Positions 1-51,029 are shown, numbered from the stretch's first letter. The stretch: 51,029 bases of DNA from an uncultured bacterium (GCA_937862565.1 CALMFT010000037.1:1-51029), one strand, 5' to 3'. Program-made: numbers and translations. The notes: generated from the letters alone by a model not told the origin.

Positions 1-332
1 AATATAACTATACTGATACAGGTGGAAACATCAGTAATACAGTAACCAGAACAGTGAACGTTACAGATCAAACTGCTCCTGTGGTAACACTTTCAGGATT
101 TAGCCCAATGACCATAGCTCAAGGATGATCATACACAGAACAAGGTGCTACACGAACTGATAACGTAGATGGTACTTGAACTATAGCATCACCAACTAGC
201 GGATCTGTAAATACTGCAGTAATTGGAATCTATGTACTCGAATATAACTATACTGATACAGGTGGAAACATCAGTAATACAGTAACCAGAACAGTAAATG
301 TTACAGATCAAACTGCTCCTGTGGTAACACTC
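1..332 (+). repeat. 240-bp-period direct repeat coding for Ig-like units
   Basis: Positions 1-91 and 241-331 are almost identical: about 90 bp with three differences I can see (tgaacg against taaatg around 55-60 and 295-300). That gives an 80-codon repeat inside the surface protein. The segment at 124-172 is also nearly identical to 3406-3455 in the neighbouring paralogue. Such DNA-level identity suggests recent duplication or gene conversion. Confidence 0.8.
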
Positions 333-2039
333 AATTCATGAAATATGACTATCAATTGGGGAGACTTATATAGTGAACTTGGAGCAACATGGACTGATAA
401 TGTGGATGGAAATGGAACAATAAATTTCCCCACCAGCGGCACTATGAGTAGTTTTGTTCCTTGAATATATACACTAGAATATAGCTATACTGACGCTGCA
501 TGATATACTGGCACTGCAACAAGAATAGTTACAGTTTGAAATCCGTGAATACCACAACCTGTCAATGATTTTTATAATATGGCTCAAGATACTTGACTAT
601 TGTTATATGATATAACCGACAATGACATAGATATACAATATACTACTTCTTGAGGAATGCTTATTGGTCCAATACATGGAACTTATATCGAATCTTGAGC
701 ATGAATAATTTATTACCCAAATACTGGATATGTTGGAGTTGACACCTTTGTTTATCAATTGTGTAATATTCTAATGGAATGTGGTACAGGATTAGTAACA
801 ATCACTATACAAGATACCCAAGCTCCTGTGGTAACACTCAATTCATGAAATATGACTATCGATTGGGGTGGTGCTTATACTGAACTTGGAGCAACTTGGA
901 CTGATGACATTGATGGAAGCTGAGATATTACTCGACCAACAACCGGATCTGTAGATAATTACACACCTTGATTATATATTCTTGAATATACTTACACTGA
1001 TACTGGAGGAAATTCTGGGACTGCAATAAGAAATGTAATAGTTAGTAGTCCATGAATTCCACAACCAGTGGATGATAATTATAGTATGCCACAAGATACA
1101 GCATCGCCACTATTTTCTGTGACTAGTAATGATATCAATGTTCAGTTTATCACCTCATGAGGTATACTTGTAGATCCATTAAATGGAACATACTTTGTGA
1201 CTTCAGGATGAATATTTTATTATCCTAACACAGGATATGTTGGAGTTGATACTTTTGTTTACCAAATATGTAATATTTACAACCAATGCGGTACAGGTTT
1301 AGTGACTGTAACAGTAAATGCAATATCTAGTGGCTCTACTCCTTCGTCACCTCTTGGTGGATGAGCTTATGTTAGCCAACCGATACCAAATAATAATAAC
1401 CCAGAGATTCCTACAACTCCTGATATTGATACTCCTGGAGTGGATATGAATATTTTCAATCCTGATATTGATTCAACAACTTGTTTTGCCCCTATGGATA
1501 AACTCACTGTGGACCAAGGTAATGATATGACCCAAATGTTCCGTATAGCTCATCAGATGTTGTACAGCTATGGACTTACTACTATACCTGGTACTCAAGA
1601 TTTTATGTTAGATCGTAAAATTACAAGAGCTGAAGCTGCAAAATTCTTTGTTCAATTTGCTCAAAATGTACTTTGTAGACAGAAAATTAAAACTTATGAT
1701 AATAGATTCAATGATATAGGAGATCTTTATCCAGATTTGCAGACGAATATTATTCTCTCAAATGAATATGGAATCTTCTACGGCTCAGAAAGTAATAAAT
1801 TTAATCCAAATAGCTTTATCACAAGAGATGAACTTATAGCAGTCATCATGAGATTAGTTACTGGTAAATATGATGATGCTGAATGATCTGACCGAGCGGC
1901 GAATTATAGAATAAATCTTGAAAACCATACTTCTATAGATCTTACGAATACTACAAGATGAAAATTAGCTGAAGTAATATATGATCTTTATAAGCATAAT
2001 AAGTTTGAATTGGGAGATTCAGGGTATTTACTACAATAA
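1..2039 (+). CDS. Surface protein with Ig-like repeats and SLH C-terminus (5' partial)
   Basis: The gene enters from the left edge in the frame whose codons start at position 3 and ends at TAA 2037-2039. With UGA as Gly it encodes at least 678 residues. Ig-like units of the DUF5011/HYR type come first (V-T-L-S-G, then Y-T-E-Q-G-A, then D-N-V-D-G), about 80 residues per unit. Two cadherin-like/Big_9-like modules (F-Y-Y-P-N-T-G-Y-V-G-V-D-T-F-V-Y) alternate with them. The last ~190 residues carry SLH-like motifs, including I-T-R-A-E-A-A-K-F-F-V and I-T-R-D-E-L. This is the architecture of a cell-wall-anchored adhesin or S-layer-associated protein. It is followed 33 nt later by a paralogue. Gly is written as TGA many times. 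No ligand can be predicted. Confidence 0.85.
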
Positions 2040-2072
2040 AATCAAATTATTTAATTTTTATATATTCCTCGT

Positions 2073-4508
2073 GTGAATTATAGTGTCATAAATATAAAAA
2101 CAATTTTGAAAATCGGTATGTTTGCTTTGTTTGCACTATTTTTTATCGGCTTAAAATTACAAGTTTCTGCAACTTCATTACTTCCTGGAGATTTATTTGT
2201 GTTGACTGTAAACGGTAATCCAGATATGATAGAGTTGGTTTCTCGTATAGATCTAGCAACGGGAACGAAAATATATATCAGTGATAACGCGATTACGAGC
2301 ACTTGAGCATGGAGAAGTACGGAATGATATATTACTTTGATTTCTAATGCATTTATACCTAGATGAACAATTTTAACACTCACGGGAACTGACGCAGGAA
2401 CTCAATATATAACTCCATCTTGAATAGCAACGCTATCGAGAAACGGAAATTTTAATTTTGCAATTGCGTGAGAAAATATCTTGATTTACCAATGAACTTG
2501 ATACAACCAGTTGCCAACCGTATTTCTCTACGGATTTTGATTTTGAGCACCACCAATAACATGGATAACTACCTGAACTCTAACGTCAAATAATTCATTT
2601 CTACCCCCTTCTCTCAGCTTTTGATTATCAGCGATTTCCCTAACAGGGCACAGTAATGTACAATATAACTGTTCCAATACTGCTTTATTGGACAGTTCTT
2701 TCATAAGTGAAATAAATAATCAGACTAATTGGAATAAGGGTAGTGGAGTATTCAGTCCCTCTCCTTGTATATTTGATTTTATCAATCCTGTCTTGACTAT
2801 AGACGTATTGACTGGTCAAAGCGCACTTACGTCTTGACACACTGTTAGCTTTTTTGTTCCAGCTTCTGAACCGATTAATACAGGTAGTTTTACTTGTGCA
2901 GATATCAATATAAGCTGAACATTCCTTGGATCAGCAGTTTGTGATTCTATTATTGAGCTTTCTCCATTTGATCATAGTCAGTTTGAGGTGAGAATAAATG
3001 TTACTTGAGATGGCGTAATCAATATTAATATACTTTCTTGAACTGTAAGAGATATTGCTTGAAACCCCAACGATAATTCAATTATAATAAACAACTCGAT
3101 ACTTATTGATCAGACTGCTCCTGTTGTAGTTCTTTCATGATCAAGTTTTATGTATCTTCCGCAATGGAGTATATACTCTGACACTGGGGCAGTTTGGACG
3201 GATGATGTTGATGGTAGTGGTGTCATTTTGCTTGCTACAAGCGGATCTGTAAATACTGCTGTGGTTGGAAGTTATTTTCTCGAATATAGCTATACGGACA
3301 TGGCAGGTAACAAAGGTTTTGCAATTAGAACCATCGTGATAACTGACCAAACTCCGCCAGTAGTCACACTATCTTGATTTAATTCATTAATCATAGCTCA
3401 AGGAGGATCATACACAGAACAAGGTGCTACGCGAACTGATAACGTTGACGGTACAGGTGTTATTTTGATACCATTTAGTGGATCAGTAAATACTTTGATT
3501 GTTGGTACGTATATTCTTGAATATACCTATGTTGATGCAGGCGGAAACACGGGTAATATAGTAATAAGGACAGTGAATGTAACTGATCAAACAGCTCCTG
3601 TGGTGACGCTCGTTGGATTAGCCATAATTAATGTTACTCAATGATGATCATACTCAGAACAAGGAGCGACATGGATTGATAACGTTGATTGAAGTGGCGT
3701 CATCCTCATTCCTACAAGTGGATCTATAAATACATTGATAGTTGGTACGTATATCCTTGAATATACCTATGTTGATACGAGTGGAAACACAGGAACAGCT
3801 GTAAGAATTGTAATTGTGTATCAAGCGAATGGCGGAGGGATGTATACTGGAACAAACTTACCAACTCCTACTACTCAAGATGATATAGACGATATTATAG
3901 ACGTTTTGAATTCAATCGAAATCTTTAATCCTACGATCGATACTAATACATGTTTCACTCCAAACAATAAAAAAACACTCTACCAAGGTAATAACGTAAC
4001 ACAAATATTCCGTACAGCACATCAGATGTTATACAGCTATGGGCTTACTACTATTCCTGGAACACTAGACTTTGCCCCAAATCGTCAGATTACCAGAGCA
4101 GAAGCTGCAAAATTCTTTGTAAACTTTGCTGAACACGTACTCTGCAAACAAAAAAATAAAAAATATGATAATAGATTTATTGATCTTTCAGAAACTAGTC
4201 CAGAATTACAAACAAACATCAAACTTTCCTACGAATATGGTATATTTTATGGTTCAGAAGGTGGTAAGTTCAAACCAAATAGCTTTATCAGTAGTGATGA
4301 ACTTATAGCAGTGATCATGAGATTGGTAACAGGTAAATATGATGATATACCTGGAATAAATCGAGCCGCAAATTATAAGGCTAATCTAGAAAACCATACA
4401 ACTATAAGATTGAACGATACCAATAGAGGAAACCTTTCTGAAGTAATCTATGATTTGTACAAAAATAATGATTTTGTATTAGTAGGCTCAGGTTATCTTT
4501 TACAATAA
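2073..4508 (+). CDS. Secreted surface protein with Ig-like repeats and SLH C-terminus
   Basis: This 811-aa protein starts at GTG 2073, whose -10-like TATATT (2061-2066) ends six nt upstream as in other leaderless genes here; ATG 2118 is the alternative start. A hydrophobic signal segment (residues ~12-33) precedes V-S-A. Residues ~35-330 form a unique domain beginning L-L-P-G-D-L-F-V-L, with I-Y-I-S-D-N-A, resembling the N-terminal modules of secreted lamin-tail/nuclease-type proteins; that match is tentative. Three or four DUF5011-like Ig units follow, then the same SLH-like C-terminus as the upstream gene (I-T-R-A-E-A-A-K-F-F-V). The pair is a tandem duplication with divergent N-termini. 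A bidirectional terminator follows at 4541. Confidence 0.85.
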
Positions 4509-4540
4509 TTCAGATTATAAAAAAATTTATAATTTATAAT

Positions 4541-4571
4541 AAAAAACGAGAAGTAAAACCCTCGTTTTTTT
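4541..4571. terminator. Bidirectional Rho-independent terminator
   Basis: AAAAAACGAG and CTCGTTTTTT pair perfectly around a 10-nt loop. The hairpin is flanked by A-run and T-run, so it can end both the plus-strand SLH gene and the convergent minus-strand yigZ-type cluster. Confidence 0.85.
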
Positions 4572-4601
4572 GATAGTATAGAAAAAATATTTTCAGTATA
4601 T

Positions 4602-5024
4602 TTAAACTTTACATTCACTAATCACATATTTTGTAGCAGCTATCACATTACGATATCTATCAGCGTTGAGATACACTCATCAAAAATATCTTGTGATCAC
4701 TATGATCACATTTACGATATTATCCCTTTGTAATTCTCTGAGAATGCAATTCCCTGCTCCAGTTTCTCCATCATCATGTTTGCCTTCTTCTATAATCCCA
4801 CTTTCATTTTGTATTCTATAAGCATAGGTGTTGTGCGTTGCTTTTTGAAAATATTTATGACTACAATACACCTTAAGTCGATTTTTTATCTCTCATTTAT
4901 CATTTATTTTGCCAATTGAACCGCTATACTTTGATCATCTATCGCTAATAATATTTACAAAAAATTTGTGCTCAAAATCAATGCGTTTCGTACCAAAATC
5001 AGGGAATAGAGATCATTGTGTCAT
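4602..5024 (-). CDS. IMPACT/YigZ family protein (UPF0029 N-terminal domain)
   Basis: This is a 140-aa protein starting at ATG 5024 and ending at TAA 4602. It carries the family signatures in order: I-S-D-R-G-S-K-Y near residue 27, A-T-H-N-T-Y-A-Y-R-I near 62, H-D-D-G-E-T-G-A-G near 80, and V-I-T-R-Y-F-G-G near 107, with the final G-G encoded TGA-TGA. Canonical members have D-D-G-E-P-x-G-T-A-G; here the motif is slightly degraded. Only the catalytic-like N-terminal domain is present; E. coli YigZ is about 205 aa. The biochemical role of the family is unclear (links to translational stress are described for the eukaryotic IMPACT relatives). It lies 4 nt downstream of the CTP-synthase fragment, in an apparent operon. 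Confidence 0.8.
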
Positions 5025-5028
5025 AGCT

Positions 5029-5244
5029 TTAAATACATGCTTGGATAAATCCCATGAGTAATGGGTGAGGGTTGGTCGGCCTAGCTTTGAGCTCTGGATG
5101 AGCTTGTGTTGCGATCATAAAAGGATGATCAGCTAGTTCCGCCATTTCTACCAATAAACCATCAGGACTTGTTCATGATATAATGAATCAATTTTTTTCA
5201 AACTCTTCTCTATATTTATGGGTATTATGCTGATTTAATTTCAT
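5029..5244 (-). CDS. Orphan C-terminal fragment of CTP synthase glutaminase domain
   Basis: This 71-aa frame matches the very C-terminus of Pyr[33 protein letters not shown], then P-L-L-M-G-F-I-Q-A. The H-P-E motif supplies the His and Glu of the class I amidotransferase triad in full-length CTP synthase. The nucleophile Cys and the whole synthetase domain are absent, and no other frame nearby encodes them. Its ATG at 5244 has a perfect AAGGAGG about 6 nt upstream, the only clear Shine-Dalgarno I saw at a start codon in this window. It overlaps the 3' end of the upstream gene by 20 nt. It is either a degraded pyrG remnant or a co-opted small protein. Confidence 0.6.
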
Positions 5245-6076
5245 TTTTAGCCTCCTTAGTCTTATTGTTTGTGATGGTCTGACTCAAAAATACCTCTCTT
5301 TTTGTATCAAATCCTACTACTTTCAATAAAGGTCTTTTCATACCAATACAAACTTTCTCATAATATTCCTCGAAGGGGATTGGTGAATTGGAGCCTACGC
5401 CACGAATATAGGAATCTAGTACTCGAATTTGTTGTTTTCCGCCAGTCCACAATCTAAAACCTAGTAGTCTGTGATTATATTTAGGGTTATCATTAGATTT
5501 GGTAAAAATATCAAATACATCTCCTTTAAATTTACTCATGATTTGAGGTAATTTCCCTTGTAGATCTTTTCATTCTAAGTTACAAGAAGGAGTTCTTCCC
5601 ATAGTGTTATAATGATCAATTTCTCATTGTGCACTTCCATGACCTCTGGAAAGTGGGATATTAAAAATTTTTTCTGCATCTTTTTGAACTGTAGTAGAGC
5701 AGTAACTCATAGTTTTTCCCTTACTATTTGTCTTTATAATTCTACCATGGGATCTGATGCGCTCAAATGGTATTGCCTCTCATTGTTTTATGTCTCGATC
5801 GAAATTTTCATAATTCTGATCATATAATTCATCATAATTATTAATTACTTCATTTTTGACTTTACCAGATTTTATTTGAGTGTCAAGTTGGTTGAGATTT
5901 TTTTTATAATCTGACATATTTGCGTTTTGCATTTCTGCGCTCTCTGTGCTGTTTTGTGAATCATCAGAAATCTCCTTTTTTTCCTTTTTTTTGAAAATAT
6001 TACCGATGAATTCCATTCATTTTTCAGCTAATCCCATAACAGCATTTTTCAATAGTAAATTTAGTTCATTAACCAT
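5225..6076 (-). CDS. Unknown 283-aa protein, possibly a cysteine-peptidase-like fold
   Basis: I do not recognise this gene. It starts at ATG 6076, six nt after a consensus -10, and ends at TAA 5225. The first ~110 residues are charged and probably disordered (K-K-K-E-K-K, many N/Q/S). Residues ~125-260 look folded: S-Y-C-S-T-T-V, then L-S-R-G-H-G-S-A-Q-G near 148, then N-H-R-L-L-G-F-R-L-W-T-G-G near 200. A Cys in C-S-T-T-V followed by G-x-G-x-A resembles NlpC/CHAP-type cysteine peptidases, but this is a guess. Six in-frame TGAs are needed. It is the first gene of a three-gene minus-strand unit with the pyrG fragment and the YigZ-type gene. Confidence 0.6.
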
Positions 6077-6082
6077 ACTTTT

Positions 6083-6111
6083 ATTATACGATTTTTTTAC
6101 TTATTTGTCAA
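6083..6111 (-). promoter_or_regulatory. Consensus sigma70 promoter for a leaderless gene
   Basis: On the minus strand TTGACA (6111-6106) is separated by exactly 17 bp from TATAAT (6088-6083). Six nt later comes the ATG at 6076, so transcription should start at or next to the A of the start codon. Confidence 0.8.
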
Positions 6112-6237
6112 AAAATCTCTTGATTTCGTCCCCCACTTGTTTATCACTTCACTTATCTATGTTCAAAAAATTATCTATTTATAGGTGATTTTAGAACTAT
6201 TGAACTTATTATTATTTATTCATATTTGAATTATATT

Positions 6238-7410
6238 ATGTCTAAACCACATTTAAACATTGGTACTATTGGTCACGTAGATCATGGTAAAACTACACTT
6301 ACTGCTGCTATTTGTACAGTACAAGCTAAAAGAGGTCTTGCTCAAGCGAGAGACTATAGTAGTATTGATGCTGCTCCAGAGGAGAAAGCAAGAGGTATTA
6401 CAATCAACACAGCTCACGTTGAATATGAAACTGAACTCAGACATTACGCTCACGTAGATTGTCCAGGGCATGCCGATTACATCAAAAATATGATCGTTGG
6501 TGCTGCACAAATGGATGGTGCTATCTTGGTATGTGCTGCTACAGACGGGCCTATGCCTCAAACTAGAGAGCATATCCTTCTTGCACAACAAGTAAATGTA
6601 CCAAACATCGTTGTTTTCTTAAACAAATGTGATATGGTTGATGATGAAGACATGCTTATGCTCGTTGAAGAAGAGCTCAGAGATTTATTGACTAAAAATG
6701 GTTATGACGGTAAAAACGTTCCAATCATTAGAGGTTCTGCTCTCAAAGCTGTTGAAAATCCAACTGATCTTGAAGGTGCTGCAAAATGTATCGTAGATCT
6801 TATGAACGCAGTTGATACTTGGATTGAAGAACCAGTAAGAGAATTGGACAAACCATTCTTGATGCCAGTTGAAGATGTATTTTCTATCAAAGGTAGAGGT
6901 ACTGTTGCTACAGGTAGAATTGAAACTGGTACAATCAAAATCGGTGATGAAGTTGAACTTATCGGTGTTAGAGAAGATGTAGTGAAAACTACTATTACTG
7001 GTATCGAAATGTTCCACAAACAACATGAAATTGGATCTGCAGGTATGAACGCAGGTTTACTTTTGAGAGGTATCGATAAAGAAGGAATTGAAAGAGGACA
7101 AGTTCTTGCTAAACCAGGTACTGTTAAACCTCATGCAAAATTCCATTGTGAAGTATATGTATTGAAAAAAGATGAAGGTGGAAGACATACTCCATTCATG
7201 ACTGGTTATAAACCACAATTCTTCTTCAGAACTACAGATATTACAGGAACTGTAAAAGTAGTAGGTGCTGAAATGATTATGCCTGGTGATAACGCACAAA
7301 TGGAAGTAGAACTTATCCATAAAATTGCTATGCACGAAGGTTTGAGATTCGCTATTAGAGAAGGTGGTAGAACTGTTGGTGCTGGTGTAGTTACAAAAAT
7401 CTTAGACTAA
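6238..7410 (+). CDS. tuf: Elongation factor Tu
   Basis: This 390-aa EF-Tu delivers aminoacyl-tRNA to the ribosome as a GTPase. The G motifs are intact: G-H-V-D-H-G-K-T near residue 10, A-R-G-I-T-I near 50, D-C-P-G-H-A near 75 and N-K-C-D near 130. Domains 2 and 3 follow, ending in [11 protein letters not shown] chose ATG 6238 because the protein then begins M-S-K-P-H-L-N; an in-frame TTG lies at 6226. No in-frame TGA occurs in the whole gene, although glycine is abundant. It lies at the head of the ribosomal cluster and is followed by its own terminator. Confidence 0.98.
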
Positions 7411-7424
7411 TTATATATAAAATG

Positions 7425-7474
7425 AGATAAGCTGATTGATAAATAAAAATATATTGATCGGCTTATCTTTTCTA
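7425..7474 (+). terminator. Terminator after tuf
   Basis: A 12-bp stem pairs 7425-7436 with 7457-7468 (one G-U pair) around a 20-nt loop, followed by a T-rich tail. It separates tuf from the S10 operon or allows partial read-through. Confidence 0.75.
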
Positions 7475-7533
7475 TTCATTTTTAAATGAATATCACAAAA
7501 TACATCCCTACTTATAACTTATATTTATAGCAA

Positions 7534-7986
7534 ATGGCTGAAAAAAAAATTACTGAAAAAATTACTCCAGAAAAAAAAACTGTTGCTAAGGTAGCTAAAA
7601 AACCTGCTGTGAAAGCTGCAGTAAAAGCTGCTCCTGCTCCTGAAAAAGTAGTGAAACAAGTTAAAAAAGCTTCAGTATATGAACCAAAACTTAGAATTAA
7701 GTTGAAATCATATGATGTAAGAATGCTTGAAAGCAGCACTTCAAAAATTGTAAGTATGCTTACAAAATCTGGTGCATCTATAAAAGGGCCAATTCCATTA
7801 CCAAAGTGGAGAAAACTTTATACAGTGAACACTTCACATTTCGTAAATAAAGATAGTAGAGAACAATACGAACAATTTGTTTACACAAGATTGATTGATG
7901 TTATAGAGACTGGTATCAAAACTATGGAAAGCCTACAAAATATCAATATACCTGTAGGAGTAATGGTTGAAGTTAAAGTATTCTAG
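7534..7986 (+). CDS. rpsJ: 30S ribosomal protein S10 with basic N-terminal extension
   Basis: This is a 150-aa protein. Residues ~50-150 are S10 (L-R-I-K-L-K-S-Y-D, G-P-I-P-L-P, then V-E-V-K-V at the end), a component of the 30S head. The first ~48 residues are a low-complexity Lys/Ala/Pro/Glu extension, absent from the usual ~100-aa S10. The ATG at 7534 lies downstream of an AT-rich TATATTTATA without Shine-Dalgarno. There is no in-frame TGA. It is the first gene of the S10-spc operon. Confidence 0.95.
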   Translation: MAEKKITEKITPEKKTVAKVAKKPAVKAAVKAAPAPEKVVKQVKKASVYEPKLRIKLKSYDVRMLESSTSKIVSMLTKSGASIKGPIPLPKWRKLYTVNTSHFVNKDSREQYEQFVYTRLIDVIETGIKTMESLQNINIPVGVMVEVKVF

Positions 7987-8046
7987 CATATCACATATAT
8001 ATTGAATCTAAATTATTCTGATTATATAAATTATAAACAATTAACC

Positions 8047-8616
8047 ATGAAAAAAGGATGAATCATACTTATTAAGAAAGAAATGACTAAGATGTGGCTT
8101 GAAACAAACTTCACGTCAGTAACTATCTTAGAATTTCCTGCTCAACAACTTTTGAGAATCAAAAGTAAAGAAAACGATGGCTACGAGGCTGCAGTTGTTA
8201 CTTCAAAAAGTGGTAGAAACCCAAAACAATATGAGTTTAGACTTGATGAAGGTAATAATTTAGGTGTTGAAGCTTGAGAGATCACAACTACGATCTTAGA
8301 ATGAGTTGATATGGTAAATTTTACTGGTACTAGTAAAGGTAAAGGATACGCTGGTGGTATCAAAAGATACGGTCTACATGGTATGCCTGCAACTCATGGT
8401 CACAAGTTTACAAGACATTTGGGAAGTAAAGGAAATAGAAAGCCAAGAAGAACTATGAAAGGTCATCCACATGCTGGACATATGGGTATGGAAACAGTTA
8501 CTGTTAAAGACATCAAAATCCTTAAGATATTTGAACACGAAAGCAAACAATTCGTAGTTGTAAAATGATCAATACCAGGACGATACAATGGTACATTGAA
8601 ATGTTACTTCCAATAA
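8047..8616 (+). CDS. rplC: 50S ribosomal protein L3
   Basis: This 189-aa L3 starts at ATG 8047 (M-K-K-G-G-I-I-L) and ends at TAA 8614. Diagnostic are V-D-M-V-N-F-T-G-T-S-K-G-K-G-Y-A-G-G and H-G-H-K-F-T-R-H-L-G-S-K-G-N-R, the loop that reaches the peptidyl-transferase region. Four glycines are TGA. Two of them split the frame, so a standard-code search would return only fragments. Spacing to rplD is 60 nt. Confidence 0.95.
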
Positions 8617-8676
8617 TATACCTTTAAAAATATCATTATATCCCAATATTCATATTAACACTTAAAATTATTAACT

Positions 8677-9336
8677 ATGACTTACATTGTTCCAATTATA
8701 GACACTAACTGAAAAGAACTCTCAAGTATTAAGCTTGATGCAACTGTATTTACTCAAGAAAAAGTAAATAGTAGTCTTATTCATGAATATGTACTTATGC
8801 AACTTAGTAATGCTAGACAAAGCAACGCTAGTACTAAAACGAGAGGAGAGGTATCATATAGTGGTAAGAAATTAAAAAAACAAAAGGGTGGTGGAGCGAG
8901 AGTTGGTGATAAAGGTTCTCCAATCAGAAAACATGGTGGAGTTGCTTTTGGTCCTTCTTCTGAAATTAATTGGTCAAAAACTATGACTAAAAAACAAAGA
9001 AAACTAGCACTACTTGGAGCATTTGTAACTAAATTGGAAAATAAAGAAGTGGTTATCGTTGATGGTTACAGCGCAGCTCATATCTCTACAAAAGGAGCTT
9101 ACAGTCTACTCAAAACCTTAGCTTATTCTGAAGATCACAATTTGATCATGTCAGGTAATTACGACGAAATTCTGAGTAAATCTTTCAGAAATATCGAAGA
9201 TACTAAATATGTATCTATTGATTATATGAACGTTGTAGATCTTTTGAGATCCAATCATATCATGATCTTTGGTAAAGATGGTCTCGACAAAATCATTACT
9301 AGATTCTCAAAGGCTGCTGAAGAAGAAACAGAATAA
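8677..9336 (+). CDS. rplD: 50S ribosomal protein L4
   Basis: This 219-aa L4 starts at ATG 8677, upstream of one TGA at codon 12 (D-T-N-G-K-E-L). The L4 loop is present: K-T-R-G-E-V-S-Y-S-G-K-K, K-Q-K-G-G-G-A-R-V-G-D, S-P-I-R-K-H-G-G-V-A-F-G-P. L4 lines the exit tunnel. It sits in canonical order between rplC and rplW. Confidence 0.95.
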
Positions 9337-9395
9337 TCAGAACATATAATTAACTTATTATAACTCTTACTTAATCTAATTTATAATTCTCAATC

Positions 9396-9728
9396 ATGGC
9401 TTACAAAAATATATTAAAACGTAGATGGATTAAAAATAATACGAGAAAACAACCTTGATTGGCTGGTAGTGACGTATTATTATGATTACTACAAGGTGAA
9501 AAGGCATTTGGCATGATTGATGGCCTCAATAAGTATTGCTTCTTCGTTCCTATGAATGTCAACAAAATTGATATTGCAAAAGGATTTGAACAGCTTTATG
9601 GGAAAGTACCTACCAGTGTTAACACTATCGTACTTCCAAGTAAAAGTGGTTCAAGAAGAGTAAAAAGAAAATCATTCAAGAAAGCTATTATTACTTTAGC
9701 AAAAGATGATAAAATTGATGTTATCTAG
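9396..9728 (+). CDS. rplW: 50S ribosomal protein L23
   Basis: This 110-aa L23 starts at ATG 9396, with TATAAT 8 nt upstream, and ends at TAG 9726-9728. The core is typical: V-D-K/N-K-I-D-I-A-K-G-F-E-Q-L-Y-G, then V-P-T-S-V-N-T and K-K-A-I-I-T-L-A near the end. L23 sits at the tunnel exit and binds SRP and trigger factor. Two TGAs lie in the first half. Most neighbours end with TAA; here TAG is followed by an open tail in another frame (see the separate entry). Confidence 0.93.
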
Positions 9729-9823
9729 CCAAGACTGATAACCATCTAGCTGCAAAATTAGCCATTGTAGGTATAGCTAGAGCTCAGATTATAAAGAATT
9801 TAATGATCTGATTACAAAAATAA
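9728..9823 (+). other. Open 31-codon tail after rplW in a shifted frame
   Basis: Immediately after the L23 stop, the frame starting at 9728 stays open to TAA 9821-9823. It reads like protein: A-K-T-D-N-H-L-A-A-K-L, then A-I-V-G-I-A-R-A-Q-I-I. It has no start codon of its own; its frame is closed just upstream at 9710. It could be a former or programmed-frameshift C-terminal extension of L23, a sequencing indel, or chance. Confidence 0.35.
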
Positions 9824-9857
9824 CACTTAATTTACTATTCATTATTACTCTAATAAA

Positions 9858-10709
9858 ATGGCACTTAAAAAGTACAGACCAACCACACCATCGAGAAGAT
9901 TTATGATCGGATATGACTTTTCAGATATTACGAAAACGACTCCAGAAAAATCACTTACAAAGTTTTTAGGAAAAACTGGTGGTAGAAATAACCAAGGTAG
10001 AATTACTTCAAGATGGAAAGGAGGAGGACATAAACAACTCTATAGAATGGTAGATTTTAGAGGATTTGATAAACTCAATATTCCTGCTAAAGTTGCAGCT
10101 ATCGAATATGATCCATATAGAACATGTAGAATCTGTCTTTTACACTTTGCAGATGGTGAGAAAAGATATGTACTCGCTTGGAGCGGAGTTAAAGTTGGTG
10201 ATAGTTATGTTTGTGGAGACACTGCTGAAATTAAAGCTGGAAGCAGAAAACAACTCAAAGATATTCCTGATGGATTCACTATATTTGCTCTAGAGCTTAC
10301 ACCGTTTACAAAAGGTAAATTGATAAGATCAGCAGGTAGTTACGCTACTATCGCTGGTAGAGATGAAGCAACTGGTGCAGTTATTGTAAAATTGCAGTCA
10401 TGAGAAGTTAGAAAATTTGATGAAAAATGTTATGCAACAATTGGTAAAATAGGAAATGAAGATCATATGAATGTAGTTATTGGTAAAGCAGGTAGACAAA
10501 GATGGAAAGGTATCAAACCACGTGTACTTGGTAAAAACATGAATCCAGTTGATCATCCACATGGAGGAGGTGAAGGACATTCATCTATTGGATTGAGAAA
10601 AGGACAAAAAGCATTTAATGGTAGAAGAGTTGCTCCAGGTATCAAGACAAGACACGCTAAAAAATGGAGTAATAAGTTTATTGTAAGTAGAAGACCAAAG
10701 AATAAATAA
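9858..10709 (+). CDS. rplB: 50S ribosomal protein L2
   Basis: This 283-aa L2 is essential for the peptidyl-transferase centre and subunit joining. Visible motifs are [18 protein letters not shown] near residue 50 and [13 protein letters not shown] near 235, which holds the conserved functional His. A single TGA (Q-S-G-E-V) splits the frame at 10401. It ends at TAA 10707-10709. Confidence 0.97.
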
Positions 10710-10781
10710 TTTGTAATATTATCTACTTATTTATAATACAAATATCAAATTATTCACTATTACTATTAATTATTAACAATC

Positions 10782-11039
10782 ATGACTAGATCACTCAAAA
10801 AAGGTTACTATGTTAATCAAAAAATACTGAGCAAAGTACAGAAAATGACTACTTCTTGAGATAAGAAAGTTCTTAAGATTTGGGACAGATCATGTACTAT
10901 CATACCTGATTTTGTATGATATACTTTCGCTGTTCATAATGGTAAACAATTTGTTTCCTTGTTCTTATCAGAAGAAATGATTGGACATAAGCTCGGTGAA
11001 TTTGTACCAACAAGATCATTTAGAGGACATCCGTTCTAA
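10782..11039 (+). CDS. rpsS: 30S ribosomal protein S19
   Basis: This 85-aa protein is invisible under the standard code because two TGAs (T-S-G-D-K and F-V-G-Y-T) break it into short pieces. S19 motifs are M-T-R-S-L-K-K-G near the start and [17 protein letters not shown] at the end. It sits between rplB and rplV as in all bacteria. Confidence 0.96.
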
Positions 11040-11085
11040 TACTAGAATAATATAATATCAATCTTTAATTATTACACCTACAACA

Positions 11086-11427
11086 ATGGATAGAAGTTAT
11101 ACAGCTACACTCAGATACGCAACACTAAGTTATCAGAAAATGAACTTGGTAGCAAAGATGGTAAGAGGAAAAAAAGTTTCCGAAGCACTTGATATGTTAC
11201 ACATGATGCCTAAAAAGGCTGCTGATATACTTTGGAAGGTAGTAAAATCTGCTGCAAGTAATGCTGAACACAATGCTGATGCTGATTTGAAAAACCTTAC
11301 TATATCAACTATCAATGTTGGTAGAGGTATGCTCTTGAAAAGATTTAGATTTACTTCTAGAAGCGGAGTGCATAGATACTATAAACATAGAAGTTTTGTT
11401 AGAGTTATATTAGAGGATATAAAATAA
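11086..11427 (+). CDS. rplV: 50S ribosomal protein L22
   Basis: This 113-aa L22 lines the exit tunnel. Recognisable are A-L-D-M-L-H-M-M-P-K-K-A-A, S-A-A-S-N-A-E-H-N-A and the basic tip loop G-R-G-M-L-L-K-R-F-R-F. No TGA occurs. Confidence 0.95.
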   Translation: MDRSYTATLRYATLSYQKMNLVAKMVRGKKVSEALDMLHMMPKKAADILWKVVKSAASNAEHNADADLKNLTISTINVGRGMLLKRFRFTSRSGVHRYYKHRSFVRVILEDIK

Positions 11428-11473
11428 ACTAAAGATTAATTCATATTATTTTACTTATTATCGTTACTCACTT

Positions 11474-12136
11474 ATGTGACAAAAAGCTAACCCATTAGGA
11501 TTAAGAATAGGAACTATGAAGTCTTGGACTTCAGAATGGTTTCCAAGAAAGAAAAATCAAAAAGCATGAATGTTCGTAGAAGATATTAAATTGAGAACAT
11601 TTATTGATAAAGCTTGTCCAAATTGTGGAATAAGCAAAGTAATCATTAGAAAAACTATTTCTGAGGGAGAACTTTTGATTTTTACTTCAAAACCAGCATT
11701 CATTCTTGGTAAAGATAGTAAGAATATTCTTAATATAGAAAATAACTTAAAAAAGAAATTTGGAAAAACATTCAAAATTACTCTTAAGGAAGTAAGAACT
11801 CCTGAATTGAGTGCTAAGATTATGGGTGAATTCATTATTAGCCAGGTGGAAGGTAGACTCCCATTCAAAAGAGTATGCAAACAAGCTTTGGAAAAAATTA
11901 TGGAAAAAGGAGCACAAGGAGTAAAAATTCAAATCGCAGGAAGATTGAATGGAGTAGATATCGCCAGAACTGAAAAATATTCTCAAGGAGTAGTACCACT
12001 TCAAACTCTAAGAGCTGACATAGATTACCATTATGACGTAGCTAAAACTAAATATGGAGTTTTGGGAGTAAAGGTGTGGATATGTAGAGGAGAGTTATTT
12101 AAGAAAGAAAAAGGACTTATAAATATCGCAGCATAA
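11474..12136 (+). CDS. rpsC: 30S ribosomal protein S3
   Basis: This 220-aa protein starts at ATG 11474 and its second codon is TGA. Read as glycine it gives M-G-Q-K-A-N-P, matching the universally conserved M-G-Q-K-V-x-P start of S3, which is strong local proof of recoding. A KH-type domain covers residues ~40-110, and the C-terminal domain has G-R-L-N-G-V-D-I-A-R-T-E and A-D-I-D-Y. The mRNA-entry helicase function is known for the family. Confidence 0.97.
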
Positions 12137-12192
12137 ATTGAATCAGTTTATTGAAAATATCTATTATTATTAATCATTAACTAAAAAAAGCC

Positions 12193-12615
12193 ATGTCATT
12201 ATTAATGCCAAAAAGATGGAAACGAAGAAAGAGTTTCAAATGACTTACAGGAGGTATCGCTACTAGCGGAACTGAAGTAGCATTTGGAGAATATGGTCTA
12301 AAAGCCATGTCAAATTCTTTTGTAACCAATAGACAACTTGAATCTGCGAGAAAGGTGATTATTAGATATGTAAGAAAGGTAGGAAAAATGTGGATCAGAG
12401 TTTTCCCTGCGCAAACTATTACAAAAAAACCTCTCGAAACTAAAATGGGTAAAGGTAAAGGAGATGTAGATAAATATGCAGTAAAAGTTAAAAGAGGAAG
12501 AGTATTGTTTGAAATTAGTGGTGTAGATAAAGCTACAGCATTGGAAGTATTTAGACAAGCAGGATACAAACTAAGTGTTAGAACAAGATTGGTTGAAAAA
12601 AATGAAATGAACTAA
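12193..12615 (+). CDS. rplP: 50S ribosomal protein L16
   Basis: This 140-aa L16 starts M-S-L-L-M-P-K-R-W-K-R-R-K. One TGA (F-K-G-L-T-G-G) falls at the conserved Gly of the R-K-x-x-R-G region. R-Q-L-E-S-A-R, W-I-R-V-F-P, K-P-L-E-T-K-M-G-K-G-K-G confirm the family. L16 contacts A-site tRNA and 5S rRNA. Confidence 0.97.
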
Positions 12616-12654
12616 ATATAAGGATATTGTTATTTAATCACTAGGCTCACAATT

Positions 12655-12846
12655 ATGAAATACTCTGAAATACAAAAATTAGATTCTCACAAGTTGAAAG
12701 ATGAGATAAAAAAACTAAGCAATCAGCTTGGTGAATTACAGCTCAAAAAATCAATTTCTGTGGCTTCAGTAAAAGATTCTTCAGTTTTCAAAAAAACTAG
12801 AAAATTGATAGCACAACACAAATTCGTATTAGATTCACAAAAATAG
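12655..12846 (+). CDS. rpmC: 50S ribosomal protein L29
   Basis: This 63-aa coiled-coil ribosomal protein sits directly between rplP and rpsQ. It has the L29 pattern E-I-Q-K-L, L-K-D-E-I-K-K-L-S-N-Q-L-G-E-L-Q-L, then K-K-T-R-K-L-I-A. No TGA. Confidence 0.9.
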   Translation: MKYSEIQKLDSHKLKDEIKKLSNQLGELQLKKSISVASVKDSSVFKKTRKLIAQHKFVLDSQK

Positions 12847-12905
12847 TGTCACACAAATAAGGTAATATTCGTATTACCAATTTATAACTTCTAAAAACCG
12901 GTACA

Positions 12906-13148
12906 ATGATTACACCAAATTGAAAAAATATTAGAGATCTTACAGGAGTAGTTCTTTCTGCAAAAGCTGATAAAACATTAGTTGTTGAAGTAAAAAGAGT
13001 TACTATGCATCCTATCTACAAGAAAAGATTCACTGTAAAGAAAAAATATTATGTTCATGATGAACTCAATACTTACAAAGCAGGAGAAACGGTTACTTTC
13101 TTGCAAACAAGAAAAATTAGTAAATTAAAAAGCTGGAAAGTTCAGTAA
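12906..13148 (+). CDS. rpsQ: 30S ribosomal protein S17
   Basis: This 80-aa protein is the OB-fold S17: L-T-G-V-V-L-S-A-K-A-D-K-T-L-V-V, H-P-I-Y-K-K-R and G-E-T-V-T-F-L-Q-T-R-K-I-S-K-L-K. One TGA at codon 6. The ATG at 12906 has no Shine-Dalgarno upstream. Confidence 0.95.
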
Positions 13149-13154
13149 TATTAA

Positions 13155-13167
13155 ATAATCTGATTAT
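13155..13167. repeat. Palindromic 13-mer ATAATC(A/T)GATTAT
   Basis: This near-perfect palindrome lies in the rpsQ-rplN spacer. Identical copies occur at 15951-15963 (just after rplF), 25604-25616 (inside the PKD gene) and 48182-48194 (across a phage stop codon). Many 9-10 nt partial copies occur elsewhere, for example at 4509, 19349, 21416, 22079, 23493 and 39130. Function unknown. Confidence 0.6.
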
Positions 13168-13190
13168 ATATTTTTATAACTCATTAAAAA

Positions 13191-13559
13191 ATGATTCAAC
13201 ACGAAAGTATGGTACACGTAGCAGATAATACTGGGGTAACTCAAGCATTGGTTATTGGTATTATCAAAGGAAATAGTAAATCTGCTGGAATTGGAGATGT
13301 AGTGGTTGTGGCTTACAAAAAAGTTGCAAGTACTTCTACTTTGAAAAAAGCTGGAGTTGGTAGAGCTATGGTGGTAAGAACTGTAAACAAAATCAGAAGA
13401 AACGATGGAAGTTATATCGCTTTTGCTGATAATGCAGTAGTGCTTATTGATAAGGAAAAACAACCGCTCGGGAAAAGAATATTCTGACCAGTTGCAAAAG
13501 AAATCAGAGAGAAATTTGCTTACAAAAATATTGCCAGTATGGCTCAAGAAGTAATCTAA
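13191..13559 (+). CDS. rplN: 50S ribosomal protein L14
   Basis: This 122-aa L14 begins M-I-Q-H-E-S and has V-A-D-N-T-G, K-K-A-G-V-G-R-A-M-V-V-R-T, and the conserved ending P-V-A-K-E-I-R-E. The Gly before P-V-A is TGA at 13487, so the standard code would remove the last 24 residues, including this universal segment. Confidence 0.97.
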
Positions 13560-13608
13560 TCTACAAACTATAATTATTGGTTATTCTATATTATAAATTA
13601 TCAAAACA

Positions 13609-13893
13609 ATGCAAAAAATTAAAACATGAGATACAGTAATAGTAACTACTGGTCAATATAAAGGTAAAACTGCCAAGATCGTTAAAGTTAACGATAAAGG
13701 TGTTTATCTTGAAGGTTTGAATATCAAAAAAAGAGCTAAAAAAGGTCAATGATATATTGATGTGCATCATGCAATCAATTATAGTAATGTCCAATTTTGG
13801 GATGGAAACAAAGCAAGTAAAGTGGCTATTAGCATAGGAGATGATAAGAAAAAAGTGAGAGTAGTAAAAAAAACTGGTGAATTAATTAAATAA
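13609..13893 (+). CDS. rplX: 50S ribosomal protein L24
   Basis: This 94-aa KOW-domain protein initiates 50S assembly. M-Q-K-I-K-T-G-D-T-V-I-V-T-T-G-Q-Y-K-G-K-T fits the KOW motif, with the first Gly encoded by TGA. A second TGA follows at K-G-Q-G-Y. A hairpin with T-tract lies 13 nt after the stop. Confidence 0.93.
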
Positions 13894-13905
13894 CATACCT
13901 TTATA

Positions 13906-13929
13906 GTATCGGACAATGCCGACACTTTT
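13906..13929 (+). terminator. Hairpin with T-run between rplX and rplE (possible attenuator)
   Basis: GTATCGG (13906-13912) pairs with CCGACAC (13919-13925) with one A-C mismatch and a 6-nt loop, followed by TTTTA. Position inside an operon suggests partial termination or an RNA-processing signal. Confidence 0.55.
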
Positions 13930-13949
13930 ATTATCTATAGTTTATTACA

Positions 13950-14507
13950 ATGAGTTTGAGTACAGATTTTAAAAAGACAATTATCAAAAAACTACAAAAA
14001 GATTTGGGATTGGATAATATCCACCAAGTTCCTAAGCTTGATAAAGTTATCGTAGCTTGTGGAGTTGGTTCACTACATACTAGAAAAGGTGTAAAAGACT
14101 TTACTGAAATTGAAAACAATCTCAAAGCGATTACTGGTCAAAAAGCAATCTTGATCAACGCGAGAATGTCAGTAAGTAACTTTAAATTGAGAGAATGATC
14201 TCCAGTGATGTTCAAAGTTACTCTCAGAAAGGAGAGAGCTTATGATTTTATTGAAAGATTGGTTAATTTTGTTCTTCCTAGAGTAAGAGATTTTAGTGGA
14301 TTAAACGAAAAATCTTTTGATAAAGGTGGAAATATCTCATTTGGATTTAAAGAGTTTGGTATCTTCCCAGAAGTAAATGTAGATAACTTAACTTTAGCAG
14401 CTGGATTACAAATTACTATTGTACCAACTTCTGCTGATAAAGCTCAATCACTTGCTTTCGCTAAATCTTTAGGATTAATTTTTAAAGCTCCTGTAGTTAC
14501 AAACTAA
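13950..14507 (+). CDS. rplE: 50S ribosomal protein L5
   Basis: This 185-aa L5 binds 5S rRNA. Visible are V-A-C-G-V-G, I-T-G-Q-K-A, K-V-T-L-R, L-V-N-F-V-L-P-R-V-R-D-F-S-G-L and F-G-I-F-P-E. A single TGA (L-R-E-G-S-P-V) aligns with the conserved Gly of R-x-G-x-x-x-G-x-x-V-T-L-R in L5. Confidence 0.96.
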
Positions 14508-14542
14508 ATTATTATTATACTTTATTAAACATATAAAAAAAA

Positions 14543-14767
14543 ATGGCAAAAACTTCATTGATCGTAAAACAAGCAAGATTAGAGAATAAAAGACTCACTG
14601 CACTTGCTAATGGAACAAAAATGAAAAATATTTGTAAACATTATAACAGATGTAAACTTTGCGGTAGAACGAGAAGTTTCATTAGAGACTTTGGTGTTTG
14701 TAGAGTTTGCTTTAGAGTGCATGCTAGACAAGGACAAATCCTCGGTATGAGAAAAGCAGCATGGTAA
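14543..14767 (+). CDS. rpsN: 30S ribosomal protein S14 (zinc-binding type)
   Basis: This 74-aa protein ends in the zinc-type S14 signature: C-K-L-C-G-R-T-R, then C-R-V-C-F-R, supplying two C-x-x-C pairs, then G-M-R-K-A-A-W. No TGA. It is slightly longer than the usual 61-aa zinc form. Confidence 0.96.
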
Positions 14768-14849
14768 CATTGCTTCACGGCAATAGCTATGTCCAAATTA
14801 ATTATTCAGAATATTAAATAACTATTTTATTGTTACTAATTGTATTATT

Positions 14850-15254
14850 ATGAGTTATACTAGCGCTCCCATTATTGACTTATTGATTCAAATTAAGAAT
14901 TCATATATGGCAAGAAAACCAGTAATTACTGGCATTATACCTTCAAAATTCAAACTTAATATTTGTAAGCTTTTACAAAAAGCAAAATTCATTCAAGATT
15001 TTGATGTTACGACAGAAGGAAATAAAAAAACTCTTACTATCAATTTGATCAATAGTACTAATATGTCAGAACTTGTCCCAAATATTAAACTATTCTCGAA
15101 ACCATCAAGAAAGCATTATATTGGATATGAAGAGATAAAAGGTGTAGCTGGTGGAAAAGGAATTGGTATTATCTCTACTAATAAAGGACTAATGTTTGCT
15201 CATGAAGCTAAAGTGCAACATTTGGGAGGTGAGTTGATAGCAGAAATCTATTAA
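14850..15254 (+). CDS. rpsH: 30S ribosomal protein S8
   Basis: This 134-aa S8 starts S-Y-T-S-A-P-I-I-D-L-L-I-Q-I-K-N-S-Y. The C-terminal domain has S-K-P-S-R-K-H-Y-I-G-Y, G-G-K-G-I-G-I-I-S-T and a final G-G-E-L-I-A-E-I-Y. In many bacteria S8 represses the spc operon; I cannot see the binding site here. No TGA. Confidence 0.95.
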   Translation: MSYTSAPIIDLLIQIKNSYMARKPVITGIIPSKFKLNICKLLQKAKFIQDFDVTTEGNKKTLTINLINSTNMSELVPNIKLFSKPSRKHYIGYEEIKGVAGGKGIGIISTNKGLMFAHEAKVQHLGGELIAEIY

Positions 15255-15282
15255 TTTTATCTTAAGATTATTTTGTATTGAG

Positions 15283-15310
15283 TTGATAAATAAACTATCA
15301 TTATTATACT
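15283..15310 (+). promoter_or_regulatory. Possible internal promoter and leader before rplF
   Basis: The 144-nt rpsH-rplF gap is the longest inside the operon. TTGATA (15283-15288) and TATACT (15305-15310) are 16 bp apart. The transcript would carry an ~80-nt leader that can form a GAAGA/TCTTC stem (15314-15318 with 15335-15339). This is consistent with separate control of rplF-rplR-rpsE-rplO-secY. Confidence 0.4.
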
Positions 15311-15398
15311 ATTGAAGAAGCTAATAAGTGAGTGTCTTCTGTAAGAATCTGCTTGCTGATAGAGCTAAAAATTTAATTATTATTATTGCATTTGTATT

Positions 15399-15947
15399 AT
15401 GTCTAAAGTAGGAAAAAAACCAATTATGATACCAGAAGGAGTTACTATATCAATAGATAAAGATACTGTAAAAGCTTCAGGACCAAAAGGAAATCTAGAA
15501 TTAACTATGTATCCTGGTGTAACAATCAAACAAGTTGAATCAACTTTGGAATTGTCTGCTGATGGATATGAAATGAGAAAATTTTGGGGTCTAATGAGAG
15601 CATTAGTTCAAAATATGATCGTAGGAGTTTCAGAAGGATATGCTAAAAAAATGCTCGTATTTGGAGTAGGTTATACTGCTAAACCACATGGATCAAACGG
15701 TATTGAGTTTACATTGGGACTTTCTCATAAAGTATATCATCAAATACCTGTTGAAGTAAAATTAGCTTTTGAAAAAGATTCTAAAAATAATGATATACTC
15801 TCATTTGAGTCTATCAATAAAGAACTTATTGGAGAGACATGTGCGAGAGTAAGAGCAATCAAACCACCTGAGCCTTATAAAGGAGCTGGTATTAGATTCC
15901 TTGATGAAGTTATCAAACTCAAACCTGGTAAAGCTGCAAGTAAATAA
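15399..15947 (+). CDS. rplF: 50S ribosomal protein L6
   Basis: This 182-aa protein begins M-S-K-V-G-K-K-P-I and has V-K-A-S-G-P-K-G-N-L-E-L, G-V-G-Y-T-A, and the C-terminal P-P-E-P-Y-K-G-A-G-I-R. L6 supports the GTPase-associated centre. No TGA. A perfect copy of the 13-mer palindrome follows the stop codon by 3 nt. Confidence 0.96.
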   Translation: MSKVGKKPIMIPEGVTISIDKDTVKASGPKGNLELTMYPGVTIKQVESTLELSADGYEMRKFWGLMRALVQNMIVGVSEGYAKKMLVFGVGYTAKPHGSNGIEFTLGLSHKVYHQIPVEVKLAFEKDSKNNDILSFESINKELIGETCARVRAIKPPEPYKGAGIRFLDEVIKLKPGKAASK

Positions 15948-15995
15948 AACATAATCAGATTATAATTGTAATTTATTCAATACATTCAACTCACG

Positions 15996-16352
15996 ATGAA
16001 TAAGCAAAGAAATCATACTCTCAATGTAGAAACATTGCACGCAAAGAGAAAAAATAGAACAAATACTACTTTGAAAAGTCATATGGCTGAACATAGAGCT
16101 ATTGCAGAAAAATCAAATGTACTCAATCGATTAACAGTGGTTGATAACAAGGGCAATACTGTAGTTCAAACAAATGACAAAGGTATGAAGGGTAAAAAAA
16201 CCGAGAATGCTTTTGAACTTGGTAAAAATATTGCTGAAACTTTGAAATCAAAAAATATAACTAAACTTATCTTTGATAGAAATGGTTATAGATTTACAGG
16301 GAGAATTAAAGCTCTTTGTGATGGTTTGAGAGAAGGAGGAATCACTATCTAA
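15996..16352 (+). CDS. rplR: 50S ribosomal protein L18
   Basis: This is a 118-aa 5S-rRNA-binding L18. R-L-T-V-V-D-N-K-G-N-T-V, A-F-E-L-G-K-N-I-A-E, and F-D-R-N-G-Y-R-F-T-G-R-I-K-A-L-C-D-G-L-R-E-G-G are diagnostic. No TGA. Confidence 0.95.
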   Translation: MNKQRNHTLNVETLHAKRKNRTNTTLKSHMAEHRAIAEKSNVLNRLTVVDNKGNTVVQTNDKGMKGKKTENAFELGKNIAETLKSKNITKLIFDRNGYRFTGRIKALCDGLREGGITI

Positions 16353-16406
16353 TACTACTATCAATATATTACTATTATTTTACTTAACCATAATTAATCC
16401 AATATC

Positions 16407-17201
16407 ATGTTTATGTCTAGAGAACTCTTAGAGCAAGATGAAGTAACGGTTAACGAAGAAACGACTTCTGAAGGGTGAGAACCAACTCCAGAAATAGTTG
16501 CTCCTGAACCTACTTCAACTGAAGAAACAACTTCTGAAACTACTCCAGTGGAGTCTGCTCCTGAAACTACTTCTGCTGAAACAGCTAAAACTGAAGTTGC
16601 TGCGACAGTATCAAATGATCAGTCTATTAGATCTACATCTTTCAAAGGAAGAAAAGGAGGAGATAAAGATAAAAGAGAAAGAAGACCAAGAAGAGGAAAT
16701 GAAACTAAAAAAGAATTTGAAGAAAAAATGCTTGAAGTGAGAAGAGTGACAAGAGTTACAACTGGTGGTAGACAATTGAGTTTCCGTGCGACTATGTTGA
16801 TCGGAAATAAAAAAGGTAAAGTAGGTTTGGGTATTGCTAAAGGTAATGATGTTCAATCTGCTGTTAGTAAAGCTACTCATGATGCATACAAAAATATTGT
16901 TGATGTAACTATTACTGCAGAAGGTACTGTACCATATCCATCTAATAAAAAATTTAGAGCAGCTAACATTAAACTTGTTCCAGCTAAACCTGGTACTGGA
17001 CTTAAAGCTTGATCGTCTGTTAGATCTGTATTAGAACTTGCTGGTTTTACTAATATTTTGAGTAAAATTGTAGGAACAAATAATATCTTAAATAATGCTT
17101 TGTTGACTATTGAAATGGTAAGTTCATTCAAAAACTTTAGCTTAAGGTTTAAAGAAAAAGAAAAAGCTCTGGATGCTGCTGAATTACCAGCTGCTGAATA
17201 A
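16407..17201 (+). CDS. rpsE: 30S ribosomal protein S5 with long acidic N-terminal extension
   Basis: This 264-aa protein starts at ATG 16407 (ATG 16413 is also possible). Residues ~110-255 are S5: V-R-R-V-T-R-V-T-T-G-G-R-Q-L-S-F-R, G-N-K-K-G-K-V-G-L-G-I-A-K, then A-K-P-G-T-G-L-K-A-G, whose last Gly is TGA. The first ~75 residues are Glu/Thr/Pro/Ala-rich, followed by a basic stretch (R-K-G-G-D-K-D-K-R). E. coli S5 is 167 aa. The following gene is rplO; rpmD (L30), usually between them, is absent, as in other CPR genomes. Confidence 0.95.
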
Positions 17202-17267
17202 TCAAAATATTTAAATATCAAAAAAAATTATAAGTCATTGTTTATTATATATCTTAATTATTATAAA

Positions 17268-17696
17268 ATGGATTTAAGTACATTGGAAAGATCACCTGGA
17301 CTCAAAGATAAAATGAGAAGACTCGGAAGAGGAAACGCAAGTAAAGGAAATTACTGCGGAAAAGGTTTGAAAGGTCAAAAAGCTAGATCTGGTAAAGGAA
17401 GTAAAATTCCTGCTTACTTTGAAGGTGGACAAACTCCGTTATATATGAGATTGCCAAAACTCAAAGGATTCAAAAGATATTATAAACTTACAACATTGAT
17501 CGAAACTGTAAATATTAGAGATTTGGATAAGGCTTATGCTTCTGGAGATGTTATTAGTAACGCTTCATTATTTCAAAAAGGTCTTATTAGAAATGCAAAA
17601 AATGCTGTAAAAATCTTGGGTGACGGTGAGACTAAAAAGAAATTTCAATTTGAAGGAATTGAATTGTTCAGTAAAGGTGCGGAAAGTATAAAATAA
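17268..17696 (+). CDS. rplO: 50S ribosomal protein L15
   Basis: This 142-aa protein starts at ATG 17268; the in-frame TTG at 17238 would add an unlikely hydrophobic leader. L15 signatures are R-R-L-G-R-G, G-K-G-L-K-G-Q-K-A-R-S-G, F-E-G-G-Q-T-P-L-Y-M-R-L-P-K. No TGA. TTATAA precedes the ATG directly. Confidence 0.95.
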   Translation: MDLSTLERSPGLKDKMRRLGRGNASKGNYCGKGLKGQKARSGKGSKIPAYFEGGQTPLYMRLPKLKGFKRYYKLTTLIETVNIRDLDKAYASGDVISNASLFQKGLIRNAKNAVKILGDGETKKKFQFEGIELFSKGAESIK

Positions 17697-17727
17697 TCAT
17701 TATTTAATTTCTCTTCATACCAAGCAT

Positions 17728-19026
17728 ATGGGAACACTTAGTAAATTATTTTCAAATAAAACTTTAAGAAAAAAATTGCTTGCTACACTTTTGTTGTTAG
17801 CCTTATATAGAGTGCTTGTATTTATACCAGTTCCATTTGCTGATGTAGATGTACTTGTAAATTTTACAAATCTTCAAAATAGTTCATTATCTTATTTTGC
17901 CTTACTTTTGTGAGGTACATTGGATAAATTTTCATTATTAGCTGTAGGACTTGCGCCTTTTATTAATGCAAGTATTATTATTCAATTACTTACTGGAGTT
18001 GTTCCAGCACTTGAAGAACTACAAGAAGAATGAGAATCAGGAACTAAAAGAATAGGTCAAATAACAAGATGGTTAACTTTCCCATTAGCGTTCTTACAAG
18101 GAATAGGTGTTACTTACTTTGTGAACTATTATCTTGGTGGAAATGCAATCGAGTTAACTACTATAAACATAGCTCTAGTAGCATTAGTAATGGCTTTTGG
18201 TAGTATGTTCTTGGTGTGGATTGGTGATCTTATCACTGAATATGGTATTGGTAACGGTACAAGTATGATTATCTTTGCTAGTATTGTTTCTGGAATCACT
18301 TCAAGTCTCTATAGCTCAATTACAGCAGCTACAAATCCATTTGCAGTAGGATTATTCATATTAGTATTCGTTGCAGTTCTTGTTTTGCTTTCTATATTCC
18401 TTATCCAAACTACAAAAGAAATACCTGTTATATATGCTAGACAATGAAAAGTAGAACAAACAAGTATACTTCCTTTCCCTCTTAATCCTGTTGGAATGGT
18501 TCCAATTATATTTTCAATCGCTTTTGTTTCCTTCCCTTATTTGTTAACTCAACTTGTTTCAAAATTTGGTGGAGCTACAGAATGAATTAAGAATATTTCA
18601 AGTTGGATTGAGGCGAATTTCAATATTTATAATCAGAATCCATCTTGGTGGACTATTATAGCCTATTTCGTGCTCGTTGTATTCTTTACCTTCTTCTACG
18701 CATTAGTACAATTCAATCCCGAAAAGATTGCAGATAACATTCAAAAAAGAGGAGGATATATACCATCGATCAGACCAGGTAAAGAGACTATCGCATATAT
18801 CTCAAAAGTATTAGGACATCTTTGTTTCTGGGGAGGTATCGGACTTTGAGTACTTGCTTCTTATAGCTATCTTTTGAATAAAATTCCGCTTTTACAAAAC
18901 TTATTCCAATGATTTGGTACTATCCCAGTAGTAGTAACAGGATCTGGTATTATTATCGTAGTAGGAGTAGTAAAAGATATTATGAATAAAATGAAATCTG
19001 AACAATATATGACTGAACTAGATTAA
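17728..19026 (+). CDS. secY: Preprotein translocase subunit SecY
   Basis: This 432-aa, ten-helix channel protein of the Sec translocon is read through several TGAs. Visible are an R-V-L-V-F-I-P-V-P first helix, the plug-region sequence and L-A-P-F-I-N-A-S-I-I-I-Q-L-L helix 2, G-I-G-N-G-T-S-M-I-I-F, I-P-V-I-Y-A-R-Q, the N-P-V-G-M-V-P-I-I-F cytosolic loop, and R-P-G-K-E-T near the C-terminus. It follows rplO by 31 nt, as in the classical spc operon, and exports the many surface proteins seen nearby. Confidence 0.96.
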
Positions 19027-19049
19027 ATTTAGTTTGTTAATTGTAACTT

Positions 19050-19244
19050 ATGCAGTCTCAATTAAACGCTCAATCAAATCATCCACATAAACAGTTTTTA
19101 AGTCAAAAAGAACTGGAAGAGCAAAAAATTGCTTCTTTCAATAATCAGCAAGAAGTGACAAAAGGTCAATTGCGTAAACTTATAGCACAACAATCTCATC
19201 ATAAACGTAGAAAACAAATATGGAATACCTTATGAAATTCCTAA
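19050..19244 (+). CDS. Small basic, Gln-rich protein of unknown function
   Basis: I do not recognise this 64-aa protein. It begins 23 nt after secY and ends N-T-L-G-N-S, one Gly being TGA. It is rich in Gln, Lys and His (H-H-K-R-R-K near the end) and could form a helix (S-Q-K-E-L-E-E-Q-K-I). Its place before the operon terminator means it is probably co-transcribed with ribosomal genes. Confidence 0.6.
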
Positions 19245-19264
19245 CAAATTTCTTAGTAAAATTG

Positions 19265-19294
19265 CTTCAGATATTGCATTCTGAGGTTTTTTTT
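19265..19294 (+). terminator. Terminator of the ribosomal operon
   Basis: CTTCAGA (19265-19271) pairs with TCTGAGG (19280-19286) including one G-U pair, with an 8-nt loop, followed by eight T residues. Confidence 0.85.
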
Positions 19295-19388
19295 ATATAC
19301 ATAGTGCTTATTAATAACTTGATATTATAGTCTTATCAAGCCCGCTCGCTCATCTCTATCAGATTATTTTATTTTTATCGCATTCACA

Positions 19389-20426
19389 ATGTTAACTACC
19401 AGTACAATAGAACAATGGAAAGCAGAATTTACTGAAAAACTCAATGCTGCAAACAATGAAGTAAGCGTAGAAGAGATAAAACAGTATTTTTTGGGTAAAG
19501 CTGGAATAGTGACTGCATCATATAAGGAATTAGCTTCTCTCGATATAGAAGGAAAACAAATGATAGGACCTTTGCTTACAGAGGTAAAGAATTTTTTTGA
19601 AAGTCAGCTTAACGAAAAACTTCAGATTTTTAAAAACCAAGAAATAGAGGCTTCACTTCGTGATGATTTGGTAGATTATAGTGTGGAATTACCCCTCCAT
19701 GAAGGTCATCACAATCTCATCCAAAAAGAACTCGCAAGAATGTATGATATATTTGCAAAGTATGGTTTTTCAATCCATGATGGAAATGACAGCGCTACCA
19801 AACATCAAAATTTTTACTCAGTGAATATTCCACCATCGCATCCTGCTACAGAAATTCATGATACGATCTATCTGAAGCAACAAGATGAGACAGGAGAAAA
19901 TCTCTTACTCAGAACGCATACGAGTTCGATGCAACAGGAATTGATACGTAAGTTGTGACCAGAATGCAGGTTTGTAGTTCCAGGAAAAGTGTATAGATGG
20001 GAGAATATGGATGCAACGCACGATGTAGCTTTTTGGCAACTTGAAGGTGTATGTATTCGTAAAAATATGTCTCTTGCTCATTTCAAACACGACCTGAAAG
20101 CTCTTCTTTCTGAGATATTTGAAACAGAACTTGATATCCGTCTCAGACCATGATATTTTCCATTTACAGAACCAAGTTATGAAGTAGATATTGATTGCAG
20201 AAATGACCCAAAATTATTTGAACTCAGTAAACGTAGAGGTTGGCTGGAAGTGCTTGGATGTGGAATGATTCATCCTGAAGTACTCAAAGGCGCTGGAGTA
20301 GATCCAGAACAATACACAGGTTATGCTTTCTGATTTGGACTTACAAGAATGGTAGCGATAAAATATGGAATTAAAGATGTGAGGCTTCTCACTAATGGCG
20401 ATCTGAGATTTGTACAAAGCTTTTAA
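19389..20426 (+). CDS. pheS: Phenylalanine-tRNA ligase alpha subunit
   Basis: This 345-aa PheRS alpha charges tRNA-Phe together with PheT, which is not in the window. An N-terminal coiled coil (residues 1-95) is followed by the catalytic core: H-P-A-T-E-I-H-D-T near 150, [17 protein letters not shown] (motif 2) near 205, and [17 protein letters not shown] (motif 3) near 315. The Gly residues in motif 3 and in K-L-G-P-E are TGA. Confidence 0.97.
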
Positions 20427-20447
20427 TACTTATGTTTACAAGTGGTT

Positions 20448-21044
20448 ATGCAAGAACAGGAATATCTATTTCAAACACTAAAAAACTGTATACAATATTC
20501 ATTGCAAGGTTTGGCTTCTGATCCGGAGTATGATTTTGCTACTATGAGAGAAAATAATTTTTCATCAGACCTCAATAATGCTACTCTTTACAATAAAACA
20601 GGTAAAAACCTTACCATTTCCCGTGTGACTAGGCCACTTAAACTTATTATTATGATAGATGATAATCAGAATTTCCAATTTTGGAATAAAAAGTCTTCAA
20701 ATAATGAAATCTTTCAGAAGATTCAGGAAGAATTTAAAAATGATATCCAGATTGAAACTTTATATTCGCAAAATGCACTAGATAAGCAAAATTCTCATGA
20801 ATATTATTCATATTTGGAAGAATATATCGATAAAGCAGAAGTTGAAATCCAACAAGGCAATGTAGTAGTTGTTATTTCAGACTTTCTAACGAGTTCAGCT
20901 GATACAAATGAACGCTTGCAAGCACTAAGTTCAGATCATTTTATAGCTTTACAAATTAGTATTCCAGTCTTTGGAGAATCTTATCATCAATATTATCTTC
21001 AAACACTTGCAATACCTCAAATTGACCATCGGTTTAAGCTCTAG
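20448..21044 (+). CDS. vWA/DUF58-like protein, function unknown
   Basis: This 198-aa protein starts at ATG 20448; GTG 20442 is in frame two codons earlier. Around residues 65-80 it has P-L-K-L-I-I-M-I-D-D-N-Q-N-F and near 150 G-N-V-V-V-V-I-S-D-F-L, the strand pattern of a von Willebrand A/DUF58 fold. The MIDAS D-x-S-x-S is replaced by D-D-N-Q-N, so metal binding is doubtful. No signal peptide or membrane segment. It has no TGA and follows pheS by 21 nt. Assignment is tentative. Confidence 0.6.
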   Translation: MQEQEYLFQTLKNCIQYSLQGLASDPEYDFATMRENNFSSDLNNATLYNKTGKNLTISRVTRPLKLIIMIDDNQNFQFWNKKSSNNEIFQKIQEEFKNDIQIETLYSQNALDKQNSHEYYSYLEEYIDKAEVEIQQGNVVVVISDFLTSSADTNERLQALSSDHFIALQISIPVFGESYHQYYLQTLAIPQIDHRFKL

Positions 21045-21048
21045 TTTT

Positions 21049-21077
21049 TTGACTTTTCAAAAGCTTTTGGATATAAT
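21049..21077 (+). promoter_or_regulatory. Consensus promoter for a leaderless gene
   Basis: TTGACT (21049-21054), a 17-bp spacer, then TATAAT (21072-21077). The ATG follows after 5 nt at 21083, so the mRNA should start at or next to the start codon. Confidence 0.8.
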
Positions 21078-21082
21078 AAACT

Positions 21083-22477
21083 ATGAATCCAAAGCTCAAA
21101 CTCATACTTGTTTTAGCTATCCCTATAGTGTGAGTATCACTGTGGGTGTTTTCGTTATTTAAATTACTTTCACCGGCTGATGTTACAGGTTCTGAACAAA
21201 CAGATAATACAATTTCAGGACAACAAGCAAATGAAATAGTAAACCTAACTGGTAATAATACAAATATTCTTTCTACATGAACTACACAAACCGCAACAGG
21301 TACGATCAAAAAACCTACCATCAAAGTCCTCAAGATTGCTATGCCTATCTGGTCCTACAATGAACCAGGTTGGAGACCAATAATCAATAAATTAGCTCAA
21401 CAAAATATCAAACTTCAGATTATTACTAATACTTGGGACGTTCCTTACCCTGATTTTACTGATTCACTTTTTAAGGACTGAGCTACTGGAGCAGATATTA
21501 TTCTTACAGATGATCAGAGTTTGGATAAATATCAGGATTCGCTGTGAAGTTTTTGATTTAGTCAGGATATTTCAAGTTTGTTTCATTCGTCATTTTTTGA
21601 GTATTTTGCTCGCAAAGATTTTACATTCATTCCTTTTGGTATTGATCCATTAGTTACCTTTGCTAAAACGCCTATACAAGAGAACGTGCAAGCTCTTGAT
21701 CGAGATACGATTGTAAATAACAGCGTTAGCGATCTTGATGAGAGAAAAATTGATGTTCAGATTCCTATTTTATTTGGATTATCAAATCTTGATCTTCAGC
21801 TTATCAAAAATAAAAAAGAAATATATGAAGGGTATACTGATATTCTCAAAAATATCCTGTATCAATCGGTCAATAGATCTCAGCTCATTGATACTCTTAA
21901 AGCGTATAGTAATGAAGCTTTGGAAGTAAAGATTTGGGATTTAGCAAAATATAAAAGAGTATCTGCAAAATTGATTGAAAGAAATCCAAAATGTGGAATT
22001 TATCCAAAGTTATGTTTTATGTATTATGGGCTGACTAATTTTTCATTTTGATATTTGAGTGAAGTAGATATTCTTAATGGCTATTTTGAAAAGTCAGATT
22101 ATACTATTTATAATTTTCCTACAAGTACGAGTATTTATCCAGTAAGACTGCGAGGTTGGGTGGTTAATAAGAATAACTATGATAGTACAATTAAACCTGA
22201 TGGCGATGGCGTAAGTATTGCATGAATTTTCTTTCAAGAATATATCAATCAAGCTACCAATGGAAATCACTACCTTCGACCTACTTTATTTAGTGCTTTT
22301 AATGCAGTGCTTGATGATCAACAGTCAGATGTGCAGCGAAAATATATCAGTCAATATCAGTCAAAACGACAGGTTAATCCTATTCAGGTTAAGACCGACG
22401 AGCAATATAAACAATTTCTTGCCTTACTCAAAGGTGAATATGATATCAATGTATTTTTATCAGGACTCACCAAATAG
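21083..22477 (+). CDS. Membrane-anchored extracellular solute-binding-like protein
   Basis: This 464-aa protein starts at ATG 21083 and ends at TAG 22475. An N-terminal hydrophobic segment (L-K-L-I-L-V-L-A-I-P-I-V-G-V near residues 4-25) is an anchor or signal, followed by a Thr/Asn/Gly-rich linker. From residue ~80 it has K-V-L-K-I-A-M-P-I-W, then G-A-D-I-I-L-T-D-D, then F-I-P-F-G-I-D-P-L-V-T-F-A-K, the pattern of family 1 (MalE-like) binding proteins. No ABC permease gene lies nearby. Many TGAs occur. The family call is moderate and the ligand unknown. Confidence 0.6.
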
Positions 22478-22549
22478 AAAGTTTTCTTGCTTTTTAAGCA
22501 GGGAATACTAATATGTAAATATCATTTATATTATGATTTTTTTTTGATA

Positions 22550-23833
22550 ATGGAAGATTCGTGAAAAAAAATTGGATTGAGAGAAGAATTGGAACAAAGA
22601 GGTTTATTGAAACAGTTTAGTAATGAAGCTTTTTTTGATATATACGATAAAGGAGGACAAACGTTGTATATCTGAATGGATCCGAGTGCTGATAGTCTGA
22701 CTATTGGTAATTTTGCCATGTTTATGACTGCCTTACAATTCATGAAAAGAGGAAATAAGCTGATTTTCATCATCGGGGGAGAGACTGGTATGATCTGAGA
22801 TCCAGGAGGAAAAGATGCAGAAAGGAATTTGCTTTCAGCAGAAGTTTTGGAAAAAAATATCGCAAGTATAGATAAACAAGTAGCTTTCTTACTTATGAAC
22901 ATCAAAGAACTTTCAGGAATAGACTGTAAATATGAGATCAAAAATAATCATGATTTTTATAAAGATATGAGTTTTGGAGATTTCCTGAGAAAGGTAGGAA
23001 AATATATTACAGTAAATACTATGATCAAGAAGGAGACTGTAGCGAAGCGTATTGAAGACCCAGATAAGAGTATTAGTTTTACAGAATTTGCATATACTTT
23101 GATACAGGGATATGATTTTGTAAGATTATATGAAGATTATGGTTGTAAACTCCAAATATGTGGATCTGATCAACGAGGAAATGGTGTTACAGGGCTCGAA
23201 CTTATAGGGAAAATACTCGGTAAGACAGATGCTTTTGTGATGACTTCTCCCCTTATTTTGGATTCAAATGGGAAAAAATTTGGTAAATCTGAAGGTAATG
23301 CAGTTTGGTTGAGTGAAGAGAAAAACTCAGTATATACTGCTTATCAATTTTTTATGAATGTACCAGACGAGGATGTAAGTAGATTCTTAAAAATATACTC
23401 CTTGCTTGATAGTATGCAAATTCAAGAAATACAAGAAAAACATAACCAACATCCAGAGCATAGAACTGGTCAAAAGGAACTTGCTTATAGAGTATGTCAG
23501 ATTATTTTTGGTACTAAAAGCGCAGACCAGGCTAAAAAAGTAAGTGAATTTATGTTTGCAGATAATAAACTTGAATTGCTGCAGCAATCAACTTCAGAAG
23601 AGAAAAAAGCAATATGTCGTGAAGTGGGAGAATTTACGTATAGCGAAAAAGCATCATTACTAGATGCGTTGGTGGAAAGCGGCTTATGTGAGTCTCGCGG
23701 TGATGCAAAGAAACTCATTAACCAATGTGCTATAAGTGTAGATGGAAAAACGATATCTGATATTGGCTTTGAGTTGGACCCTTCCAATTTGCTTATTCAA
23801 AAATGAAAAAAATCTATGAGAATTATATCATAA
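22550..23833 (+). CDS. tyrS: Tyrosine-tRNA ligase
   Basis: This 427-aa TyrRS starts at ATG 22550. The class I HIGH region reads P-S-A-D-S-L-T-I-G-N-F (T replaces the first His). G-S-D-Q-R-G-N is the Tyr-binding region near 205. K-F-G-K-S near 245 is the KMSKS loop. A C-terminal S4 RNA-binding domain covers residues ~350-420. After the TGA at 23804 the frame continues G-K-K-S-M-R-I-I-S, matching the usual R/K-G-K-K ending of TyrRS and fixing the true stop at TAA 23831. Confidence 0.96.
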
Positions 23834-23845
23834 CCACATTTGTCT

Positions 23846-24388
23846 ATGAAAATCGTTAAACTTATTTCTACGCATAGGCTTGATCCTGAAAAAGGACGAG
23901 ATTTGATAGTAAGTCGATTACATACGGTACTATCTGCAGGTTCCGAGGCTGACTATAACATCCAGTATGATATTTGTGGCGATGGAAGTATGAGACCTCA
24001 GATTGAGGAATTAGTAAAACTTTATCCTGATCATATTTCATATTATGGTTATCTTCCTCTTTCCAAAATATTTAAGAATTCACTAGATTATGATTTTGTA
24101 CTCATGCCTTCTAAGTTTTTGGAAACGTTTGGTTTATCAGCGTTGGATTTTGCACAATTTGGTATACCTACGATTGGTTACAAGAAAGGGTGAGTAGCTC
24201 CTTTTATTCTTGATAGTTTAGATATTCAAAAGTTTGAAGGAAACACAGAACAAGAACAATTTGATACTGCTTTGCATACTATTTTATCTGCCGATTCATT
24301 TCCTACTGCTGACCAAAAATACATCAAAGATAAGTATGGTGCTACTCAATGGGTGAAAAAATTTGATAAGCTGACAGAAAAGAATTAA
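23846..24388 (+). CDS. Half-size GT-B glycosyltransferase (GT4-like C-terminal domain)
   Basis: This 180-aa protein starts at ATG 23846, 12 nt after tyrS. It corresponds only to the nucleotide-sugar-binding C-terminal domain of family 1/GT4 enzymes: I-S-T-H-R-L-D-P-E-K-G at the start, Y-Y-G-Y-L-P, M-P-S-K-F-L-E-T-F-G-L-S-A-L-D-F-A near 100, then P-T-I-G-Y-K-K-G-G. The acceptor-binding N-domain is missing. It may need a partner or be non-catalytic. Its stop overlaps the stop of the convergent minus-strand gene. Confidence 0.75.
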
Positions 24389-27300
24389 ACTGAAGTTTTT
24401 GGAGTTGTTGAATCTGGATTAGCGCTCGAACTTGAACTGCTGTTATTTTCTGAATTAGGATTTGAATTAGAATTTAGGTTGGAACCCGGAGTTGAACTTG
24501 AACTAGGAGTTGAACTTGGGTTAGTATTGGAATTTGAACTCGGTGGTGAAGCTGGGTTTTTTTCTGAAATTGCAGCTGCACTTGAACTCGAATTTGTATT
24601 CGAATTCGAGGTGGCAGGCGATGTTTGAGGACTAGGACTTGGGGCAGGACTAGGACTTGGGGCAGGATTTGGATTTTCGGTTTGATCATTTGATATTTTT
24701 GATCTACTTACTCTTGCTCTTACTGCAAATACAACGATAGCAAATAAAAATAGTGCTACTGCTGAACCTATGATCCATAAAATCCATTTTACTATACTGC
24801 TTCCACCAGCATTATCAGTAGTTGTATCTGGTTTTACAATAGTTTCATCAGGTGCAATTACCTCATTTTCTCCCACCAAACACTTACTTCATGGTATTTC
24901 CTTGATAGACACTATTTTACAAACTGAATCTTTTATTGAAGTAAAATCATCTTGTTCAATTGTTCATGCAGCTACTTCCAATCCATAAAGTCTGAGTATT
25001 TCAGATAATTGGCTGTACATCTGAGCTTTATCACTTGTATTTTCCAAATTATCAAACAAATTACTTATCTTAGGCTCCAAGCTTGGATTGGCATATGCTA
25101 GGATATTGGCTTTCTCTCTTTCGTATTCAGAAAGACCTTGCGTAGCTCTAAATCAAGCATTTGCAAGCGAGTCTGTTATTGCTTTTATTTCAGCTTGAGT
25201 GGTTGCAGGATAGGTAGTTGCTTTCATTTCTGAGCTCAAATCAATCAGATATTCTGTTGTTTTTTCTTTATCTCCAAGATTTTGAGCTAAGCTTTGTAAA
25301 ATAGTTACCAAAGTTACATAATCTTCTTTGTTACTATACTTTTCTATAAGTTCACTCATCTTTGCAGCAGTTTCCTTATATTGATCAGGAACAATAGTCT
25401 GATTATCTAATAAATTAATTTTAATAATTTTACTAGTTAGACCTTTCGTATTTTCATACCATAATTTATAATATACTTCGCTTGAAACTGACTTTATATC
25501 GATAGTGTGTAATTGATTGCATAATTTATCTTTATTTTTGTCTCCATCACTTAGGTTGATGTCGATATAACATTGCCCTGTTCCAAAATACTGAGGATAC
25601 AATATAATCTGATTATTAAGCGACTTTCCTACATCAAGTTCAAATCCATTTGCAGTTTGTTTATTTTCAGGCGTAGACATTAATGATACAAACAATCTGG
25701 TTTCTGGAGCTTGGAGAGTAATTTTCTTTTCAGTTGTCACTGTATTGCCATACTGGTCAGTAGCAGTAAGAACTATCATATGTTCTCCATAGTCTTTGTA
25801 TTCATATAAGAAAGTTTTTTCTCCTTTGATTATTGTGCTTTTACAGTCATTCTTGTCCAAACAATACTCAAAAGTCGTCTTTTCATCAATTCCATAGCTC
25901 GTATCTCTAATAAGTACTTTTTTATCATAGCTAACCACGATGAAGTTTGGTTTGAGTGCTTTTTTTACAATAATAGGTTCAGTATATCCTACTCCTACTT
26001 TTTCTCTATAAATTACCTTCACTTTTGGCTTATAGGGTTTTCAATCAGGCGAAGGATTGGTATAGATATATTTGATAATATCATCTTTGGTAGTCAGATC
26101 ATCGATTCCGTCTCCATCAAAGTCATACTTAATAATCCTGTTAGCTTTGAAATCAGATCTGTTTGAAAGTATTTTGCTAGAAACCGTAAAGGTCACTTCT
26201 TCTCCTACTTTAGTAGTCACGGCATCAGATTTTATAGTTACCAATGGAATATCAATACTATCATTTCCTTTTGGTTTGATAAAGATCGAAGGTCCCTTGC
26301 CGATGATATCTTCAGAAGCAACTTCACCTCCATCATTATCAATAAGCTTAGCTCCAAAAGTATATTCCCCAGCTTCTCTGCTCAATGCAAAGTTTACTGC
26401 ATTACTATTTCCAGGTGTAATTTTGATATCTAATAATCTATCTGGATCTTCAGGTTTGTAATAATACCGAGCAATATAAGAAATACTTCCATCCAAATCT
26501 ACAGGATTGTTCATATTTACTCTTACTACAAGTGGATCGAATTGTTCAAAATTAGGATCTTTTGGAGCATTATATTGAAATAATCCAATTCCTACGTCGT
26601 TGGAATACTGAGGGAAACTAAGATATAGGGTATTCATAGTAGGAAGTCCATTTTTTACTTTAAACCATATTGTTTTTTTGTCTGTTGTTAGTTCTTCTTG
26701 ATCTTCCACTACCATATCTACAAATTGGCAACCAAGCTCACCAAATTTATATCTAAATTGAGAAGTAGTAAAAACATCATCATTTTGTGGTTTAAATAAA
26801 GTTTTGATATTGGATTTTTGTCATTTGATATCTACTGATTGTGAGGAATCTATAGTCATTTGTTGGTATCTAGTAACGCTATAAGCACTTTCCCCATCAC
26901 ATTCATCTGTTGGTAAAAGCAATTGATTGTTTGGCCCAAGTACATTGTAAACTCCTATGGGAGCTTCATTTTCACCAATATATATCATTGTAGAAACTGT
27001 ATTTTTATCACCTTCAGCGGATGTTGCCAACAAAGTAACTTTATACACCCCAACTTTTTCAAAAACATGATCTACAGAAGCTGTTTGTACTGTTCTGCTT
27101 TTCCCGTCTCCAAAATTCCAGATATAACTCACGATTTCTTTATTTGCGCTCGCATTAAATTTGATATTTGTTCACCAAGGTGCCGCTATTGGATTGACTT
27201 TAATCACAGGTCTAAGTGCACTATTGATCACTATTTCTTTTGTAAGTTCGGAACTTTTACCAAATGAATCAGTTACCTTAAGTTTTACTTTGTGGCTGCC

Positions 27301-28791
27301 ATTAGTGTTGAACTGAACCTGCACTTGTTTTGATCCTTCTGCTTTTTCAATTACCGTAGTATTATCAGGGTCACTAAATCATCGTTCAAATGTTAAAGAA
27401 TCATTGTTATTAAGCATATCATAATCAAATGAACTTGATGCATCAAAAATAAACTGAGATGGATTGAGCCATTCACTAGTAGGACTCATGGTAAATTGAG
27501 CAACTGGGGGAGTAGATTCTACAGAAACTTTCATTTGTGAGCTATCAGTGAATCATTGTTGGTCAGTTATAGTAAGCTTTACTGTATAGATTCCAGGTTT
27601 GCTAAATTGGAATCTCAAATTTTTTTCTTGACTGGTAGTAAGAAGTCCGCTATCAACATCGTATACGTCCCGTCTATACAGACTTACTTTATTTGATACT
27701 GAATAGCTTGAATCTCCATCAAATGCAAATTGCGTACTTGTAGTACCAGCTTGAGGATTTGCTCTAATTTTACTTACTGGATCAGATAATATAAGCTGAT
27801 ATACTTTATTAGTATTAACATTTGTATTATCAGTAACTGTAAGTGTTATCTTGTATGATCATTTTCTATCCAATTGCATTGCTAAAGTTCCTGGTACTCC
27901 ATCTCCATTTGATGTTTTATTGAAAACTCCATCAGTAGATACTACACGTCGAGAGTACTTTGCGATTCTTTTTCCTTGTGAAATAGTAGTTGTCGTCGCA
28001 TCAAAAGTAATTCCACTTACCCCTTCCGATAAAGACATTTTAGTAGGATTATTTTCATCGAGTTTGAATCCATTTGCTAAGATATTGATCTTTGTATCAG
28101 TAGGTTGTACTGCTACAGTGATCGTATTATCGGCATCAAAATATCCATTCAGATTATTTATAGATCTTACGGTGCTATGCACTACATAGTTTCCTGGAGT
28201 AGCAAAAGTATGATTAATAATCGGACCTTTCCCGATAATCACATCTTGACCGGCTGTATTTGTATAGTACCAGAAGAAGTTGTTTGAAGGGATGGTTTCG
28301 TTACTCGGATCCGTGCTAGCGCTTGCATCCAAAGTTACTGATAATGGAGCTTGACCAACTCTTGGATTAGCCTTGAGTACACTCACTACTGTAAAATTAT
28401 TCTGAATATCTTTGAGAATTGCACTCAATGGATCGAAACATTTTGATACGAAAACATTGTAATCATCATATTTTACTTCAGTACTCAATTGAGCTGTAGT
28501 AATATCACATTGTTTGTAAATTACATTGTAACTTGGATTATTTGGGAAATATTTGAATACGGCTTTAAAATTGCTATTGAGACTTCTAAACATACTCGCT
28601 GGCACTTCATTTCCAGTTTTTCTGTAAGCCTGTAACTCCGTGAGGGTGTTCAAAATACTATTCCACGAAGTATTGATGTGGCTATTTGGGAGGTAGTCTG
28701 CTGGAACTTGCGCAAAACTCACCAAGGTTAGACTTGAGAAAGATTGAGCTAACAATGCGAGACCTAGTAGTATTAATCAAAGGCGTTTCAT
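24385..28791 (-). CDS. Giant PKD-domain envelope protein with C-terminal membrane anchor
   Basis: One 1468-aa frame from ATG 28791 to TAA 24385, broken under the standard code into at least five pieces, all in the same frame. Signal peptide: M-K-R-L-G-L-I-L-L-G-L-A-L-L-A-Q-S, cleavage likely after S-F-A. Several PKD/Ig-like modules follow; the clearest are A-P-L-S-V-T-L-D-A-S-A-S near residue 155 and Y-I-W-N-F-G-D-G-K near 555. Residues ~1200-1320 are helical. One transmembrane helix lies near 1332-1352 (K-W-I-L-W-I-I-G-S-A), followed by R-A-R-V-S-R-S-K. The last ~115 residues are almost only Ser/Pro/Asn/Thr. Likely an adhesive surface protein; the ligand is unknown. Confidence 0.85.
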
Positions 28792-28797
28792 TAGTTT

Positions 28798-28827
28798 TTA
28801 TGAAGTGAATATAAAAGTTAACAACAT
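28798..28827 (-). CDS. Putative 9-codon leader ORF upstream of the PKD gene
   Basis: An ATG at 28827 lies exactly 5 nt after the TATAAT of the only good promoter, the leaderless spacing. It encodes M-L-L-T-F-I-F-T-S and stops at TAA, 6 nt before the main ATG and in the same frame. It could be a leader peptide; chance is possible. Confidence 0.4.
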   Translation of the reverse strand: MLLTFIFTS

Positions 28828-28832
28828 AGTAT

Positions 28833-28861
28833 ATTATATCTTTTTACCTCCTTTTTGTCAA
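28833..28861 (-). promoter_or_regulatory. Consensus promoter for the PKD gene
   Basis: On the minus strand TTGACA (28861-28856), 17 bp, TATAAT (28838-28833). The expected start lies near 28827, giving either a leaderless mini-ORF or a ~36-nt leader for the PKD gene. Confidence 0.8.
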
Positions 28862-28863
28862 AA

Positions 28864-28897
28864 AAACCCCCATAATCAAGGCAATAAATAAGGGTTT
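28864..28897 (-). terminator. Second hairpin with T-run upstream of the PKD promoter
   Basis: Read on the minus strand, AAACCC (28897-28892) pairs with GGGTTT (28869-28864) and more T residues follow, running into the -35 box. It would back up the stronger terminator at 28945. Confidence 0.5.
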
Positions 28898-28944
28898 AAT
28901 AAAAAGAAAAAATAAGCGGAAAATCATCATTTTTTTTAATCCAT

Positions 28945-28974
28945 GAAAAAACTCAGGAGTAAAATACCCCTGAG
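28945..28974 (-). terminator. Terminator after the lipoprotein gene
   Basis: On the minus strand CTCAGG pairs with CCTGAG around GGTATTTTACT, followed by TTTTTT. An ATGCTG/CAGCAT hairpin lies just before it at about 28978-28995. Confidence 0.8.
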
Positions 28975-29000
28975 CCTATGCTGTTTTTCAGCATTCTTAA

Positions 29001-29549
29001 CTACAATTTGTCCAGTCTTTCTTTAAGATACTTCTTAATTTTTTCCTCAATGGTCTTCGAAATTGACTTCTGAATTCCATTGACAAATGCTTCTTTGCAA
29101 GTCCCTGCAGAACTTGTGCTTCTACAAGTTTTAAATGCTTTCTTTTCCGTGGTAAAATACCCTGGTAATTTTTGATTGATAGCCTCTGAAACTTGTTTAG
29201 ATAAGTCTCCTTTAGCCGAAGATAGTTTCATCGTATAACTGGTATACTCTGAGTTTTTCTTACTCGAATTACTATTACTGTAGTTCACCCACTCATCGAA
29301 GAGTTGAGCAGAATATCCCTTGAGAGGTTCTCTCAATTCCTGAAGTATAGATTCTACAATCTTTTCATTCGTCATACTATCGGCGAATATTTGTCCCACA
29401 TATTGGGGGACTTTCGCATTGATAGCTTCCAGAGCCGTAGAAAGTGCTGCAGCACTTTGCTTTTCTGGTCCTGTATTTACGATATTTTGGAGGGTACCGC
29501 ACCCCATCAGCATAGTTGCTGAGAACATAATTACAAAGAACTTCTTCAT
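29001..29549 (-). CDS. Small lipoprotein, function unknown
   Basis: This 182-aa protein starts at ATG 29549 (M-K-K-F-F-V-I-M-F). A lipobox L-M-G-C places the lipidated Cys at residue 17. The mature part is helical and rich in Ser/Lys, with two Cys near residues 150-160. It ends K-Y-L-K-E-R-L-D-K-L. No TGA occurs, unlike the neighbouring large proteins. I cannot assign a family. Both flanking intergenic regions contain terminators, so it is probably monocistronic. Confidence 0.75.
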   Translation of the reverse strand: MKKFFVIMFSATMLMGCGTLQNIVNTGPEKQSAAALSTALEAINAKVPQYVGQIFADSMTNEKIVESILQELREPLKGYSAQLFDEWVNYSNSNSSKKNSEYTSYTMKLSSAKGDLSKQVSEAINQKLPGYFTTEKKAFKTCRSTSSAGTCKEAFVNGIQKSISKTIEEKIKKYLKERLDKL

Positions 29550-29645
29550 CTTAAATTAATTTTTTTGTTAACAATTTTATAATTTTGTGATCACATCATG
29601 TTTTTATATAATTATTTCAATATGTCAATAGTAATTTCAGTATTC

Positions 29646-29674
29646 AAAAAAATCACCCAAGAAATGAGGGTGAT
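29646..29674 (-). terminator. Terminator after the coiled-coil gene
   Basis: On the minus strand ATCACCC pairs perfectly with GGGTGAT around a 9-nt loop, followed by TTTTTT. Confidence 0.85.
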
Positions 29675-29704
29675 AATTTTATAATGGAGGCCTAACTAAT
29701 TAAT

Positions 29705-32644
29705 TTAAAAGTCCGAAATAGGATTTTTAAAGTTATCTGGCTCTAAGTTAGGATCAATATCTAGTTGCGCATATTCTTGATTATCTGCGCTTTCAACAGT
29801 TTTTTGCTCTTCTAATCAGTATGCTGGAATTTTATCTTTATCTGGCTCAAACTTAAAACTTTCCGTACTTGGATTAGGATCAATAGTAGTTTGAGTATCT
29901 CCCTGGATGTTTGCTCTTTCAGTGGTAATTTGTTTTTCTAAGGATTTTAAATTTTGTGCTTTAGTATCAATTTGACCATTGAGGGTGTTGATTTCTTGTG
30001 TTAATGTAGTTTGCTTTGTTTTAAGTCCTTGATAGTTTTCTGAACCTTTGGCATATTCTGTATACACTAAGATTGTTTGTTGAAGTTCTCTAGATTTTAC
30101 TTCTGATGAGTCTCTCAAATCATTATTATTAGCTGTTTTTGCTTGTTCATATTGTGTGTCTGAAGCTTTTTTCGCAGCGGTTAATTCAATTAACTCATTA
30201 TTAATATTTTCCATTGTTAGTTTTTCTCCCTTCAATGTGGTTTTTCATTCAAATAAATTAGTGAATACTTCCAATCCCTTTTCTACTTCCACTTTCTCTC
30301 TTGTTTTTTGATCTTTTTCTAGAATAAGTTTTCTTGCACCTATCTTTGTGTCCACATAATTGTTTTGAACATTCAGTACCTTTGTAGCAATATTTTCTTT
30401 ACCAAGTTGTACAGTAAATTCGTCTACTTTACTTTTTAATGAATCACGAGATGTTTGAAGGTTTGTTAAAATTTCATCCATTTTCTGAATGGTAGGTATT
30501 AATTTATCTCCAGATCTGTCATCCTTATCATAGGTAGTTCCTTGTGTATCCAAAACTTTTCTCGTATTATCTAGTGTATCACGAGATTTTTTAATATTTA
30601 AATATTTGGTTTCTAATGCTTTATCGATAGTTTGTAACTCATCAATTCCATTTCCATATACTTTCTTGATAGTATTATTTTGTTTTTGGAGGGTGTCTTG
30701 AGTAGTTGAAAATAAATCATCATGTGAACCTTTCAATCCATCAATTTCTAATATTTTTTTTGGTTTATCATTAAAACTGGTAGTAGGTAATTCTGCTATT
30801 CTCTCTTCAATTGAAGTGGACAAAGTGTTTTGTTTATCGCTATCTTTCGAAAGTAGATCTGTTGTTTGTGATTGAATATTTGATGAGTTGGTAGAGTTTG
30901 ATAATGTATAATTGATAAATACCTCCACCTCATTAATGGCTTTTTCAGTACTATTATTGATAGCATTAGTATCAATATTAATCTCTTTTCTATCCCATTT
31001 ACCTCCTTCATCAATTATTCTCCCAATAGATTTAGAAGATTTTTTCATTGCATCACCAGCATTTTCATAATTTTCAATCACTTCTTTCTTAGATGGATCA
31101 ATATTGATTATTTCTTTTTTATTAGTGATATTTTCTTTTTCATCAAATTGAGGTTCGGTTTCTGGATGTACACTACCTCGAGCTGTTAATTGATCTTTAA
31201 TAGAAGTTCTAACAGCTAAATTTTCACTATAAGTTTTTGTATATCATGTAAGTGTTTCAGCTAAAGTCTGTATTTTTGTTAAACCTTTTTCAGTCTTTTT
31301 GAATTCTCCATCGATTTCGTTCACCTGTTTTTTGGAAATATTATTAATTTTTGAAGAATCATACTCTAACATTCCTCCTTCAATAGTTGTATTAATTTCT
31401 ACTTGAGAAGGTTTTGCGTCTTCAGGAGCTACTATTTTATTTGCTGGTTCTACTGTTTCAATTTTTTGAGTGGGCGTCAGATCTTTGGTAGAACTTTCCT
31501 CAATAGTTGCTGAATCAGATATTTTATTTACTTTTATTTTCCCAGCAGTTTTATCTAAGGTAAACTCAAAATTTTCATTACCTACTTTTGCATTCAGTGC
31601 TTCTCAATTTCGATTTTTTGCAATGCTAATTGTACCTTGATCGTTACCTTTGATGAGTCAAATATTTATAATACCTACTTTAAAGGAAATTGAAGGAGTA
31701 CCATCAGAATTTTTAGCAATACTCAAACCTGTATTCCCTCGATCTATTCAATTTTCTATACTTTTAATAAGAATCTCTTTCATAGCCTTACCTTCTTCAG
31801 TTTTTTCAACTGCTTCCATTTCTTTATCTCTATCTAGTGTTGATTTTTTTCATTCTTCCGGTTTATCTGCTGCTGGTTTTTCTTTTGAAGCGGGTACAGG
31901 AGTATTTTTTTCTTTCTCTTGATTTTTTGCTTTTTCAGTACCTGGGAACATTACTGAGGCAGCAATATTTTTATAATGATTTTTGAGTTCTTCCCCTATT
32001 TTGATAGTTTCTGCCAATGATAAAGATCCTTTCGTAGGACAGGCATTATTTTCATTGAGTAAAGCTTCCAATGTTACTTTACCTGGAATACAGTCAATCT
32101 TAGATGAACCATTGTATTCTTGTTTAGCACCTGTTTCATACAGACTACAAGTAAGTTGGAATTCAGCAACCGCGAAAAGGAAATTTCTATCTACTGGTCC
32201 AGAAGCACTAATAGTTTCACCATTTGCTCCATGATATCCCAATTGATTCAATCTTGTACGTACCATAGTGGTTGCATTTTTATTATAGGTTGTTCAAAGA
32301 GTTTTAGCTAAAGTGTTCAATCCATCTGTATTTTTCAAAAATTCACCTCTTACCCAATATTTATACACTCCTACTTCCTGATCAGAAAATGTCCCTCCTT
32401 CTTTGAAAGTATTGAGGAGATCACTAATTACGATAGATTCTTTACCTTTGAGTTCAGAATTCAATAAGGCATCAATTCTTTTTTCCGCCTCCTTTCTTGT
32501 GTTTACGTCAGTAATTTGAAATTCTTTGGTACTAATACCCATTTCTTTTCATTTTACTGAAGAAGTCTCTAGTGAAGAGCTTTCCATCGTTTCGTTATCT
32601 TGTAAGAGTTCAAAATTAAGAAAATGTTTTGCAATCATATTCAT
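29705..32644 (-). CDS. Long coiled-coil protein with a peptidoglycan-binding-like domain
   Basis: This 979-aa frame runs from ATG 32644 (M-N-M-I-A-K-H-F) to TAA 29705; no signal peptide is evident. Around residues 120-195 is a PG_binding_1-like unit: V-R-T-R-L-N-Q-L-G-Y-H-G, then F-L-F-A-V-A-E-F-Q-L. A Lys/Glu/Pro-rich linker and two short similar beta units (S-I-A-K-N, near 290 and 320) follow. Residues ~440-950 are heptad-rich helices with many Gln, Thr, Lys and Asp. Six or more TGAs are read as Gly. It may be a structural or wall-linked protein; export is not visible in the sequence. Function unknown. Confidence 0.7.
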
Positions 32645-32685
32645 CTGACTATAAAAGATAATAAAATATTTAATTTATTAATCTT

Positions 32686-32714
32686 ATCATAACCAGACTC
32701 AGAATGTTTGTCAA
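32686..32714 (-). promoter_or_regulatory. Promoter of the coiled-coil gene
   Basis: On the minus strand TTGACA (32714-32709), 17 bp, TATGAT (32691-32686). It would give a ~35-nt leader before ATG 32644. It lies just past the stop of the upstream TraX-like gene. Confidence 0.7.
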
Positions 32715-32716
32715 AT

Positions 32717-33607
32717 TTAGACTGTCGTTTGAGTTGATTGTTTGATGACTATTCGAGCCAATAATCCAAGGAAATGAAGGACATAAATCCATACCGCATA
32801 TTTGCTCAAAAAGAGTACAAAAGCATCTCGCAAAGCAAACTTTTTCATGGAGTAATTCTTATAAGAAAGCACTCGTATACTGATCATTCAAGCTATCCAT
32901 CCCACATAGGCTACTATTCGTTGAGTGTTTGAAAATGGAAATGAGCTATTTACAGACTTGAGTCCAAAGAACCCGAGAGTCATAGGTAACCAGAGTATTC
33001 GTCGCCATGATTTATATTGTCTGATCGTAAGCCCAAGAAGCGCCATGCCCAAAGTCATAGTTCCATATTCTACAAATTCTTTAGATGCTGGAATAAGGAA
33101 ATAGAGTCCGACCATGAGAGCGACAATTCCCAGTAATCATAAGGTTCTTAGGAGATAATAGAGGGTAGTTTTCTTGATAGTTTTCACTCCAGGAACCGTA
33201 TCCATCGCATCCAATACCTTATTTCCTAGTCCGTAACTATAGATATCGATAGCTTGTTTGGTTACACCCGTCCCTTTGCGAACTACCCATTTTGAGAAAG
33301 ATTGCAGTACTCAGATCAAGAGTTTTACCAGTATGACAGCGGGAAGTATGTTGAGTTGTCGTAAGTCATACCCTTTGAAATAACTCACTCCTCGGAGCAC
33401 ACCTTGAACAGCTAGTGCACAAAATATGAGTCCACCTCCAATACGAGTTGACTTATTCCATCCTATCAACATAAAAAATAAAGGAAATGACCATCTTCAG
33501 ATTACTCTGAGCTCTATCATATCTGGATAGAGAAAATACCCAATATGATCCACAATCATCAGTAAGATAGCAATTACTTTGAGATAATCGTAGAGATTGG
33601 GACGCAT
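32717..33607 (-). CDS. TraX-like multi-pass membrane protein
   Basis: This 296-aa protein starts at ATG 33607. Its N-terminus Y-D-Y-L-K-V-I-A-I-L-L-M-I-V-D-H-I-G-Y-F-L-Y-P and then G-R-W-S-F-P-L-F-F-M-L-I-G match the TraX family (F-pilin acetylase and related acyltransferases), including the conserved D-H and G-R-x-x-F-P-L-F. About eight hydrophobic segments are visible. It probably acetylates an envelope polymer or protein, but the substrate is unknown. It is 36 nt downstream of the pseudouridine synthase gene. Confidence 0.7.
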
Positions 33608-33643
33608 GAGAAAGCGAGAAACTAATTAAATAATCTATTCTAT

Positions 33644-34354
33644 TTATTTCTGATTATTTCTGATCATTTCTAATCCTGTAGATCGTAAATGAAGATTTGT
33701 AGCTTTATCTGAAGGCTTTTTTAATGTCTTAGGGCAGTAGAGTTTATCACCAAGTACTGGATGACCCATGCTTGCTGTATGTATTCTAATTTGATGACGG
33801 ATGCCTTTTTTAATAACTATTCTACAAGTGCTAGAATCATTTTCTGGATTGTAATAGAGAACTTCAATCACCGTATCTACTTCATGCGCTTTACCTCTTT
33901 GATGTTTTTTTTGCATTGTCATCTTCGTAGGGATGCTTTTGTGATGGTAAATAGGGGAACTAATAGTGATTTTTTCTCATTGTACGTCAAACAATAATCG
34001 AGCTGATTTAAATTTTTTGAGATCAAGTTTACCTTGGAGATCTGCATAATATATTTTATCACACTTATCATTATCCTGATGAGATTTGTAAGTATCAAAA
34101 ATAATCTGATTTTTAGCGAAAAAGAGCAGTCCTGCAGTCTGATTATCTAATCTATTTACGAGTCCTAATTCTTGTATAGTATGAAAATACTGTTCTCCTG
34201 CTAAAGATCGATTTTCCTGTAAAGCCTTAATTTGATTTCATTTAGTCTTGATGAGTTCTTCCACAAAAGAAGGCTGATCACCGAAGGTAGTCGCGATATT
34301 GTGTGGCTTCCAAACATAATAAAACCAATCATTTTCGTATCGAGTATGTGCCAT
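33644..34354 (-). CDS. RluA-family RNA pseudouridine synthase
   Basis: This 236-aa protein starts at ATG 34354. The catalytic motif L-V-N-R-L-D-N-Q-T-A-G-L-L-F-F-A-K near residue 75 carries the Asp nucleophile (R-L-D). The C-terminal G-I-R-H-Q-I-R-I-H-T-A-S-M-G-H-P-V-L-G-D motif follows. There is no S4 domain. It converts uridine to pseudouridine in rRNA or tRNA; the exact site cannot be inferred. It starts 13 nt after the PP2C-like gene, so the two are likely one transcript. Confidence 0.85.
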
Positions 34355-34367
34355 ATGCAAAAGGGGA

Positions 34368-36422
34368 TTACTGATTAGTTGCTGCTTTTTGATTTGATAA
34401 CAAGGTTGCCTCATAGCTTTCTATATAATCATAGAGTTTGATATTTGCAATTCCTTGTGCCGTAAGGATAGAAAGTTGTGGTTTAGAACTATCACTAACA
34501 GCTACATCCAATATTTCAGTTTTTGGTAATTGCATTGCAAAGAGGTATTTCAGGCTATAGCTATTTTTATTATTGTCTGAAGTTTTATTTGGAACTGACT
34601 TATAAGTAAGTAGTACGTGCTTAGTAGGTTCGTAAAGATATACATAATTGCTACTAGCGAAAGTCATTACTTTTACTCCTTGTGAAGCGGTAGTTGGTAA
34701 AGCTTTAGATCAAGTTGCAACAGGAGTAGTCATATACAGATCTTGTCCACCTTCCAATGGTACTTTTCTATTTTGTGACGATGTTCCATCTCTTCGCATT
34801 TGGTACAATGATTGATCGCTTGGAGCCCAAATCAAGAATGACCCATCAATACTCATGCTTGAGATTGCTCCTGGATTAAATCCATTTGCGAATCCGTATT
34901 CAAGAGGTTGTTTGAAAGATTCTCTTGTTCATGGTATCAAAGGATATCTCAAAATATAAGTTCCCGCTGCATTGAGAGATTTATTTTTTACGAGAGCATA
35001 CATATTACTGCTTCCAAATGTTCCTATTTGCATAATTTGTTTTTCGAACTCTCCTGAAGATCATGCTCACCCAATTGACGCAGTCTGAATATTTTGTTTC
35101 GTCAGATTATAAATTTTATTTCCATTATCAAAACAATACAAACCATTATTTTGTAAGTTTGGAGTACAACCTTCTATTCTTGATTCCAATCCAAGTTTTT
35201 GAGTAATTCCTCTATTTTCATTGCTGGTAGCACCAATGATTACTCCCTGGTCACCCACGATTGAAAGTTGGTTATTTGCAAACAAAGCTTTTGGTTTTCC
35301 AATATCTAAAGTATCACTGCTATTGAAAGTAATAGTCCAATCATCGAGTTGTTCAACTGATTCTATATTGAATCATGCTTGATACTCTGATTGCAACATA
35401 TTTTTGAGTTGTTTGATGTCCAAAGGAAGTTTACCTTCTTTTTCCAATTGATTTATTTTATTTTCAAGATTTTTATAGATAGTGAATTTTTCTTTTGACG
35501 TAGGATCAAGAATTTTGAATGCTTCTATTTCTTTCTTGATAGAATCAAGTGAGATATATTCTTGAGTATTTGTGTCAGTAGTGGTAATTTTTACTCCATT
35601 ACCAGAGCTTAGGAAATTTGAAACCAATAAGCCAACCAATAAAAGCATCAATGCTCCAAAACCTACCAAACTCATAAGATATCTCCTTTTTTTGAAGAAA
35701 TACTGAAATCTATCTACATAATCATTTACCGAATTGCCAGTCCCTATGCTCATCACTTTATCATCAAGTTTTATAAAATCAAGATGTATCATGCCTATAC
35801 TATCAAGCCCTGTTCTTTCATTGAGCATTTCTTCAATAATCTGAACTATTGTTCTTTCGTCCGTTCAGTTTATCTCTCCAATATATGCAAAATCTTCAGC
35901 ATCCGTGAAGTAACTTATATTGTTTGCAAAGTAGATAATTTCATCTCCATTATTGAGATCTCATTCTATAAGTTCTGCAAAAAGATCTATTTTTTTATTA
36001 TTGCTAGCATCGTTGTGCAATGAATAATACAAAGTCCCCTTACGAAATATAATCAAGGAACCATTTCCAATAACGGAACATACATAATAATTATCCAAGA
36101 AAAATTCTATAAATCATCTAATCTCAATTTTTTGAAATAATCTGAGTTTTTCTGCGAATACTGCAAGCTTACTATTGAGCTCTTGGATTGCTAACTCAAA
36201 ATATGATTTGAATTTAATAACACTAAATTTGGAGTTTTGAGCTTCAAGTTCAAGTTCTTCAAACGCTTCTTTGATAAGATTTTCTTGGTATTGATAATAT
36301 TCACCGTAATAACATACGATTTCAGCTTTAAGAACGAGTCCATTCTCAAATTCTTTATAGTAACTATAATTTGATTGTTGTGTTTCATCAATGTACAACT
36401 GCTTCTTAGTATATAATTTCAT
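34368..36422 (-). CDS. PP2C-like domain, one membrane helix, beta-rich outer domain
   Basis: This 684-aa protein starts at ATG 36422 and ends at TAA 34368. Residues ~90-215 resemble the second half of a PP2C phosphatase: G-N-G-S-L-I-I-F-R-K-G-T-L-Y, E-G-D-L-N-N-G-D-E-I-I-Y-F-A, T-D-A-E-D, then T-I-V-Q-I-I-E-E-M-L. The metal-binding aspartates of active enzymes are not evident. A single helix (L-M-S-L-V-G-F-G-A-L-M-L-L-L-V near 250-272) leads to a short helical linker and a beta-propeller-like C-terminal half (S-I-V-G-D-Q-G, S-I-D-G-S-F-L-I-W). It could be a pseudophosphatase sensor. The domain call is an inference. Confidence 0.6.
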
Positions 36423-36526
36423 CTAATTACTCGCCAAAAAGTGTTAAAAAAGCTGTGGCTTTTCAAGAAACTAAGCTAAACCAAAAAAAATCGTTAGTGC
36501 TTGTAGGCCGATATATTCTTTCTCAC

Positions 36527-36579
36527 TGTAGTTAATTTTTCACAATATTCAACTTGAAAATAGAGGTTTTTTAACTACA
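36527..36579. repeat. Inverted repeat upstream of tRNA-Lys
   Basis: TGTAGTTAA (36527-36535) and TTAACTACA (36571-36579) are perfect inverted copies 35 nt apart, in the 279-nt spacer before the tRNA. A short AAAAGC/GCTTTT hairpin lies at 36448-36463. Function unknown. Confidence 0.5.
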
Positions 36580-36612
36580 TCTTACACTATCTAATTTTCA
36601 ATACTTTGACAC

Positions 36613-36642
36613 TTTACAATTGTTAAAAATTAGGAATATAAT
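36613..36642 (+). promoter_or_regulatory. Probable tRNA-Lys promoter
   Basis: TTTACA (36613-36618), 18 bp, TATAAT (36637-36642), about 60 nt before the mature tRNA. Confidence 0.6.
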
Positions 36643-36701
36643 AAATTTGCAGCTTAGATATTCTTTCTGAACTCTCTTATATTATTTATAAATTTGATTG
36701 T

Positions 36702-36774
36702 GGGTTTATAGCTCAGTTGGTAGAGCACAGGACTCTTAATCCTTTGGTCCAGGGTTCGAATCCCTGTAAACCCA
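36702..36774 (+). tRNA. tRNA-Lys (anticodon CUU)
   Basis: A 73-nt cloverleaf: acceptor GGGTTTA/TAAACCC with discriminator A, D-arm GCTC/GAGC, T-arm with GGTTCGAATCC. Anticodon CTT at 36735-36737 reads AAG. The 3' CCA is not encoded. One mismatch (C-T) is at the first anticodon-stem pair. It lies immediately upstream of the prophage integrase region. Confidence 0.95.
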
Positions 36775-36805
36775 ATTTAAATGAAATCAATGGTTATTAC
36801 ATAGA

Positions 36806-36857
36806 AATAACCCGCTCCCCAAGCCGTCTAAAGCGGTGCGGAGAGGGGTTATTTTTT
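36806..36857 (+). terminator. Terminator after tRNA-Lys
   Basis: AATAACCC (36806-36813) pairs with GGGTTATT (36846-36853), with a smaller inner hairpin (CCGTCTAAAGCGG), followed by T residues. Confidence 0.8.
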
Positions 36858-36937
36858 GTTTAGGGACTATACTAAAAAATCAGTACTCTGAATGAGCAGA
36901 TTGACCGCTTGGTAAAGCGAATTTCAGGCGGTGCGGA
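36833..36937 (+). repeat. GC-rich direct repeat GCGGTGCGGA at the element edge
   Basis: GCGGTGCGGA occurs at 36833-36842 and 36928-36937, 95 bp apart. A related inverted copy (CCCGCACC) is near 38646, upstream of the recombinase gene. It is unusual in such AT-rich DNA; it could mark an attachment site or an older insertion. Confidence 0.4.
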
Positions 36938-38549
36938 ACCCATTTTCCTTCTCATACAAAAGTTTATCCCCAAACAAAACATGTACCATTTGTTTTCTCA
37001 ATTCATTATTAGATAATTCCCGCACCTTTTTTGGTGAAAGATAGATAGCTTTTGCTTGAACCAAACACTCCTGTAGTTCTTGCTCTGACATAAACTCCTT
37101 TGATTTAATCTCCTCCTTAATTTTTTCTTTTTCAATACGCAATAATTCCCACTCTTTCTCCATATCTTCTATAAGATTCGTGTTTTCTGTTTTTACCATA
37201 ATTTGTCTGACGCTCGTTAATTGTTTTTCAATTTGCCCTAGAGCTTTTTTCTTATCAACAATCATTAATTCTTGGAATTCATATCTTTTTTTCCAAACAC
37301 GTTTGATTGTCTCTTCGAGCAGGTTCCAGGTATCTTCATTGATATCTAAGGTGCCTAGTAATTGATCAAATTGTGAGTGAATCGTATCTCTTGCAACTTG
37401 CCATCTATTCTTATCTTTCTTATTGGTGCAACCGTAATATGGATATTTTTGATTCCTTCATTGAGATCGGTATCCTGAGATTTTTGTCCCACAATGTCCG
37501 CAATGAATATAATCCTTCAATGGAAAATCAGGATTATCTTTCAGTTTAGTCTTGCCGATATATTTATCAGCAAATCTTCTGTTCATAATCTTTTTGACTG
37601 TTTCCATAGAAATCAAAGCCTCATGTTTTGCTGGAATAAGCTCGTTAATATCTCGTTTAGGATGATGAATAAATCCTGCATAAAAATACAGTCTGCTTTC
37701 TCAAAATAATGTCTCAACGATTGTTTTGTATAATACTCACTGGGTATTTTGAGTACTATTGCTTTTCATGCCTTTGTCTTTCATATACCTGAATACCGCT
37801 GATTCCGATTCTAAGATACCGTTGGCATACATTTCCAAGGCTTCTTTGACCAGTTGTCCTTTGGTAGGATGAATAACAACCATGCTGTTCTTGCCTTCTT
37901 TTTGTCTCATGTAGCCGATTGGTACCAAACCAAATGGTCGATGTCCATCATACAGTCTTGCTCTCATACCGTTCATTGCTTTTACTCTCGTGTTCCTTCT
38001 CTCGAATGCTGCGAAAGCATAGAGGATGTTTTCCTGGAGCATTCAGGCACTCGTGTTGTAATCTACGGGATACAGAGTGTATAAAATTTCACATCAGGCT
38101 TCTCTGATCATATTTGTCATCATCAGTGTTTCACCCATGTTGTCATTTCTTGAGATTCTTGAATTATCAACGCAAACAAAATGCGTGATAAACGGCATAG
38201 TACCGTCCTCAGAAATATTCTCAGCTTCATTTGCTGATCATTTACCGCTCGTTGTCTTACTTTTGTTTTTCAATGCTTTTTCTGTTCTTTTTCTTTGTTT
38301 ATCCAAAATATCCAATACTTCATCAAATCAATCTCTTTCAAAGGTTCCTCAGGATACTCATCCATCTTTGATAACCTTTGCAACGATGACATCGTTTCTC
38401 TCGCATCGTTCTTTACACATGGCTTCCTGTGTTTCGATTCAGAATCTTTCCTCTGCCTGACGTTTAGAACTCACACGACAGTAGATCAAAGCTACCTTTC
38501 TCACATCAGAACCAGCGTTCTTGTTTTGGAAGGGGTTTTTATTATACAT
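36867..38549 (-). CDS. Large serine recombinase (phage integrase)
   Basis: This 560-aa recombinase starts at ATG 38549 and ends at TAG 36867; the TGA at 36924 is glycine. The catalytic domain has V-A-L-I-Y-C-R-V-S-S-K-R-Q, with Ser27 the likely nucleophile, then G-V-S-G-G-T-F-E-R-D-G, and D-N-S-R-I-S-R-N near 165. A recombinase domain (G-H-R-P-F-G-L-V-P-I-G-Y) and a zinc ribbon (H-C-G-H-C-G, then Y-Y-G-C) follow, then a coiled-coil C-terminus. Around residues 75-125 the catalytic domain carries a Lys-rich insert. This architecture catalyses unidirectional attP x attB integration. It is transcribed toward the tRNA, away from the phage structural genes. Confidence 0.92.
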
Positions 38550-38576
38550 GGAATAATGAGCTTAAAGAAATAAAAA

Positions 38577-38632
38577 TCCTGTGTTATATAAAACCAGAAT
38601 TTGGTGTCGCATACCAAATAAGGATCACAGGA
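38577..38632. other. Two-tier dyad upstream of the recombinase gene
   Basis: TCCTGTG (38577-38583) and CACAGGA (38626-38632) frame an inner perfect stem ATTTGGT (38599-38605)/ACCAAAT (38613-38619) with loop GTCGCAT. The 56-bp element lies 28 nt upstream of the recombinase start. It could be an operator, an RNA leader structure, or a recombinase-binding site. Confidence 0.55.
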
Positions 38633-38699
38633 GGTATAGGGTTTCCCGCACCTTCCTTTTTTGATATAACTATTATTGCATCTTATTGCAAGTCAATTA

Positions 38700-38906
38700 C
38701 TAAGCTAGTTTTCAAGATATATACATTTCTACAAGATAGAGTCCTAAGTGTTCGGAAAACTCTGATAAATTCTGTATTTGTTCGTCAGAAAATTTCGTTC
38801 AAGTGGTTCAAAGAAGCACCTTTGCTTCCGAGAGTGAAACTAACAATTCCTTTCTAATATTCAGATTCTCTGAGGCAAATTTTTTTTTCCGTAAATGCGG
38901 ACGCAT
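38700..38906 (-). CDS. Hidden 68-aa protein, function unknown
   Basis: The frame runs from ATG 38906 to TAG 38700 only if three TGAs are read as Gly. It begins M-R-P-H-L-R-K-K-K and contains L-L-V-S-L-S-E-A-K-V-L-L-G and F-S-D-E-Q-I-Q-N-L-S-E-F, a plausible small helical protein. It lies upstream of the recombinase, same strand, where phage repressors or excision factors often sit. I recognise no family. Confidence 0.5.
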
Positions 38907-39234
38907 GAATTGGTGGAATGTTTTTCATTGCAGAGTGAATATAAAGTAAAAATCCTGACGTTAAATACAGGTATCAACAATATAATAAATTAAATTTGAG
39001 TTTCATTTTCTTTTTTATTTTTTTGCAATACATTAGTTATCATTACCATAATTCAGTTTTACTAAATTCATTATTATGGCTTTCTTATTGACACAACTGA
39101 ACTAAGCAGAGATCTGATAAAAATCTAGATTCAGATTATTAAAAAATCTCAATAAATGCGTTGTAAAATTATCAATAATATCTTATAATAAGCCGTATAT
39201 TAATACTTTATTTTATCTCATCTCATAATTTATA
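38907..39234. other. 328-nt spacer without a supported gene
   Basis: AT-rich region between the divergent 68-aa minus ORF and the 69-aa plus ORF, the likely place of the lysogeny control promoters. TTGACA at about 39087 lacks a convincing -10. A CATAAT lies 5 nt before ATG 39235, fitting leaderless starts. I see no reading frame here. Confidence 0.5.
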
Positions 39235-39444
39235 ATGACACCAGAGCTTCAAAAAAGAATCATCAAAATTTGTGATGAAAAAATAATTCAAAAAGGAGAT
39301 AACGTGGGACTGTCATTTTATGCATTTTTTGAAAATAAAAATACTGATCCTGATTTGCTTATGACTGTTGCGAAGTGGCGGATATTAGAAAATAAATTAG
39401 ATCACTTTGAAAAAGCAAAAAAAATAAAAGAGATGCTACAATAA
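39235..39444 (+). CDS. Small 69-aa early phage protein
   Basis: This is a short helical protein with no recognised domain: I-I-K-I-C-D-E-K-I, then S-F-Y-A-F-F-E-N-K, then M-T-V-A-K-W-R-I-L-E. A -10-like CATAAT precedes the ATG by 5 nt. It contains no TGA. Its position right of the control region suggests an early or regulatory gene. Confidence 0.55.
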   Translation: MTPELQKRIIKICDEKIIQKGDNVGLSFYAFFENKNTDPDLLMTVAKWRILENKLDHFEKAKKIKEMLQ

Positions 39445-39497
39445 AAAATCTTCATAAAAAGATTGAAAAACAATCCTAAACCACTATATATTTTTCA

Positions 39498-39585
39498 TAC
39501 AGAAAAAATAAGCGTTTGTGGAAACGTGCTTAGTAATCCTAATTAGGGTTATTTTGCCTCCTCAAACGCTTTTTTATTTTCTGTA
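39498..39585. ncRNA. Nested 88-nt dyad element, possible structured RNA or terminator
   Basis: The outer arms (39498-39518 and 39563-39585) are almost perfect 20-bp inverted copies, from TACAGAAA to AGCGTTTG. Inside lies a second dyad TAATCCT-AATT-AGGGTTA (39534-39551). The outer right arm contains TTTTTT after AACGC, so it can end transcription of the 69-aa gene, but its size and nesting exceed a normal terminator. Confidence 0.5.
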
Positions 39586-39589
39586 TTAT
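39584..39589 (+). promoter_or_regulatory. -10 box for leaderless start at 39596
   Basis: TATTAT lies 6 nt before ATG 39596, the same spacing as the other leaderless genes here. The -35 would fall inside the dyad's right arm and is not consensus. Confidence 0.5.
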
Positions 39590-39595
39590 ATACTT

Positions 39596-40030
39596 ATGCA
39601 AAAAAGATGAAGGAAGCCCTTGAGTGAATACACCACTCAATATAGAATTTATGCAGATGCTTTTCATCACTTACTCAGATATATTCACGAAAAAAATATA
39701 CATCAACTCTACACTAAAGGCAAGATTGCTTTTGGAATTCAAGAAAAAGATGTCCTACTTTCTTACAACATCAATGGAGTTCTCATTGAATCTAAACTTG
39801 CTATAGATCTGTGTGATCGTAGACATTGTGATGAACTTCATAGAGCGATTCAAGATTTCTTTATTGACACCTGGTATTTGTATGAACGAGATGGATCCAC
39901 CACCAAAAACCAAGATCTCGCCAGAATCCATGGAATCTCTCCACAAGCTATGAAAGTAACACTTCAGAATATTAAAGATAAGCTGAAACAACAAAGCCAT
40001 CTCCTGTGAGGTAACCCTAGAGACTCCTAA
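39596..40030 (+). CDS. Phage protein with C-terminal helix-turn-helix
   Basis: This is a 144-aa protein. The ATG at 39596 is joined to the rest by one TGA at codon 5 (M-Q-K-R-G-R-K-P-L); a TTG start at 39620 would be needed otherwise. The C-terminus has N-Q-D-L-A-R-I-H-G-I-S-P-Q-A-M-K-V-T-L, a clear sigma-region-4 or MarR-like HTH. It may be a late-gene activator or a DNA-binding early regulator. It stops at TAA 40028 after a second TGA. Confidence 0.6.
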
Positions 40031-40060
40031 TAGATTGAGAAAACCACAAAATGCATACAA

Positions 40061-40087
40061 ACGGGATAGCTTTTATCTCGTTTTTTT
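40061..40087 (+). terminator. Terminator before the methyltransferase gene
   Basis: ACGGGAT (40061-40067) pairs with ATCTCGT (40075-40081) with one G-U pair and a 7-nt loop, followed by six more T residues after the T closing the stem. Confidence 0.75.
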
Positions 40088-40093
40088 GATGAT

Positions 40094-41401
40094 ATGAAAA
40101 AGAAAACTACCACTGAAAATATAAACACTGAAAAAGAAAATCAAACCTCCGACCTAGGTCAGGATATTGCTTTTGATCAATGAAAGTATATGAACCTCTC
40201 TCCTGATCAGCTTATTCCTTATCAATTCAACAATAAGATTCATCCTGATGATCAGATTAATGCTATTATTAATAGTATTACTGAGTGCTGATTTAGATCT
40301 CCAATTCTTATCGATGAACACAATATCATTCTTGCAGGTCATGGTAGATGGATAGCAAGTATGAAGATGTGACTGACTCAAGTTCCAGTCCTCAAATTTA
40401 CAGATCTTACTGATACTCAAAAAAAGAAATACCGTATTTTGGATAACAAACTCGCTGAACTTGCTGACCGAGATATTGAAAACCTCAAGATTGAACTTGC
40501 TGAACTTAATGATCCTGAACTCAATGACCTCTTTGATGATCTTGATCTATGACTTGATAATCTCTTGGATGTGGATGAAGAACAAGAAAATCAAGCACCT
40601 GAGATTTCAGAAAAACCTCGAGTGCAACAATGAGATGTCTTTCAACTCTGAGACCATAGACTTGTAGTCTGAGATGCAACAAACCTGGAAACAGTGCAAC
40701 TCCTCATGGAAGATCAAAAAGCTAATCTGATTATTACCGATCCACCTTATAATGTAAACTATGAATGAAGTACGGGTATGAAAATCCAAAATGATGATAT
40801 GAGTAAGGATAGCTTCTACCAATTTCTCTATGATGCATTTACTAATATGTATATGGTTCAAGAAGATGGAGCAAGTGTCTATATTTTTCATGCAGATACT
40901 GAATGAGAAAATTTCAGAAAAGCATTCACAAGTGCTGGATTCAAATTAGCTCAATGTCTTATATGGGTAAAAAATGCACTCGTTATGGGAAGGCAAGACT
41001 ACCACTGGAAACATGAACCAATCTTATATGGTCGAAAACCAACAGCAGGACATAACTGGTATACTGATAGATCACAAACTACGGTATGGAATTTTGATAA
41101 ACCACTCAAAAATGATCTACATCCTACGATGAAACCGATTGATATTATTACCTATCCAATAACAAACTCTAGTAAGAAAGGAGACAGAGTTTTGGATCTT
41201 TTTGGTTGATCTTGAAGCACATTGATCGCTTGTGAAAAGACAAACAGAATCTGTTATACGATGGAATTAGATGAAAAATATGCACAAGTAATCGTGGAAA
41301 GATACTACGCTTATACTAAATGAGCAATACCAATTCAATGTCTTAATCGTGAGATTGATCTCAAACCATTGCTTACACTCAAAGAAGATAATCAGAAATA
41401 G
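40094..41401 (+). CDS. ParB-like domain fused to DNA methyltransferase
   Basis: This 435-aa protein starts at ATG 40094 and ends at TAG 41399. Residues ~35-115 are a ParB/Srx-like domain (L-S-P-D-Q-L-I-P-Y, then I-L-A-G-H-G-R-W-I-A-S). The C-terminal half is an N6-adenine/N4-cytosine methyltransferase: D-P-P-Y at 216-219 (catalytic) and, after a recognition region, V-L-D-L-F-G-G-S-G-S-T (SAM binding) around 366-376. This order is that of the beta group. Two of the three SAM-loop glycines are TGA. It methylates DNA, perhaps for packaging or anti-restriction; the target is unknown. No partner nuclease is adjacent. Confidence 0.88.
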
Positions 41402-41427
41402 ATTACCACTTCAATTTCTCAAAACAA

Positions 41428-41946
41428 ATGAAATACAATCGACCACAACTTAAGATATCATTCCTTCAGTGAGACTATCTCACCGTTTTTGATTTTTACA
41501 AAGAGCACCTGAAAGGCACTCAAAAGGCACCTGAAAAACAAGAAAATATAAAATCACTACAAAAAGAACCAAAGTCCCTGCCTGGGAACTGGAAACAAGC
41601 CACCAAATGACGAGCTGAAGAGAAACAAATTATGATGAAAAAACTGGAATATTTACTCGATGATGCCAAGAAGTGAATAGCTGATGAGATCAAGAAACAA
41701 ACAGAAGAACAGCTCGGTATTGATATCGCTGAACTCATCAAATCCAAAAAGGCACTCTTCATTCTGATTAATAAAAAAATAGTCCATCTCGCCAAACATA
41801 ATGCACAAGATATCCTCGCCAGGGAGATCGATATTTTACTCAGTATCGTCAAAAGAGAGTTAGGAGAACCAACAACACTCACCAAAAATCATAATATCAC
41901 CGAACAGGTATTTATTCCTTCAGAAGATGAGCTGGATGACGACTAA
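41428..41946 (+). CDS. Probable terminase small subunit
   Basis: This 172-aa protein starts at ATG 41428. It is highly charged, with helical stretches (K-K-L-E-Y-L-L-D-D-A-K-K-G-I-A-D-E-I) and an acidic tail (S-E-D-E-L-D-D-D). No motif proves the family. Position directly before, and 20-nt overlap with, the large terminase gene supports the small DNA-recognition subunit. Confidence 0.6.
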
Positions 41947-43444
41947 CAGTCCAAAGCTCCTCTCTAAATCCTGGCGTTTATCTCATCTGTATAATATTGT
42001 CGATAAGAATGCTCAAACCATTATTTTCAAAAGAAACCAAGCACAAGAAAAACTTAATGCCTATATGAGAGAACTCAAGGAACAATATGGCTATGTCAGA
42101 TTGATTATCTTGAAAGCTAGACAGCTTGGAGTAACTACCGATAGACTACTCGATGGTCTTGATGACTGTATTTTGAAAACCAATCAAAACATTGTGATCA
42201 CCGCTCATAATAGAGAAAAACAAAAAGAGATCTTCCAAAAAGTAAAATACTCCTATCAAAAAGTGCCAGAGGCTTTGAAAACAGATAAAGGTATACGATA
42301 TAAACCAAAGCCAAAATATGATAATGTGAATGAACTCTATTTTCCAAACAATAACTCCAAGATCCAAGTATCATTGGATAGTAGATCGGGAACACCAAGT
42401 AAACTGCATATCACAGAGCTTGCCTTCAGAACTGACGCAAGAGAAATGATGGCAGGAACTCTACCATCTATGCCAAAACAAAGTGATATCGTTATTGAAA
42501 CAACAGCTAATGGAGTAGGAAACTACTTCTATGAAATGCGATACAAATACTATGGAAGGGACGATTGAGAATTCAAAACCATTTTTATTGGTCGATGGTT
42601 CGCTGACGAATATAGAGTATCATTGCAACCAAAAGAAGTGATTAAACTACCAGCTGAACTTGCTCATCTTGACGCATTGGATCTTGATGATGAACAGAAA
42701 AAACGATACTTACAACAATATGATATCCTCGGCAGAGATGTATTTCAAGAATATCCATCAACACCCGAGGAGGCATTTCTGACAACTGGTGATACGGTGT
42801 TTTCATTGCAACTTGTGAAAAATCTCCCAATCATGCCATACAAAGAAGATGAGAAGATTGCAAAACTCAGAATCTATGCACCACCCAAAGACAACTGCTT
42901 ATATGGTATTGATACGGCAGAGTGATGAAAAGATGGTGATAATTCTTGTATCAAAGTCAGAGATCAAGACTTGAATCTGCTCGCTTGTTACTATGGAACG
43001 ATACCACCCGATATGTTGTGTGAGGTTATTGATAGACTGATAGAACTAGGTTATAAAGGTATTATTGGTATTGAAAGGAATAACACAGGACTGACTACGA
43101 TTACTAAAGCCAAAGATTATCATTGGTATTCAATGTTGTATGCTGAGAGAACGATTGATAAAATTTCTAATCAACCAACCAGGAAATATGGTCGACAAAC
43201 GAATACTAAAACAAGACCACTCATGATCAATGAATATGAGGAAGCGATCAGACGTGGCTTTATTACCCAGGTCGATGAAAGACTCAGAACCGAGATGTAT
43301 TCATTTATCTATAATGAAAAACATAAACCTGAGGCTCAGGAAGGAACCCATGATGATGCAATTATGGCAGATGCTATTTGTTATCAAATGAGAAAGGAAC
43401 TAGCGTATGATATGAGTCGAGCGTTGCAAAACGAATCAGAGTAA
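41927..43444 (+). CDS. Phage terminase large subunit
   Basis: This 505-aa packaging motor starts at ATG 41927 (ATG 41936 is an alternative). The ATPase part has L-K-A-R-Q-L-G-V-T-T at 62-71, a Walker A variant typical of terminases, and H-I-T-E-L-A as Walker B. The RNaseH-like nuclease has G-I-D-T-A-E-G-G-K-D-G-D around 328 (Asp329) and H-D-D-A-I-M-A-D-A near 475. Only two TGAs split it. It cuts and translocates phage DNA into the prohead through the portal encoded next. Confidence 0.93.
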
Positions 43445-43471
43445 ATCAATAACTCAATAGACTGATTTTTT

Positions 43472-43520
43472 ATGACAAAGAATATACATCATGTAATCTT
43501 TATGCACTGCACTTTGTCAT
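43472..43520. repeat. Inverted repeat abutting the portal start codon
   Basis: ATGACAAAG (43472-43480) and CTTTGTCAT (43512-43520) are perfect inverted copies; the second ends directly before the portal ATG at 43521. In RNA it would form a 9-bp stem next to the start codon, so it may tune translation or be an operator. Confidence 0.6.
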
Positions 43521-44969
43521 ATGCAACAATCAATCAACCTGGATCCTATGATAACGAATGAGATCAAACATAGATCTACTTTTCATAAAATCTACACCAA
43601 TCAAACGAGTCATTTTGTCTTGGGAACTTTCAAGGCACAGGTTTTCAATATTAAATCATACCTGAGTTCTAACAACACCAAAGATGAATACTTGTATCTA
43701 TCAGTGAATCTACTTTCACTCATGGCAAATACGACTGCTGACTATCTAATCGGCGATGGTATCCAAATTGATATCAACAACGAACAAGCTAAGGCAAAAC
43801 GAGATGAGATTGCTCATGATAATAATTTTGATGAACTGATTTATAATATCGCACTTAATGTATGAATCTATGGCTATGCAGTATTAAGAACCAGAAAAGG
43901 TGACAATGAAGAGATTATGATAGAAGAGATACCTTATGATTATTACTACCCACAAATTGAAGGATTATTCTTGGGAGAACAACCAAAAATCATCTACCTC
44001 ATCAGTCATATTAATGAAACATTAAACTCAACGATTCAATCCAAAGCAAAAATCCAAACCTACACGAAACTAGACAATGGATCACGATTGATCGAGTATG
44101 GATTGTATACAGTTACATTAGATGGATCAGCATATACGCTCGAACAAGAACTAGCAACCCCTGAAACTTTAGACTTTCTGAATATCTATCGTTTTGATAA
44201 CAAAAGAATAGGAGGCAAACACCTATGAATAAGTGACTATGGAGACGTCTTGGATTTACTGGAAGAAGTGAACGATAGATTCACGCAAATATCAGTCCAG
44301 TTCATCAAACATCTCAATAGTAAGATATCTCTTCCTGAGTGAGTATCTGCATTACTGCAAAACAAAGAAAAGAAAATACAAAACCTCGAAGTTTTTGTAC
44401 ATAGACAAGGAGAACAACCAGCTCAGTATATTGAAAACCATAATTCATTGATTCCTGAGGCTCAAAATTATGTGGATAAGATACTCAAACTGATCTGAGC
44501 CATTACTCAAATACCCATTTCATTCTTTGGATTTGAAGAGACTGGAGGAGCTGAAAAAGTAGAGGCACTGAGAATTAGACTCACGAGATTTTTGAAGAAG
44601 ATCCAAAGAAAACAAAGAATGATGGAGTTAATCCTGAGGAAACTTGTGAAGGAAACACTGACTTTTGCGGGGATAAATTGAGACTATACAGTAGATATCA
44701 AATTCTCAGATGCAATGCTCAAAGATCTGCAACAAAACACGCAGATGTATATTGATTTATACAATACCAGTCTTGTATCTCAAGAAACAGCAATCGGTCA
44801 GATCTTTAGTCGAGACGCTACCATGGTGCAACAAGAAGTAGACCGCATCAAACAAGAACAAGATGAGAAACAACAGAAACAAATTGAACTCAATAATTCT
44901 CAACAAAATATCAAACCATCTTTACCTTCTAAACCATCCAATGGCAATCATTGATCCAAACAAAAGTAA
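43521..44969 (+). CDS. Phage portal protein
   Basis: This 482-aa SPP1-gp6/DUF1073-like portal forms the dodecameric DNA gate. Supporting segments are N-T-T-A-D-Y-L-I-G-D-G, Y-G-Y-A-V-L-R-T, I-P-Y-D-Y-Y-Y-P and, near the C-terminus, Q-I-P-I-S-F-F-G-F-E-E-T-G-G-A-E-K-V-E-A, typical of portals. After the TGA at 44952 it continues G-S-K-Q-K to TAA 44967. The following gene overlaps its last 29 nt. Confidence 0.85.
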
Positions 44970-45120
44970 TCAAGAACTCAGAGAGGTTTTGATCTTATTG
45001 CTACTGACCAACAATAAGGAATTTCGAGTAAAATTGCTCAGAATTCTATGATTCGTATTGATCGTATTATTTACCGTTATTACTGTTTGCATATTGCCTC
45101 GAGTGATATTTTTGAAATAA
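44941..45120 (+). CDS. Small phage membrane protein
   Basis: This 59-aa protein starts at ATG 44941, overlapping the portal 3' end. A charged N-terminal half is followed by one hydrophobic helix from about residue 36 (G-F-V-L-I-V-L-F-T-V-I-T-V-C-I-L). It could be a holin-like or head-associated membrane protein, but that is not established. The Gly at the start of the helix is TGA. Confidence 0.55.
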
Positions 45121-45207
45121 GAAATAATCAGATAACATCATCAATAGATTTACTTTTCTAAATCCTCGTTATTATCCCATCATATTTTTATCCTTCCTTT
45201 ATTATCC

Positions 45208-45828
45208 ATGCCAGACGATATAACAAACCCCAACGGAACAGGTGCCGATACAACCTGAACCCCAGCTCCTGCAAGTGACACTCCGCCTGCATGAACTGAT
45301 AAAAAACCTGATCCAAAGAGTGATGCAGATTTTGTTCCTTCACGAAGATTGAAGGAAGAGGCTGACAAACGTAGAGAGCTTGAAAACAAAGTCAAAGAGT
45401 TTGAAGCGAAGGATGCTGACAGAGAAAAGAAGAACCTGGAAAAACAAGGAAAATATAAAGAGCTTCTTGATGATGCTAATAAGCAGATTGAAACCCTCAC
45501 GAGTCAGACACAGGTTATCACAGAATATGATACTGCGATGACAACTGTGGTGGAGAGTGAACTCAATATCATCAAGATAACACTTGGTGATGAGAAGTTT
45601 ATGAAACTCTCTAATCTACTAAATCTTGAGAATCTCACTCCTTTACAAAAACTCCAGACCCTTCCAAAACTCAAAGAACTCATGGGAGAATTTGCAGAGA
45701 AAAAACCCGACCCCAAATGAGGTCATAGCATTCCTCAGCACGATACTAACACCTATGATAAAGCTAAAAGCGTCTGAGACTTCAATGGACTATTGAGTTC
45801 CATCATAAGCTCTGCGATTAAGAAGTAA
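45208..45828 (+). CDS. Capsid scaffolding protein
   Basis: This 206-aa protein starts at ATG 45208. A Pro/Asp/Thr-rich start precedes a coiled coil (R-R-L-K-E-E-A-D-K-R-R-E-L-E) and a helical C-terminus (L-T-P-L-Q-K-L-Q-T-L-P-K-L). Composition and position just before the major capsid gene fit phage GP20-type scaffolds. Five TGAs; after the one at 45718 the frame continues to TAA 45826. Confidence 0.75.
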
Positions 45829-45871
45829 TTTGATCAATGTATGTACTCTTTATCTTTTTTTACTCACACTT

Positions 45872-47038
45872 ATGTATCAATCATTTGATTTATCACTTAT
45901 TAGTGAAAGACAGGTATACGACCTGTTTTCTACTTTTTTGAAAGAGCAATCTTCTGCTTTGGAGATTTTCTTGAGAAATGGTCAGAACTATACCGCTGGT
46001 ACAAATAACAAGTACGAATGGCTTGAATCACAACTAACACCGATGTCATGGTCGGTTAATACCTATACGACACCAAGTCCTGGGTCTCCATTTTGATTAA
46101 CATTTACATCTACCGCAGGTATGAGACCTAATATGATTCTTAGGTTTGTACGAGCGGGTACCAATGATGATGTAGGTGATATGCAAGTTAAGGTTCAAGA
46201 AATAGTATCTCCTGATACAGCAGTCTGTATTTTATATGGAGATACGATGCCATATCCATTGGATCCATCAATGACTGCAAAACTTATGTCCGAAGCGGTA
46301 CAAGAAAACGAGAAAAATATCGTTTGAGTTGATGAATGGCAACCAGTCAATGAATACAATCACTTCCAAATCTTTAGAAATGCTGTCGAATTGTCTGACA
46401 CTGCATTGAACTCAGCGATCTATGGTAATGTAAATACATTGTCTGAACAGCTCAAAGGAGCGTTCTATAAAATTAGACAACAAATGTCTGAGCAGTCATT
46501 GAGATGACGTAGAGTCGCAAGAACACAGGGAGAAAATGGAACATTCTGAGGTATGTTTCAGTATCTTGATGTGTCATGAGGTAATGTGATTGATGCAGGT
46601 TGAAATCAACTAGACCCAACTATTATCAATAATCTAGTTCAACTGATCGTAGAAGATGGCGGAGTAGCAAATACGCTTGTTTGTAATATTAATCAAGCGA
46701 GAAAAATCTCATGATTTAATGTTTCTTGAAATAACCCAATTATTACTCAAGACTCAACTCAAGCTGGTAGTTATGTATTGAGATTTATTTCTGATATTCC
46801 AGTTGCTGGAGGTATCGTTTCAAATATCTTATTAGATGAGAAAATGCCAAACAACACTGTAGAATTGATTGATATTAATCGTATTGCATTAGTTCCATAT
46901 GCAAATAGATGATTGAAACTTGTACCAGGAACACAACCATGACAAGATGGTCAGACTGCTATCTTGAGATGAGAATATACGATGGTTGTAAAAGACGGTA
47001 AATATTCTCATGGTACTATCAAAAATCTTAAATGGTAG
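45872..47038 (+). CDS. Major capsid protein (SU10-like HK97 fold)
   Basis: This 388-aa protein starts at ATG 45872 rather than the upstream in-frame TTG (45830) because M-Y-Q-S-F-D then begins it. The pattern N-K-Y-E-W-L-E-S-Q-L, L-K-G-A-F-Y-K-I-R-Q-Q-M, T-F-G-G-M-F-Q-Y-L, and N-I-N-Q-A-R-K-I-S matches SU10/DUF5309-type capsid proteins of HK97 fold. Over a dozen Gly are TGA. Ends TAG 47036. It follows the scaffold gene, as expected. Confidence 0.82.
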
Positions 47039-47074
47039 TCTATATTCTTCACTTTTATTTCCTCGTTAATTATT

Positions 47075-47440
47075 ATGGCTCCAACTAAACAACAAACAAC
47101 AAAACCTGCCGATATTGCACCTGCGGTAACCGCACAGACAGCGGTGGAAGCTGAAAATCAAACATCGCAAGATATATCTCAAACAACCGATGAACCAATA
47201 ATCAAAACATGATCCACTAAAAAACAAAAGATTGATACGGAGTGACTTATTCATTTCAAAAATTCTCGTAATGCAACATTGTCATTTATATGACCAGATG
47301 GTAAGTTATGTTCATTTACTAATGGTATTTTTGCTACAAATGATCCAGCGACGATTAAAAAACTTGAACTTACTCAAGACTTCAAGTTTGGCTTCATTAA
47401 GGAATTTGATCCTGAAAAACAAAACGAGAAATCGAAGTAA
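47075..47440 (+). CDS. Phage head protein, unknown (121 aa)
   Basis: The first half is disordered, rich in Thr/Gln/Ala (T-T-K-P-A-D-I-A-P-A-V-T). The second half looks like a small beta domain: L-I-H-F-K-N-S, L-S-F-I-G-P-D-G-K, F-T-N-G-I-F-A-T-N-D. It sits between capsid and connectors, where head decoration proteins are often encoded. Three TGAs. Confidence 0.55.
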
Positions 47441-47476
47441 TTATTGTCTCTTTTTTATTATTCTATCTTGTATCAT

Positions 47477-47689
47477 ATGCTTATTCGTATTACCAGGGAC
47501 TGCCAAGTAAACGATCAGTTTTATACTTCTTGAATGGAAGTAGATATTGATCCTATTTCTTTTCATGCAGATTGTATGGAGGAAGTTGAACAGGTCGATG
47601 CGTCTTATCTTACTGATTCTCAACCATCTGATGATGAAGATTTGGATGATGAGGATACACCACCAGTCCACAAAAAACAGCGTAAATAG
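47477..47689 (+). CDS. Small acidic phage protein (70 aa)
   Basis: ATG 47477 to TAG 47687. It opens I-R-I-T-R-D-C-Q-V and ends with an acidic stretch (D-D-E-D-L-D-D-E-D) and K-K-Q-R-K. One TGA. Many phages have a short gene at this place between head and connector; function unknown. Confidence 0.55.
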
Positions 47690-47716
47690 TCGTCTAATAG
47701 ATTCATTTTTTGAGAT

Positions 47717-47743
47717 GATGGGTATAGTACTCACCATCTTTTT
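47717..47743 (+). terminator. Weak hairpin with T-run
   Basis: GATGG (47717-47721) pairs with CCATC (47734-47738), followed by T residues. It lies in the spacer before the connector gene and may reduce downstream transcription. Confidence 0.35.
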
Positions 47744-47765
47744 GTTTATTTTTTTTGACCTATGT

Positions 47766-48185
47766 ATGAATCATAATATTACGACAAATTTTATTCAACA
47801 ACATACTTTGCTGACAAATCTTGCAACTGAGCCAGTCACAACAGTAGAGAAATATATCCTCAGAGCATTGTCACTGGTAGGAAGTTATATCAATGCTCAG
47901 CAGTTTTATGATGAAGGAACTGACGCATTCACTTTCCCTGAACCACTACAAAATGCAGTACTGTATATCGTGGAAGTCCTATATATCGATAAAGGTATGT
48001 TTGCAGGTGCAAATAGTATTCAATCTGAAAAGATCGGAGATTATGCCTACAGTAAAAAACAAGATACCAGAGTAATGCCACTAGATCTTCCTGCCAATAT
48101 CATCGCATTACTTGATCCTTATAGATCACGAGCAGGAAATATTGCCATCGATGTAGGATGATATGATAGAGAATATGAAATATAA
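47766..48185 (+). CDS. Head-tail connector (gp6/DNA-packaging type)
   Basis: This 139-aa mostly helical protein reads T-T-V-E-K-Y-I-L-R-A-L-S-L-V-G-S-Y-I-N-A, then F-P-E-P-L-Q-N-A-V-L-Y, then I-I-A-L-L-D-P-Y-R, resembling gp6-like connector proteins, in which L-x-P-Y-R is common. It ends at TAA 48183, which lies inside a perfect copy of the 13-mer palindrome. ATG 47766 is the first suitable start. Confidence 0.65.
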
Positions 48186-48214
48186 TCAGATTATTTTTTA
48201 TTTACTCACTACTC

Positions 48215-48547
48215 ATGTTTCATTCTTTACTCCGTCAATCAGCTGATATTTATCAACCAACTCCAACAAACAATGGAGGGATTCAAACTATCAATCGAAC
48301 ATTACTTTGATCTTTTCCTGCTAGACTCAGTAGCTATTCTAAACCATGACTTATTGATCTCACGAATAGTAAAATGAAACATATCCAAGTCAGAGAGTAT
48401 CTGCTCTTTTTGGATCAAACTACAGCTATAGAGAAGTGATATAAAGTAACTATTGAAAACATTGACTATGAAGTCATTGCAGTGGCAAGTATAGGGAATG
48501 CAAGTAGTGCTCATCATAAAGAGTGCGTTCTTCAATTACGACAATAA
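48215..48547 (+). CDS. Head closure / head-tail adaptor protein
   Basis: This 110-aa protein has T-I-N-R-T-L-L-G-S-F-P-A-R-L, then Y-L-L-F-L-D-Q-T-T-A-I-E-K-G-Y-K-V-T-I, then Y-E-V-I-A-V, consistent with the beta-barrel of SPP1 gp16-like head-closure proteins. Three TGAs. Assignment relies mainly on length and gene order. Confidence 0.55.
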
Positions 48548-48573
48548 ATCATCACTTTACATCAAAACTCACC

Positions 48574-49059
48574 ATGCAAACTCAGTTCTTGCTCAATACA
48601 GAAACCTATAATCAGATCATAGAAGCTGAAAAGCAAGCACTCAAAGATACCGCATGATTTGTTTATGAACTCCTAAAAGATCAAATCAAAGACAAGGCAT
48701 TTGATAGTGGGGAATATCTCAAGAGCTTATTTCTCAAAAGTATCGGCATTGGAGATATTATCCAAATTTGATCATCGACTCCACAAGCGGTGATCATGGA
48801 ATACGGAAGGAGACCTCTACAAAAAAGACCGCCACTGGATACGCTCATACCACGAGCAAATAGGAAAGGCATGATCAATGATACAGCAACCAAATACAAA
48901 GATCTGAACTCCAAAGATAAAAGCACCATCTACCTCCTTGCAAAAAGTATCGGTGCGAAATGAATCACTCCAAGAGCTATCTTCAGGACGGTCTACGATC
49001 AACACAAAGATCAAATTAATGATTTCTTTAGTTCCAAACTCAAACAATACTTATGATAA
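48574..49059 (+). CDS. Tail-completion protein, HK97 gp10-like
   Basis: This 161-aa protein is helical at the N-terminus, then S-G-E-Y-L-K-S-L-F, I-M-E-Y-G-R-R-P, and I-P-R-A-N-R-K-G. The E-Y-G and G-x-Y-x-x-S features occur in gp10-type neck proteins. It ends with a TGA-Gly followed by TAA 49057; the next gene starts inside this end (ATGATAA overlap). Confidence 0.6.
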
Positions 49060-49454
49060 ATCTCAAAAAAGCTATTGCTGACTCTATCATGACCAATCCA
49101 ATCATTTATGCTTTAGTCGGAGATCGTGTATATAGAAAAAGGAATGACAAAAATGCCAATCCACCTTTTATCGTATATGAATGCTCAGGCTTTGAAAACA
49201 AACTAGGAAAGTATCAAAACAATCACTGATATCAAGGAAACAAACTCGTTGTTGATATTGTCGGAGAATATATGTATGAAGATCAACTCGATGAAATAGC
49301 CGATGCATTGATTACTCAACGATGATGATTTGTCGGTGAGCTCACGAATACCTGGAGTGGAACCATAGCTTTTGAAGGTAGAGATGAAGGTTATGACCCA
49401 GTCACAGATTATAGCGTCGTGAGGCTGTTTTTCTTATTTAAACATGTGTATTAA
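49053..49454 (+). CDS. Tail terminator-like protein
   Basis: This 133-aa protein overlaps the previous gene by 7 nt. A-I-A-D-S-I-M-T-N-P-I-I-Y-A-L-V-G-D-R-V-Y, then P-P-F-I-V-Y-E, then V-D-I-V-G-E and a final D-Y-S-V-V-R-L-F-F-L-F fit the gpU/tail-terminator fold, where I-V-Y and a C-terminal strand recur. It runs convergently into the MFS gene, whose 3' end it overlaps by 17 nt. Confidence 0.6.
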
Positions 49455-50640
49455 TATTCAAATGAATAATTTTTTTTCATAAAATTATATTTACTACCAA
49501 TATAAATAGACCGAGTCCGACTAAAGCATATTGTGGGTCAAAAAACGAGAGAACTTGTTTCCCAAAGGTTGTGTATAATGCAAAAAGAGAGAATATTATG
49601 GAACGAGTTGTTGCTATTGCTTTCCCTTGGGTTTGCTCTACAAGTACATGATTCCATGCTGGTTGTCGCATTCACTCAAACATATTGAATGCAATAAGCA
49701 AAACTGACATTATAATCCAATCTTTGATAAACAAACCAATACAAATAAGTAATATACCCTGTGAAACTGTTGCAATTACCCAAGCAGTATTGTAACTGTA
49801 TTTTTCTCCTATTTTATATGTGTATTTATTAGCAATCATAATTGCTAATGTTCCAACGGTTGCTAATACTCAAGCCATCCATTCTGGCATACCATATTGT
49901 ACACGTAGTGGTAATGAGATAATAAAAATAAATGCTACATGGTTTGCTAGTGAGCGATATATAAGAAGTAACCTCAATGATGGATTTGACATTACATTCT
50001 TGATGGCAATTTTAGCAGTATCTATATTTTTTCTCAGAGACTCTTTCCGTCAAGTTAGTTTTTCGTATATATTGAGTTCACGAAGTTGTAATGTCAAAAT
50101 AACCAGTGCTAAAGCAGAAATTACATCTAGTCATGCAAGAATAGTATAACCATTATCTCCAAAGAATTTTAGTATGGCTGATGCAATGAGAGGAGTAATT
50201 AATCCAGCTAAACTTTCCATAGCCATAAGATGTCCTATTTTTTTCCCAAATGTAGATTCTTCTCATAAGATTCTGAGATTGTCTTCAAGAAAAGCTTGTC
50301 CTGTTCCACTCCAAAATGCAAAATAGAGTCCACTAAAAATAGATGCAATAATAAATCATATATAACTAGGTACTAAGAGTATGAGTAATGCTCCTATAAA
50401 ATTACAAACCACTGACGCAACAAGAGCTTTTTTCCTTCACGCTGTATCAGCCCATACAGAAGTAGGTAATTCAAATAACCATACAGCAAGAGTAGAGACA
50501 TTTGTAATAATTATAATCTGACCAAGCGATAAACCAGTATACTTATAGAATAAGGTAATTAATGGAATAAGAAAAACAACTCCCGAAAGAAAGTTAATTC
50601 GTGACTGAAGCAGGATATTTTTACGGGCGTATGTTATCAT
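49438..50640 (-). CDS. MFS transporter inserted in the phage tail module
   Basis: This 400-aa, roughly 12-helix Major Facilitator transporter starts at ATG 50640 and ends at TAA 49438; a TGA at 49477 is read as Gly near the end. The first helices carry S-G-V-V-F-L-I-P-L, W-L-F-E-L-P-T-S-V-W-A-D-T-A-G-R-K-K (the MFS motif A region D-x-x-G-R-K), and L-Y-F-A-F-W-S-G-T-G-Q-A-F. The substrate is unknown; drug or metabolite efflux is common. Lying in reverse between two tail genes and having its own promoter makes it a probable moron. Confidence 0.88.
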
Positions 50641-50678
50641 ATTCGAATTTTTATAAAAATCATTTTCCTTCTATTTTA

Positions 50679-50707
50679 ATTATAAGGATTTCAATAAATT
50701 AAGTCAA
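50679..50707 (-). promoter_or_regulatory. Own promoter of the MFS gene
   Basis: On the minus strand TTGACT (50707-50702), 17 bp, TATAAT (50684-50679), about 38 nt before ATG 50640. An AGAAGG followed by an out-of-frame ATG lies within the leader. Confidence 0.75.
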
Positions 50708-50823
50708 TAAATAGAGGCTATTAAAGGTGAAATCATACTTATCGGATTTTGATATCAATAGATTGATATTTCAAAAAGCTGACTATAACCTCAGTATTGT
50801 TTTATATTTTCACCATTGTTTCC

Positions 50824-51029
50824 ATGACACAACCTACCTGAATCGTCAATGATCAAAGACTTCTTGCTGGAGCGTGAGAGTTTTACTACTGAACTTCGCT
50901 TGCATCATTAGTAAGACTTGGAGCATATAGAGATGCAACAATTGAATCCAAAAGAGAAAGTTCAGAACTTGTCTTTGATAATGCAAAAACAAATAAGTTC
51001 AAGAAAGGAACAGAATTCTCCTTCAAATT
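50824..51029 (+). CDS. Probable phage tail-tube protein (3' partial)
   Basis: The frame opens at ATG 50824 and leaves the window; 68 codons are visible. G-A-G-E-F-Y-Y-G-T, then L-G-A-Y-R-D-A-T-I-E-S-K-R-E, then N-K-F-K-K-G-T-E-F look like a tail-tube subunit (the T-E-F-S-F region recurs in them). Position after the tail terminator agrees. Three TGAs within the first 35 codons. Confidence in the family is moderate. Confidence 0.55.

Follow-up and report, generated by a model that had tools for sequence, protein, structure and literature searches.

UGA=Gly prophages are already known in the phylum: Liu et al. 2023 (PMC10746230) reported that all prophages detected in Gracilibacteria and Absconditabacteria use code 25 and are probably restricted to it. 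A second reassignment is known in the hosts, since Shulgina & Eddy 2021 (PMC8629427), in its treatment of host genes, describes an Absconditabacteria code in which UGA is read as Gly and both CGA and CGG as Trp. Much of what such a change of the genetic code costs or gains its bearer is expected to come from viruses. An earlier note on the DNA analysed here had held that few phages of this kind were characterised, a claim that the code-25 prophages described in 2023 weaken.

The stretch of DNA analysed (the window) is the entire contig C37, 51,029 bases long, of a 46-contig, 1.27 Mb genome (G000). Judged from its named relatives, which include SR1 bacterium RAAC1_SR1_1 (CP006913.1) of the same family, the host is an Absconditabacteria (SR1) bacterium. 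The phage DNA extends from 36,776 to the contig end and makes up the left third of a prophage of about 44.5 kb; the earlier note had located it correctly. In the present analysis the phage starts at the 3' end of tRNA-Lys, the integrase stop is at 36867 and phage DNA reaches 51029. Here it is proposed, with high confidence, that the element is an intact, inducible-looking temperate SR1 prophage of siphovirus type, written in the host code UGA=Gly plus CGA/CGG=Trp, whose productive range would be limited to bacteria of the same code. The recombinase, methyltransferase, terminase, portal and major capsid genes that the earlier note had named were all identified with Pfam/PHROGs, and the features of the window are:

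36701..36775, plus strand: tRNA-Lys(CTT), the bacterial attachment site, its 3' end being the attL junction (ARAGORN/Rfam); related prophages at tRNA-Lys(TTT) and, twice, at tRNA-Leu(CAA)
36776..36866, no strand: left end of the phage (P' arm), where a hairpin resembling a terminator separates the tRNA from the integrase; kept in four prophages at three tRNA species
36867..38549, minus strand: serine-type integrase, 560 aa, with 11 TGA, 4 CGA and 1 CGG (PF00239, PF13408, phrog_95 7.7e-50; relatives 61-66%)
38700..38906, minus strand: small phage ORF, 68 aa, 3 TGA (weak homologue in G006)
39235..39444, plus strand: DUF6500 protein, 69 aa, the sole phage gene of the window without an in-frame TGA (PF20110 1.9e-29)
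39596..40030, plus strand: putative DNA-binding/sigma-like regulator (weak PHROG/Pfam matches; 68% to G006)
40094..41401, plus strand: ParB-N plus N6/N4 DNA methyltransferase, 12 TGA, 3 CGA (PF01555, phrog_498 1.6e-154; standard-code phages about 50%)
41428..41946, plus strand: probable small terminase subunit (from position; 57-63% to relatives; no family match)
41927..43444, plus strand: large terminase subunit (TerL), 3 TGA, 6 CGA (terminase-type PHROGs; homologues)
43521..44969, plus strand: portal protein, SPP1-type, 3/3 Trp codons being CGA (PF05133 4.7e-20, phrog_64)
45208..45828, plus strand: head scaffolding protein (phrog_1793/4708, weak; 71% to relatives)
45872..47038, plus strand: major capsid protein, SU10-type, 11 TGA (PF17236 SU10_MCP 6.8e-41, phrog_1328)
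47075..47440, plus strand: small virion-module protein with no assigned function (35% to G026)
47766..48185, plus strand: head-tail adaptor (phrog_4931 4e-7)
48215..48547, plus strand: head closure/adaptor (phrog_615 7.4e-6)
48574..49059, plus strand: tail completion/neck protein (phrog_5 1.3e-4; 57% to G026)
49053..49454, plus strand: tail terminator (phrog_347, weak; 54% to G026)
49438..50640, minus strand: MFS transporter, a cargo gene, 8 TGA (PF07690 1.1e-22, phrog_2034 3.3e-23; G026 has no MFS gene at this place)
50824..51029, plus strand: tail tube protein, cut at the contig end and continued on C42 (82% to residues 8-82 of the G026 protein)

The remainder of the prophage lies on two further contigs of the same genome, C42 and then C25, so that the rightward extension advised by the earlier note could be followed to a putative right junction. 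The three contigs were also joined by inference: C42 and C25 share a 33-base end overlap with one mismatch, and between C37 and C42 there is a gap of about 12 codons inside the tail tube gene, C42 resuming at residue 95. After the rest of the tail tube protein, C42 encodes the tape measure (phrog_12798), and C25 has a DUF4143 ATPase, Dit (phrog_33, PF22768), further tail proteins, an endolysin and type I restriction-modification genes, as well as HigB-like and M78/HTH genes, a PD-(D/E)XK exonuclease, RecT and a DnaD-like replication loader. The MFS gene had been considered as the right end of the phage and was dropped in that role when the tail-tube gene was found beyond it; because the tail-tube gene follows, the transporter is regarded as cargo within the phage. 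The head set of TerL, portal, HK97-type capsid and connectors, recognised by Pfam/PHROGs profiles, places the element in the Caudoviricetes, and the tube, tape measure and Dit indicate a long tail of siphovirus type. The phage thus carries modules for replication loading, RecT, exonuclease, head, tail and endolysin, with a cargo of the MFS transporter, type I restriction-modification and toxin-antitoxin-like genes.

The window alone ends before most tail genes and its structural order is interrupted by the MFS gene, as might be expected of a decayed remnant or of a head cluster resembling a gene-transfer agent. This alternative is nevertheless improbable, as genes for a tape measure, Dit, a tail protein, an endolysin, RecT, an exonuclease and replication lie on C42 and C25, and the same layout recurs elsewhere, complete in the RAAC1_SR1_1 prophage (45.2 kb) and partial in genomes G006 and G013. 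The decayed structural genes that the earlier note had named as evidence against its reading were not found: the head, connector and tail modules of the G000 prophage have no frameshifted or broken structural gene, and most G000 genes, compared with their orthologues in RAAC1/G006, have a dN/dS of about 0.04-0.2 (with saturation at many synonymous sites), which argues for purifying selection. By its gene content and dN/dS, the element is an intact temperate prophage under purifying selection and not a remnant.

In the four related prophages, phage DNA follows immediately on the 3' end of a tRNA, and the sequence just beyond the tRNA is kept among them though their host sites differ. An empty tRNA-Leu site was found in the relative G035 (compared with G026), where the genes that flank the RAAC1 prophage lie close together; this site and the four attL junctions point to integration at a defined place. 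The integrase combines a resolvase catalytic domain (PF00239) with a C-terminal zinc-ribbon region (PF13408), as in large serine integrases; the PF07508 recombinase domain was not detected in it. This enzyme would insert the phage at the tRNA 3' end and leave the tRNA whole, the position being observed and the recombination presumed. The 3' ends of tRNAs are usual targets of tyrosine integrases (e.g., PMC8092301), so that a serine-type integrase acting there would be unusual. Direct repeats of at least 11 bases gave nothing useful as att sites, and the junctions were taken from the comparison of relatives. On the right, a putative attR was placed where two genomes share a AGTCCTGTT motif next to a sequence that resembles a tRNA end. 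An alternative right junction, at a shared motif read as CGGTTCGAAATT in G026 and AGCGGTGCGG in G000, was discarded: the DNA from the tRNA to that motif is kept at four different host sites and hence belongs to the phage.

The claim of the earlier note that nearly all phage genes need TGA as Gly was borne out. From 36.8 kb on, in-frame TGA occurs in 16 of the 17 phage ORFs, including all structural ones, the exception being the DUF6500 gene. With three stops, ORFs of 150 codons or more make up 0.12 of the prophage, and with TGA as sense this fraction rises to 0.81. By the same measure, only 0.17-0.21 is reached when TAG or TAA, and not TGA, is treated as sense, and base-shuffled DNA reaches 0.007. 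When TGA was masked and the G000 phage compared with standard-code homologues (methyltransferase, TerL, HsdM, HsdS and HsdR), TGA fell on Gly in 25 of 28 conserved columns. TGA accounts for 35% of the Gly codons in the phage and for 15% in the host genes of the window, many of which are ribosomal. High coding density with TGA as sense only, and TGA on Gly, are the marks of a code-25 prophage. Together, the reading frames and codon columns support a phage that would be fully dependent on UGA=Gly.

A phage of dual compatibility or in the course of host switching, whose lineage also infects standard-code bacteria, has a precedent in phages compatible with code 11 that spacers of recoded hosts target, as reported by Liu et al. 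2023 (PMC10746230). It is less probable still than a remnant, given the in-frame TGA in all structural genes, the lack of any tRNA or release factor of its own among the phage sequences searched (below), and an identity of about 30% to the nearest standard-code TerL relatives (23-34% for those found). Among public genomes, the closest TerL relatives found come from three SR1-family genomes, and those of the viral contigs, which the earlier note had proposed to search, are 21 code-25 sequences; the close standard-code relative that would have spoken against confinement did not appear. A single-sequence integrase scan of the viral contigs had no match.

The code given by the earlier note, UGA=Gly, holds as far as it goes; it is incomplete, having missed the reading of CGA, and probably of the rare CGG, as Trp. 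With CGA masked, only nine conserved columns could be scored against standard-code homologues, and CGA falls on Trp in seven of these, on Phe in two and on Arg in none; in the RAAC1 prophage it falls on Trp in 5/5. In the same test the control codons behaved as expected, with TGG on Trp in 13/13 columns and CGT on Arg in 12/15. In the alignment of the four related prophages, the partner of a CGA codon is TGG or another CGA and hardly ever AGA, AGG, CGT or CGC, and the same pairing, along with both recodings, is found in the 21 IMG/VR viral contigs with related TerL. TerL codons 223, 260 and 423 are CGA in the G000 phage and TGG in most standard-code phages. CGG is scarce in the phage, with no conserved standard-code column to score, and stands opposite TGG and CGA in relatives. 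Of the Trp codons, about 44% in the phage are CGA or CGG, against 38% in host genes. No clear CGA column came from the PDB homologues of two host proteins, and ValS was used instead for the code test of the host; its 3/3 conserved CGA columns correspond to Trp in standard-code class relatives, which also holds in 12 other genomes of the family. These comparisons support the predicted reading of CGA as tryptophan in phage and host, and make it probable for the rare CGG; phage and host thus depart from NCBI translation table 25, in which both codons are arginine.

The host genome encodes tRNAs that would decode this phage. Under the tRNA identity rules as applied in PMC8629427, its UCA tRNA has Gly identity (G1 C2 G3, U73), while its UCG and CCG tRNAs have A1:U72, G73 and no A20, the marks of a Trp-like identity, and a separate GCG tRNA with A20 corresponds to Arg. 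Trp decoding by the UCG and CCG tRNAs is thus predicted from these marks. No RF2 above the family cut-off was found in the host genome (93% complete), which has a release-factor match well below the cut-off only. This tRNA set and the RF2 result correspond to the Absconditabacteria code (UGA=Gly, CGA/CGG=Trp), and the tRNA and ValS results agree with that code as published for host genes (PMC8629427). No phage tRNA was found on C42, C25 or the phage part of C37, tRNA-Lys being the only tRNA on C37, and therefore the phage would depend on host tRNAs; no phage-encoded release factor was found either. The host tRNA-Gly(UCA), the UCG/CCG tRNAs of Trp identity and the apparent absence of RF2 would together translate the phage. 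That the phage is in plain NCBI table 25, with CGA as arginine and the Trp/Arg alternations as tolerated substitutions, is the least probable of the alternatives: this code is assigned to the group and was used for its phages in PMC10746230, but CGA occupies invariant Trp columns and no Arg column, pairs with TGG rather than with Arg codons among relatives, and the host UCG/CCG tRNAs lack the A20 of the Arg tRNA.

For the prophage in the shared host code, standard-code cells would be expected to truncate nearly all proteins: translation of each structural protein would end early, and Arg would take the place of Trp at about 44% of the Trp positions. Because of these early stops and replacements, the productive host range would be limited to same-code bacteria. 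Likewise, the phage proteins would presumably be mis-built in UGA=Gly bacteria where CGA means Arg. In the earlier note's claim of confinement to recoded bacteria, the need of the reading frames for UGA as sense stands, and the confinement itself we continue to infer. As phage and host share both the stop and the sense reassignment, the host has not escaped phages through its recoding. With the phage, the predicted CGA/CGG=Trp code can also be tested independently. Under table 25, about 40% of the Trp sites in such phages and hosts would be annotated as Arg, and these wrong calls affect homology searches and structure prediction. As to host range, hosts are predicted to need Trp-type UCG/CCG tRNAs as well as a UCA tRNA-Gly.

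Among known systems, the standard-code Vibrio phages (e.g., 1F273_PE002) and Streptococcus Javan phages have about 30% identity in TerL and about 53% in the methyltransferase; they differ in code, and their similarity is mosaic only, not that of close relatives. The closest viral contig, IMG/VR 3300037311_000445, shares both recodings, with 82% identity in TerL and 63% in the integrase, and differs in being a metagenomic contig of 27.7 kb with no taxonomic assignment. The RAAC1_SR1_1 prophage has the same gene order as that of G000, with 79-81% identity in TerL, 77% in the portal and 78% in the capsid. However, it lies at tRNA-Leu(CAA), and its cargo consists of DsbA/DsbD-like genes, a P-type ATPase, an Eco57I-type restriction-modification system and Fic, instead of the MFS and type I restriction-modification genes of G000. 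The code-25 prophages of Liu et al. 2023 are similarly integrated tailed phages of UGA=Gly hosts with dense in-frame TGA, but they were read with table 25, and the main text of that paper does not include CGA/CGG=Trp, the tRNA attachment sites or the present serine-integrase group. Among the open-access papers searched, only the host-code paper and a 2026 tRNA paper bring Absconditabacteria together with CGA, CGG and tryptophan, and no mention of phage was found in the latter. No report of a virus using this sense-codon change was found in the open-access literature other than preprints, and within that scope a phage co-adapted to a sense-codon reassignment appears unreported. The evidence leans towards a novel case: besides a stop reassignment, this lineage would share with bacteria the change of a sense codon, CGA/CGG from Arg to Trp, which had been shown for no virus before, and it would thereby be locked to Absconditabacteria and barred even from UGA=Gly bacteria in which CGA is arginine. 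In the parts of PMC8629427 devoted to this code, host genes are covered and no treatment of viruses was met; the G000 phage appears to share the code that they describe.

Contig C14 of genome G018 (end of locus L053) stops shortly inside the left end of a prophage of the main prophage's group, which suggests another lysogen; this left end sits at tRNA-Leu(CAA). Genome G006 has, on contig C22, a partial large terminase subunit, TerL (L017:2880-3806; 70-74% identity across ~175 residues), surrounded by host-like genes, which is probably a decayed copy from the same phage group. A distant TerL-like match was also present on contig C55 (L008) of G043, which belongs to this recoded family too; the matched frame has no in-frame TGA, and the match may represent a code-neutral phage gene.

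The genome containing the window (G000) also carries, on contig C7 (L018, 8.4 kb), another tailed-phage fragment distinct from the main prophage, with a TerL containing 15 in-frame TGA codons, a major head protein (phrog_1357) and a small terminase candidate. In the same genome, tRNA gene clusters (21 genes) are located at the right end of contig C33 (L204, 14792-16494) and on C44 (L203). These include a second UCA tRNA, with U73 and an encoded CCA, and adjoin genes for polynucleotide kinase and a phage-type RNA-binding protein, which contain in-frame TGA; the clusters possibly belong to a large phage or plasmid with its own UGA-decoding tRNA.

In the window, the DUF6500 gene (39235-39444, E 1.9e-29) is the sole phage gene without in-frame TGA and may be a recent acquisition. 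Among the related prophages, the cargo varies from one to another and is sited where modules meet:

49438-50640 (window prophage), MFS transporter
L014:14434-16555 (G006 prophage), two DsbA-like proteins
L012:12315-16411 (prophage of SR1 bacterium RAAC1_SR1_1), DsbA/DsbD-like thiol proteins and a P-type ATPase
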